Below are positions 1 to 38,938 of a DNA stretch of 38,938 nucleotides, piece by piece; position 1 is the stretch's first letter; each line of letters begins with the position of its first letter. A program made the position numbers and the translations under genes. This DNA is from an uncultured Holdemania sp. (GTDB lineage Bacteria; Bacillota_I; Bacilli_A; Erysipelotrichales; Erysipelotrichaceae): positions 1 through 38,938 of the forward strand of contig CAMQTJ010000015.1 in assembly GCA_947037125.1 (NCBI GenBank), in the 5' to 3' direction. The notes beneath the pieces are model-generated. The model did no database searches and had not been told where the DNA came from. It worked only from the letters and a program-made list of their open reading frames with translations.

Positions 1-187
1 AAATTTCGACACATTATTGTATGGTGTTGAATGTAAGTTTTATAGTGCACGTCCTGCTTGCGAAAATTTTGAATTAATTGACGCTAAAGGAATGTTCGCT
101 TTGGGTGATGGTGCAGGATTTACAAGATCGCTTGCCCAAGCAGCAGCTAATGGTTTAATTGTTGCTGATATTTTAAATAAAAAGTAA
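1..187 (+). CDS. FAD-dependent dehydrogenase, COG2509-like (C-terminal end only)
   Basis: The last 62 codons of a gene that enters from the left edge, open in the frame starting at base 2 and ending in TAA at 185-187. The visible part contains ECKFYSARPA and the FAD-binding C-terminal signature ALGDGAGFTRSLAQAAANG, typical of the last Rossmann strand of BaiN/COG2509-type flavoproteins, where GDGAG contacts FAD. The specific substrate of this family is unknown. Only the C-terminus is visible, so the upstream domains and the operon structure cannot be judged. It is separated from the next gene by 62 bases with no convincing terminator, so the two could be co-transcribed. Confidence 0.72.
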   Translation, partial: NFDTLLYGVECKFYSARPACENFELIDAKGMFALGDGAGFTRSLAQAAANGLIVADILNKK

Positions 188-249
188 TTATATTTGAATA
201 TAGCTTTTTTAAGATGTATAATGATTAGGTAAACATAGGAGAATAAAAA

Positions 250-816
250 ATGGAAAAATTTTTAGTAGAAGTATCAGCACGTCATATTCATATTAGTCAA
301 GAGCATTTAGAAATATTATTTGGCCAAGGTCACCAATTAACTTGTAAAAAAGAATTAAGTCAACCTGGTCAATTTGCTTGCGAAGAAAAAGTTACATTAA
401 AAGGTGCTAAAGGGGAAATGAAATTATCAATTTTAGGTCCTTGCAGAAAAGAAACTCAAGTTGAATTATCTTTAACTGATGCACGTACAGTTGGTGTTAA
501 AGCATTAATTCGTGAATCAGGATCTATCGAAGGTACTTTTGGTGCTACTTTAGTTGGACCAATGGGTGAAGTTGAACTTACATGTGGAATAGTTGCTGCA
601 AAAAGACATATTCATATGACTACAGCTGATGCTGCTGCATATAACGTTACTAATGGTCAAATTGTTGAAGTTAAAATTGAAACAGCTGATCGTACAACAA
701 CTTTTGGTGACACTGTAGTACGTGTTAGCGATACTTATAAACTTGCAATGCACATCGATACTGATGAAGCGAATGCAGCTGCTATTTCTGGTAGTGCTTT
801 AGGACAAATTATTTAA
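250..816 (+). CDS. pduL: PduL-type phosphate acyltransferase (phosphotransacylase)
   Basis: 188 residues, close to the usual length of PduL enzymes, which exchange acyl-CoA and acyl-phosphate (propanoyl or acetyl). Two similar beta-barrel halves are visible. The first half has the zinc-binding RHIHIS motif near residue 11 and LSQPGQFACEE near residue 36. The second half has AKRHIHMT near residue 117 and ends with the family signature MHIDTDEANA. The two RHIH histidine pairs are the expected metal ligands. The start ATG follows AGGAG with 7-8 bases of spacing. No microcompartment shell genes or recognisable encapsulation peptide are visible, so it probably acts in the cytosol as a substitute for Pta in acetate or propionate formation. 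A terminator hairpin follows directly. Substrate preference cannot be read from sequence. Confidence 0.93.
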   Translation: MEKFLVEVSARHIHISQEHLEILFGQGHQLTCKKELSQPGQFACEEKVTLKGAKGEMKLSILGPCRKETQVELSLTDARTVGVKALIRESGSIEGTFGATLVGPMGEVELTCGIVAAKRHIHMTTADAAAYNVTNGQIVEVKIETADRTTTFGDTVVRVSDTYKLAMHIDTDEANAAAISGSALGQII

Positions 817-821
817 TATAA

Positions 822-863
822 AAAAAAGATTATTACCATTATTAGGTTATAATCTTTTTTTAT
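822..863. terminator. Terminator between pduL and the convergent acyltransferase gene
   Basis: Stem AAAGATTATTACC (825-837), loop ATTATTA, then GGTTATAATCTTT with one mismatch, flanked by A-runs on the left and T-runs on the right. It can therefore terminate transcription in both directions between the two convergent genes. Confidence 0.8.
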
Positions 864-887
864 AAAATATGATTGTAGTATTAAAGC

Positions 888-1892
888 TTACTTTAATAAT
901 GGTATGTAATTTCTAATAATATATGAAATTATTATTGTTGGTATAAATACCGAAAAGAATCTAAATGCACCATTATCATAAATATACATATATTGATCAG
1001 TTAATAAGATAGGAACAAGTTCTAAAAATATAGCATGGCTAAAATAGATTATCGTACTGTACTCACGACATGCTAGATAGTCTATTTTTCTTGTGCAATT
1101 GATATTTAAAATTAAACAAAATAGCATAATAATAAATGGGATGATAGTGAAATACATATTATAATCAATTGCCCAACCAAGTTTTTTAACACTAAAAGCT
1201 TCAATGACTAAAATAATGAAAAAGATGATTGTTAAGAATGGTAAGTGCTTTATTTTGTGTTCTATATTATGTTTAGAAATCCACATACCAAGTGCGACGC
1301 ATAATATTCCAAAAAACAAACCATTTCTTGTAGTAAAGAAAATAGAGAAATAAATATCAATACCACTCAATATAACATTATTATTTAAAGCTCCGTAATA
1401 TGTTTCTATACAACCAAACGAATATAATATAGCCCCAATAATTATTAATGATTTCATACTATATTTTTTTAAATAATAATGACAAAATATCATAGCAAAT
1501 ATTAATGCTGCCATATACCATAAATGAAAATATGTTCCGATATTAAAAATAGCGAAAACAGAAGCAACTCCCCATAACCACCCACTAATCTCCATAGTTG
1601 CATTTAGTCTATGAATACCAAATGGTATATAAATTACACTCCAAATAAGATATAGTTTTATTAATCTTAAGATGTATTTTTTAAAATATTTTTCATCAGT
1701 ATGACTTTTACCCTTATCTAAAAAATAGCCTGCACTAATAAAGAAAAAAGGAATAACGATTCTACCGATTATATTACTAGATGTAAAGCCAATTGTTGGA
1801 AAGGCTTCATAAAATGGATAGGTATGAATTACAATAACCATAAGTGAGCAAAAAAACTTCATTAAATCAATCGAATTATACTGTTTACGCAA
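888..1892 (-). CDS. Membrane acyltransferase, acyltransferase-3 family
   Basis: About 334 residues with roughly ten hydrophobic membrane segments. The N-terminus SIDLMKFFCSLMVIVIHTYP carries the conserved 'D..K...C..V..IH' pattern of acyltransferase-3 (OafA/WecH-like) proteins, in which the His is the proposed catalytic base. These enzymes usually move acetyl or succinyl groups onto cell-surface sugars. An in-frame GTG at 1901 overlaps the Shine-Dalgarno AGGAG itself and so cannot be the start; the TTG at 1892-1890 lies 8 bases after that AGGAG and is the better start. The gene stands alone, convergent with pduL and divergent from metK. The exact substrate is unknown. The similarity is to a broad family, so only the general activity is called. 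Confidence 0.85.
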   Translation of the reverse strand: MRKQYNSIDLMKFFCSLMVIVIHTYPFYEAFPTIGFTSSNIIGRIVIPFFFISAGYFLDKGKSHTDEKYFKKYILRLIKLYLIWSVIYIPFGIHRLNATMEISGWLWGVASVFAIFNIGTYFHLWYMAALIFAMIFCHYYLKKYSMKSLIIIGAILYSFGCIETYYGALNNNVILSGIDIYFSIFFTTRNGLFFGILCVALGMWISKHNIEHKIKHLPFLTIIFFIILVIEAFSVKKLGWAIDYNMYFTIIPFIIMLFCLILNINCTRKIDYLACREYSTIIYFSHAIFLELVPILLTDQYMYIYDNGAFRFFSVFIPTIIISYIIRNYIPLLK

Positions 1893-1916
1893 AAAAATCA
1901 CTCCTTACACTACATT

Positions 1917-1944
1917 AGTATAAAGGAAAAAATAAATATTACAA
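1917..1944 (-). promoter_or_regulatory. Promoter of the acyltransferase gene
   Basis: Read on the minus strand: -35 TTGTAA (1944-1939), 16-base spacer, -10 TATACT (1922-1917), close upstream of the AGGAG and TTG start. Confidence 0.6.
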
Positions 1945-1961
1945 ATAATATATCATAATAG

Positions 1962-1990
1962 TTGAATAAATGTTAAAAGTATGTTTAAAT
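1962..1990 (+). promoter_or_regulatory. Promoter of metK riboswitch transcript
   Basis: -35 TTGAAT (1962-1967), exactly 17 bases, -10 TTAAAT (1985-1990). The predicted transcription start falls at about 1997-2001, immediately before the riboswitch P1 stem, which supports the assignment. Confidence 0.6.
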
Positions 1991-2000
1991 ATATTAGTCT

Positions 2001-2085
2001 TTTATCAAGAATTGAGGGAGAGAATTAGCTCTAGGATCTCATGCCAACCTACTTGTGCAAGGTGGTAATGCTAATATTCGATAAC
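2001..2085 (+). ncRNA. SAM riboswitch aptamer (SAM-I/SAM-IV superfamily)
   Basis: Leader of metK with the hallmarks of the S-box clan. P1 is TTATC (2002-2006) pairing with GATAA (2080-2084). Core segments ATCAAGA, GAGGGA, GCCAACC and AAGGTG appear in the canonical order. A P2 hairpin has AGAG (2019-2022) pairing with CTCT (2029-2032), and its loop bases ATTAG (2024-2028) are complementary to CTAAT (2071-2075), the expected pseudoknot. P3 is formed by ACC (2047-2049)/GGT (2061-2063). The P4 stem of ordinary SAM-I aptamers is absent or tiny here, which resembles SAM-IV or SAM-I/IV variants. High SAM would be expected to shut off metK. The superfamily call is firm; the exact subclass is not. Confidence 0.82.
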
Positions 2086-2132
2086 AAGGGAGAAATATGT
2101 AATTTTATTCTCTTTTATTAAAGAGTTTTTTT
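2086..2132 (+). terminator. SAM riboswitch expression platform (antiterminator/terminator)
   Basis: Terminator stem CTCTTT (2110-2115), loop TATT, AAAGAG (2120-2125), then seven T. The alternative antiterminator pairs AAGGGAGAA (2086-2094) with TTCTCTTTT (2108-2116), which uses the same 5' strand, so the two are mutually exclusive. The arrangement fits a transcriptional OFF switch. Confidence 0.7.
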
Positions 2133-2169
2133 ATTGGAAAAGGCACAAAATAAGAAAAGAGGAATATAT

Positions 2170-3258
2170 ATGAAAAAGTATTTTTTTACAAGTGAATCAG
2201 TAACAAGTGGACATCCAGATAAAATCTGTGATTATATCGCAGATCATATTTTAGACGCTGCAATTGCAGGCGACCCTTATAGTAAAATGGCTGTTGAGGC
2301 TACAATTAAAGACGATTTTATTTTAATTTATGGAGAAGCTAATACAAAAACTGTTATTGATTATGCAAAAATTGCGAAAGATGTTGTTAAGTCAATTGGT
2401 TATGATGAAAAATATGAAGTATTAGTTAAAGTTAACAAACAATCAAGTGAAATATGTAACGCTGTTGATGGTGCAGAATTAAGTGCTGGAGACCAAGGTA
2501 TTATGTTTGGTTATGCAACTCGTGAATCAAAATCATTAATGCCTTTATCAATTGATATGGCTCATATGTTAGCTAAAAAACTTGAAGAAGTTCGTCGTGG
2601 TAATGATTTAATCAAACCTGATGGAAAAACGCAAGTTACAGTTGAATATAATGGTTATGAAATAGTAAGAGTTGATACAATTGTTGTTTCTACTCAACAT
2701 AGTAAAGACATTACTCAAAGTGAATTAAAGAAAATCATTATGGAACAAGTTATCGCTCCAGTTGTTGATCAAAAATATATTGATGATGAAACTAAGTTTT
2801 TAATCAATCCAAGTGGTAGTTTTGTTGTAGGTGGTTCATTTGGTGATAGTGGTACAACAGGTAGAAAAATTGTAGTTGATACTTATGGTGGTCATGCTCC
2901 AATTGGTGGAGGGTGTTTTTCTAGTAAAGATGCTACTAAAGTAGACCGTAGTGCTGCATATTATGCACGTTATGTTTGTAAGAATATGGTTGCACATAAT
3001 TTTTGTGATAAATGTGAAATTCAACTATCATATGCAATTGGTGAGCCAAGACCTTTATCAATTAAGATAGATACTTTTAATACTAGTAAATACTCAAATA
3101 AAGAATTATTAGATATTGTTAATGAAAACTTTGATTTTAGTGTTAAAAATATTATTGATGAATTAGATTTAAGAAAACCAATTTATGCAACAACGACTAA
3201 TTATGGTCATTTTGGTAAACCTTATTTACCATGGGAAAAAATTAAAGAATTAAAATAA
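2170..3258 (+). CDS. metK: S-adenosylmethionine synthetase
   Basis: Makes S-adenosylmethionine from methionine and ATP in the cytosol. 362 residues, somewhat shorter than the usual 380-400. An in-frame TTG lies upstream at 2134, but AGAGGA at 2158-2163 places the start at ATG 2170, giving the standard N-terminus with FTSESVTSGHPDKICD. Other conserved blocks are AGDQGIMFGYATRES, GRKIVVDTYGG, KDATKVDRSAAYYARYV and YGHFGKPYLPWEK. Several normally strict positions differ: INPSGSFVVGGSFGDSGTTGRK in place of the usual NP.GRFV.GGP.GD.GLTGRK, and GGGCFSSKD in place of GGGAFSGKD. This marks a divergent MetK branch. The riboswitch upstream strongly supports the function. A terminator follows at once. 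Confidence 0.95.
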   Translation: MKKYFFTSESVTSGHPDKICDYIADHILDAAIAGDPYSKMAVEATIKDDFILIYGEANTKTVIDYAKIAKDVVKSIGYDEKYEVLVKVNKQSSEICNAVDGAELSAGDQGIMFGYATRESKSLMPLSIDMAHMLAKKLEEVRRGNDLIKPDGKTQVTVEYNGYEIVRVDTIVVSTQHSKDITQSELKKIIMEQVIAPVVDQKYIDDETKFLINPSGSFVVGGSFGDSGTTGRKIVVDTYGGHAPIGGGCFSSKDATKVDRSAAYYARYVCKNMVAHNFCDKCEIQLSYAIGEPRPLSIKIDTFNTSKYSNKELLDIVNENFDFSVKNIIDELDLRKPIYATTTNYGHFGKPYLPWEKIKELK

Positions 3259-3282
3259 AAATCGTTTCGACGATTTTTTTCT
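3257..3282 (+). terminator. metK terminator
   Basis: Nine-base-pair stem AAAAATCGT (3257-3265) with ACGATTTTT (3270-3278) closed by a stable TTCG tetraloop and followed by T residues. It overlaps the metK stop codon. Confidence 0.88.
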
Positions 3283-3354
3283 TACCTTAGTATCATTTAA
3301 TAAACTATTTTAATAAATAAGTAATTTTTTCAAATAGTTAAAATTAAGCAAATA

Positions 3355-3363
3355 TGTTATAAT
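3355..3363 (+). promoter_or_regulatory. Extended -10 promoter of ygiQ
   Basis: TGTTATAAT (3355-3363), an extended -10 with a perfect TATAAT hexamer; the -35 is weak (TAGTTA at 3335-3340, 17-base spacer). The ygiQ start ATG follows 24 bases later. Confidence 0.65.
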
Positions 3364-3387
3364 CAAATAAAGAAATGAGGAATTTTT

Positions 3388-5997
3388 ATGGCTTTTTTAC
3401 CAGTATCAAAACAAGAAATGTTAAATAGAGGTTACACACAACCGGATTTTGTCTATGTAAGTGGTGATGCTTATGTTGATCATCCGTCTTTTGGACCTGC
3501 AATTATTTGCAAAACACTAGAGGCTTTTGGATATACAGTATGTATGATTGCACAACCAGATTGGAATGATTTAGAGGCGTTTAAAGTATTTGGAGAACCA
3601 AGACTTGGATTTTTAGTTTCAAGTGGTAATATAGATTCAATGGTTAATCACTATTCTGTTAATAAAAGAAGACGTGACAAAGATAGTTATTCAGACAATG
3701 GTGAAATGGGTAAACGCCCGGATAGAGCGACTATTGTTTATAGTCAAAAGATTCGTGAGTGTTATAAAGACAGTGCCATAATTATTGGTGGAATCGAAGC
3801 ATCACTTAGAAGATTTTCTCATTATGATTATTGGGATGATAAAGTAAGACAAAGTATTATTATGGATTCTAATGCTGATATCGTTTTATATGGTATGGGT
3901 GAAAATACGGTTGTTGAAGTTGCGGATGCCTTAAATAGTGGATTATCAATTGGTGATATTACTTATATTCGTGGTAGTAGTTATAAAACTAAAAGCATCG
4001 AACATATTTATGAATATGAAATGTTACCATCATATGAGGAAGTTAAAACTGATAAGGTTAAATACTGTGAGAGTTTTACTACACAATATGAAAACACGGA
4101 TGCTATTACAGCTAATGTTTTAATTGAACCTTATAAAGGTTGGTATGTAGTAGTAAACCCACCTGCATTACCTTTAACACGTGAGCAAATGGATTTCACT
4201 TATTCTTTAGATTTTGAAAGAAAATTCCACCCAATGTATACATATATTCCAGCAATTGAAGAAGTTCAATTTTCGATTATATCAAATCGTGGATGTTTTG
4301 GTGCTTGCTCATTTTGCGCACTAACTTTTCATCAAGGTCGTACAATATCTTCAAGATCAAAAGAATCAATTGTTGAAGAAGCTAAAAAAATAGTTCAATA
4401 TGATAATTTTAAAGGGTATATTCATGATGTTGGTGGACCTACTGCGAATTTTTATCATCCAAGTTGTGATAAACAATTAAAGCATGGAGTTTGTAAAAAA
4501 CAACAGTGTTTAGATCCTAAACCTTGTCGTAGTTTAAAAGTTGATCATACTGATTACTTAAATATATTAAGAGAATTACGTGCGATACCTAAAGTTAAAA
4601 AAGTATTTGTAAGATCTGGTGTTCGTTATGATTATTTACTTCACGATAAAGATGAAACATTCTTTGAGGAGTTAGTTCAACATCATATTTCTGGTCAATT
4701 AAAAGTTGCTCCAGAACATGTTTCTAATAAAGTATTAGGATATATGGGTAAATGTAATCATGAACTTTATGAAAAATTTAGAACTAAATATGAAAAATTA
4801 AATGAAAAATATGATAAGAAACAATTTTTAGTTCCTTATTTAATGAGTTCACATCCAGGTAGTGAAATTGAAGATGCTATTGAATTGGCTGAGTATTTAA
4901 AAATGATTGGACATGTTCCACAACAAGTTCAAGATTTTTATCCAACTCCGGCAACTCTATCAACGTGCATGTATTACACAGGGCTACATCCAATAACTAT
5001 GGAGAGTGTTTATGTTGCTAAGTCTTTTGAAGAAAAGTTAAAACAAAGAGTTTTAATGCAATATAATTACCCTAAAAATTATGAAATAGTATATAAAACT
5101 TTAATGGAAGCTAATCGTTCTGATTTAATTGGTTTCGGAAAAAATTGCTTGATTAGACCAAAACAAAGTGTTAATCGTTACCAAAATCAGCAAAGTAAAC
5201 TTTATACTGAAGATAAGAATGAAGAGGGTATTCGTCCAAGTATTGCACCTCCAAAAGGAGATCGTCAATATTCTACTAAAAACATTCAAACTGCACGTTA
5301 TCAAAAAGATAGTAAATCTTATAATGGGCGTAATAATAACAGTGATGATCGCTACAAAAAAAATGATAGAACAAGTAGTTCAAATGATACACGTTCTAGT
5401 AATGATCGTAACCAAAATGGAAATTATTCAAAAACAGCAAGAGCTGATAACCGAAATGATGCGCGTAATCAAAATGATAATAATTCAAATTCATCACGTT
5501 TTAGTAATGATCGTAATCAAAATGTAAATTATTCAAAAACGGCTAGAGCTGATAACAGAAATGATGCACGTAATCAAAAAGATAACACAACAAATTCATC
5601 ACGTCCAAGTAATAATCGTTTTGATCGTAATCAAAAAGATAACACGTCAAATTCATCACGTCCAAGTAATACTCGTTTTGATCGTAATCAAAATGATAAC
5701 TATTCAAAAGGTCCAAGAACTGATAACAGAACTGATTCACGTAATCAAAAAGATAACACGTCAAATTCATCACGTCCAAGTAATAATCGTTTTGATCGTA
5801 ATCAAAATGATAGTTATTCAAAAGCACCAAGAACTGATTCACGTAATCAAAAAGATAACACGTCAAATTCATCACGTCCAAGTAATAACCGTGATGATCG
5901 TTATCAAAAAGATAGTAGATCAAATTCTGGACGTTCAAACGGAAACGATTTTAACAATGTAAGTCATAATAGAAATAAGGGAGGTAGAAATAGATGA
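3388..5997 (+). CDS. ygiQ: YgiQ-family radical SAM protein with long repetitive disordered tail
   Basis: 869 residues. The N-terminus (FLPVSKQEMLNRGY, DFVYVSGDAYVDHPSFGP) is characteristic of YgiQ (UPF0313). A cobalamin-binding-like region is followed by the radical SAM cluster motif RGCFGACSFCAL (CxxxCxxC) near residue 304, then a DUF3362-type C-terminal region ending near CLIRP at about residue 590. The family's reaction is unknown. The last ~280 residues are unusual: low-complexity Asn/Asp/Ser/Arg/Gln with near-identical 19-residue repeats of the form NQKDNTSNSSRPSNNRFDR. Most homologues have only a short basic tail. Start ATG follows GAGG with suitable spacing. It overlaps the next gene by four bases (ATGA), so the two are translationally coupled. 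Confidence 0.9.
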   Translation: MAFLPVSKQEMLNRGYTQPDFVYVSGDAYVDHPSFGPAIICKTLEAFGYTVCMIAQPDWNDLEAFKVFGEPRLGFLVSSGNIDSMVNHYSVNKRRRDKDSYSDNGEMGKRPDRATIVYSQKIRECYKDSAIIIGGIEASLRRFSHYDYWDDKVRQSIIMDSNADIVLYGMGENTVVEVADALNSGLSIGDITYIRGSSYKTKSIEHIYEYEMLPSYEEVKTDKVKYCESFTTQYENTDAITANVLIEPYKGWYVVVNPPALPLTREQMDFTYSLDFERKFHPMYTYIPAIEEVQFSIISNRGCFGACSFCALTFHQGRTISSRSKESIVEEAKKIVQYDNFKGYIHDVGGPTANFYHPSCDKQLKHGVCKKQQCLDPKPCRSLKVDHTDYLNILRELRAIPKVKKVFVRSGVRYDYLLHDKDETFFEELVQHHISGQLKVAPEHVSNKVLGYMGKCNHELYEKFRTKYEKLNEKYDKKQFLVPYLMSSHPGSEIEDAIELAEYLKMIGHVPQQVQDFYPTPATLSTCMYYTGLHPITMESVYVAKSFEEKLKQRVLMQYNYPKNYEIVYKTLMEANRSDLIGFGKNCLIRPKQSVNRYQNQQSKLYTEDKNEEGIRPSIAPPKGDRQYSTKNIQTARYQKDSKSYNGRNNNSDDRYKKNDRTSSSNDTRSSNDRNQNGNYSKTARADNRNDARNQNDNNSNSSRFSNDRNQNVNYSKTARADNRNDARNQKDNTTNSSRPSNNRFDRNQKDNTSNSSRPSNTRFDRNQNDNYSKGPRTDNRTDSRNQKDNTSNSSRPSNNRFDRNQNDSYSKAPRTDSRNQKDNTSNSSRPSNNRDDRYQKDSRSNSGRSNGNDFNNVSHNRNKGGRNR
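5278..5990 (+). repeat. In-frame tandem repeats encoding the YgiQ tail
   Basis: Imperfect repeats within the coding frame. The clearest unit is 57 bp (19 codons), with copies at 5572-5628, 5629-5685, 5743-5799 and 5845-5901, almost identical at DNA level. Degenerate copies fill the rest. All units are multiples of three, so length changes keep the frame. Confidence 0.9.
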
Positions 5998-6824
5998 TAA
6001 TTAAAAATGAAATAGCCCAAATTGAATTTAAAAATGCGGGTGCAGAAATTACTAGTTTTAAATTAATAAATAATGATACTGAATTTATGTGGCAAGGTGA
6101 TGCAAAATATTGGTCAGGAAGAAATCCAATTTTATTTCCAATGGTAGGTAGTACTTATGATAAAATATTACATATTGATGGTAAAGAATTTACTATGGAT
6201 AATCATGGTTTTTGTCGCAAAGTTGATTTTAAATGTGAAGGCAGTACTGAAAACAGTATTACTTTTTCTTATGAAGCAAATGATATAACTTTAAAACAAT
6301 ATCCATATGATTTTAAAATTAGTGTAACTTATACATTAATTGGTGCTAAATGTTTAATAAGTTATGATATAGATAATCGTGGTAATGATGAGATGCCTTT
6401 TAATTTCGGATTGCATCCTGCATTTAATTGTCCAATTGATCCTACAAAGAAATTTACTGATTATAGTGTTGATTTTGCATGTATTGAAAATCAAGATTTT
6501 AATCATGTACTAAATAATGAAGATAAAATTAATCTTGATCATGAATTATTTGTTGCTAATCCAACATTATTTTTCAAGAATACTAATTCACCATATATTA
6601 CTTTAACTGATGGTAAATATAGTGTTAAAGTTGAATGTGCTGGTTATCGTTATTTAGCAATATGGACACCTAGCGATGCACCATTTGTATGTTTAGAGCC
6701 ATGGCATTCTAAAGGTGACTTTGAAAAAGTAGTTTGTGAATTTAAAGATCGTGAAGGTACTTTGATTTTAAAACCTAAAACATCTTTTACAACTCAATAT
6801 AGTATTGAGATTTCTTGTAAATAG
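5994..6824 (+). CDS. Aldose 1-epimerase family protein (LacX-like)
   Basis: 276 residues of the galactose-mutarotase-like beta-sandwich fold. Recognisable blocks are GAEITSFK, FMWQGDAKYW, RNPILFPMVG, DNHGFCRK (first active-site His), FGLHPAFNCP (second active-site His) and CLEPWHSKGD (the catalytic Glu region). These positions match the LacX/YeaD-like branch, which interconverts sugar anomers. The specific sugar is not known, and some members act on phosphorylated sugars. The start ATG overlaps the ygiQ stop by four bases, and AGGGAGG sits 10-16 bases upstream inside ygiQ. No signal peptide, so cytosolic. Confidence 0.88.
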   Translation: MIIKNEIAQIEFKNAGAEITSFKLINNDTEFMWQGDAKYWSGRNPILFPMVGSTYDKILHIDGKEFTMDNHGFCRKVDFKCEGSTENSITFSYEANDITLKQYPYDFKISVTYTLIGAKCLISYDIDNRGNDEMPFNFGLHPAFNCPIDPTKKFTDYSVDFACIENQDFNHVLNNEDKINLDHELFVANPTLFFKNTNSPYITLTDGKYSVKVECAGYRYLAIWTPSDAPFVCLEPWHSKGDFEKVVCEFKDREGTLILKPKTSFTTQYSIEISCK

Positions 6825-6867
6825 ATAATAATTGTTTTGTGATTTATTAAATAAACGATTTAAACAA

Positions 6868-6896
6868 TTGTTTATAGGTTTTAAAAGTGGTATATT
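6868..6896 (+). promoter_or_regulatory. Promoter of nagB
   Basis: -35 TTGTTT (6868-6873), exactly 17 bases, -10 TATATT (6891-6896). It lies just before the AAAGGGAGA ribosome site and ATG of nagB. Confidence 0.6.
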
Positions 6897-6922
6897 TAAT
6901 AAGAGAAAAGGGAGATTTTAAA

Positions 6923-7645
6923 ATGAAAATTATTATTACTGAGAATTATGATGAATTAAGTCAAAAAGCTTTTGAAGTTATGAAGGATGTTGTTACTTCT
7001 AATGAAAATGCTGTTTTAGGTTTAGCTACAGGATCTAGTCCTTTAGGGCTATATGCAAATATGATTTCAGATCATAAAGAAAATAAAACATCATATAAAA
7101 ACGTTACAACTTTTAACCTTGATGAATATGTAGGGTTAGATAAAAATCATAGTGAAACTTATTATACTTTTATGCATAAAAACTTATTTGATTCTTTAGA
7201 TATTACAGAGTCTAATGTTCATATTCCTTTAGGGAACGGTGATTTAGAGTCTAATTGTGCTGATTATGAAAAACAAATGGCTGACTATCAATTAGATGTA
7301 CAACTGCTTGGTATTGGGTCTAATGGACATATCGGCTTTAATGAGCCTGGTACAAGTTTTGATTCATTAACTCACGTAGTTGAGCTTAAAGAGTCTACAC
7401 GTCTTGACAATGCTAGATTTTTTGAACCTTTAAATGAACAAGTTCCAACACATGCTTGTACTATGGGAATTAAAACAATTATGAATTCTAAAAAAGTATT
7501 AGTAGTTGCAAGTGGTGCTAATAAAGCGGATGCTGTTTACGCTATGGTAAAAGGTGAAGTTAGTGAAGATTGTCCTGCAAGTGTATTACAAAATCATAGT
7601 GATGTTATTTTAATCTGTGACAAAGCTGCAGCAAGCAAACTTTAA
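6923..7645 (+). CDS. nagB: Glucosamine-6-phosphate deaminase
   Basis: 240 residues, the normal length for the short Gram-positive form. It converts glucosamine-6-phosphate to fructose-6-phosphate and ammonia. Motifs: GLATGSSPLGLY (phosphate-binding loop), FNLDEYVGL (catalytic Asp), GIGSNGHIGFNEPGTSF (active-site loop) and the ASGANKADAV and GEVSEDCPASVLQ blocks near the C-terminus. An in-frame extension begins at 6887, but GGGAGA at 6909-6914 selects the ATG at 6923. No nagA or transporter lies beside it, so regulation by amino sugars is not evident. The long C-terminal allosteric segment of enteric NagB is absent. Confidence 0.95.
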   Translation: MKIIITENYDELSQKAFEVMKDVVTSNENAVLGLATGSSPLGLYANMISDHKENKTSYKNVTTFNLDEYVGLDKNHSETYYTFMHKNLFDSLDITESNVHIPLGNGDLESNCADYEKQMADYQLDVQLLGIGSNGHIGFNEPGTSFDSLTHVVELKESTRLDNARFFEPLNEQVPTHACTMGIKTIMNSKKVLVVASGANKADAVYAMVKGEVSEDCPASVLQNHSDVILICDKAAASKL

Positions 7646-7675
7646 AAGCATATTAGTATAAAAATAAATAAAACG

Positions 7676-7684
7676 TGTTATAAT
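7676..7684 (+). promoter_or_regulatory. Extended -10 promoter of trxA
   Basis: TGTTATAAT (7676-7684). The predicted start of transcription is only a few bases before the AGGAGG ribosome site (7693-7698), so the leader is very short. Confidence 0.68.
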
Positions 7685-7706
7685 TTATTCATAGGAGGTA
7701 TTGATG

Positions 7707-8012
7707 ATGAAAATAGTTAATACAAAAGAATTTAATGAAGTGTTTGATAAAGGTCCTGTACTTTTAGATTTATATGCTGATTGGTGTGGTCCATGTAAGA
7801 TGATTGCTCCTGTTTTAGAACAATTATCTACAGAGTATGAAAACGTTACTTTTATTAAAGTTAACGTTGATAATGATCCTGATGTAGCTAGTAAATATGG
7901 TGTGGTATCTATACCAACACTTATTGCACTAAAAGATGGTGTTGTTGTGAAACAAGTTGCAGGTTTTCAACCTAAACCAATGTTAGAAACATTAATTAAG
8001 ACAATTATTTAA
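7707..8012 (+). CDS. trxA: Thioredoxin
   Basis: 101 residues, a single thioredoxin domain with the redox motif WCGPCK preceded by YAD, and the cis-proline loop VSIPT. It reduces protein disulfides in the cytosol, recycled by thioredoxin reductase (not in this window). Three possible starts (TTG 7701, ATG 7704, ATG 7707) lie in a row; AGGAGG at 7693-7698 gives the best 8-base spacing to 7707. No membrane anchor or signal peptide. Monocistronic, between its own promoter and a strong terminator. Confidence 0.96.
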   Translation: MKIVNTKEFNEVFDKGPVLLDLYADWCGPCKMIAPVLEQLSTEYENVTFIKVNVDNDPDVASKYGVVSIPTLIALKDGVVVKQVAGFQPKPMLETLIKTII

Positions 8013-8033
8013 TAAATGATGATTAAGAAAGAT

Positions 8034-8070
8034 ACTTATACTAGTTTAAATTAGTATAAGTTTTTTTTTT
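8034..8070 (+). terminator. trxA terminator
   Basis: Perfect ten-base-pair stem ACTTATACTA / TAGTATAAGT (8034-8043, 8052-8061), eight-base loop, then about ten T residues. Confidence 0.93.
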
Positions 8071-8255
8071 GCTTTTTTTAAATATTTATTCAAAATTTAT
8101 AGAATTATGTATAAATTAGTATGAATATGGTAATAATTTATTGTTTTATCGTATGAAATAATAGAAATGAAATAAAATATAAATAGGATATTTACCAATA
8201 TATTCGATAAATGTATAAAAAAACATGCGAAATATAAAAAAAATAAAAAAAACTA
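8071..8255. other. Gene-free AT-rich spacer between trxA and the polyamine operon
   Basis: This is the middle of a 330-base stretch without a gene between trxA and the XRE-cupin gene. It is more than 85% A+T, with many A-runs. No ORF with a ribosome site and no convincing hairpin was found. A role as an upstream AT-rich promoter element is possible but not shown. Confidence 0.5.
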
Positions 8256-8283
8256 TTGCTTTTTTTTGAAAATAAAATATAAT
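8256..8283 (+). promoter_or_regulatory. Promoter of the XRE-cupin/potABCD operon
   Basis: -35 TTGCTT (8256-8261), 16-base spacer containing a T-tract, -10 TATAAT (8278-8283). Start of transcription is expected near 8290, giving a leader of about 50 bases. Confidence 0.72.
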
Positions 8284-8313
8284 AAATATGAGTTTTATGT
8301 TAGTTACTTAAAA

Positions 8314-8330
8314 GTTTAGTAATACTAAAC
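8314..8330 (+). promoter_or_regulatory. Inverted repeat, candidate operator in the pot operon leader
   Basis: Perfect 7-3-7 palindrome GTTTAGT-AAT-ACTAAAC between the -10 box and the AAGGGGG ribosome site. It could be the binding site of the XRE-cupin regulator encoded just downstream, or an RNA hairpin next to the ribosome site. Confidence 0.5.
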
Positions 8331-8342
8331 AAGGGGGCAAAA

Positions 8343-8882
8343 ATGGATATCGGAAGTCGTATAAAACAACTAAGATTTAAAAATGATTTGACCCTAGAAG
8401 AACTTGCTAGTAGAACAGAATTAACTAAGGGTTTTTTGTCTCAATTAGAACGTAATTTAACATCTCCATCAATTGTGACTTTAATTGATATTGTTGAGAC
8501 CTTAGGTTGTGATATGTCAGAATTTTTTAAAGAAGAAGTTGATGAAAAAATTGTTTTTACCCAAGATGATTATTTTGTTGATGTAAGGGAACAGTCGACA
8601 GTTCATTGGATTGTGCCTAATGCTCAAAAAAATGAAATGGAACCTATTATTATTGAAATTGAACCTTTTGGTAAAAGTAGTGAAGTTTATTCTCATGAAG
8701 GTGAGGAGTTTGGATATGTACTTAGTGGTAAAATTAAGTTAGTTGATGTTGATACAAAAAAAAGTGTTGTTATAAAAAAAGGTGAAACATTTTATTTAAA
8801 TGGGCTTATGAGCCATTATTTATTTAATGATTCAAAGCAAGTGGCTAAAGTATTATGGATATGTACGCCACCAATTTTTTAG
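8343..8882 (+). CDS. XRE-family HTH regulator with C-terminal cupin domain
   Basis: 179 residues. An N-terminal XRE helix-turn-helix (residues ~1-65: IGSRIKQLRFKNDLTLEELA, TKGFLSQLERN, SPSIVTLIDIVETLG) is followed by a cupin_2 barrel (residues ~105-175, with SHEGEEFGYVLSGKIKLV and KKGETFYLNGLMSHYLFN). This architecture is widespread as the first gene of Firmicute potABCD operons, where it is thought to sense polyamines or a related metabolite through the cupin. It lies nine bases before potA, under the operon promoter, so it likely regulates its own operon. The palindrome in the leader is the natural candidate site. The ligand is inferred from context only. Confidence 0.9.
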   Translation: MDIGSRIKQLRFKNDLTLEELASRTELTKGFLSQLERNLTSPSIVTLIDIVETLGCDMSEFFKEEVDEKIVFTQDDYFVDVREQSTVHWIVPNAQKNEMEPIIIEIEPFGKSSEVYSHEGEEFGYVLSGKIKLVDVDTKKSVVIKKGETFYLNGLMSHYLFNDSKQVAKVLWICTPPIF

Positions 8883-8891
8883 GGGGATAAT

Positions 8892-10463
8892 ATGAAAAAA
8901 TTTATACAAATTAAAAATATAGTTAAAGATTTTGATGGTCAAATAGTTTTAAAGGGAATTAATCTTGATATTTATGAAAATGAGTTTGTTACACTACTTG
9001 GTCCTTCAGGTTGTGGTAAAACGACATTACTTAGAATACTAGCAGGTTTTTTACAACAAAGTGATGGTCAAATATTTTTAGATGGTAAAGATCTTACAGG
9101 TGTTGAAGCTTATAAACGTGATATCAATACAGTCTTTCAAAAATATGCTTTATTTCCTCATATGAATGTTTATGAAAATATTGCTTTTGGTTTAAAGATT
9201 AAAAAAATCAGTAAAGATGTTATCGAACAAAAAGTTAATCGTATGCTATCACTTGTAAATCTTGATGGATATGCGAAAAGAAATGTAACTATGTTATCAG
9301 GTGGGCAACAACAGCGTGTAGCAATTGCTAGAGCGTTAGTTAATGAACCTGAGGTATTGTTGCTTGATGAACCATTAGGTGCTTTAGATTCAAAACTACG
9401 TAAGGAAATGCAGCTTGAACTTAAAAAGATTCAACAAGAAGTTGGAATAACATTTATCTTTGTAACTCATGATCAAGAAGAAGCATTAACAATGTCTGAT
9501 AAAATTGTGGTTATGAAAGATGGAGAAATTCAACAAATTGGATCGCCAACTGATATTTATAATGAACCTGAAAATGAATTTGTTGCAAGGTTTATTGGAG
9601 AAAGTAACATTATTGATGGTTTAATGGTTGAAGATTACAAAGTTATGTTCGATGATAAAGTATATGATAGTGTTGATTATGGTTTTAAACCAAATGAAAA
9701 TGTTGATATTGTTATTCGTCCTGAAGATATTGATATCAAAGAACCAAATACAGGTGTTTTAAATGGTATTGTTAAGTCTGTATTATTTAAGGGTGTTCAT
9801 TATGAAATAGTTGTTGAAACTGTTTCTGGTACGAGTAAAACAGTTAAAATGCATATCTTAAAAAATCATGACCGTTATAATGAAAGTGCTAAGCAAAAAA
9901 TATCAGCAAATGACTTTACGATGGATTTAGAAGATGTTGCAAATATTACTGATGCTGAAATTATTGCAAGAGCAAATGCTCAAGCATGGGATGATAAAGA
10001 TGAATATGTTTCATTAACAAAAATAGAATATGATATTTTAAATCAATCTGGAAAATATGCTGTAACATTTAAGACAAGTGAAAATACTTCAATTACTGTA
10101 ACAATAAGTGTTGTAGAACCAAAATATGTTGAAGATGATAAGCAAGGTGTTGGTATTACTGCATTTGATTTTTATAAGACAGCTGATGAAATTAAAGAAA
10201 GTATGATGTTAAGTACTGATTTAAAAATGTGGGCTAATGCATCTGCTTGGGATTTAGAAGATGATAGTAATATTGAAATACATGATGTTGTTTATGATTT
10301 TGATGCTGAAAATATTAGTGAGGGTGAATTTGACATAACCTTCGCAACAAAAGGTAGAGTATTTAAAATTCATACTACTGATGCTAAGTTAGAGAATCAA
10401 AAAGTTTCATTAGATTTTAGTGCTGAAGATATTCACATTATGTCAAAATTTGGTAGTTACTAA
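8892..10463 (+). CDS. potA: Spermidine/putrescine ABC transporter ATPase with insertion in the TOBE domain
   Basis: 523 residues, against about 350-370 for usual PotA. The ATPase part is standard: Walker [10 protein letters not shown] near residue 38, Q-loop FQKYALFPH, signature [15 protein letters not shown] near 135, Walker [13 protein letters not shown]-loop VTHDQEEA. The TOBE domain begins normally ([27 protein letters not shown]) and its final strands appear only at the extreme end ([14 protein letters not shown]). Between them lie about 160 extra residues built from two related units: ANAQAWD...YD...[10 protein letters not shown] (from about 351) and ANASAWD...YDF...[10 protein letters not shown] (from about 445), which look like small beta-sandwich, Ig-like repeats. 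The gene overlaps potB by one base. It powers polyamine import from the cytosolic side. Confidence 0.92.
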
Positions 10464-11242
10464 TGAAGAGTTTTGCTCGATTAGCTTATCCATATATGTT
10501 TTGGATTTCAATATTTATTGTATTGCCTATGTTAATGATTGTATTTTATGCTTTTTCAACCCAAGGTAATGATGTCTTAACACTTCAATTTACATTAGAT
10601 AATTTCAAAAGATTTTTCTCTGATCCTATCTTTCCGATGGTTTTATATAGATCTTTAAAAATCGCTTTTATGACAACAATTATTTGTTTGGCTATTGGAT
10701 ATCCATGTGCTTATTTAATTGCTCAGATGAAGGAAAAAGATCAAACGATGATGATCTTATTAATTACATTACCTATGTGGATTAATATGCTTGTAAGAAC
10801 TTATGCTTGGCGTGGTATTTTGATGAGTACTGATTTAAGTAGTGAAATTAAAGTTTTGATTGGTATGGTTTATAATTTTCTGCCATTTATGATAATTCAA
10901 ATATATACTTCATTGGCTAAAATGGATAAATCATTATTATTTGCAGCTCATGATTTAGGGGCTAATAAAATTAAGACATTTTTAAGAATTACTTTACCAT
11001 TATCTATACCTGGTGTAATAGCTGGAATTACGTTAGTATTCTTACCGGCAGTATCTTCATTTTTCATTCCAATATTATTGGGTGGAGGAGAATATGTTTT
11101 AATCGGTAATTTAATTGAAAACTATTTTGTTGCATCTGGTGATTGGAATTTTGGTAGTGCGATATCATTGATTATGGCAGTACTTATTATGGCTTCGATG
11201 TTTTTAACTAAAAAGCTTGACTATGGAAATAAGGAGGGCTAA
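10463..11242 (+). CDS. potB: Spermidine/putrescine ABC transporter permease PotB
   Basis: 259 residues with about six membrane helices. It carries the EAA-type cytoplasmic loop AAHDLGANKIKTFLRITLPLS that docks on the ATPase, and the NMLVRTYAWRGIL block typical of PotB. The start ATG overlaps the potA stop (TAATG), implying translational coupling. It pairs with PotC to form the membrane channel. Confidence 0.94.
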   Translation: MKSFARLAYPYMFWISIFIVLPMLMIVFYAFSTQGNDVLTLQFTLDNFKRFFSDPIFPMVLYRSLKIAFMTTIICLAIGYPCAYLIAQMKEKDQTMMILLITLPMWINMLVRTYAWRGILMSTDLSSEIKVLIGMVYNFLPFMIIQIYTSLAKMDKSLLFAAHDLGANKIKTFLRITLPLSIPGVIAGITLVFLPAVSSFFIPILLGGGEYVLIGNLIENYFVASGDWNFGSAISLIMAVLIMASMFLTKKLDYGNKEG

Positions 11243-12078
11243 TGATGTTGAATATTAAAAATTATTTTAAAGAATTAAATTTGAAACATAAATTATTTTC
11301 TAAAAGTTATATAATAGGCACACTTTTGTTCTTTTATTTACCTATTGTATATGTAGTTATGTTTTCATTCAATGAATCTAAAAGTTTAACTAAATTCACA
11401 GGATTTAGCTTGAAATGGTATGATAAAATGTTGAATGATTCGACAATGCTTGATGCAATTTACTACACAGTTGTAATTGCAGTTATCGCAACCATTGTTA
11501 GTACAATTGTAGGAACAATTGCTGCAATTGGACTTTCTAAGTCGAAAAAAATTGTAAAAGAATTAGTGTTACAGGTTAATAACTTACCAATGATGAATCC
11601 GGAAATAGTAACTGCAATTGGTTTGATGTTATTCTTTACATCATTTTCAATTAAAACAGGATTTATGACTTTATTACTATCTCACATTGCATTTTGTATT
11701 CCATATGTAATGTTAAGTGTTATGCCAAGATTAAGGCAATTAGATCCAAATTTAGCTGAGGCAGCCCTAGACTTAGGCGCAACTCCTTGGCAGGCATTAA
11801 CGAAAGTTATTGTGCCATTAATTACACCCGGTATCATCGCAGGAGCACTTATTGCATTCACAATGAGCTTTGATGATTTTGTTATATCGTTTTTTACAAC
11901 AGGTCCGGGGGTTACGAATATTTCGATTTATGTATATACAATGTATAAACGTATAAATCCAAGTATTAATGCATTATCGACATTAATTATAGTTGTAATA
12001 ACTATTGTGTTGATACTTGTAAATGCTATACCGATTTTAAAAGAAAAAGGGAGAAAGAAAAATGTACAAATTTATTAA
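11242..12078 (+). CDS. potC: Spermidine/putrescine ABC transporter permease PotC
   Basis: 278 residues, six predicted membrane helices, with the EAA loop EAALDLGATPWQALTKVIVPL and the PotC-typical FTMSFDDFVISFFTTGPG. AAGGAGGG lies just upstream; ATG 11242 overlaps the potB stop (TAATG) and a second ATG at 11245 has slightly better spacing, so the start is uncertain by one codon. The C-terminus overlaps the potD start by 17 bases. Confidence 0.94.
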   Translation: MMLNIKNYFKELNLKHKLFSKSYIIGTLLFFYLPIVYVVMFSFNESKSLTKFTGFSLKWYDKMLNDSTMLDAIYYTVVIAVIATIVSTIVGTIAAIGLSKSKKIVKELVLQVNNLPMMNPEIVTAIGLMLFFTSFSIKTGFMTLLLSHIAFCIPYVMLSVMPRLRQLDPNLAEAALDLGATPWQALTKVIVPLITPGIIAGALIAFTMSFDDFVISFFTTGPGVTNISIYVYTMYKRINPSINALSTLIIVVITIVLILVNAIPILKEKGRKKNVQIY

Positions 12079-13144
12079 AGTTTCATTATGTGTTTTACTA
12101 TTAGCTTCTACTACTGCTTGTTCTAAAGGAGAAAAAAATGATTTTGATCCAATGGAAACATTTGGTTGTGACGTTTTAAATGTTTACAATACAGGAGAAT
12201 ATATCGGTGAAAATACATTAAGTTTATTTGAAGAAACTTATAATGTTAAAGTTAACTATAGCTTATTTGCATCAAATGAAATGATGTATACTAAATTGAT
12301 GGATAATTCTCAATATGATGTTTTAGTTCCATCTGATTATATGATCGAAAGATTAATCAGTGAAGAGTTCTTACAACCTATTGATAAAGACGTTATTACA
12401 AACATGGGAGCAATTACTCCAAGTATTATGAACAAAGACTACGATCCAGGTAATGTATACTCAGTTCCATATTTTTATGGAAATGTTGGAATCATCTACA
12501 ATACAAACAATATCGATGCTGCAGATGTTGAAGAACTTGGTTTCAATGTATTTTTAGAAGAAAAATACAAAGGTCAAGCATATATGTATGATTCAGAAAG
12601 AGATTCATTTATGGTTGCTTTTAAAGCTTTAGGTTATTCAATGAATACTGAAGATGAAGCTGAAATTCAAGCTGCTTATGAATGGTTACTTCAAGTTGAT
12701 GAAAATATCGAACCTGCTTATGTAACTGATGAAGTTATTGACTCTATTATTAATGAAGAAAGAGACTTAGCTGTTGTTTATAGTGGTGATGCTGCTTATA
12801 TGACTTCAGAAAATGAAAACTTAGCATATTACTTACCAGAAGGTGGAACTAACTTATGGTTTGATGCAATGGTAATTCCTGCAAACGCTGGATGTCCATC
12901 TCTTGCTAATGAATTTATTAACTTTATGCTTTCATATGATGTTGCATTAGACAATTCAGCATATGTTGGTTATACTTCAAGTGTTGAAGAAGTTGCTCAA
13001 TTCTTAATGTCTAGTGAAGGTGATTACTTTGAAAATAACGCTTATGATGCTCGTGTTGATTATGAATTTGATGAAGTATTCGTTCATAATGAAGTTTTAA
13101 AGCAAAAATTAGCTGATTTATGGATTAAAGTAAAAAGCAAATAA
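12062..13144 (+). CDS. potD: Spermidine/putrescine-binding lipoprotein PotD
   Basis: 360 residues. A lipoprotein signal peptide (KFIKVSLCVLLLASTTAC, lipobox Cys at residue 20) anchors it outside the cell. The periplasmic-binding-protein fold shows PotD landmarks: LNVYNTGEYIGENTLSLFE, NYSLFASNEMMYTKL, YDVLVPSDYMIERL, PYFYGNVGIIYNT and GTNLWFDAMVIP (aromatic and acidic polyamine-binding residues). It overlaps potC by 17 bases; GGGAG upstream provides the ribosome site. It is the last gene of the operon, followed by a terminator. Whether spermidine or putrescine is preferred cannot be said. Confidence 0.94.
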   Translation: MYKFIKVSLCVLLLASTTACSKGEKNDFDPMETFGCDVLNVYNTGEYIGENTLSLFEETYNVKVNYSLFASNEMMYTKLMDNSQYDVLVPSDYMIERLISEEFLQPIDKDVITNMGAITPSIMNKDYDPGNVYSVPYFYGNVGIIYNTNNIDAADVEELGFNVFLEEKYKGQAYMYDSERDSFMVAFKALGYSMNTEDEAEIQAAYEWLLQVDENIEPAYVTDEVIDSIINEERDLAVVYSGDAAYMTSENENLAYYLPEGGTNLWFDAMVIPANAGCPSLANEFINFMLSYDVALDNSAYVGYTSSVEEVAQFLMSSEGDYFENNAYDARVDYEFDEVFVHNEVLKQKLADLWIKVKSK

Positions 13145-13154
13145 AAATTTTAAT

Positions 13155-13206
13155 TAACTCTTATACAACCATTTTGAATGGAATAGGTTGTAAAGAGTTT
13201 TTTTTA
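13155..13206 (+). terminator. pot operon terminator
   Basis: Stem AACTCTTATACAACC (13156-13170) with GGTTGTAAAGAGTT (13186-13199), one bulged base, 15-base loop, then eight T. Confidence 0.85.
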
Positions 13207-13207
13207 T

Positions 13208-13240
13208 ACAAAAAAAGCACAAGAAATTTTACTTGTACTT
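13208..13240 (-). terminator. xpt terminator
   Basis: On the minus strand GTACAAG, loop TAAAATTT, CTTGTGC (one G-U pair), followed by seven T (A-run at 13210-13216). It lies back-to-back with the potD terminator between the two convergent genes. Confidence 0.75.
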
Positions 13241-13284
13241 TATTGTGTCAATTTTTTTTATAATTATAGCTAATATAATATAAA

Positions 13285-13857
13285 TTATGATTTAAAGGTA
13301 ATAATGTTATTATCCATATTATCAATAATAGCAAGACTTTGTAGATCATAACCTAAGTTTCTTATATAATTACCACCTGACTGAAATCCTTTTTCGATAA
13401 CAATACCTAATCCTTCAATTGTACAGCCTGCTTGATTAGCGACATCTATTAGACCCTTTAAGGCATTACCTGAAGCTAAAAAGTCATCAATAATAAGAAT
13501 ATGTTCATTTAGATTTAGGAATTTTTTAGATACTGTTATTGTATAATCAGTATTATATGTATATGATGATACAACACTTGTATATAGATCATCACCGATA
13601 TTTGAACTTTTAGATTTTTTAGCAAACAATAATGGTACATTGAATTGTTGTGCAACAATTGCTCCAATTCCAATTCCTGATGCTTCGATTGTTAAAATTT
13701 TTGTGATATGTTTATTAGCGAATCTTTTTTTGTATTCTTGTGCAATTTGTGTAAGAAGTACTATATCTAATTGATGATTTAAAAAACTATCGACTTTTAA
13801 AATATTTCCATCTTTTACAATTCCATCTTTTAATATTCTCTTTTTTAATATTTCCAT
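13285..13857 (-). CDS. xpt: Xanthine phosphoribosyltransferase
   Basis: 190 residues, the usual Xpt length. It salvages xanthine with PRPP to XMP. The PRPP-binding motif is HILIIDDFLASGNALKGL (residues ~118-135), and TIEASGIGIGAIVAQ and PLLFAKKSK match the Xpt family rather than adenine phosphoribosyltransferase. The start ATG is preceded by AAGGAGG on the minus strand. A possible extended -10 (TGATACAAT) lies about 30 bases upstream. Unlike Bacillus subtilis xpt, no purine aptamer is visible in its own leader; the nearby purine riboswitch is on the opposite strand and serves purE. Confidence 0.93.
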   Translation of the reverse strand: MEILKKRILKDGIVKDGNILKVDSFLNHQLDIVLLTQIAQEYKKRFANKHITKILTIEASGIGIGAIVAQQFNVPLLFAKKSKSSNIGDDLYTSVVSSYTYNTDYTITVSKKFLNLNEHILIIDDFLASGNALKGLIDVANQAGCTIEGLGIVIEKGFQSGGNYIRNLGYDLQSLAIIDNMDNNIITFKS

Positions 13858-13947
13858 GATGCCTCCTTAAATTATTTATCTATTGTATCATAAATTTTAT
13901 AATTATAGGGTTTATAGTAATAATTTTAGCAATATATATATTATTGT

Positions 13948-13990
13948 AAAAAAAAGGTAATCTTATCCTTTAAGATTATCTTTTTTTATG
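13948..13990. terminator. Terminator-like hairpin upstream of the pur leader
   Basis: Stem GGTAATCTT (13956-13964) with AAGATTATC (13972-13980; one G-U pair), loop ATCCTTT, then seven T; A-runs on the other side make it bidirectional. On the plus strand there is no gene before it, so it may insulate the pur leader from antisense or upstream transcription. Confidence 0.6.
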
Positions 13991-14022
13991 CTATTATTAT
14001 AGCGTATAAGGAGGTAAATTGA

Positions 14023-14073
14023 ATGACTAATGTTTATTTTAATTTGTCTGTTTGTGCACGTTATATTGATTAG
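14023..14073 (+). CDS. Possible 16-residue leader peptide or microprotein before the pur riboswitch
   Basis: ATG with AAGGAGGT at 14008-14015, a near-perfect Shine-Dalgarno sequence with seven-base spacing, encodes MTNVYFNLSVCARYID followed by TAG. It sits between two terminator-like hairpins, about 35 bases before the purine aptamer. No runs of a single amino acid suggest a classical attenuator. The strong ribosome site is the main support; translation is not proven, and no promoter of convincing quality is visible (TATTAT near 13992 is a candidate -10). Confidence 0.35.
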   Translation: MTNVYFNLSVCARYID

Positions 14074-14106
14074 ATACGTACTTTTATAGTCCGTATTTTT
14101 TATTTT
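14073..14106 (+). terminator. Hairpin between the mini-ORF and the purine aptamer
   Basis: ATACGTAC with GTCCGTAT (one mismatch), loop TTTTATA, followed by TTTTTTATTTT. Possible terminator of the mini-ORF unit, or part of the pur leader. The TATAGT inside it (14085-14090) is an alternative candidate -10 for the riboswitch transcript. Confidence 0.45.
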
Positions 14107-14107
14107 G

Positions 14108-14174
14108 GTTTGTATATGTGCGATGATTGGATTGCATGTCTCTACCTTGCTACCGTAATGGCAAGTCTACAAAC
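14108..14174 (+). ncRNA. Purine riboswitch aptamer upstream of purE
   Basis: P1 is GTTTGTA (14108-14114) with TACAAAC (14168-14174), seven perfect pairs. P2 TGCGA/TTGCA carries a loop with TTGG. J2/3 has the hallmark GTCTCTACC. P3 CTTGC/GCAAG carries the conserved L3 ACCGTAAT, whose CC can pair with GG of L2. J3/1 reads TCT where guanine aptamers have ACT: the specificity base (position 74) is C, predicting guanine or hypoxanthine, while position 73 is U instead of the usual A. Position before de novo purine genes fits feedback repression. Confidence 0.88.
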
Positions 14175-14221
14175 ATTTTTTAATTATTGTTTGTAGCATT
14201 GTTTTTTACAATGCTTTTTTT
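14167..14221 (+). terminator. Purine riboswitch antiterminator and terminator
   Basis: Terminator AGCATTGT (14195-14202), loop TTTTT, ACAATGCT (14208-14215), then T-run. The competing antiterminator pairs CTACAAAC (14167-14174, the 3' strand of P1) with GTTTGTAG (14189-14196), which is a copy of the P1 5' strand. Ligand-stabilised P1 removes the antiterminator and lets the terminator form: an OFF switch. Confidence 0.87.
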
Positions 14222-14245
14222 ATTAAACTATAGGAGAAAAAAATT

Positions 14246-14734
14246 ATGAATGAGAAAATTTTAGTTGGAGTTGTAATGGGTTCAAAAAGTGATTTAGAAG
14301 TTATGGAAAATACGTTTGCAACACTTGAAAAGTTTAATATTAAGTATGAAAAAAATGTATTAAGTGCTCACCGTACACCTGATGAAACAATTGCTTATGC
14401 GAAAAGTGCATATGATCGTGGACTTAAAGTTATAATTGCTGCAGCAGGTGGTGCAGCTCATTTAGCAGGTGTAATTGCTGGTTGTTCAACAATTCCTGTA
14501 ATTGGTGTTCCAATTAAGTCAAGTACAATGGATGGACTAGATTCACTTTTAGCGACAGTTCAAATGCCATCAGGGGTTCCTGTTGCAACAGTTGCTATTG
14601 GTAAAGCTGGAGCAATTAATGCAGCTATTTTAAGTGCTCAAATCTTAGGTGCTTTTGATGAGTCTTATCATGATTTAATCTTAAAACATAAAGAAGATAT
14701 GAAAAAAGTCGTACTTAACGACATGAAAATTTAG
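14246..14734 (+). CDS. purE: N5-carboxyaminoimidazole ribonucleotide mutase (class I PurE)
   Basis: 162 residues. Motifs GVVMGSKSDLEVM, LSAHRTPDETI, AAGGAAHLAGVIAG, PVIGVPIKSSTMDGLDSLLATVQMP and PVATVAIGKAGA.NAA are those of class I PurE, including the active-site His in SAHRTP. It rearranges N5-CAIR to CAIR in de novo purine synthesis. No purK lies beside it, so either purK is elsewhere or AIR carboxylation is handled differently. ATG 14246 follows AGGAGA. First gene of the six-gene operon behind the riboswitch. Confidence 0.96.
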   Translation: MNEKILVGVVMGSKSDLEVMENTFATLEKFNIKYEKNVLSAHRTPDETIAYAKSAYDRGLKVIIAAAGGAAHLAGVIAGCSTIPVIGVPIKSSTMDGLDSLLATVQMPSGVPVATVAIGKAGAINAAILSAQILGAFDESYHDLILKHKEDMKKVVLNDMKI

Positions 14735-14742
14735 GTGATATT

Positions 14743-17700
14743 ATGAACACTAGATTATTTATTGAGAAAAAACAAAATTTCCAAATTGAAAAAGATGAAC
14801 TATATTCAGTATTGCAAACTAACTTTAATTTAGTTGATAATAGTTTTAGGTTGTTGAATATTTATGATGTTTTTAATATTGATCAAGCTGATTTAACACA
14901 ATCACTAAAAAGTGTTTTTTGTGAAGTAATGGTTGATGATGTAATTACTAATATTAATTTTGATAATTATAGTGTTATTGTAAGTGAAACTCTTCCTGGT
15001 CAATATGATCAAAGAGCTGATAGTAGTATGCAATGTATTAAATTAATTAATCCTAATTCTAGTTGTGTTATTACTTGTGGTAAATTATATTTATTTGATA
15101 AAAATATCGATCAAAATTTATTGAGTAAAATTTCTAATTATTTAATTAATCCAATAGAAAATAGAGTTAAAGATTTAAATGTATTACAAGTAGATGAAAA
15201 TGTTGAGATTAAACCATTAGAGGTTTATGATAATTTTATAGATTTAAGTGAATTAGAATTAAATGTATTTTTAAAAAATAATTCATTAGCAATGTCTATT
15301 CAAGATTTACTTTTAGTTCAAGCATATTTTAAAAATGAAGAAAAAAGAAATCCATTAGAAACTGAAATTAAAGTATTAGATACTTATTGGTCTGATCATT
15401 GTCGTCATACAACATTTGAAACAATGTTAAGTAGTGTTAAAATATCAACAAATAAATTTGAAACTCAAATACAAGCTACATATGATAAATATTTACAAAT
15501 GAGAACTGAATTAAAGCGTACAGAAAAACCAATTACTTTAATGGATATGGCTACTGTTAACTCACGTTATTTACGTAGTAAAAATATGTTGAACGATGTT
15601 GAAATCAGTGATGAAATTAATGCGTGTAGTGTGTTTGTAGATGTTGATAATAATGGTGTCAATGAAAAATGGTTAATGATGTTTAAAAATGAAACACATA
15701 ATCATCCAACTGAAATTGAACCTTTTGGTGGTGCTTCAACATGTATTGGTGGTGCTATAAGAGATCCTTTGAGTGGTAGAAGTTATGTTTATCAGGCTAT
15801 GAGAATTTCTGGTTGTGGCGATGTTTTACAAAGTATGGATCAAACATTAAAGTCTAAACTTCCACAAAGTGTTATTAGTAAAAAGGCTTGTGCTGGTAAT
15901 TCTAGTTATGGGAATCAAATTGGTTTATCGACATCGTTTGTAAAGGAAATCTATCATGATTCATATGTTGCGAAACATTTAGAAGTTGGTGCTGTAGTTG
16001 GTGCATGTAAGGCTAGTAATGTTGTGCGTATTAAACCATGTAGTGGTGATGTTATCTTGTTATTAGGTGGTCGTACTGGACGTGATGGAATTGGTGGTGC
16101 AACAGGGTCAAGTGTTGAACATAATAATAGTTCTTTAGATACTTGTGCATCAGAAGTGCAAAAGGGTAATGCACCTGTTGAAAGAAAGATTCAACGATTA
16201 TTTAGAAATGAAAAATGTACGAAATTAATTAAAAAATGTAATGATTTTGGTGCAGGTGGTGTATGTGTTGCTATTGGTGAATTGGCTGATGGATTAATTA
16301 TAAGACTTGATCAAGTTAAAGTTAAATATGCAGGATTAAATGCTTGCGAAATTGCAATCTCTGAGTCACAAGAAAGAATGGCAGTAGTTGTTGCTAAAGA
16401 AAACGAGCAATTATTTATTAGTCTTTGTGAAGCTGAAAATTTAGAGTGTTATAAAGTGGCTGATGTTACTGATAAAAATCGTTTAGTTATGATGATGAAC
16501 GATGAAGTTGTTTGCGATATGAATCGTGATTTTATTGAGACTTCAGGCTTTAGACAAAGTGTTGATGTTGAAATTGTATCAAATGAAAATGTTTTAAATA
16601 CAGTAGTTGAATTTAATAAAGCAAATGTATTAAAAACATTAAGTGACAAAAACGTTTGTTCACAAAAAGGGCTAGTTGAAAATTTTGATGCTTCAATTGG
16701 AGCGGCAACTGTACTAATGCCTTTTGGTGGAATTTACCAAGCAACACCAACTCAAGCAAGTGTTCATAAATTCCCTGTAACTAGTGGAACAAGTGATACG
16801 GCAAGTATTTTAACTTATGGATTTAATCCTAAAATCTTTGAATTTTCACCATTTTTAGGAAGTATGTATAGTGTTATTGACTCAATGGCTAAAACTGTTT
16901 GTGTTGGTGGTACCTATCATGATATTTACTTTTCATTTCAAGAATATTTTGAACGTTTAAATAAAAATGCTCAAAGTTGGGGTAAAGTATGTGAAGCCTT
17001 ACTTGGTACAATTAATGTGCTTGATTATTTTGATCTTGCAGCTATTGGTGGTAAAGATAGTATGTCTGGAACATTTAATGATATTAATGTTGTTCCGACT
17101 TTAATAAGTTTTGCATGTTCTAAAGGTAGTGCTAAAAAAATTATTTCTAATGAACTAAAAGGAAATAAAAAATTAGGGGTTTTTGTAATTGAATGTGACA
17201 CAGATAATTATCCTAATATGGATAGTGTTAAAGCTATTTTTGATACTGTTACAAGCAATATTGATTCAAAAAATATTGTAAGTGCAAATGTTGTTGAAGA
17301 CGGTGGAATTATTGCGAGTTTATTTAAAATGTCTTTTGGTAATAAAGTTAAATTTAATGTTGATACTGAATTAGATTTATTAAAATTATACCCAAGTGCT
17401 ATTGTTGTTGAATATGAAAATGAAATATCATCTGATTATTTTTATGCAATAGGTACAAGTGGAACTGAAAATTATGTAGCTAATAATTTAGAATTTAATG
17501 AAACTGAAGTATTTAATGCTTATAATAATACATTAATCAAATTATATCCTCAAACTGCAAGTGTTAAGTATGATAAAAAGATTGAAACACTTAATTATCG
17601 TACAGATAAACAATTTAAAGCTACAAAATTAAGTGATGAAGTTAAAGTATTAATTCCAGTATTCCCAGGTACTAATTGTGAATATGATACATTACGTGCT

Positions 17701-18441
17701 TTTGAAAATGAGGGTGCTGTTGGTCATATTTTTATCTTTAGAAATTTAAATACAGAGAGTTTTAATCAAAGTGTAAAAGAGTTTGCTCAGTTAATTATCG
17801 ATACAAATATCTTAGTAATTCCAGGTGGATTTTCTGCTGGTGATGAACCTGATGGTAGTGCAAAGTTTATTGTAAATATTTTAAATAATGCAACAATTAA
17901 AGCTGCAATTAATAAATTAATTGAAAACGATGGATTAATTTTAGGAATCTGTAATGGTTTTCAAGCATTAATCAAATGTGGTCTATTACCTTATGGTGAC
18001 ATTTGTGATTTAGATGAAAATTGTCCTACATTATATCGTAATGATATTTCTCGTCATATTTCATGTATTGCACATACTGTATCATCATCAAATAATTCAC
18101 CTTGGTTATCATCATTTAATGAAAATGAAAGTTTTGAAGTTGCTATGAGTCATGGTGAAGGTAAATTTATTGCAAGTGATGAAGTTATCAATGAGTTAAT
18201 TAAGAATGGACAAGTTGCATTTCAATATTGTAATTTAGAACATAAGGCTACAATGGATAATGATTATAATATTAATGGTAGTTGTTATGCAATTGAAGGT
18301 ATTACTTCTAAGTGTGGTCATATTTTAGGTAAAATGGGACATAGTGAAAGATATCATGAAAATGTCTTTAAAAATATTTATGGTAATAAACAACAAAATA
18401 TATTCGCAAATGGTGTAAACTATTTCAGAAAGGGTAAATAA
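14743..18441 (+). CDS. purL: Phosphoribosylformylglycinamidine synthase, single-chain form
   Basis: 1,232 residues, the fused form that combines the PurS-like N-terminus, the FGAM synthetase core and a C-terminal glutamine amidotransferase, unlike the split PurS/Q/L of Bacillus. Core motifs: DTYWSDHCRHTTF near residue 209, FKNETHNHPTEIEPFGGASTC near 318, GGRTGRDGIGGATGSS near 443, and CNDFGAGGVCVAIGELADGL near 501. Amidotransferase: PVFPGTNCEYDTLRAFE, LVIPGGFSAGDE, nucleophile Cys in LGICNGFQAL near 1069, and His/Glu in MSHGEGKF near 1136. It converts FGAR to FGAM using ATP and glutamine. Eight bases after purE, four bases before purM. Confidence 0.96.
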   Translation: MNTRLFIEKKQNFQIEKDELYSVLQTNFNLVDNSFRLLNIYDVFNIDQADLTQSLKSVFCEVMVDDVITNINFDNYSVIVSETLPGQYDQRADSSMQCIKLINPNSSCVITCGKLYLFDKNIDQNLLSKISNYLINPIENRVKDLNVLQVDENVEIKPLEVYDNFIDLSELELNVFLKNNSLAMSIQDLLLVQAYFKNEEKRNPLETEIKVLDTYWSDHCRHTTFETMLSSVKISTNKFETQIQATYDKYLQMRTELKRTEKPITLMDMATVNSRYLRSKNMLNDVEISDEINACSVFVDVDNNGVNEKWLMMFKNETHNHPTEIEPFGGASTCIGGAIRDPLSGRSYVYQAMRISGCGDVLQSMDQTLKSKLPQSVISKKACAGNSSYGNQIGLSTSFVKEIYHDSYVAKHLEVGAVVGACKASNVVRIKPCSGDVILLLGGRTGRDGIGGATGSSVEHNNSSLDTCASEVQKGNAPVERKIQRLFRNEKCTKLIKKCNDFGAGGVCVAIGELADGLIIRLDQVKVKYAGLNACEIAISESQERMAVVVAKENEQLFISLCEAENLECYKVADVTDKNRLVMMMNDEVVCDMNRDFIETSGFRQSVDVEIVSNENVLNTVVEFNKANVLKTLSDKNVCSQKGLVENFDASIGAATVLMPFGGIYQATPTQASVHKFPVTSGTSDTASILTYGFNPKIFEFSPFLGSMYSVIDSMAKTVCVGGTYHDIYFSFQEYFERLNKNAQSWGKVCEALLGTINVLDYFDLAAIGGKDSMSGTFNDINVVPTLISFACSKGSAKKIISNELKGNKKLGVFVIECDTDNYPNMDSVKAIFDTVTSNIDSKNIVSANVVEDGGIIASLFKMSFGNKVKFNVDTELDLLKLYPSAIVVEYENEISSDYFYAIGTSGTENYVANNLEFNETEVFNAYNNTLIKLYPQTASVKYDKKIETLNYRTDKQFKATKLSDEVKVLIPVFPGTNCEYDTLRAFENEGAVGHIFIFRNLNTESFNQSVKEFAQLIIDTNILVIPGGFSAGDEPDGSAKFIVNILNNATIKAAINKLIENDGLILGICNGFQALIKCGLLPYGDICDLDENCPTLYRNDISRHISCIAHTVSSSNNSPWLSSFNENESFEVAMSHGEGKFIASDEVINELIKNGQVAFQYCNLEHKATMDNDYNINGSCYAIEGITSKCGHILGKMGHSERYHENVFKNIYGNKQQNIFANGVNYFRKGK

Positions 18442-18444
18442 TAT

Positions 18445-19473
18445 ATGTCAACTAATTATAAAGATGCAGGGGTAAGTCTTGAGGCTGGTTATGAATCAGT
18501 AGAAAGAATTAAAAAACATATTGATAAAACACGCAATTTAGGAATGATGGCATCAATTGGATCATTTGGTGGTTTATTTGATTTATCTAAATATAACATT
18601 AAGGAACCAGTATTAGTTGCTGGAACTGATGGTGTTGGAACTAAGTTAAAATTAGCGTTTATGTCTGATAAGCATGATACTATTGGTCAAGATGTTGTTG
18701 CAATGTGTGTTAATGATATTATTGCGCAAGGGGCAAAGCCTTTGTTTTTCCTTGATTATATTGCAGTAGGTAAAAATTATCCTGAAAAAATCGAACAAAT
18801 CGTTAAAGGTGTTGCAGATGGTTGTGTTTTATCTGATTGTGCACTAATTGGTGGTGAAACAGCTGAGATGCCTGATATGTATTTAAATGACGAATATGAC
18901 ATTGCAGGATTTACTGTGGGTGTTGTTGAAAAAAGTAAGCTTATTACTAGTGCAAAAGTAAAAAATGATGATGTTGTTATCGGTATCGCTTCAAGTGGTG
19001 TTCATTCTAATGGATTTTCTTTAGTTAGAAAAATTATCTTAAAGGATAATAAAGTTGATGTTTTTGCACATGTTGATGAATTAAATGATACATTAATCAA
19101 TACATTAATGACTCCTACAAAAATTTATGTAAAAAGTGTTTTAGATGTTATGGATAGTGTTGATGTTCATGGTGTTGCTCATATTACAGGTGGTGGTTTT
19201 TATGAAAATATGCCTCGTTGTATTAATGATGATCAAGCTATTGAAGTTTCTAAATCAACTTTTGAAATCTTACCAATCTTTAAATATCTTCAAAAATTAT
19301 CTAATATGAGTGAACATGAATTATTTAATGTTTTCAATATGGGTATTGGAATGATTTTAATTGTTGATGGTAAAGATAGTGAAAAAACATTAGAAATATT
19401 AAAAACACATGGTGAAAAAGCTAGTGTTATTGGTAAAGTTATTAGTGGAAATGGTGTAATTATCAATGAGTAA
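18445..19473 (+). CDS. purM: Phosphoribosylformylglycinamidine cyclo-ligase (AIR synthetase)
   Basis: 342 residues, standard length. Motifs [74 protein letters not shown] and [13 protein letters not shown] match PurM. It closes FGAM to AIR with ATP, the step after PurL. It overlaps purN by eight bases, suggesting coupled translation. Confidence 0.96.
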
Positions 19474-20041
19474 TCTTGCAGTCTTTGCATCTGGTAATGG
19501 TTCTAATTATGAAGCTATTGCTACCGCTATTAAAAATAAACAAATTGATGGTGAAATAAAACTTGTAGTAGTTGATAAACTTGATGCTTTTGTAATTAAA
19601 AGAGCTAAAGCTAATAATCATGAAGTTTTTGTGTTTAATCCAAAGGATTATGATAGTAAAGATGCATATGAAAAAATCATTGTTGAAAAACTAAATGAAA
19701 AGAATATTGATTTAGTTATCTTAGCAGGTTATATGAGAATTTTATCTACAACATTATTGAATGCATACGAAAATAAAATTATTAATATTCATCCATCATT
19801 ACTGCCAGCGTTTATTGGTAAAGATGCCATAGGTCAAGCAATTGTGTATGGTACTAAAGTAATGGGGGTAACTGTTCATTATGTTAATAGTGAAATGGAC
19901 GGTGGTAGAATTATTGCACAAAAATCATTTGATGTAATTGATGAAATGAGTAAAGATGATATTGAAAATTGTATCCATAAAATAGAACATCAAATGTATC
20001 CAGATGTTATAAATAAATTAATTAAGGGAGAAATTAAATAA
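19466..20041 (+). CDS. purN: Phosphoribosylglycinamide formyltransferase
   Basis: 191 residues. [15 protein letters not shown] (phosphate-binding loop), [20 protein letters not shown] (active-site Asn and His) and [13 protein letters not shown] (active-site Asp) identify the 10-formyl-THF-dependent GAR transformylase. Its ATG lies inside the purM end and its TAA overlaps the purH start by one base. Confidence 0.95.
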
Positions 20042-21573
20042 TGAAAAGAGCTTTAATTAGTGTTAGTGATAAAACAGGACTAATTGAATTTGTAAGTGAA
20101 TTAGTTAAATTAGATTATCAAATTATTTCAACAGGTGGTACTAAAAAAGTACTTGATGAAGCAAATATTAAAACGATTTCGATTGATAGTGTTACAGATT
20201 TTCCTGAAATGCTTGATGGTAGAGTTAAGACTTTACATCCTTTAATTCATGGTGGATTATTGGGTGTTTTAGATAATTGTGATCATGTTGCTCAAATGGC
20301 TAAATATGATATATTACCTATCAATTTAGTTTGTGTTAATTTATATCCATTTAAAGAAACGATTAATAAACCAAATTGTTCATTTGAAAATGCAATTGAA
20401 AATATTGATATTGGTGGACCTAGTATGCTTAGAAGTGCTTCAAAAAACCATAAGTTTGTAACTGTTGTTACAGATATAAATGATTACGCTAATGTAATTA
20501 ATGAAATCAAAGAAAATGGCGATACAACACTTATTACTCGTAGTAAACTTGCTGCTAAGGTATTTAGATTAACTGCAAGTTATGATGCTATGATTGCACA
20601 GTATTTGAGTGATAAATGTGAAGTTTTAAATGCTGAAAAAACTACTTTGACATTTGATTTAAAACAAACTTTAAGATATGGTGAAAATCCTCATCAAAAT
20701 GCCAACTTTTATACTGATGGTAAACAATATGCTTATTCAATTTCAAGTGCAATACAAATGCATGGTAAAGAATTATCTTATAATAATATTCAAGATGCAA
20801 ATGCTACACTTCAAATATTAAAAGAGTTTAAAAACAATCCAAGTGTTGTATGTGTTAAACATATGAATCCATGTGGTGCGGCAATTGGTAGTGATATTTA
20901 TGATGCATGGGATAAGGCTTATAATGCAGATCCTATGAGTATATTTGGTGGAATAGTTGCGTTGAATGAAGAAGTTAGTGCTAAAATTGCGACAGAGATG
21001 GCTAATATCTTTTTAGAGATTATTTTAGCGCCATCATTTAGTAAAGAAGCATTTGAAATATTAAGTAAAAAGAAAAATATTCGTTTAATGACATTTACTT
21101 TAGATGGTAATGATCAAGTACAAAAATTTGTATCAGTAACAGGTGGAATATTAATCCAAGATGAAGATGATTATAATTTATGTGATAATGATTTAAGATG
21201 TGTTACTAAAAAAGTTATGACTGATAATCAAATTAGTGATGCTTTATTTGGACAAAAAATAGTAAAACATGTTAAGTCTAATGCTATTGTTGTTGTTAAA
21301 GATGGGGTTACAGTTGGTATTGGTGCTGGTCAAATGAATCGTGTTGGTGCAGCTAAAATTGCACTTGAACAAGGTGGAATTAAATGTGTAGATGCAACAC
21401 TTGCTTCAGATGCATTTTTCCCAATGGATGATACTGTAAGACTTTGTGCAACATATAAAATTGCTTCAATTATTCAACCAGGTGGATCAATTAAAGATCA
21501 AGATTCAATTAATGCTTGTGATGAATTAGATATTGCTATGGTGGTGTCAGGTAAACGACACTTTAAACACTAA
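20041..21573 (+). CDS. purH: Bifunctional AICAR formyltransferase/IMP cyclohydrolase
   Basis: 510 residues. The N-terminal methylglyoxal-synthase-like domain (ALISVSDKTGLIEF, STGGTKKVLDE, GRVKTLHPLIHGGLL, NIDIGGPSMLRSASKNH) is the IMP cyclohydrolase. The C-terminal part (LRYGENPHQNA, VCVKHMNPCGAAIG, FGGIVALNEE, GAGQMNRVGAA, SDAFFPMDD, PGGSIKDQDSI, ending RHFKH) is the formyltransferase, including the KH and NPCG catalytic block. It performs the last two steps to IMP. One-base overlaps with both neighbours. Confidence 0.96.
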   Translation: MKRALISVSDKTGLIEFVSELVKLDYQIISTGGTKKVLDEANIKTISIDSVTDFPEMLDGRVKTLHPLIHGGLLGVLDNCDHVAQMAKYDILPINLVCVNLYPFKETINKPNCSFENAIENIDIGGPSMLRSASKNHKFVTVVTDINDYANVINEIKENGDTTLITRSKLAAKVFRLTASYDAMIAQYLSDKCEVLNAEKTTLTFDLKQTLRYGENPHQNANFYTDGKQYAYSISSAIQMHGKELSYNNIQDANATLQILKEFKNNPSVVCVKHMNPCGAAIGSDIYDAWDKAYNADPMSIFGGIVALNEEVSAKIATEMANIFLEIILAPSFSKEAFEILSKKKNIRLMTFTLDGNDQVQKFVSVTGGILIQDEDDYNLCDNDLRCVTKKVMTDNQISDALFGQKIVKHVKSNAIVVVKDGVTVGIGAGQMNRVGAAKIALEQGGIKCVDATLASDAFFPMDDTVRLCATYKIASIIQPGGSIKDQDSINACDELDIAMVVSGKRHFKH

Positions 21574-22826
21574 TGGCTAAGGTATTAGTAATTGGCGGTG
21601 GTGGTCGTGAAGCTGCAATTAGTTATAAGTTTTCATTAAGTCCACAAGTAAAACAAGTGTTTGTAGCGCCTGGAAATTGTGGTATGCAAGATTATGCAAC
21701 ACTTGTAAATATTAATGAATTAGAGTTTGATAAATTAATTGAGTTCACAAAAGAAAATGCAATTGATTTAGTTTTTGTTGGTCCTGAAGTTCCATTATGT
21801 GAAGGTATTGTTGATGAATTTTTAAAGCAAGATATTAAAATATTTGGGCCTACAAAATCTGCAGCAAGACTTGAAGGAAGTAAAGTTTTTTCAAAAATGA
21901 TGATGGAAAAATATGATATACCGACAGCAAAATATCAAAGTTTTTCTGATTATGATAAAGCCTTAGCTTATTTAAGTACTCAAGATATGCCTATAGTTTT
22001 AAAGGCAGATGGACTTGCAGCTGGAAAAGGTGTAATTATATCTGAAACAATGGATGATGCGAAAAGTTCATTAAAAGATATGATGTGTAATAGTATGTTT
22101 AATGATGCAGCATCAAGTGTTGTTATTGAAGAATTTTTAAGTGGTTATGAGTTTTCTTTATTATCATTTGTACATAATGATAAAGTATATCCAATGCAAA
22201 TTGCTCAAGATCATAAAAGAGCATATGATAATGATCAAGGATTAAATACAGGTGGAATGGGTGCTTATACTCCAGTTGATATTATTAGTCAAGAAATAAT
22301 TGATGAGGCATATGAAAAAATTGCACTAGCTATGGCAAATGCAATGATTAGTGAAAATGCTCCGTTTACTGGTATTTTATATTCAGGTTGTATGAATTGT
22401 GTAGATGGTGTAAAAACAATCGAATACAATGTACGTTTTGGTGATCCTGAAGCTGAAGTTTTATTATTAGCTATGGAAAATGATTTGTATGAAGTTATTA
22501 TGAATACATTAAATGATGAAAAAGTTGACTTAAAATGGTCAAAAGATTATTATTGTGGTGTTGTTATGGCATCAAAAGGTTATCCTTTAAGCTATGATAA
22601 GGGTGATGTAATAACTTGCTTAGATGATGCAAGTTGTCAAGTATTTCATATGGGTACAAAACTTAATGAAAATAATCAAGTAACAAATAGTGGTGGTAGA
22701 GTACTACTTGTTTGTGATAGTGGTGAAACACTTAAAGATGCACAAAAGAATGCCTATAATCAAGTTAGTAAAATAAAATGTGATTCATTATTTTACCGTA
22801 CTGACATTGGTAATAATTCACTATAA
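21573..22826 (+). CDS. purD: Phosphoribosylamine-glycine ligase
   Basis: 417 residues, ATP-grasp fold. IGGGGREAAISYKF, APGNCGMQDYA, FGPTKSAARLEGSK, LKADGLAAGKGVII, AQDHKRAYDNDQGLNTGGMGAYTP (interrupted here only by description) and YNVRFGDPEAEVLL match PurD. It makes GAR from phosphoribosylamine and glycine. Last gene of the operon; purF, purC, purB and purK are not in the window. Confidence 0.95.
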   Translation: MAKVLVIGGGGREAAISYKFSLSPQVKQVFVAPGNCGMQDYATLVNINELEFDKLIEFTKENAIDLVFVGPEVPLCEGIVDEFLKQDIKIFGPTKSAARLEGSKVFSKMMMEKYDIPTAKYQSFSDYDKALAYLSTQDMPIVLKADGLAAGKGVIISETMDDAKSSLKDMMCNSMFNDAASSVVIEEFLSGYEFSLLSFVHNDKVYPMQIAQDHKRAYDNDQGLNTGGMGAYTPVDIISQEIIDEAYEKIALAMANAMISENAPFTGILYSGCMNCVDGVKTIEYNVRFGDPEAEVLLLAMENDLYEVIMNTLNDEKVDLKWSKDYYCGVVMASKGYPLSYDKGDVITCLDDASCQVFHMGTKLNENNQVTNSGGRVLLVCDSGETLKDAQKNAYNQVSKIKCDSLFYRTDIGNNSL

Positions 22827-22854
22827 TTAAAATAGCTATATTTACTATGAATTA

Positions 22855-22888
22855 AACAAAAAGTCCTTTATCAGGACTTTTTGTTTTA
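22855..22888 (+). terminator. pur operon terminator
   Basis: Twelve-base-pair perfect stem AACAAAAAGTCC / GGACTTTTTGTT (22855-22866, 22874-22885), loop TTTATCA, ending in T residues. Confidence 0.93.
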
Positions 22889-23032
22889 TATGAATAATCT
22901 ATTTTTAAAATACTAAATTTTATATATTAAAGGTTAATGATACATAAGTATAATTAAATGACTTTTAATAAGAATTGTAGTATCATAATGTTAGAACAAT
23001 GATTTTTGATATTAGGAAAATAGAGGATTATT

Positions 23033-23887
23033 ATGTTTGATAAAAATAGGACTAAAATAGCTATAAGCCTTACATTATTAATTGTAGTTTTTATTATTAT
23101 TTTAATTATTAGTAGTAATAATAATGATATTAAAACTACGGTGAGTTATCGTTACAATAGTATTAATGATTATAAAGATGACAGTGATATGTTTGTTGTT
23201 GATATATTAGATATAGGTAAAGCAGATTGTATCATTATTCAAGATAATGGATCAGTTGTTGTGATTGATACAGGAGAGGATGAAAATTATCAAATAATTT
23301 CTAATTTTTTAAATAGTCAAAATATAAAAGTTATAGATTATTTGATAATTACCCATTATGATAAAGATCATGTAGGTGGAGCGGCTAAAATAATTAATGA
23401 ATATGAGGTTATAAATGTTATTCAACCAAACTATAAAAAAGATAGTAAACATGTCGATAATTATAATTATGCATTAAATGATAATAATATTGAACCATTA
23501 ACTTTAACAAATGAATTAAAGTTATCTTTACCAACTTATCATCTTATTTTGCAACCATCTAAAATAGTGTATGAAGATGATAATAATAATTCAATAATTG
23601 CTATTGTACAACATGATGATCGAAATTTATTATTTATGGGTGATGCTCAAAGTGAGAGAATTAGTGAATTTTTAGATGATAATATGATGACATTTGAATT
23701 TGCTAAAATGCCACATCATGGTAACTATAATGAAATGACTGAAGAATTATTGAAACAGACTAAAGTTAAAAAAGTAGCAATAACATGTTCTAAAAAAAAT
23801 CCTGCTGATAGAAAAACTATTGAATTATTGAACAGTTATAATATTGATACTTATCAAAGTGTTAATGGTAATATTATTATCAAATAA
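23033..23887 (+). CDS. Membrane-anchored metallo-beta-lactamase-fold hydrolase, ComEC-like domain
   Basis: 284 residues. A single N-terminal membrane helix (about residues 9-28) with a short cytoplasmic start places the domain outside the cell. The rest resembles the C-terminal ComEC/Rec2 metallo-hydrolase: VDILDIGKADCIIIQ, VVVIDTGED, metal-binding THYDKDHVGGA (HxxxDH) near residue 106, LLFMGDAQSE near 200 and MPHHGNYNE near 224. Related stand-alone proteins are predicted nucleases or phosphodiesterases. No ComEC channel is attached, and a role in DNA uptake is not implied. Start ATG follows GAGGA. Monocistronic. Confidence 0.85.
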   Translation: MFDKNRTKIAISLTLLIVVFIIILIISSNNNDIKTTVSYRYNSINDYKDDSDMFVVDILDIGKADCIIIQDNGSVVVIDTGEDENYQIISNFLNSQNIKVIDYLIITHYDKDHVGGAAKIINEYEVINVIQPNYKKDSKHVDNYNYALNDNNIEPLTLTNELKLSLPTYHLILQPSKIVYEDDNNNSIIAIVQHDDRNLLFMGDAQSERISEFLDDNMMTFEFAKMPHHGNYNEMTEELLKQTKVKKVAITCSKKNPADRKTIELLNSYNIDTYQSVNGNIIIK

Positions 23888-23898
23888 CATAAATATAT

Positions 23899-23927
23899 TT
23901 GTTTTTATTTATTGTGTAATATATAAT
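23899..23927 (+). promoter_or_regulatory. Promoter before the broken gene pair
   Basis: -35 TTGTTT (23899-23904), exactly 17 bases, -10 TATAAT (23922-23927). Near-consensus, although the genes it serves are disrupted. Confidence 0.7.
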
Positions 23928-23962
23928 TTAAATAGATTAATAAAAAATGGAAGAATAAATTA

Positions 23963-24428
23963 ATGGAACATTTAGTATATTGTGATAATGTTGGAAAAGT
24001 AGGAGATAAGGTTTTAGATAAAATACTAGACAAATCTAAAACAATGATTGTAAGGGGTGCAGCTGGTAGGAAAATACCACATAGTCGTGTATTTGAAAAC
24101 GAAATAATTTATTTTATAACAAAAGGTACGAAGGATATAGTTGCTTATGCAACGGTAGTCAATGTTATTAACTATGTAAAACTTGATGAAAACGAAATCA
24201 CTATCACATTAAGACAAAACAAGCTAAATTGAATTTAAGTGATAAACAAATTGTTAGGTGGCATAAAAAATGTTTATGCTTAGTTGAATTTGATAATGTG
24301 TGTTTAATAAAACAACCATTAAAATTGATCATCAAGGTAATATGGACGATTGGTTAATTATTGAAAAAATAGCTGATGTTGTAGTGGGAACAAGCATTCC
24401 TTATAATTATGAAAAATCACGTTTTTAG
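23963..24428 (+). pseudogene. Broken gene of an unnamed family found beside DUF5131 genes (two frameshifts)
   Basis: The first 89 codons are intact (starting MEHLVYCDNVGKV, containing IVRGAAGRKIPHSRVFENE). Reading then continues only if one A is restored in the A-run near 24227 (giving LNLSDKQIVRWHKKCLCLVE) and a second A near 24322 (giving KIDHQGNMDDWLIIEKIADV and VVGTSIPYNYEKSRF, stop at 24426-24428). The restored product would be about 156 residues. I recognise it only as a small, possibly PUA-like protein that commonly precedes DUF5131 genes; that recollection should be checked. It is either a pseudogene or carries consensus errors in homopolymers. Confidence 0.75.
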
Positions 24429-24437
24429 GTAAATATT

Positions 24438-25168
24438 ATGGCAGTGTATAATCCGTTTAGAGGGTGTCATAAATTTAGTGAAGGATGTAAGTATTGTTAT
24501 ATTCATAAAGGTGATGCAAGACGTAAAATTGATACTAATATAATAGTTAAAACGAAAAATTTTACTTCTATAATTGATAAAAATAACAAGGGTGAATATA
24601 AAGTTAAAGCAGGACAAATGGTTTATATGTGTTTTTCTACTGATTTTTTAATTCAAGAAGCAGATGTATTTAGAAATGATTGCTGGAAAATGATAAAACA
24701 GCGTAGTGATTTGCATTTTGTTTTTTTGACGAAAAGAATAGAACGATTTATGGAATGTATTCCATCTGACTGGGCTGATGGTTATGATAATGTAACAGTT
24801 GGTTGTACTGTTGAAAATCAAAAAGAGCTGATCAAAGACTTGAAATATTTTCTAAATTACCAATAAAACATAAAAATATTATCTGTCAGCCATTAATTGA
24901 GAATGTTGAAATTGAAAAATATTTAAAAGGAATTGAATTAGTGGTACTTGGTGGTGAATCAGATAAAAATGGTAGAATTTTAGATTATGATTGGGTTTTA
25001 AATGTTAGAAAACAGTGCATAAACAAAAATGTGAGTTTTGAATTTAGGCAATGTTCTACTAATTTTTATAAGGATTCAAAATTATACATACTTAAAGTAA
25101 AAGATCTAACTAGCCAAGGGCGTAAAGCTAATTTAAATTTTAAAAGTTTATTAATTAAAAAAATATAG
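24438..25168 (+). pseudogene. DUF5131 (phage Gp37/Gp68-like) gene with one frameshift
   Basis: The first part is intact: YNPFRGCHKFSEGCKYCYIH with clustered cysteines as in this family, then CFSTDFLIQEADVFR, VFLTKRIERF and VTVGCTVENQ. At about 24822-24828 (CAAAAAGAG) the frame breaks; adding one A gives ADQRLEIFSKLPIKHKNI followed by VVLGGESDKNGR and SFEFRQCSTNF to the stop at 25168. The restored product is about 243 residues. The family resembles radical-SAM-like cysteine proteins of unknown function; the 'phage' name does not show a prophage here. It starts ten bases after the preceding pseudogene. Confidence 0.85.
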
Positions 25169-25178
25169 GGGAATAGTT

Positions 25179-26042
25179 ATGTTTGTTTATACAAAAAATA
25201 CGAAGGTTGATAAGCTAGAATTATCAGCTAAAACTTGTTTATATCTTAAAAAAGCGGGAATAGTTACAATTGTTGATTTTTTGGATTGTCCTTTAAGTCA
25301 ACTTTTTTCTATAAAAAATATAGGGGTTGTAAGAAAAAAAGAAATTATTAATTGTTTATATTGGCTAAATCAAAGTGTAAATGTTAGCTTTAAGTGCATT
25401 GATAATAATGATTATTCATTTATTGGATTAGATGGTAAAAGGTATTACGATGTTTTATTAAAAGATATCATAACAGATGATGAAATAAAACTATGTTTTA
25501 ATAATAATAATATTAATCAGCTATCGCAATTGCTACGTTTTAAAAATGATAATACAATATTAATTAATAATGAAAAAGAATCATATGAAAAATATGTAAT
25601 GCAAATTATAGATGATATTTGTTTAATACCATATGAATATAAAATGAAAGACAAATATTTAAAGGAATCAGATTTATATTTTACTCGATTTATTAAAGAA
25701 TTTAATAGTCTAAAGCGATTTGATTATTATGCTTTATCAGAATTAATAATACCTATAAGAGAGGAATATCTTAAAAAAAATATAGTTACAATTGATAAGA
25801 ATGCGTTTTATTTTGATGATAAATTTATTAGTATTATTTATAATCTTGATTATATCAAATCGTATTATAAATTTTATATAATAGAAAAGATAAATGAACA
25901 TAATAAAGGATTGAATTATCAGATGATTTTTGATTATTTACCAAGATATTTTGCTAATAAGAGATTTTTAGATTTACGCTTATCTGAGTTATTAAATGAT
26001 AAAATAATTAAGATAGAAAATAGTGTATATGTAATAATTTAG
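25179..26042 (+). CDS. Unrecognised protein with an RpoA-CTD-like helix-hairpin-helix
   Basis: 287 residues, no family recognised over the full length. Residues ~9-58 (VDKLELSAKTCLYLKKAGIV, TIVDFLDCPLSQLFSIKNIG) follow the pattern of the RNA polymerase alpha-subunit C-terminal domain, a helix-hairpin-helix fold that binds DNA and activators. The rest is rich in Asn, Asp, Lys, Tyr and Ile; the last ~60 residues (from IIEKINEHNKGLNYQMIFDY to the end) have the rhythm of a winged helix. That suggests a DNA- or polymerase-contacting protein, but no enzyme motif is visible. It lies ten bases after the broken DUF5131 gene with its own GGGG ribosome site and probably shared its promoter. Confidence 0.7.
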   Translation: MFVYTKNTKVDKLELSAKTCLYLKKAGIVTIVDFLDCPLSQLFSIKNIGVVRKKEIINCLYWLNQSVNVSFKCIDNNDYSFIGLDGKRYYDVLLKDIITDDEIKLCFNNNNINQLSQLLRFKNDNTILINNEKESYEKYVMQIIDDICLIPYEYKMKDKYLKESDLYFTRFIKEFNSLKRFDYYALSELIIPIREEYLKKNIVTIDKNAFYFDDKFISIIYNLDYIKSYYKFYIIEKINEHNKGLNYQMIFDYLPRYFANKRFLDLRLSELLNDKIIKIENSVYVII

Positions 26043-26051
26043 TTTTAATTG

Positions 26052-26060
26052 TGATATAAT
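26052..26060 (+). promoter_or_regulatory. Extended -10 promoter of the AIM24-family gene
   Basis: TGATATAAT (26052-26060), preceded by TG, just after the stop of the upstream gene; no good -35. AAGGAGA and ATG follow. Confidence 0.62.
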
Positions 26061-26083
26061 GGATATAGAAAAGGAGAAATACT

Positions 26084-26854
26084 ATGTACAAAATAAAAAA
26101 TTATACTGATAATGATGATGTTAAAACATTAGATACTCTTGGTGCTTTTAGTGTTATTGAATATCAAAGGGATTTAAGTGTTATGCCATATAATGCAATG
26201 GAGGCTTATTTTTGTAATCAAATGAATGTTCGTAAGCGTCAAGTAATTTGTATGCTTGAACAATCTAATGTTATATTACAAGCAGGAGCAATGCAGTGGA
26301 CTGTTGGTGATGTTAATGCTACAACAGGTGTTAAAGGTGTTGGTGATTTATTTGGTAAAGCAATGCGTGGTAAAGTTTCTGGTGAATCTGCAATTAAACC
26401 TGAATATACAGGTAAGGGAACATTAGTATTAGAGCCTACTTATAGACATATACTTTTAGTTGATGTTGCACAGTGGGGTGGATCAATTGTTTTAGATGAT
26501 GGTATGTTTTTAGCTTGTGAAGCAACTTTAAAGCATAAAGCGGTTATGCGTTCAAATTTTTCATCAGCTCTTGCAGGTGGAGAAGGTTTATTTAATATGT
26601 CTATTAATGGGACTGGTATATTATGTTTAGAATCACCTTGTCCTAAAGAAGAATTAGTTGAAATTGAATTAGATAATGATGTACTAAAAGTGGATGGAAA
26701 TTTTGCTATTGCTTGGAGTGGTTCTTTAAACTTTACGGTTGAACGTTCAGGTAAATCTTTACTAGGATCAGCAGCATCTGGTGAAGGTTTAGTAAATGTA
26801 TATAGAGGAACTGGAAAAGTTTGGTTAGCTCCAGTTACAAAAGGTCATGCTTAA
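26084..26854 (+). CDS. AIM24/TIGR00266-family protein
   Basis: 256 residues of the AIM24 family, a tryptophan-RNA-binding-attenuator-like beta fold. Typical features: repeated GTG/GxG turns, GGEGLFNMSINGTGILCLES near residue 165, and SGEGLVNVYRGTGKVWLAP near the end. Bacterial members have no settled function. No signal peptide; cytosolic. A 42-residue membrane protein follows 37 bases later before a common terminator, so the two form a small operon. Confidence 0.88.
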   Translation: MYKIKNYTDNDDVKTLDTLGAFSVIEYQRDLSVMPYNAMEAYFCNQMNVRKRQVICMLEQSNVILQAGAMQWTVGDVNATTGVKGVGDLFGKAMRGKVSGESAIKPEYTGKGTLVLEPTYRHILLVDVAQWGGSIVLDDGMFLACEATLKHKAVMRSNFSSALAGGEGLFNMSINGTGILCLESPCPKEELVEIELDNDVLKVDGNFAIAWSGSLNFTVERSGKSLLGSAASGEGLVNVYRGTGKVWLAPVTKGHA

Positions 26855-26891
26855 TTATTAATGAAATATTATGATTGAATAGGAGAAGTTT

Positions 26892-27020
26892 ATGGGTATA
26901 GTGATGTTGTTGTTATTTTTAGGTGGAACTTATTTTGTTGTGAAAAAAGCAATAGTTGATGCTTATGATGAAATAGATGATTTAAAAAATCAAAAAGCAA
27001 AAGATAAATTATTTAAATAA
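26892..27020 (+). CDS. 42-residue single-pass membrane miniprotein
   Basis: ATG at 26892 follows AGGAGA (26881-26886 region) with normal spacing. The product has one hydrophobic segment (GIVMLLLFLGGTYFVV, residues ~2-17) and then a charged helical tail (DAYDEIDDLKNQKAKDKLFK). It lies between the AIM24 gene and a strong terminator, so it is probably transcribed with that gene. Function unknown; the good ribosome site and the position argue that it is real. Confidence 0.65.
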   Translation: MGIVMLLLFLGGTYFVVKKAIVDAYDEIDDLKNQKAKDKLFK

Positions 27021-27024
27021 TATT

Positions 27025-27060
27025 AAAAGTTCATATCGATTAATGATATGAACTTTTTAT
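27025..27060 (+). terminator. Terminator after the AIM24/miniprotein unit
   Basis: Perfect stem AAAAGTTCATATC / GATATGAACTTTT (27025-27037, 27045-27057), loop GATTAAT, then T residues. Confidence 0.93.
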
Positions 27061-27210
27061 TTTAATAATTAGGCTTTATTAATTTTATTATTTTTCAATC
27101 CATAATAATTATATAAATTGTATAAAACTATTGTAATATTTTTTGTTTATTTAATTTAAACCTGAAAAATTATAAAATCATTATTATAGTGAATTTTATT
27201 GTATAAAGTA

Positions 27211-27219
27211 TGATATAAT
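27211..27219 (+). promoter_or_regulatory. Extended -10 promoter of the EAL gene
   Basis: TGATATAAT (27211-27219). No convincing -35. The AGGAGG ribosome site and ATG follow after a leader of roughly 50 bases. The preceding 150 bases (27061-27210) are AT-rich with no ORF. Confidence 0.6.
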
Positions 27220-27278
27220 TAACATACTATGAATATTATATTTAGAGTTAAGAAAATTATTAATTAGGAGGTTTTTAT

Positions 27279-28544
27279 ATGGGTGAAAATATGAATACTA
27301 ACAATCAAAACGTTTTAAATGATAATTTTAATTTAAGTTGTAATATACCTAATTTTTCTCAGTACAAAAAAGATCTAATTGATTATGAATTTGATAAGAT
27401 TTGTATGGTAAGAATTGAAACAGCTGATACCTCTATTGCATTTGTAGGTCAAGATGAATACTATTTAGCTTTAAAAGAGGTTTTTGAGAATATCAATTAT
27501 TTTTTATCTTTAGATAAAGCTACTAAAGATCTTACAATTTATTTTTATGATTATAAGACATTTATTTTAGCAAGTAAAAGAGAAATAGATAATACTGAAT
27601 TTATCATGATTATGAGAGAACTACATAATAAATTTCAACATTCTTCTTCAAAAAGTGTTAATATAACAGGTTCAGGTAGTTTTGCTTTAGTTATTAATCA
27701 AAAAGATATGGTACATACAGCTTATAATGTTTTGTATGAAAATAGTCATAAACAAGATAATTTTATTATTTGTGATACAAAAGAATATTTAGAAAATCAA
27801 AACAATTTAGATGCTAAAATTATTGAAATATTAAAGTATGCATTAGAAAATGATAAAATTATTCCGCATTATCAAGGTATAATTGATAATAGCACAGGTA
27901 AAACCATCGCTTATGAAGCCTTAATGAGAGTTGTAGATGAATATGGTAATATTCATATGCCTTATGAATTTCTTGATATTGCAAAAAAATATAAATTTTT
28001 TGAAAAAATGACATATTCGATGATTACTAAAGTTTTTAATGATTTTAGTGATAGAAAAGAGAGTATTTCTATTAATGTTTGTATTAATGATTTAGAGTCA
28101 AAAAATTTTAGGGATTGGTTATATAATAAAATAGTTAAATTTAATGAGCCAAAAAGAATTATTGTTGAACTTTTAGAGAGTGAAGATTCTAATTATGGTG
28201 ATACTATTATTGCTTTCACTAAAAAACTTCAATCTATAGGTGCAAGAATTGCTATTGATGATTTTGGTGCTGGATATTCAACTTTTTCTCGTGTAGTTAA
28301 TGTAAAACCTGAGATAATAAAAATTGATGGTAGTATTATTCAAAATATTTTAAAAGATGAAAATTGTTTAATAATAATCAAGGCTATTGTTTATTTTGCT
28401 GAATCATTAAATGCTGTTATTATAGCAGAATTTGTTGAAAATGAAGATATTTATAAAATTGTACAATTAAATAGCATTAATTATTCTCAAGGTTATTTAT
28501 TTTCTAAACCTGCTGCATATGAAGAAATAGAGAATGATTGTTAA
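27279..28544 (+). CDS. EAL-domain cyclic-di-GMP phosphodiesterase with degenerate N-terminal domain
   Basis: 421 residues. The C-terminal half (~185-420) is an EAL domain with all expected catalytic positions: YEALMR, Asn in SINVCIND, Glu in VELLESE, AIDDFGAGYS (two Asp), Lys in IKIDGSII, Glu in AEFVEN (usually AEGVE) and QGYLFSKP. It should hydrolyse c-di-GMP to pGpG. The N-terminal ~170 residues resemble a GGDEF fold without the GGDEF motif and are probably a regulatory or pseudo-cyclase domain. No membrane segments, so cytosolic. AGGAGG lies seven bases before ATG. Stands alone between two terminators; no partner cyclase is in the window. Confidence 0.9.
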   Translation: MGENMNTNNQNVLNDNFNLSCNIPNFSQYKKDLIDYEFDKICMVRIETADTSIAFVGQDEYYLALKEVFENINYFLSLDKATKDLTIYFYDYKTFILASKREIDNTEFIMIMRELHNKFQHSSSKSVNITGSGSFALVINQKDMVHTAYNVLYENSHKQDNFIICDTKEYLENQNNLDAKIIEILKYALENDKIIPHYQGIIDNSTGKTIAYEALMRVVDEYGNIHMPYEFLDIAKKYKFFEKMTYSMITKVFNDFSDRKESISINVCINDLESKNFRDWLYNKIVKFNEPKRIIVELLESEDSNYGDTIIAFTKKLQSIGARIAIDDFGAGYSTFSRVVNVKPEIIKIDGSIIQNILKDENCLIIIKAIVYFAESLNAVIIAEFVENEDIYKIVQLNSINYSQGYLFSKPAAYEEIENDC

Positions 28545-28562
28545 TATAAAATTAGGTAAATA

Positions 28563-28600
28563 AAAAAAGTTCGCATCATTATTAATGTGAACTTTTTTAG
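28563..28600. terminator. EAL gene terminator
   Basis: AAAAAAGTTCGCAT / ATGTGAACTTTTTT with one G-U pair, loop CATTATTA, T-run. A-run on the other side also allows termination of the minus-strand remnant genes. Confidence 0.85.
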
Positions 28601-28662
28601 TATGTAATTTAATATTTATTCAATTTTTTTTTCATTTTCTTTTTGAAAAATGGTGTTATAGG

Positions 28663-28938
28663 TTATAAAATACTGATGATTTTATAAGTTAAATTTTGAT
28701 CATCAATATCTAATATGTAGTGTCCTTTGCACCTTTATAAGGAATCCACATGAGGCTTTATTCATTTTAGTTGCAATACTTTCTAGTTTTTTTACATAAA
28801 CAGTATTGACACAAATTAATATCAATGGTTTTTATTTATATATAACATGTATTCACCAAACATTTTACGATAGCGAATATTATCTAAGTCTCTAATTTGT
28901 TCAACTACATATTCAACAAAATCAATTGTTGATGACAT
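28663..28938 (-). pseudogene. Decayed TfoX N-terminal-domain gene
   Basis: Starts with ATG at 28938-28936: MSSTIDFVEYVVEQIRDL, then IRYRKMFGEYMLYINKN, a clear TfoX_N start. The frame then shifts repeatedly: LILICVNTVYVKKLESIATK and MNKASCGF in a second frame, PYKGAKD in a third, and HYILDIDDQNLTYKIISIL to a stop at 28665-28663. All parts are collinear with TfoX, so at least three indels have broken it. TfoX-like proteins were linked to competence regulation in Gamma-proteobacteria; the Gram-positive role is unclear. Confidence 0.82.
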
Positions 28939-29130
28939 TGCATTTACTCCATATTTTACATTGGGTAATCTTTTAGCGTTATCACTATCTTTTTGATCAT
29001 AAGCAAAACTATTAAGAATTTCACATGTAAATAATTGACACAAACCACAATTACTAAATTCTTTATCTTCAAACCATTTTTTATAGCACAAAATTCACCC
29101 CAAAATGGCTTTGATATGTTTGATCATTGC
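28939..29130 (-). pseudogene. Remnant of a DUF3795 cysteine-rich gene
   Basis: Minus-strand reading CYKKWFEDKEFSNCGLCQLF, then TCEILNSFAYDQKDSDNAKR, matches the C-terminal cysteine-rich part of DUF3795 proteins (CGLC, CE.L). One frame over, just upstream, PFWGEFCAIKN continues the same family, and the N-terminal part is gone. The C-terminal end runs in frame into the TfoX remnant, so the 89-codon open frame at 28822-29091 is an accidental fusion of two dead genes rather than a real protein. The 5' limit is approximate. Confidence 0.68.
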
Positions 29131-29223
29131 TAATACTATTTAATTATAAAAGAGTTACATATATTGATTGTTGTTCACTATTTGGAAGTAATGTTTTATC
29201 TATTTTATTATTGGTTTATTATT

Positions 29224-30195
29224 TTAGCTAATGTACTTGTTTGTTGCTTTGAATAGTGTTTTACGTATTTCATCTGTAACATATTGTGGCTCAATTACAG
29301 TGCAGTAGTTGATGAATTGAAATGCCCAATAGACTATTCCATCAACTGATGAGTTTATCGTAGCTGTAAAGCTGTGTGCATCTTTATATTCAATTATTGT
29401 GTCAGTTGAAAATCTTTCGATTACTTGATCTAATATTTCATTGTCACAAACAACTTTAAATGTCTCAATTTTACCTGCATACATATATACTTGATTTTTT
29501 ACATATTCATATGGATTAAAATTATTGCTTGCACTGTCTTGTCTTTCATCGATAATTTCCATGTTTGTAATTTTGTCTAAACGATAATGATTGATAGAGT
29601 TGCGATATTCATTAAAGCAAATTAAGTAAAAATTATTTTCACTTTCCACAATATGATAAGGACTAACTTTATATGTTTTTCCATTAGTTACAAGTTGTTT
29701 ATTCATATTATATTTTAAGTATTCAAATTCAATTTTTTTGTTTTTACTAATTGCATTTTTAATTAATTCAATATTAGTAAAAAACAGTTGGCTATTATGT
29801 TTATTACCATTTGATAAATAAATATTTGAAGTAAATTCATCACGGTCATAAATACTTTGTGACTCACATAACTTTTTAATTAATTTTTTAGTGTCTTCTT
29901 CACTTATATGACTTGAAGAATAGATTGAATTACATAACAGTTCAATTTCACTCTTATCAAATTCACGTTGCTTTAAATAACACCCCTTGTTATTTTCTTT
30001 ATATGTTTCAATATTATAGCCATAAACTTCCACAAGTAAAGAGACTGTTGTATATATTGTTCTTCTTTCGATTAAAATGCCATATTCACTTTCAATAAAT
30101 TCTGCTATCTGTTTTGCTGTTAAGATATGGTTTTTATCACTGTATTTCTTTAGTATGTTTAAAATAAGTATGTCATTTGATTGTTTTCTTGCCAT
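29224..30195 (-). CDS. WYL-domain transcriptional regulator, divergent from Wadjet
   Basis: 323 residues. N-terminal winged helix (~1-65: DILILNILKKYSDKNHILTA, QIAEFIESEYGILIERRTIY), a central WYL domain (~145-215: KIEFEYLKYN, KTYKVSPYHIVESENNFYLI, INHYRLDKI) and a C-terminal WCX extension (~240-323, KVVCDNEILDQVIERF). WYL proteins of this layout (BrxR, CapW) repress defence operons and are thought to respond to nucleic-acid ligands. The ATG has AAGGAG eight bases upstream. The gene is transcribed away from jetABCD with a 203-base shared regulatory region, and its own promoter holds a palindrome, so autoregulation and control of the Wadjet operon are likely but inferred. Confidence 0.9.
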   Translation of the reverse strand: MARKQSNDILILNILKKYSDKNHILTAKQIAEFIESEYGILIERRTIYTTVSLLVEVYGYNIETYKENNKGCYLKQREFDKSEIELLCNSIYSSSHISEEDTKKLIKKLCESQSIYDRDEFTSNIYLSNGNKHNSQLFFTNIELIKNAISKNKKIEFEYLKYNMNKQLVTNGKTYKVSPYHIVESENNFYLICFNEYRNSINHYRLDKITNMEIIDERQDSASNNFNPYEYVKNQVYMYAGKIETFKVVCDNEILDQVIERFSTDTIIEYKDAHSFTATINSSVDGIVYWAFQFINYCTVIEPQYVTDEIRKTLFKATNKYIS

Positions 30196-30215
30196 ATTCG
30201 TATCTCCTTATATAT

Positions 30216-30244
30216 ATTGTAATGCATGTGCATTATTTTGTACA
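30216..30244 (-). promoter_or_regulatory. Promoter of the WYL gene with embedded operator
   Basis: Minus strand: -35 TGTACA (30244-30239), exactly 17 bases, -10 TACAAT (30221-30216). The spacer and -10 edge are occupied by the perfect palindrome TAATGCA-TG-TGCATTA (30220-30235), placed where a dimeric repressor would block polymerase. Confidence 0.65.
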
Positions 30245-30263
30245 CAAAAATATCGAATTTATA

Positions 30264-30308
30264 GTTACATTTAATATGATTATGATATAATAATATATAT
30301 TATGTAAC
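30264..30308 (+). promoter_or_regulatory. Promoter of jetABCD flanked by an inverted repeat
   Basis: Extended -10 TGATATAAT (30283-30291). GTTACAT (30264-30270) overlaps the -35 zone and its exact inverse ATGTAAC (30302-30308) lies just past the expected start. A second TATAAT at 30334-30339 is an alternative -10. The leader to jetA is 60-100 bases. Confidence 0.55.
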
Positions 30309-30398
30309 ATATTTTATAGGAGTATTGTAGGATTATAATATATTTAGTCTAAAAAAATGCACTTTAAAATATAAAATATATTTAAGAAGAGGTATTGA

Positions 30399-31886
30399 AT
30401 GAAAATATATGATAAAATGCTTAAACCAATTAACGAAATTAATTATTTAAGAGCTGAAAATGTTGAAAGATATCGGGTTATTATCAGGTATTTTTTTAAT
30501 GAATATGAAAATATCAATTATTGGTTATTTAAAGAAGAAATATTTGAACAAATGTGTGAAACGAATTTGTTTGATGAATATACACTAGATAAGTGTCAAC
30601 AAGACTTAAATGCTTTAGTTGAATGGGGTAATTTAACGGCATTGCAAGATAGTTCATATACGACAAGTATTGAAGATTTTAAAAATCGTAAATATCGATA
30701 TCAAATTAGTGATTATAGTGTTGAAATTGAAAGGCTTGTCATTAAACTTGAACACCTTAATGTTGAAGGGGCTTCACTAGAGCCAACTTTGTTACAAAGA
30801 ATCAGGGAATCAATTTTTAAGCTTAAAACGATGTTGCATGAAAGTGATGAAGATGTTTATGCTTGTTTTGATTCATTAAGTAATGATTTTAAATTACTTA
30901 ATCATAGTTATCAAGATTATATTAAAATGCTTAGTAGTGCAAAAGCTGAAGAACTTATGAAAAGTACTGATTTTTTAATGTATAAGGATAAATTAATTAA
31001 GTATTTAAGAACTTTTGTGAAAAGTCTTCAAGAAAATTCATTGATGATTGAATCATATTTGAATAATATTAGTGATGAAGAAATTGCAATAATCATCAAT
31101 AAGTCAACTAACTATATTTATAATATTCCTCGTCTGAATAGTGATGCTACATATGATGATTTTCATCAAAAGATTAATGGCCAATATAAAAGTATTTATA
31201 AATGGTTTGTAGGTGTAAATGGAATTAACGAAGTAAGTCGTATGTATACGATTACTAATGATATAATTCGAAAGATTACATTTTATGCTCAACAAATTGC
31301 AGAGTTTCACAATATTGGTGTAAATAAAAAACAAGAATATGCTCATATTGCGAATATCTTTTTAAAGTGTGAAAATATTAATCAGGCCCATGAATTATCA
31401 AGTCTTGTTTTTGGTGTTGATAGTTGTTTGCATTTTAAAAATATCAAAGATAAGAGTAGTGATAGCATTGATGATAGTATTTATGATTGCGATAGTGAAC
31501 TGATAAAACTTGAAAGTAGAACAAGAAAACTGACAACTAAAAGTGTTAGAAAATCGATAGTTGATTTTGAATTTGAAAAGAATGCACATAAAATACAATT
31601 AGAAAATGAAATGGAAAATAATAAGAAACTGATTGAAAAACTGATTGTTGATGGTACCATTGATTTTAATAATTTAGGTGAAATTGATTCATATACAAGA
31701 AAAACTATACTATCGTGGCTTAATTTAGCGATGAGTAGTGTAGATAAACAGGCGAAAAATCAGTTTAATCAACAATTTTATATTGATGATAGTGATAGTG
31801 ATAAATATATTACAATCAAGTGTATTGATGGTAATTTTACAATGCCACACTTTAAGATAGTATTTAAGAATGGAGGATTGTTATGA
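30399..31886 (+). CDS. jetA: Wadjet type II protein JetA (DUF2397/TIGR02677)
   Basis: 495 residues. The N-terminus INEINYLRAENVERYRVIIR, FFNEYENINYWLFKEEIFEQ and the TTSIEDFKNRKYRYQISDYS, EGASLEPTLLQRI blocks are those of DUF2397 proteins. JetA is the kleisin-like subunit (MksF/MukF analogue) that bridges the SMC heads and recruits JetB. It is mostly alpha-helical with no enzyme motif. ATG 30399 follows AGAGG with six-base spacing. The stop TGA overlaps the jetB ATG by four bases (ATGA). First gene of the operon, running away from the WYL regulator. Confidence 0.92.
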   Translation: MKIYDKMLKPINEINYLRAENVERYRVIIRYFFNEYENINYWLFKEEIFEQMCETNLFDEYTLDKCQQDLNALVEWGNLTALQDSSYTTSIEDFKNRKYRYQISDYSVEIERLVIKLEHLNVEGASLEPTLLQRIRESIFKLKTMLHESDEDVYACFDSLSNDFKLLNHSYQDYIKMLSSAKAEELMKSTDFLMYKDKLIKYLRTFVKSLQENSLMIESYLNNISDEEIAIIINKSTNYIYNIPRLNSDATYDDFHQKINGQYKSIYKWFVGVNGINEVSRMYTITNDIIRKITFYAQQIAEFHNIGVNKKQEYAHIANIFLKCENINQAHELSSLVFGVDSCLHFKNIKDKSSDSIDDSIYDCDSELIKLESRTRKLTTKSVRKSIVDFEFEKNAHKIQLENEMENNKKLIEKLIVDGTIDFNNLGEIDSYTRKTILSWLNLAMSSVDKQAKNQFNQQFYIDDSDSDKYITIKCIDGNFTMPHFKIVFKNGGLL

Positions 31887-32995
31887 GTTCATTTAATTCA
31901 TTGATGAGTCAAAAATTTATCCTTAAAGCTAAAGATTTTGATCAATATTATTTAGTTAAAGATAATTTAAAGACAATTAAAAAAGATTATCTTGATAAAT
32001 TTGGTTATGGTATTTATATTAATCAATCTTTAATTAAATTAGAAAAAGTGCCTGGAAAACCTGAACCATGGATGGGAATATTAGATTTTAGTTCGATTGA
32101 AGAATATCAAATGTTATGTTATTTATTGATGTTTTTAGAGGATATGGAAATAGCTAATCAGTTTGTATTATCTAATTTATTAGAATTTATTCAAGTGAAA
32201 TTTGTTGATAATCCAATAACATTTAATGATTTTAGCGTGAGAAAAAAATTGATTAGAGTCGTTAAATATGCAATTAAAATAGGAATTATTATTAATAATG
32301 CAGGTGATGAAGATAAATTTTCACAAAATATCCAAACAGAGGTTTTATTTGAAAATACTGGTGTATCGCGTTATTTTTTAAGGTCATTTGTTACTGATAT
32401 CTTACAATGGGATAATGTAAGTGACTTTTTTGATAATCAATATTTAAATATGGATGAAGATCGTGGAATTGTAAGAACACATAGAGTGTATCGTCGTTTG
32501 TTATTATCACCGTGTATTTATCGTAGTGATGGTAATGATGAGGACTTTAACTATATAAGAAATTATCGTAATCGTATTGAAAAAGATTTTCAAAAATTAT
32601 TTTCATGTGATCTTCATGTTTATAAATCTTGTGCTTTTTTAGTTATTGATGAAGATGTGAAAATTGGTAAATTTATTGATAATAAAAATGCTATGGATGA
32701 TATATTATTATTGTTTAATTATGAGGTTATTAAACGTGTTAAAAATAATAGTTTGAAAATTAATAGTATTGATAAAATAATTGTCAATGAATATATGATT
32801 AATTTAATTATTGATTATGTAATTAAAAACAATTTTGATTATATTCCTAAAGCATATCAAGTAAATAATAATTTAAGTAGTGATGTTTTGAATCGTTTAA
32901 TTGTTTTAGGTTATGTAACACTTAATGATGAAATATATACAATTAATCCTATTGTGAAAATATTGGGTGGTAATTATGAAATGGAGAAAAGTTAA
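31883..32995 (+). CDS. jetB: Wadjet type II protein JetB (DUF2398/TIGR02678)
   Basis: 370 residues. DUF2398 signatures are clear: RTHRVYRRLLLSPCIYR, FNYIRNYRNRIEKDFQKLF and CDLHVYKSCAFLVI in the C-terminal half, and tandem winged-helix-like segments before. JetB is the KITE subunit (MukE analogue) that binds the JetA kleisin. AATGGAGGA (ribosome site) lies inside the jetA end. The TAA overlaps the jetC ATG by one base, so stoichiometric translation is likely. Confidence 0.92.
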   Translation: MSSFNSLMSQKFILKAKDFDQYYLVKDNLKTIKKDYLDKFGYGIYINQSLIKLEKVPGKPEPWMGILDFSSIEEYQMLCYLLMFLEDMEIANQFVLSNLLEFIQVKFVDNPITFNDFSVRKKLIRVVKYAIKIGIIINNAGDEDKFSQNIQTEVLFENTGVSRYFLRSFVTDILQWDNVSDFFDNQYLNMDEDRGIVRTHRVYRRLLLSPCIYRSDGNDEDFNYIRNYRNRIEKDFQKLFSCDLHVYKSCAFLVIDEDVKIGKFIDNKNAMDDILLLFNYEVIKRVKNNSLKINSIDKIIVNEYMINLIIDYVIKNNFDYIPKAYQVNNNLSSDVLNRLIVLGYVTLNDEIYTINPIVKILGGNYEMEKS

Positions 32996-35900
32996 TGAGT
33001 GATAATAGATGGCATTTAAATAAGTTAGGGCTAGTTGATTTTTGGTTTTATACTGATGAAGTTTTTAATTTTGATAATGGTCATATGATGCTTAGGGGTT
33101 CTAATGGGTCTGGTAAGTCAGTAACACTTCAAAGTTTTATACCGTTATTACTTGATGGAAACAAGGCTAGTGAACGTTTAGATCCTTTTGGTACTAGATC
33201 ACGTAAACTTGAAAATTACTTGTTAGATGAAAATAGTGAGCGTGATGATCGTATAGGTTATTTGTATATTGAATTTAAAAAAAGTGATCTTGAAGTATAT
33301 AAAACAATTGGGATGGGAATACATGCTAGAAAAAACAAACCAATTGATTGTTGGTATTTTGTTATTGAAGATAATCAAAGAATCAATATTGATTTTAAAC
33401 TAATTAATAATGGCTTTACATTAACTAAGCAGCAATTAAAGAATCAAATTGTAAATCAGGTAATTGATAATCAAAAAGAATATATGGCTAAAGTAAATAA
33501 ATCATTGTTTGGTTTTGAAAGTATTGATGATTATAAAGAAATGATAAATTTATTATTACAGTTAAGAACACCTAAATTATCAAATTCATTAAAACCATCA
33601 AAGCTAAATGAAATGTTATCTAATTCATTACAACCATTATCACAAGATGATTTAAGACCAATGTCAGAAGCGATTGCGAATATGGATGCTTTAAGTGAAC
33701 AATTAGAAATATTGAATAAATCATATGTTTCAGCTAAAAGAATCGATGAAATATATAGTAAATATAATGAAGCAGTATTAAGTGATAAAAACAAAAAATA
33801 TCAAGAAGTTTTAAAAGCTTTAAATGAAACAAAAAGAAAAGTAATTGAAAATGCCAATAAGTTAACTAAAGATGAAAATAATTTATTAGAAATTAATGAT
33901 AGTATTAATCAATTACAAAATGAATTCATAAAAAATGAAAATGAAAAAGATGTTTTAGATTCATCGGATGTTATGAAAATGGTTAAGGACTTAGCACAAA
34001 TAAAAATAGAGATTAAACAAAGTATTGAAAGATTAAACAATAAAACTACAATAAGTGATAAAAAGCAGGATAAGCTAATTGATTTACACAATGATTTAAA
34101 ACAAATCCAAGATAAATTATTTACTACTCAAAAATTAATGGATGAGAAAATCAGTTTACTTAATGAAGTAAATGATGAAGTTAATTTCATTGATCATGAT
34201 TTGATTGTACTTGATATAAATGACAATACAAAAGAGCTTAATTTTGATTATTCTACAGGATTAATCAATGATGAACTAAAATTAATTAATGATGGAATTG
34301 ATAAATTAAATATCGTAGATACTTTAAAATCAATAGTTGATGAATTTATTAATCGTTATGATATTTTTGTTGATAAACAAAAAAAGGTAAATCATGAATT
34401 AATTGAAGTTAGTGATAATTTAGCGTTAAGTAAAAGTGAATATTTTGAAAATATGGTTGAATATAGTAATAATAATCAATTTATTAAATTTAGTGAAGAG
34501 CAATTAAATTTAATCATGGATTATATTAATCAAGTAAATGAATTAGCTGTATTTAAACTTGTTCAAAATATTGCCTCTTTACAAGATAAAAAATTGGCAC
34601 AACAAATCATTGAGAAAAAACTAGAACTACAAACTCTTAAAAATTTAATCAATGATCAAAAAGCTGAATTGAATAGTTTAATTAATAGCGATAGCATCGA
34701 TTTTTTAATGGACGAGCAAACCATAATTAATCGTAACTATTTAAAACAGAATAATATTGAATTTATGCCTTTATATAAATGTATTGAATTTAATGAAATT
34801 AATAGTGATGTACATGATTTACTTGAAGAAGTATTATCACAATTAAAATTATTAAATGTTGTTTTAATTGATAATAAATACAAAGATATGGTTATTGAAA
34901 ATGGTAATTGTGATTCATATATATTTATTGATGATTTCAGTTCAGATTTTAAAATTATGGTTGATTTAAATAATAATATTGATGATATTGTTTTATATAT
35001 ATTTAAGGTGCTAAAGATTACATTTAATGATAATTTAATTATTGAAGACAATTATTTAGTAGCAAATAATATTATGATAACTATGGATAATGATAATTTA
35101 TCAAAATTTATTGGACAAGCTAATCGTTTAAGACAAAAAGAAATTAAAATTAATGAGTTAAAACAAATAATCTTAGTAAAACAAAATGAAATTGATGAAA
35201 AGACAATTGTAGTGATTGATTTAGAAAATAGTCGTAAGCTAATTAATCAAGAAGTTACATTGGTGATAAGTTTTGATAATATCAATGAGTTTAATAAGCA
35301 AATTTATAATTTAGGGCTTGATATTAAGCATTATGATAATGAAATTGAAAATATTACTAGTCAAATAAGTATTAAAACAAATGAATTAGAAATCGTTAAT
35401 ATCCAAGTAATTGAAATTGGAAATAAATATAAATTAGTTTGTAATAAGACTGTCTTTATTAATAGACGTGATAATTTAATTGAATATAAAAATATTTTAG
35501 ATAATTTATTTGGTTTACATCAAAAATGTTGTAATGAATTGGGTAATATTAATAGTTTTAACGTTCAAATACAAGATGCTACAAGTGACATTGATGAAAT
35601 AAATGCTGATATATATCAAATTAAAAATCTTATTGATATAAATCAAAATAAGGTTAAAGTAATTGATGAAAATATTCAAAAAGTTGATGGCGAAAATATT
35701 AAAGAAAGACTACATTTTTTAATTAGTCGTTTAAAACAAATACCTGAGATTACAAATGAAAAATATCAAATCAAGGGTAAGCTTGAAAATGAGATTGATG
35801 CAAGTGTAAAAAAGAATATAGAACTTAATAATGAAGTAGATAAAAGATTAATAGCACATAATATTTATCAAAAAGTCTTAAATGATGAACTTAATTTAGG

Positions 35901-36951
35901 TTATGTTTTTAGTGATGGAGAACAAGTTGTTTTAAATAAGTTAAGTGGCACAAAAAGTATTAATGATTTAAACAATGATTTGCAACGTGTTATTCGTGAT
36001 AATAGTGTTCAACTTAGTGATTATCAATTAAATATGAATTACATTTTAGCAAGTGATCAAATTGATAATATTAGTTCTAGAATTGATTTAAGTGCAAAGT
36101 ATCAAAGTAAAAAAATTAACTTTAAAACTTTATTAGAAAATATTAAAAGTGATGTATCAATGCAAGAAACACTTTTAAATGAAAGTGATAAAATAATCTT
36201 TGAAGATATACTAGTAAATAACATCAGTAAAAAAATCAGACAACATATCCATACAAGTAAGAAATGGGTAGATAATATGAATAAATATATGGGTGCAATG
36301 GATACTAGTAGTGGACTTAAATTATCGCTTAAATGGGCTAGTAAAAAAGTTGTGAATGAAGATGAAATGGATGCAACCAAATTAGTTGAATTACTACAAA
36401 AAGATGCTTTTTTATTAAAGAATGAAGATTTAAATAAGATATCTGCCCACTTTAGAGGTAAGATAGCACGTAGTAAAGAACTTTTAAAAGCTGATAATTC
36501 TCTAAAGAGTTTTCATGAAATTATGAGTGATGTTATGGATTATCGAAATTGGTTTGAATTTAAGATCATGTATCAAAAAACAAATGAAAGTAAAAAAGAG
36601 TTAACAAACAATAATTTCTTTGCTTTTAGTGGTGGAGAAAAAGCAATGTCGATGTATGCACCTTTATTTTCAAGTGTTGCAGCCAAGTTTGAAAGTGCAA
36701 ATGATGATTGTCCTTTAATAATTGTTTTAGATGAAGCATTTGCCGGAGTTGATGAAAGAAATATTAATAACATGTTTGATTTGATTTCTAAGTTTAAATT
36801 TGATTTTATTATGAATTCTCAAGTATTATGGGGAGATTATGCAAGTGTTAAATCATTGGCAATCTATGAATTGTTTAGATTAGAAAATGCACGTTATGTA
36901 ACCATTTTAGCGTATAATTGGAATGGTTCAACTAGAAAATTGTTAAGTTAA
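32995..36951 (+). CDS. jetC: Wadjet type II SMC-like ATPase JetC (TIGR02680)
   Basis: 1,318 residues. Walker A RGSNGSGKSVT (Lys at ~41), ABC signature FSGGEKAMSMY near 1212 and Walker B IIVLDEAFAGVDE (Asp-Glu at ~1246-1247) form the split ATPase head. Between them lie long coiled coils (about 265-560 and 700-1120) rich in Asn, Ile, Lys and Glu, and a small globular part around 575-710 (MPLYKCIEFNEI, LLNVVLIDNKYKD) at the place of the TIGR02680 hinge or elbow domain. JetC is thought to extrude DNA loops and recognise small circular DNA, so that JetD cuts it. All ATPase residues look intact. One-base overlaps with jetB and jetD. Confidence 0.95.
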   Translation: MSDNRWHLNKLGLVDFWFYTDEVFNFDNGHMMLRGSNGSGKSVTLQSFIPLLLDGNKASERLDPFGTRSRKLENYLLDENSERDDRIGYLYIEFKKSDLEVYKTIGMGIHARKNKPIDCWYFVIEDNQRINIDFKLINNGFTLTKQQLKNQIVNQVIDNQKEYMAKVNKSLFGFESIDDYKEMINLLLQLRTPKLSNSLKPSKLNEMLSNSLQPLSQDDLRPMSEAIANMDALSEQLEILNKSYVSAKRIDEIYSKYNEAVLSDKNKKYQEVLKALNETKRKVIENANKLTKDENNLLEINDSINQLQNEFIKNENEKDVLDSSDVMKMVKDLAQIKIEIKQSIERLNNKTTISDKKQDKLIDLHNDLKQIQDKLFTTQKLMDEKISLLNEVNDEVNFIDHDLIVLDINDNTKELNFDYSTGLINDELKLINDGIDKLNIVDTLKSIVDEFINRYDIFVDKQKKVNHELIEVSDNLALSKSEYFENMVEYSNNNQFIKFSEEQLNLIMDYINQVNELAVFKLVQNIASLQDKKLAQQIIEKKLELQTLKNLINDQKAELNSLINSDSIDFLMDEQTIINRNYLKQNNIEFMPLYKCIEFNEINSDVHDLLEEVLSQLKLLNVVLIDNKYKDMVIENGNCDSYIFIDDFSSDFKIMVDLNNNIDDIVLYIFKVLKITFNDNLIIEDNYLVANNIMITMDNDNLSKFIGQANRLRQKEIKINELKQIILVKQNEIDEKTIVVIDLENSRKLINQEVTLVISFDNINEFNKQIYNLGLDIKHYDNEIENITSQISIKTNELEIVNIQVIEIGNKYKLVCNKTVFINRRDNLIEYKNILDNLFGLHQKCCNELGNINSFNVQIQDATSDIDEINADIYQIKNLIDINQNKVKVIDENIQKVDGENIKERLHFLISRLKQIPEITNEKYQIKGKLENEIDASVKKNIELNNEVDKRLIAHNIYQKVLNDELNLGYVFSDGEQVVLNKLSGTKSINDLNNDLQRVIRDNSVQLSDYQLNMNYILASDQIDNISSRIDLSAKYQSKKINFKTLLENIKSDVSMQETLLNESDKIIFEDILVNNISKKIRQHIHTSKKWVDNMNKYMGAMDTSSGLKLSLKWASKKVVNEDEMDATKLVELLQKDAFLLKNEDLNKISAHFRGKIARSKELLKADNSLKSFHEIMSDVMDYRNWFEFKIMYQKTNESKKELTNNNFFAFSGGEKAMSMYAPLFSSVAAKFESANDDCPLIIVLDEAFAGVDERNINNMFDLISKFKFDFIMNSQVLWGDYASVKSLAIYELFRLENARYVTILAYNWNGSTRKLLS

Positions 36952-38219
36952 TGGATAATAATATTGCTTTAGCTAATTACTTATTAAGTAAAAAAGGCTT
37001 CGAAATATTTTTAGATAAGTGCAAAAAACAATATCAAAAATTTGGTAGTTATAAAGGCGTTGTGCAAATGATTTTAGTTGATGATAATAAAGAAGATTTA
37101 CTTGGCTTTTTTGGTTATCATAATACTAATAGCTTAAAAATAAATAAAAAAATGATTGATAAAGCAATAGCGAATTCTAAATTTGATGGTGCTAATTTTG
37201 ATGAAGTCTTAAAAATAATATTTACTGATTTAAAAGCAAATAAAGATGTTATCAGTGAATTAAATCAATTAAGAACAATCTATATAAAACAATGTTTAAT
37301 TAATTATCAAAATAGTCAATTTTATGATTATTATATAAATAATCAAATAAGTTTGATGAGTACTTTTAATTATGAATATAGTAAAAATAAAAAAAGCTGT
37401 AAAGAATTAATTAATAATTTGGCACTAGCTTATAATAATTTACCTAGTTATCAAAATGAAATAAAGCTAATTTCATTTTATTCTAATGAATTATTTTCTA
37501 ATTCACATTTACTTGATGATAATAATAAATTAGCTAATATGTTTTTTAATGCATTGTTATATCAAACAAATACAAAAAGTATTAGTACTTTAAATGATAA
37601 AATGGAAGTTTATTTAAAATGTGGTTTGATTCAAGATGAAGTATCTAACTTTAGTATGATTTGTCATTTATTACCAATAAATGATTCAAAGAAAATGATT
37701 AGTTATCAAATGTTTTATGATACATATGAACCACTTAATTTATCACTGGCAAACCTTAGAAACATTGATGGATTTTCAGATGATATTGAAAAGGTTTTTG
37801 TTGTTGAAAATCCTTCTGTTTTTATTATGTTGATGTATTATATTAAAAATAATAAGATTAATGTTGGTCTAATATGTACAGGTGGACAAATTAATAAATC
37901 TGGCTATGAAATTATTGATTTATGTGTAAACGCTAATTATCAAATTTATTATGCAGGGGATTTTGATCCTGAAGGTTTATTGATTGCGAATAAGCTTGTA
38001 GAAAAATATAATTCAATTATCTTATGGGGTTATACTTTAGCTAATTATTATAAAACTAATCCTACAATTACAATAAGTGATAAAAGATTAAGTCAATTAG
38101 ATAATTGTTTAAATACTCAAACAGTAAAGATTAAACAATTATTACAAGAGAATAAAAAAGCAGGGTATCAAGAAAGCTTGCTTGATTATTATAAACAAGG
38201 GCTTAATAATCTTGTTTAG
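36951..38219 (+). CDS. jetD: Wadjet type II nuclease subunit JetD (DUF3323 + DUF2399, Toprim)
   Basis: 422 residues. The N-terminal ~260 residues correspond to DUF3323, and the C-terminal DUF2399 part has a Toprim fold: metal-binding Glu in FVVENPSVFIML (~285) and the DxD motif in YYAGDFDPEGLLIA (Asp ~337 and ~339), with ICTGGQ between. This is the topoisomerase-VI-like nuclease that cuts plasmid DNA after loop extrusion by JetABC. Catalytic positions are intact, so the system is predicted active. Start overlaps the jetC stop (TAATG). No terminator follows before the nitroreductase gene 46 bases later. Confidence 0.93.
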   Translation: MDNNIALANYLLSKKGFEIFLDKCKKQYQKFGSYKGVVQMILVDDNKEDLLGFFGYHNTNSLKINKKMIDKAIANSKFDGANFDEVLKIIFTDLKANKDVISELNQLRTIYIKQCLINYQNSQFYDYYINNQISLMSTFNYEYSKNKKSCKELINNLALAYNNLPSYQNEIKLISFYSNELFSNSHLLDDNNKLANMFFNALLYQTNTKSISTLNDKMEVYLKCGLIQDEVSNFSMICHLLPINDSKKMISYQMFYDTYEPLNLSLANLRNIDGFSDDIEKVFVVENPSVFIMLMYYIKNNKINVGLICTGGQINKSGYEIIDLCVNANYQIYYAGDFDPEGLLIANKLVEKYNSIILWGYTLANYYKTNPTITISDKRLSQLDNCLNTQTVKIKQLLQENKKAGYQESLLDYYKQGLNNLV

Positions 38220-38238
38220 TTATTAAATATGTTATAGT
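38212..38238 (+). promoter_or_regulatory. Possible promoter of the nitroreductase gene
   Basis: TTGTTT (38212-38217), 15-base spacer, TATAGT (38233-38238) preceded by TGT as an extended -10. It overlaps the end of jetD. Confidence 0.45.
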
Positions 38239-38265
38239 AATTATATGAAAGATAAAAGGTGAAAA

Positions 38266-38799
38266 ATGATGGAATTTAATCAAGTAGTTAATAAAAGACA
38301 AAGTTGTCGTAAATTTAGTGATAAAAAGGTTGAAAATGAAAAGCTTGAAATTATCTTGCAACAAGCATCATCAGCACCATCTGCATGTAATAGCCAACCA
38401 TGGAAATTTGTAGTCGTTAATAATGAAACATTAGTTTCTAAAATGCCTGATGTTTTACAAGTTGGAAATATTAATAAGTTTACAAGTCAAGTAAATACTT
38501 TTATTGTAATTTGTGAAACTAAAGCCGTTTTAATGGCAGGGGCAACTTGTGATAGTCAATATTATGCACAAATGGATATAGGAATAGCAACAGCGTATTT
38601 AACACTTAGTGCAAAAAATCAAGGATTAGATACTTGTATTATGGGTGCTTTTAAAGATGCTGAAGTTAAACAATTACTATCAATTCCTGAAGATGTGAAA
38701 ATAAAACTGATCTTAGCAGTTGGTTATGCACAAGATGATACAACAAGAACAAAGGTTCGTAAATCACTTGAAAAAACATGTAGTTTTAATCAGTGGTAA
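38266..38799 (+). CDS. Nitroreductase-family flavoprotein
   Basis: 177 residues, the short single-domain form. FMN-binding blocks RQSCRKFSDKKVE at the start, SSAPSACNSQPWKFVVVNN near residue 35, and DTCIMGAFKDAEVKQLL with LILAVGYAQDD near the end identify the family. Such enzymes use FMN and NAD(P)H to reduce nitro compounds, quinones or related acceptors; the natural substrate is unknown. ATG 38266 or 38269 follows AAAGGTG. It shares direction with the Wadjet operon but has its own candidate promoter and no known role in defence. Confidence 0.9.
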   Translation: MMEFNQVVNKRQSCRKFSDKKVENEKLEIILQQASSAPSACNSQPWKFVVVNNETLVSKMPDVLQVGNINKFTSQVNTFIVICETKAVLMAGATCDSQYYAQMDIGIATAYLTLSAKNQGLDTCIMGAFKDAEVKQLLSIPEDVKIKLILAVGYAQDDTTRTKVRKSLEKTCSFNQW

Positions 38800-38820
38800 T
38801 ACAAATAAATAATTAAACAT

Positions 38821-38888
38821 AAAAAAAACAACCATAAACAAGATATAGCAAAGGCTATGAAATTCTTGAAATATGGTTGTTTTTATAT
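38821..38888. terminator. Terminator after the nitroreductase gene
   Basis: Outer stem AAAACAACCATA / TATGGTTGTTTT with an inner hairpin ATAGC-AAAG-GCTAT, flanked by A- and T-runs. Symmetric, so it may serve both strands. The last 50 bases of the window hold no gene that can be called. Confidence 0.8.
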
Positions 38889-38938
38889 TTACTAATCTAA
38901 CTGCCATCTGATGCACAAAGATTATATAATGAGTATTA

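Follow-up and report, generated by a model that had tools for sequence, protein, structure and literature searches.

The window analysed here, a stretch of 38,938 nucleotides from an uncultured Holdemania sp. and one of the 135 contigs of an assembly of 2.49 Mb, encodes a type II Wadjet system that is, as judged from sequence, complete, intact, and ordinary in kind, together with a divergently transcribed gene for a WYL-domain regulator. We favour, with some reserve, the reading that this is a standard jetABCD operon standing beside a WYL protein of a lineage resident in the genus, which likely regulates its own gene and may in addition modulate jetABCD. Comparison across loci indicates that the WYL–Wadjet pairing is a local and repeated recruitment and not a conserved module.

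The Wadjet operon and its surroundings

The four jet genes follow one another with overlaps of 4 (jetA/jetB), 1 (jetB/jetC), and 1 base (jetC/jetD), an order that is common to about 90 relatives (Table 1). The coordinates of these genes, as well as those of the WYL gene on the opposite strand, are exactly as given in the preliminary description. Its call of a type II Wadjet likewise stands, as PADLOC (JetA2 3e-173, JetB2 3e-108, JetC2 0, JetD2 9e-87), NCBIfam, and Pfam agree: TIGR02677, TIGR02678, and TIGR02680 exceed their cut-offs and DUF2397, DUF2398, DUF2399, and DUF3323 score above their gathering thresholds, while JetD stays under the curated cut-off of TIGR02679 (144 bits, E 5e-42, vs. 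196 bits) and is clear by the other libraries. The catalytic motifs, all of which had been reported as present, were judged on alignments with 86–92 relatives per Jet subunit and are kept throughout, namely Walker A (NGSGKS, G35 to S42), the signature (S1212 to K1216), and Walker B (LDEAFAG, L1245 to G1251) in the SMC ATPase JetC as well as the Toprim acidic residues E286, D337, and D339 in JetD. At columns that are at least 97 % conserved, the window proteins depart from their relatives only at N457 of JetA, D266 of JetB, F570 and I695 of JetC, and S185 of JetD, all of them non-catalytic.

Table 1. Features of the Wadjet/WYL locus (positions refer to the window)
Feature	Position	Strand	Description and basis
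WYL-domain transcription regulator	29224..30195	minus	323 aa; Pfam WYL, PADLOC WYL
Divergent intergenic region WYL/jetA	30196..30398		203 bases, 18.7 % GC
Predicted WYL promoter	30216..30244	minus	-35 TGTACA, 17-base spacer, -10 TACAAT; consensus match only
Palindrome TAATGCAtgTGCATTA, candidate operator	30220..30235		between predicted WYL -35 and -10 boxes
TTTTGTACACAAAA with core TGTACA (30239-30244)	30236..30249		hexamer enrichment; overlaps predicted WYL -35
Predicted jetA promoter	30264..30291	+	-35 GTTACA, 16-base spacer, TG before -10 TATAAT; consensus match only
jetA, kleisin subunit, DUF2397	30399..31886	+	495 aa; family models, alignment
jetB, KITE subunit, DUF2398	31883..32995	+	370 aa; family models, alignment
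jetC, SMC ATPase, TIGR02680	32995..36951	+	1318 aa; family models; Walker A/B and signature intact
jetD, Toprim nuclease, DUF3323/DUF2399	36951..38219	+	422 aa; family models; E286, D337, D339 intact

In its genes, their order and overlaps, the protein families, and the catalytic residues, the window matches type II Wadjet (JetABCD; TIGR02677, TIGR02678, TIGR02680, TIGR02679), from which it differs by the divergent WYL neighbour and by the divergence of its sequences. The best relative of its JetC is only 39 % identical, as compared to a median of 64 % for the nearest relatives of other loci, and in the JetC tree the window lies on a long branch inside a supported group of 15 sequences from the same order. 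By these comparisons, the system is a sequence-divergent addition to known type II Wadjet, and the operon is complete and probably functional. In characterised Wadjet systems, an SMC motor acts on small circular plasmids and JetD cleaves them, which restricts these plasmids; this picture stems mostly from type I, type II having been studied less (PMC10586767). By analogy with these systems, JetA, JetB, and JetC of the window would, as a complex, extrude DNA loops and sense small circular DNA, which the nuclease JetD would then cut. A clostridial jetABCD was reported to restrict conjugation in its native host, and the text of that study contains no WYL regulator (PMC12287153).

Upstream of the Wadjet and WYL genes lies a purE-purL-purM-purN-purH-purD cluster, with a purine riboswitch 5' of it (window:14090-14189). 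Other upstream genes encode a metallo-beta-lactamase, AIM24, and EAL proteins as well as a 287-aa protein (window:25179-26042) whose N-terminus resembles the RNA polymerase alpha C-terminal domain (PF03118, 4e-9) and which is otherwise unassigned. The neighbours also include a transporter gene and, downstream, a nitroreductase gene. A defence island was rejected in view of these neighbours (purine synthesis, transporter, EAL, AIM24, nitroreductase), and the PADLOC matches on the metallo-beta-lactamase gene look generic. Two tested flank genes are absent from three same-genus genomes, which makes the region a variable one and precludes an empty-site comparison there; no tRNA insertion site was found at the locus. 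JetC relatives were nearly absent from phages and plasmids in a search of both. Within the order, JetA2 scores above its cut-off in 25 of 316 genomes, and it was not found in the three same-genus genomes searched.

WYL genes beside type II Wadjet loci

The window WYL protein comprises an N-terminal winged helix-turn-helix (HTH), a WYL domain (residues 142–213; Pfam WYL 5e-12, above its gathering score; PADLOC WYL 1e-26), and a weak WCX region (244–314; 0.0017). It thus has the HTH, WYL, and WCX parts of a WYL regulator, the HTH being recognised by alignment with relatives only and WCX falling below its cut-off. Homologues (E <= 1e-25) occur in 166 of 315 genomes of the same order. In a tree built from 40 neighbourhoods, the window protein is sister, with a support of 1.0, to the WYLs of three same-genus loci (L170, L171, and L172), to which it is about 45 % identical; all of them have very similar HTHs with the helix ERRTIYTTV in common. 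The genomes of these three loci are devoid of JetA2. As identified by eye only, their WYL genes face a gene for an RlmD-like methyltransferase, followed by WXG100-like and FHA/EssC-like (type VII secretion-like) genes. The window's own genome has an RlmD-like gene on another contig, and no WYL gene was found beside it in the stretch covered.

How often a WYL gene neighbours jetA was surveyed on 24 stretches from the same order and 80 loci from GTDB genomes, which gave 95 unique jetA loci, 75 of them with at least 2 kb of upstream sequence and thus forming the denominator. With a profile seeded by diverse WYLs, three of these 75 proved to have a WYL gene no more than 4 kb upstream of jetA: the window (204 bases from jetA as measured in this survey), L048 (446 bases), and L043 (1392 bases). 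All three are divergent, and all three belong to the same bacterial order. The preliminary description had named the lack of a WYL gene beside Wadjet in all relatives as an outcome that would speak against its proposal; this is not what was seen, since two relatives have one. In L048, jetA (L048:11959-13452) is split by an in-frame TAA, for which reason this system, the other one closely linked to a WYL gene, may be inactive.

The WYLs of L048 and L043 are placed elsewhere in the WYL tree, apart from the window protein, which implies that the window pairing arose separately. A conserved module would show orthologous WYLs retained next to type II Wadjet, and none were found; the three cases out of 75 involve non-orthologous proteins. 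The preliminary description had singled out a WYL-controlled type II Wadjet as the possibly new part of the locus. Of this proposal, the neighbouring gene proved real, whereas the claim of WYL control is weak, given three loci out of 75 and WYLs of separate lineages. Moreover, the co-localisation as such is not new, as a published BrxR survey (PMC9122601) already counts Wadjet as one of the systems linked to WYL. In the open-access papers on Wadjet and WYL that were consulted, no control of Wadjet by a WYL protein is described.

The sparse and unrelated occurrences raise the question of mere coincidence, that is, that WYL and Wadjet genes came to be adjacent by chance or through shared insertion habits and that the WYL protein regulates only itself or distant genes. 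Several observations agree with this: the closest WYL relatives stand beside unrelated genes, the flanks are variable and absent from genus relatives, and the family at large has many different partners, most of them other than Wadjet. When 19 Jet-bearing genomes of the order were scanned with Pfam WYL, 44 matches were obtained, among which no further WYL close to jetA was seen; random placement would then lead to about 0.05 neighbours among 19 loci, as opposed to the three independent and uniformly divergent ones observed. This estimate is rough (about 2.3 WYLs per genome and an estimated number of ~2,600 genes) and takes no account of the variable regions that regulators and defence genes share. 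Coincidence keeps a minor, though by no means negligible, share of the probability.

A different partner is recurrent. Among 82 WYL loci, 44 neighbourhoods contain, directly beside the WYL gene and divergent from it, a gene for a protein of about 105 aa that matches a HIRAN profile, in most cases unrelated to Wadjet; since the 82 were chosen from the best-scoring WYL matches, this share should not be read as a census. Pfam HIRAN, which has been described as a DNA 3'-end-binding domain, matches two tested members at 4e-9 and 1e-8. In both L048 (L048:13511-13828) and L043 (L043:14423-14734), a HIRAN gene stands between the WYL gene and jetA, and L043 additionally encodes a PIN7-domain protein (L043:13550-14419) between HIRAN and jetA. 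The window differs from these divergent WYL–HIRAN pairs, with which it shares a homologous WYL, by the lack of a HIRAN gene, as none was detected among the open reading frames of the gap or in the whole assembly. A loss of HIRAN from the window was considered and not adopted, as it would look the same as HIRAN never having been present.

The divergent intergenic region

Upstream of the window-WYL family, TGTACA is the most over-represented hexamer, being found in 26 of 82 regions vs. 3.95 expected from dinucleotide shuffles, an excess that is partly inflated because such shuffles leave shared ancestry in play. The hexamer often lies 40–46 bases upstream of the WYL start in relatives and 43 bases upstream in the window. 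Both promoters listed in Table 1 deserve little weight, as the number of sites predicted by such scans did not exceed that in shuffled sequences. With this reservation, the layout, in which TGTACA falls on the predicted WYL -35 box and the palindrome into the WYL spacer, favours autoregulation of the WYL gene; an effect on jetABCD would be possible, with either sign. From the hexamer to the predicted jetA -35 further downstream there are 19 bases, and the WYL protein might hence act only on itself. The palindrome TAATGCAtgTGCATTA is the sole exact copy within the window. Its arm of 7 with at least two G/C was matched in 26 of 1000 shuffles and, by a laxer score, in 154 of 1000, which is only suggestive of a non-random origin. 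As an operator of the family it was rejected in favour of TGTACA, not being common to the relatives, and it is retained as a candidate.

WYL proteins comprise repressors such as BrxR and CapW as well as activators such as PafBC and DriD. The preliminary description took the first view, in which the window protein would be a dedicated BrxR/CapW-like repressor of jetABCD that an invader-derived ligand releases. The likeness extends to the winged HTH and WYL domains with a weak WCX, the position of the gene beside a defence operon, and a palindrome in the single divergent promoter region, and BrxR and CapW indeed repress defence genes from palindromes; three WYL–Wadjet juxtapositions, where the rough estimate predicts hardly any, point in the same direction. 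However, CapW sites overlap the -10 box of the regulated operon, whereas the window palindrome lies inside the predicted WYL promoter and upstream of the predicted jetA promoter. Also, the BrxR family as surveyed comes to 97 % from proteobacteria (PMC9122601), while the window WYL is a member of a large family from another order, most of whose partners are other than Wadjet, and the WYL neighbours of Wadjet are both rare and drawn from three separate lineages. A dedicated regulator–Wadjet pair at this particular locus is possible, yet we regard dedicated repression as unlikely, and a role of the WYL protein as repressor is unsupported.

The activator view, in which a PafBC/DriD-like protein would raise jetABCD upon sensing single-stranded DNA, for instance when a plasmid enters or DNA is damaged, draws on the relatives. 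In nine cases, a TAnnnT toward the partner gene starts 16 bases after the start of TGTACA (10-base gap), while no offset reached more than 3 in 300 shuffles; the arrangement was noted in L173, L182, L187, L195, L203, L205, L225, L227, L249, and others. This phase equals that of the mycobacterial PafBC motif, tTGTCRgtg-8 nt-TAnnnT (PMC5656591), a motif that PafBC recognises as a -26 element through sigma adaptation (PMC11804915). Besides the domain type and this spacing, the many HIRAN genes among the WYL partners would fit an activator of this sort. The window protein is, in contrast, a single 323-aa protein, and TGTACA-N10-TAnnnT was looked for in its gap and is absent, the predicted jetA promoter being of ordinary type; the fixed distance before the -10 box that characterises PafBC-type activators is thus seen in several relatives but not here. 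Such activation of jetABCD seems improbable to us. Still somewhat less probable is a broader version, according to which a HIRAN-pairing WYL family of the same order has repeatedly been put over type II Wadjet as a single-stranded DNA or DNA-damage switch of plasmid restriction acting through a PafBC-like TGTACA.

Returning to the favoured reading, the divergent WYL gene belongs to the genus-resident regulator lineage and was placed beside Wadjet independently of the other WYL–Wadjet neighbours. Its product most likely autoregulates via the TGTACA/palindrome element between WYL and jetA, and it may alter jetABCD transcription once a nucleic-acid ligand occupies its WYL domain. We infer DNA binding, autoregulation, and any effect on jetABCD, including its sign, from sequence features. 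A regulatory coupling of WYL and Wadjet at this locus is plausible, though not conserved.

Implications for the WYL family

If the coupling were real, it would mean that plasmid restriction can be inducible instead of constitutive. Of more general reach, and of greater interest than the Wadjet itself, is the WYL family: its common TGTACA element and its frequent divergent HIRAN partners suggest PafBC-like, possibly damage-sensing regulators outside actinobacteria.

What the first reader, a model, noticed from the sequence alone, without database searches (positions are those of the whole stretch)
30216..30244. Perfect palindrome inside the WYL promoter: likely autoregulatory operator
TAATGCA-TG-TGCATTA (30220-30235) fits exactly into the 17-base spacer and the edge of the -10 of the minus-strand promoter TGTACA-17-TACAAT. 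A homodimeric winged-helix repressor bound there would stop its own transcription. A partial half-site (AATGCA) recurs near 30356, close to the start of jetA.
Basis: partly seen in the sequence, partly recalled or inferred. Interest (0 to 1): 0.62.

Follow-up and report, generated by a model that had tools for sequence, protein, structure and literature searches.

The report
Conserved WYL operator, misplaced palindrome
The palindrome in front of this defence-system regulator gene is real but is not kept in related genes; a different, overlapping DNA element is kept and is the better candidate for where the regulator binds to control itself.

Summary
The palindrome TAATGCA-TG-TGCATTA is exactly at 30220-30235, inside TGTACA-17-TACAAT, ahead of a WYL regulator divergent from a type II Wadjet operon. 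It is only mildly unusual (1.7-4.1% of shuffled intergenics hold one with at least 2 G/C per arm; 61% without that condition) and is not conserved: in register, 0 of 51 relatives keep 6 or 7 of its 7 pairs. Conserved instead is an overlapping 18-bp element, TGTRC-AAAAAANN-TGNCA, found unsupervised upstream of WYL relatives (log-likelihood 350 versus 60-74 in shuffles; cross-validated 44 of 73 upstreams versus 3 of 1291 control segments). In the window it is 30227-30244, minus strand, over the -35 and most of the spacer. Negative autoregulation stays likely, through this element. Where relatives lie back to back with a HIRAN gene, that promoter lacks a -35 and has its -10 exactly 10 nt from the element (24 of 34; largest mode in 500 shuffles 10), as for WYL activators (PafBC, SiwR). 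Wadjet lies behind such a promoter in two other genomes; the window's jetA lacks that geometry. No binding was tested.

The parts
30220..30235 (.).
30227..30244 (-). Conserved 18-bp element TGTAC-AAAATAAT-GCACA, proposed WYL operator
   Evidence: Motif trained without the window, best place of the intergenic (score 14.4; 99th percentile of 2000 shuffles 10.8); shared with three same-genus relatives
30239..30244 (-). -35 TGTACA of the WYL promoter, coincides with the left arm of the element
30216..30221 (-). -10 TACAAT of the WYL promoter, 5 nt from the element (4-7 nt in 43 of 60 sites)
30204..30209 (-). Ribosome binding site AAGGAG of the WYL gene
   Evidence: read from the sequence
29224..30195 (-). 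WYL regulator, 323 aa (wHTH, WYL, probable WCX); recognition helix about residues 44-56
   Evidence: Pfam WYL E 5e-12; WCX below cut-off; predicted wHTH with local pLDDT about 70-87 in a model that is poor overall
30264..30291 (+). Likeliest jetA promoter, GTTACA-16-TATAAT with TG before the -10
   Evidence: consensus scan only
30345..30362 (+). Weak second element-like site TAGTCTAAAAAAATGCAC before jetA
   Evidence: score 3.6, not above shuffles as a whole site; its right 12 bases match at 1 mismatch, 5 of 2000 shuffles
30399..38219 (+). jetA (30399-31886), jetB (31883-32995), jetC (32995-36951), jetD (36951-38219): type II Wadjet
   Evidence: PADLOC best hits JetA2, JetB2, JetC2, JetD2; Pfam

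Best explanation
The WYL protein, probably as a dimer, binds the 18-bp element at 30227-30244 (TGTAC-AAAATAAT-GCACA on the minus strand) and limits its own transcription by covering the -35 and most of the spacer of its promoter. Shown here: the element is conserved in sequence and place upstream of WYL relatives and is not a general feature of the surrounding DNA. Inferred: that the WYL protein is what binds, that it binds as a dimer, that the effect in the WYL direction is repression, and that a ligand of the WYL domain switches it. The palindrome at 30220-30235 is most likely a by-product that shares only its right part (30227-30235) with the element.
For: Unsupervised motif on 73 non-redundant relatives without the window: log-likelihood 350.3 against 60.3-74.2 in ten shuffles. 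Two-fold cross-validation: 44 of 73 upstreams against 3 of 1291 control segments at score 10. Window site is the best of the intergenic and 49-50 nt before the start codon, as in most relatives. Same-genus relatives share TGnnCAAAATnnTGnACATG and the -10. Element present at score 10 in 55 of 73 relatives with recognition helix RRT[LIVF]Y and in 0 of 9 without; G235, with a changed helix (RQTLKKHF), carries a perfect dyad of the same length and other letters, TGTTAACTTATTTTAACA. WYL-side -10 lies 4-7 nt away in 43 of 60.
Against: No binding data. In the 51 relatives the two arms pair hardly more than column composition predicts, so dimer symmetry is not shown. The window site ranks second in the whole window, and shuffled windows reach 10.5-19.5. 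The palindrome overlaps the element, so a double site is not excluded; one same-genus relative, L004, has a palindrome of its own over the -10. The 55/73 versus 0/9 count is not corrected for relatedness or redundancy.
Confidence: 0.6

Rival explanations
1. One reading: the operator is the palindrome 30220-30235 itself, bound by a WYL homodimer that represses its own promoter.
For: Perfect 7-bp arms between -35 and -10; CapW sites are imperfect palindromes over the -10 (PMC9122588, passages read); intergenic chance about 2-4% with a G/C condition.
Against: Not conserved in 51 relatives nor in three same-genus relatives; chance 61% without the G/C condition; no excess of palindromes upstream of relatives (15 of 82, shuffled mean 11.4, maximum 17).
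Confidence: 0.12
2. The WYL protein is an activator: bound to the conserved element it helps RNA polymerase start at a promoter without a good -35, as PafBC and SiwR do, rather than repressing.
For: Towards the HIRAN gene in relatives the -10 is exactly 10 nt from the element in 24 of 34 (largest mode in 500 shuffles 10) and 30 of 34 have at most 2 of 6 bases of a -35. SiwR is a WYL homodimer that activates from between -35 and -10 (PMC10693628).
Against: In the WYL direction the distance varies (mode 7 in 12 of 33; largest mode in shuffles 9) and a moderate -35 exists (25 of 34 with 3 or more of 6 bases). In the window the place 10 nt out on the jetA side reads GAATTT, not TAnnnT.
Confidence: 0.2
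3. The window site is a chance resemblance and neither it nor the palindrome is a WYL operator here; the WYL gene beside jetA is a chance neighbour.
For: The window site is weaker than many relatives' (14.2 against up to 24.4); a random sequence of this size and composition can yield one as good; WYL was found beside jetA in only 2 of 24 order-level JetA loci, window included.
Against: It lies at the conserved distance from start codon and -10 and is shared with three same-genus relatives.
Confidence: 0.08

Closest known systems
CapW, WYL repressor of CBASS (PMC9122588, passages read)
   Same: WYL regulator divergent from or next to a defence operon; site inside the promoter; proposed autorepression
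   Different: CapW sites are imperfect palindromes over the -10; here the conserved element covers the -35 and spacer, with other letters. No PDB chain matches this protein by sequence at E 0.01
BrxR, WYL repressor of BREX (PMC9122589 and PMC9122601, passages read)
   Same: Acinetobacter BrxR site overlaps the -35; dimer on a pseudo-palindrome; BrxR homologues are reported near Wadjet among other systems
   Different: BrxR half-sites of 10-11 bp are 5 bp apart; here 5-bp arms are 8 bp apart with an A-tract between
SiwR and PafBC, WYL activators of actinobacteria (PMC10693628 and PMC6789036, passages read)
   Same: Site between -35 and -10; the fixed 10-nt distance to a -35-less promoter on the HIRAN side of relatives resembles this class
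   Different: Different motif and phylum; the window's jetA side does not show the fixed distance; activation not shown

Membership tests
WYL transcription factors (wHTH-WYL-WCX) | WYL domain | tested here: met
   Pfam WYL, 46.1 bits, cut-off 21.8
WYL transcription factors (wHTH-WYL-WCX) | N-terminal winged HTH | tested here: met
   No Pfam HTH above cut-off, but predicted three helices and a two-strand wing, residues 2-74, local pLDDT about 70-87 over residues 11-80; model poor overall, mean 50.7
WYL transcription factors (wHTH-WYL-WCX) | C-terminal WCX domain | tested here: inconclusive
   Pfam WCX 19.1 bits, below cut-off 23.9
CapW/BrxR-type autorepressor of a defence operon | Operator in the regulator's own promoter | tested here: met
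   By conservation only
CapW/BrxR-type autorepressor of a defence operon | Palindromic operator for a dimer | tested here: inconclusive
   Clear dyads in some relatives (L047, L072, L077, G235), weak symmetry overall
CapW/BrxR-type autorepressor of a defence operon | Binding and repression shown | not testable with these tools
   needs protein and reporter
PafBC/SiwR-type WYL activator | Fixed distance from the site to a -35-less promoter | tested here: inconclusive
   Met on the HIRAN side of relatives (24 of 34); not met on the window's jetA side
Wadjet type II | jetA, jetB, jetC and jetD in order | tested here: met

The most novel reading that the evidence does not exclude
A WYL regulator widespread in this bacterial family works in two directions from one 18-bp element: it shuts its own promoter by covering the -35 and switches on a back-to-back promoter without a -35 (usually of a HIRAN gene) from a fixed 10-nt distance, in the manner of PafBC/SiwR. 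Wadjet operons have been placed behind this switch more than once: in G235 behind HIRAN, in G172 without a WYL gene seen beside it, and in the window, which lacks HIRAN and the fixed distance.
Probability: 0.3. Interest if true: 0.6.

Novelty: new member of a known kind. Interest (0 to 1): 0.4.

Why it matters
How Wadjet operons are switched on is little described: my full-text searches for WYL + Wadjet + promoter (1 paper, which names Wadjet once), WYL domain + jetABCD (0) and Wadjet + transcriptional regulation + repressor (2 papers, listing seen) showed no operator for one. The conserved element gives an 18-bp site that can be tested in many relatives, and the fixed 10-nt promoter makes repression versus activation by these WYL proteins directly testable.

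Tried and rejected
Palindrome as operator: set aside because it is not conserved. Excess of any palindrome upstream of relatives: 15 of 82 against a shuffled mean of 11.4, maximum 17: no signal. Symmetry of the new element: little beyond column composition, so no proven dyad is claimed. Second element before jetA: whole-site score too low, kept as a weak lead. Regulon in the own genome: 82 places at up to 3 mismatches against 63 for the reversed pattern: not enough to call targets. Second WYL gene of the genome (L106): upstream printed, not scored. WYL beside jetA in general: 2 of 24 order-level JetA loci, window included; of the other 22, L111 has only 48 bp upstream, L037 189 bp, and L040 is cut. 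Phylum search for more JetA: 8 of 392, all already held. Viral contigs: no relative. Plasmids: 9 records at 26-32% identity, not followed. Genome contigs: 1 distant relative, L032. Structure: model poor overall, so no fold search was made.

Choice of rows: the 83 upstreams are L002-L032, L034 and L046-L097 without L084. They are the better-scoring matches plus L032, not all of them: several listed matches at about E 1e-60 to 1e-53 and all weaker ones were not fetched; G133, G127 and G121 were left out (contig edge or partial). Repeat copies (L001, L033, L084, L098-L105) were dropped. Near-identical upstreams were reduced to 74, 73 without the window. The symmetry test used 52 non-redundant sites of score 6 or more with full flanks, 51 without the window. 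46 of 83 have a HIRAN match in the stretch; 45 were used (L025, 1.4 kb away, left out), 34 after the score and redundancy filters; an earlier version with 35 loci not filtered for redundancy gave 25. The -10 was chosen by best match to TATAAT, in shuffles as well.

Full report
Observation. With at least 2 G/C per arm such a palindrome occurs in 1.7-4.1% of shuffled intergenics, depending on the gap allowed; without that condition in 61%. It is real and mildly unusual, but not compelling by itself.

Setting. The gene at 29224-30195 (minus) encodes a WYL-domain protein; 30399-38219 is jetABCD of a type II Wadjet. 186 of 272 genomes of the family hold a WYL relative at E 1e-10, JetA only 13 of 272, and 24 of 315 at order level at E 1e-30. 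Only the window and G235 were found to have the WYL gene beside jetA. In 46 of the 83 WYL loci studied a small HIRAN-domain gene lies in the fetched stretch, mostly back to back with the WYL gene (confirmed by Pfam for two). The window's genome has no HIRAN match. In G235 the order is WYL, then divergent HIRAN, jetA, jetB, jetC.

The conserved element. 83 upstream regions were collected. A mixture-model motif search found TGTRC-AAAAAANN-TGNCA. Trained on 73 regions without the window, its log-likelihood is 350.3; ten dinucleotide shuffles give 60.3 to 74.2. In two-fold cross-validation 44 of 73 regions and 3 of 1291 control segments reach score 10. In the window the matrix that did not see it picks 30227-30244, minus strand, as the best place of the intergenic (14.4; 99th percentile of 2000 shuffles 10.8, maximum 15.9). 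Over the entire window it ranks second, and shuffled windows reach 10.5-19.5, so the claim rests on position as well as score.

Test of the palindrome. In three same-genus relatives the aligned region lacks that symmetry, while TGnnCAAAATnnTGnACATG is shared by all four. One of them (L004) has a palindrome of its own, TTGTACA-TGG-TGTACAA, 2-3 bp further on, so a second site over the -10 cannot be excluded.

Who binds. The recognition helix of the predicted wHTH is about residues 44-56. Of 73 relatives with RRT[LIVF]Y there, 55 have the element at score 10 or more; of 9 without, none. These counts are not corrected for relatedness or redundancy. G235, with RQTLKKHF, carries the perfect dyad TGTTAACTTATTTTAACA. 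This ties the element to the WYL protein, by inference.

How it acts. Towards the WYL gene the -10 is mostly 4-7 nt from the element (43 of 60) and a moderate -35 falls on or near the element's left arm; occlusion is the simplest reading. Towards HIRAN the -10 is at exactly 10 nt in 24 of 34 (largest mode in 500 shuffles 10), and 30 of 34 have at most 2 of 6 bases of a -35 at 16-18 nt. That is the layout of an activator that stands in for the -35. Read by eye, G235 (GGGAGTTTGT, then TATAAT) and G172 (CTTTAGCTGT, then TAAACT) keep the 10 nt in front of their Wadjet genes. The G172 site scores 23.5, reached by 0 of 300 shuffles, and no WYL gene was seen beside it. Of 22 JetA upstreams scanned (24 minus one truncated, one too short), the window (2 of 300 shuffles) and G172 are the only clear ones. 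In the window the place 10 nt out reads GAATTT, so jetA does not keep the layout; its likeliest promoter is GTTACA-16-TATAAT at 30264-30291, which puts the element about 60 bp upstream of its start. What a WYL dimer would do from there cannot be said.

Literature, passages read. CapW binds imperfect palindromes over the -10 and represses in both directions (PMC9122588). Acinetobacter BrxR binds a pseudo-palindrome over the -35, half-sites 5 nt apart (PMC9122589). E. fergusonii BrxR binds 11-bp repeats with a 5-bp spacer, and BrxR homologues lie near Wadjet among other systems (PMC9122601). SiwR is a WYL homodimer that activates from a 19-bp imperfect palindrome between -35 and -10 (PMC10693628). 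PafBC activates from the non-palindromic RecA-NDp motif (PMC6789036). A search for HIRAN with WYL domain gave one paper, which lists them as separate neighbours of another protein (PMC9503650).

Verdict. Autoregulation of the WYL gene: likely. The palindrome as its operator: unlikely. The finding is ordinary in kind; the conserved element and the fixed HIRAN-side geometry are the interesting result.

Noticed in passing
L039 (G172), 178-195 bp upstream of jetA: A near-consensus copy of the element (TGTACAAAAAACCTGACA, score 23.5, 0 of 300 shuffles) before a Wadjet operon with no WYL gene seen beside it; the genome has WYL relatives elsewhere.
   Followed up: partly
L034 (G235), around 2364-2368: The jetA of the only other WYL-Wadjet locus is split by an in-frame TAA.
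   Followed up: no
window 30264-30308: An imperfect inverted repeat (GTTACATTTAATAT / ATATATTATGTAAC, 79% complementary) brackets the -10 of the likeliest jetA promoter; a possible jetA operator.
   Followed up: no
G000:C71:10631-10648 (L119): The only other place in the genome within 1 mismatch of the element; it lies between two divergent ORFs.
   Followed up: partly
L109 (G304), upstream of jetA: A HIRAN gene and one further ORF run in the jetA direction just before jetA, in another family of the order.
   Followed up: no
L103 (G011), 2539-6246: HIRAN gene divergent from the WYL relative is followed by a 1116-aa ORF that I did not identify.
   Followed up: no
L044 (G077), 136-153 bp upstream of jetA: A symmetric element-like site TGTACAAAATCATGTACA (score 10.0, 27 of 300 shuffles).
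   Followed up: no
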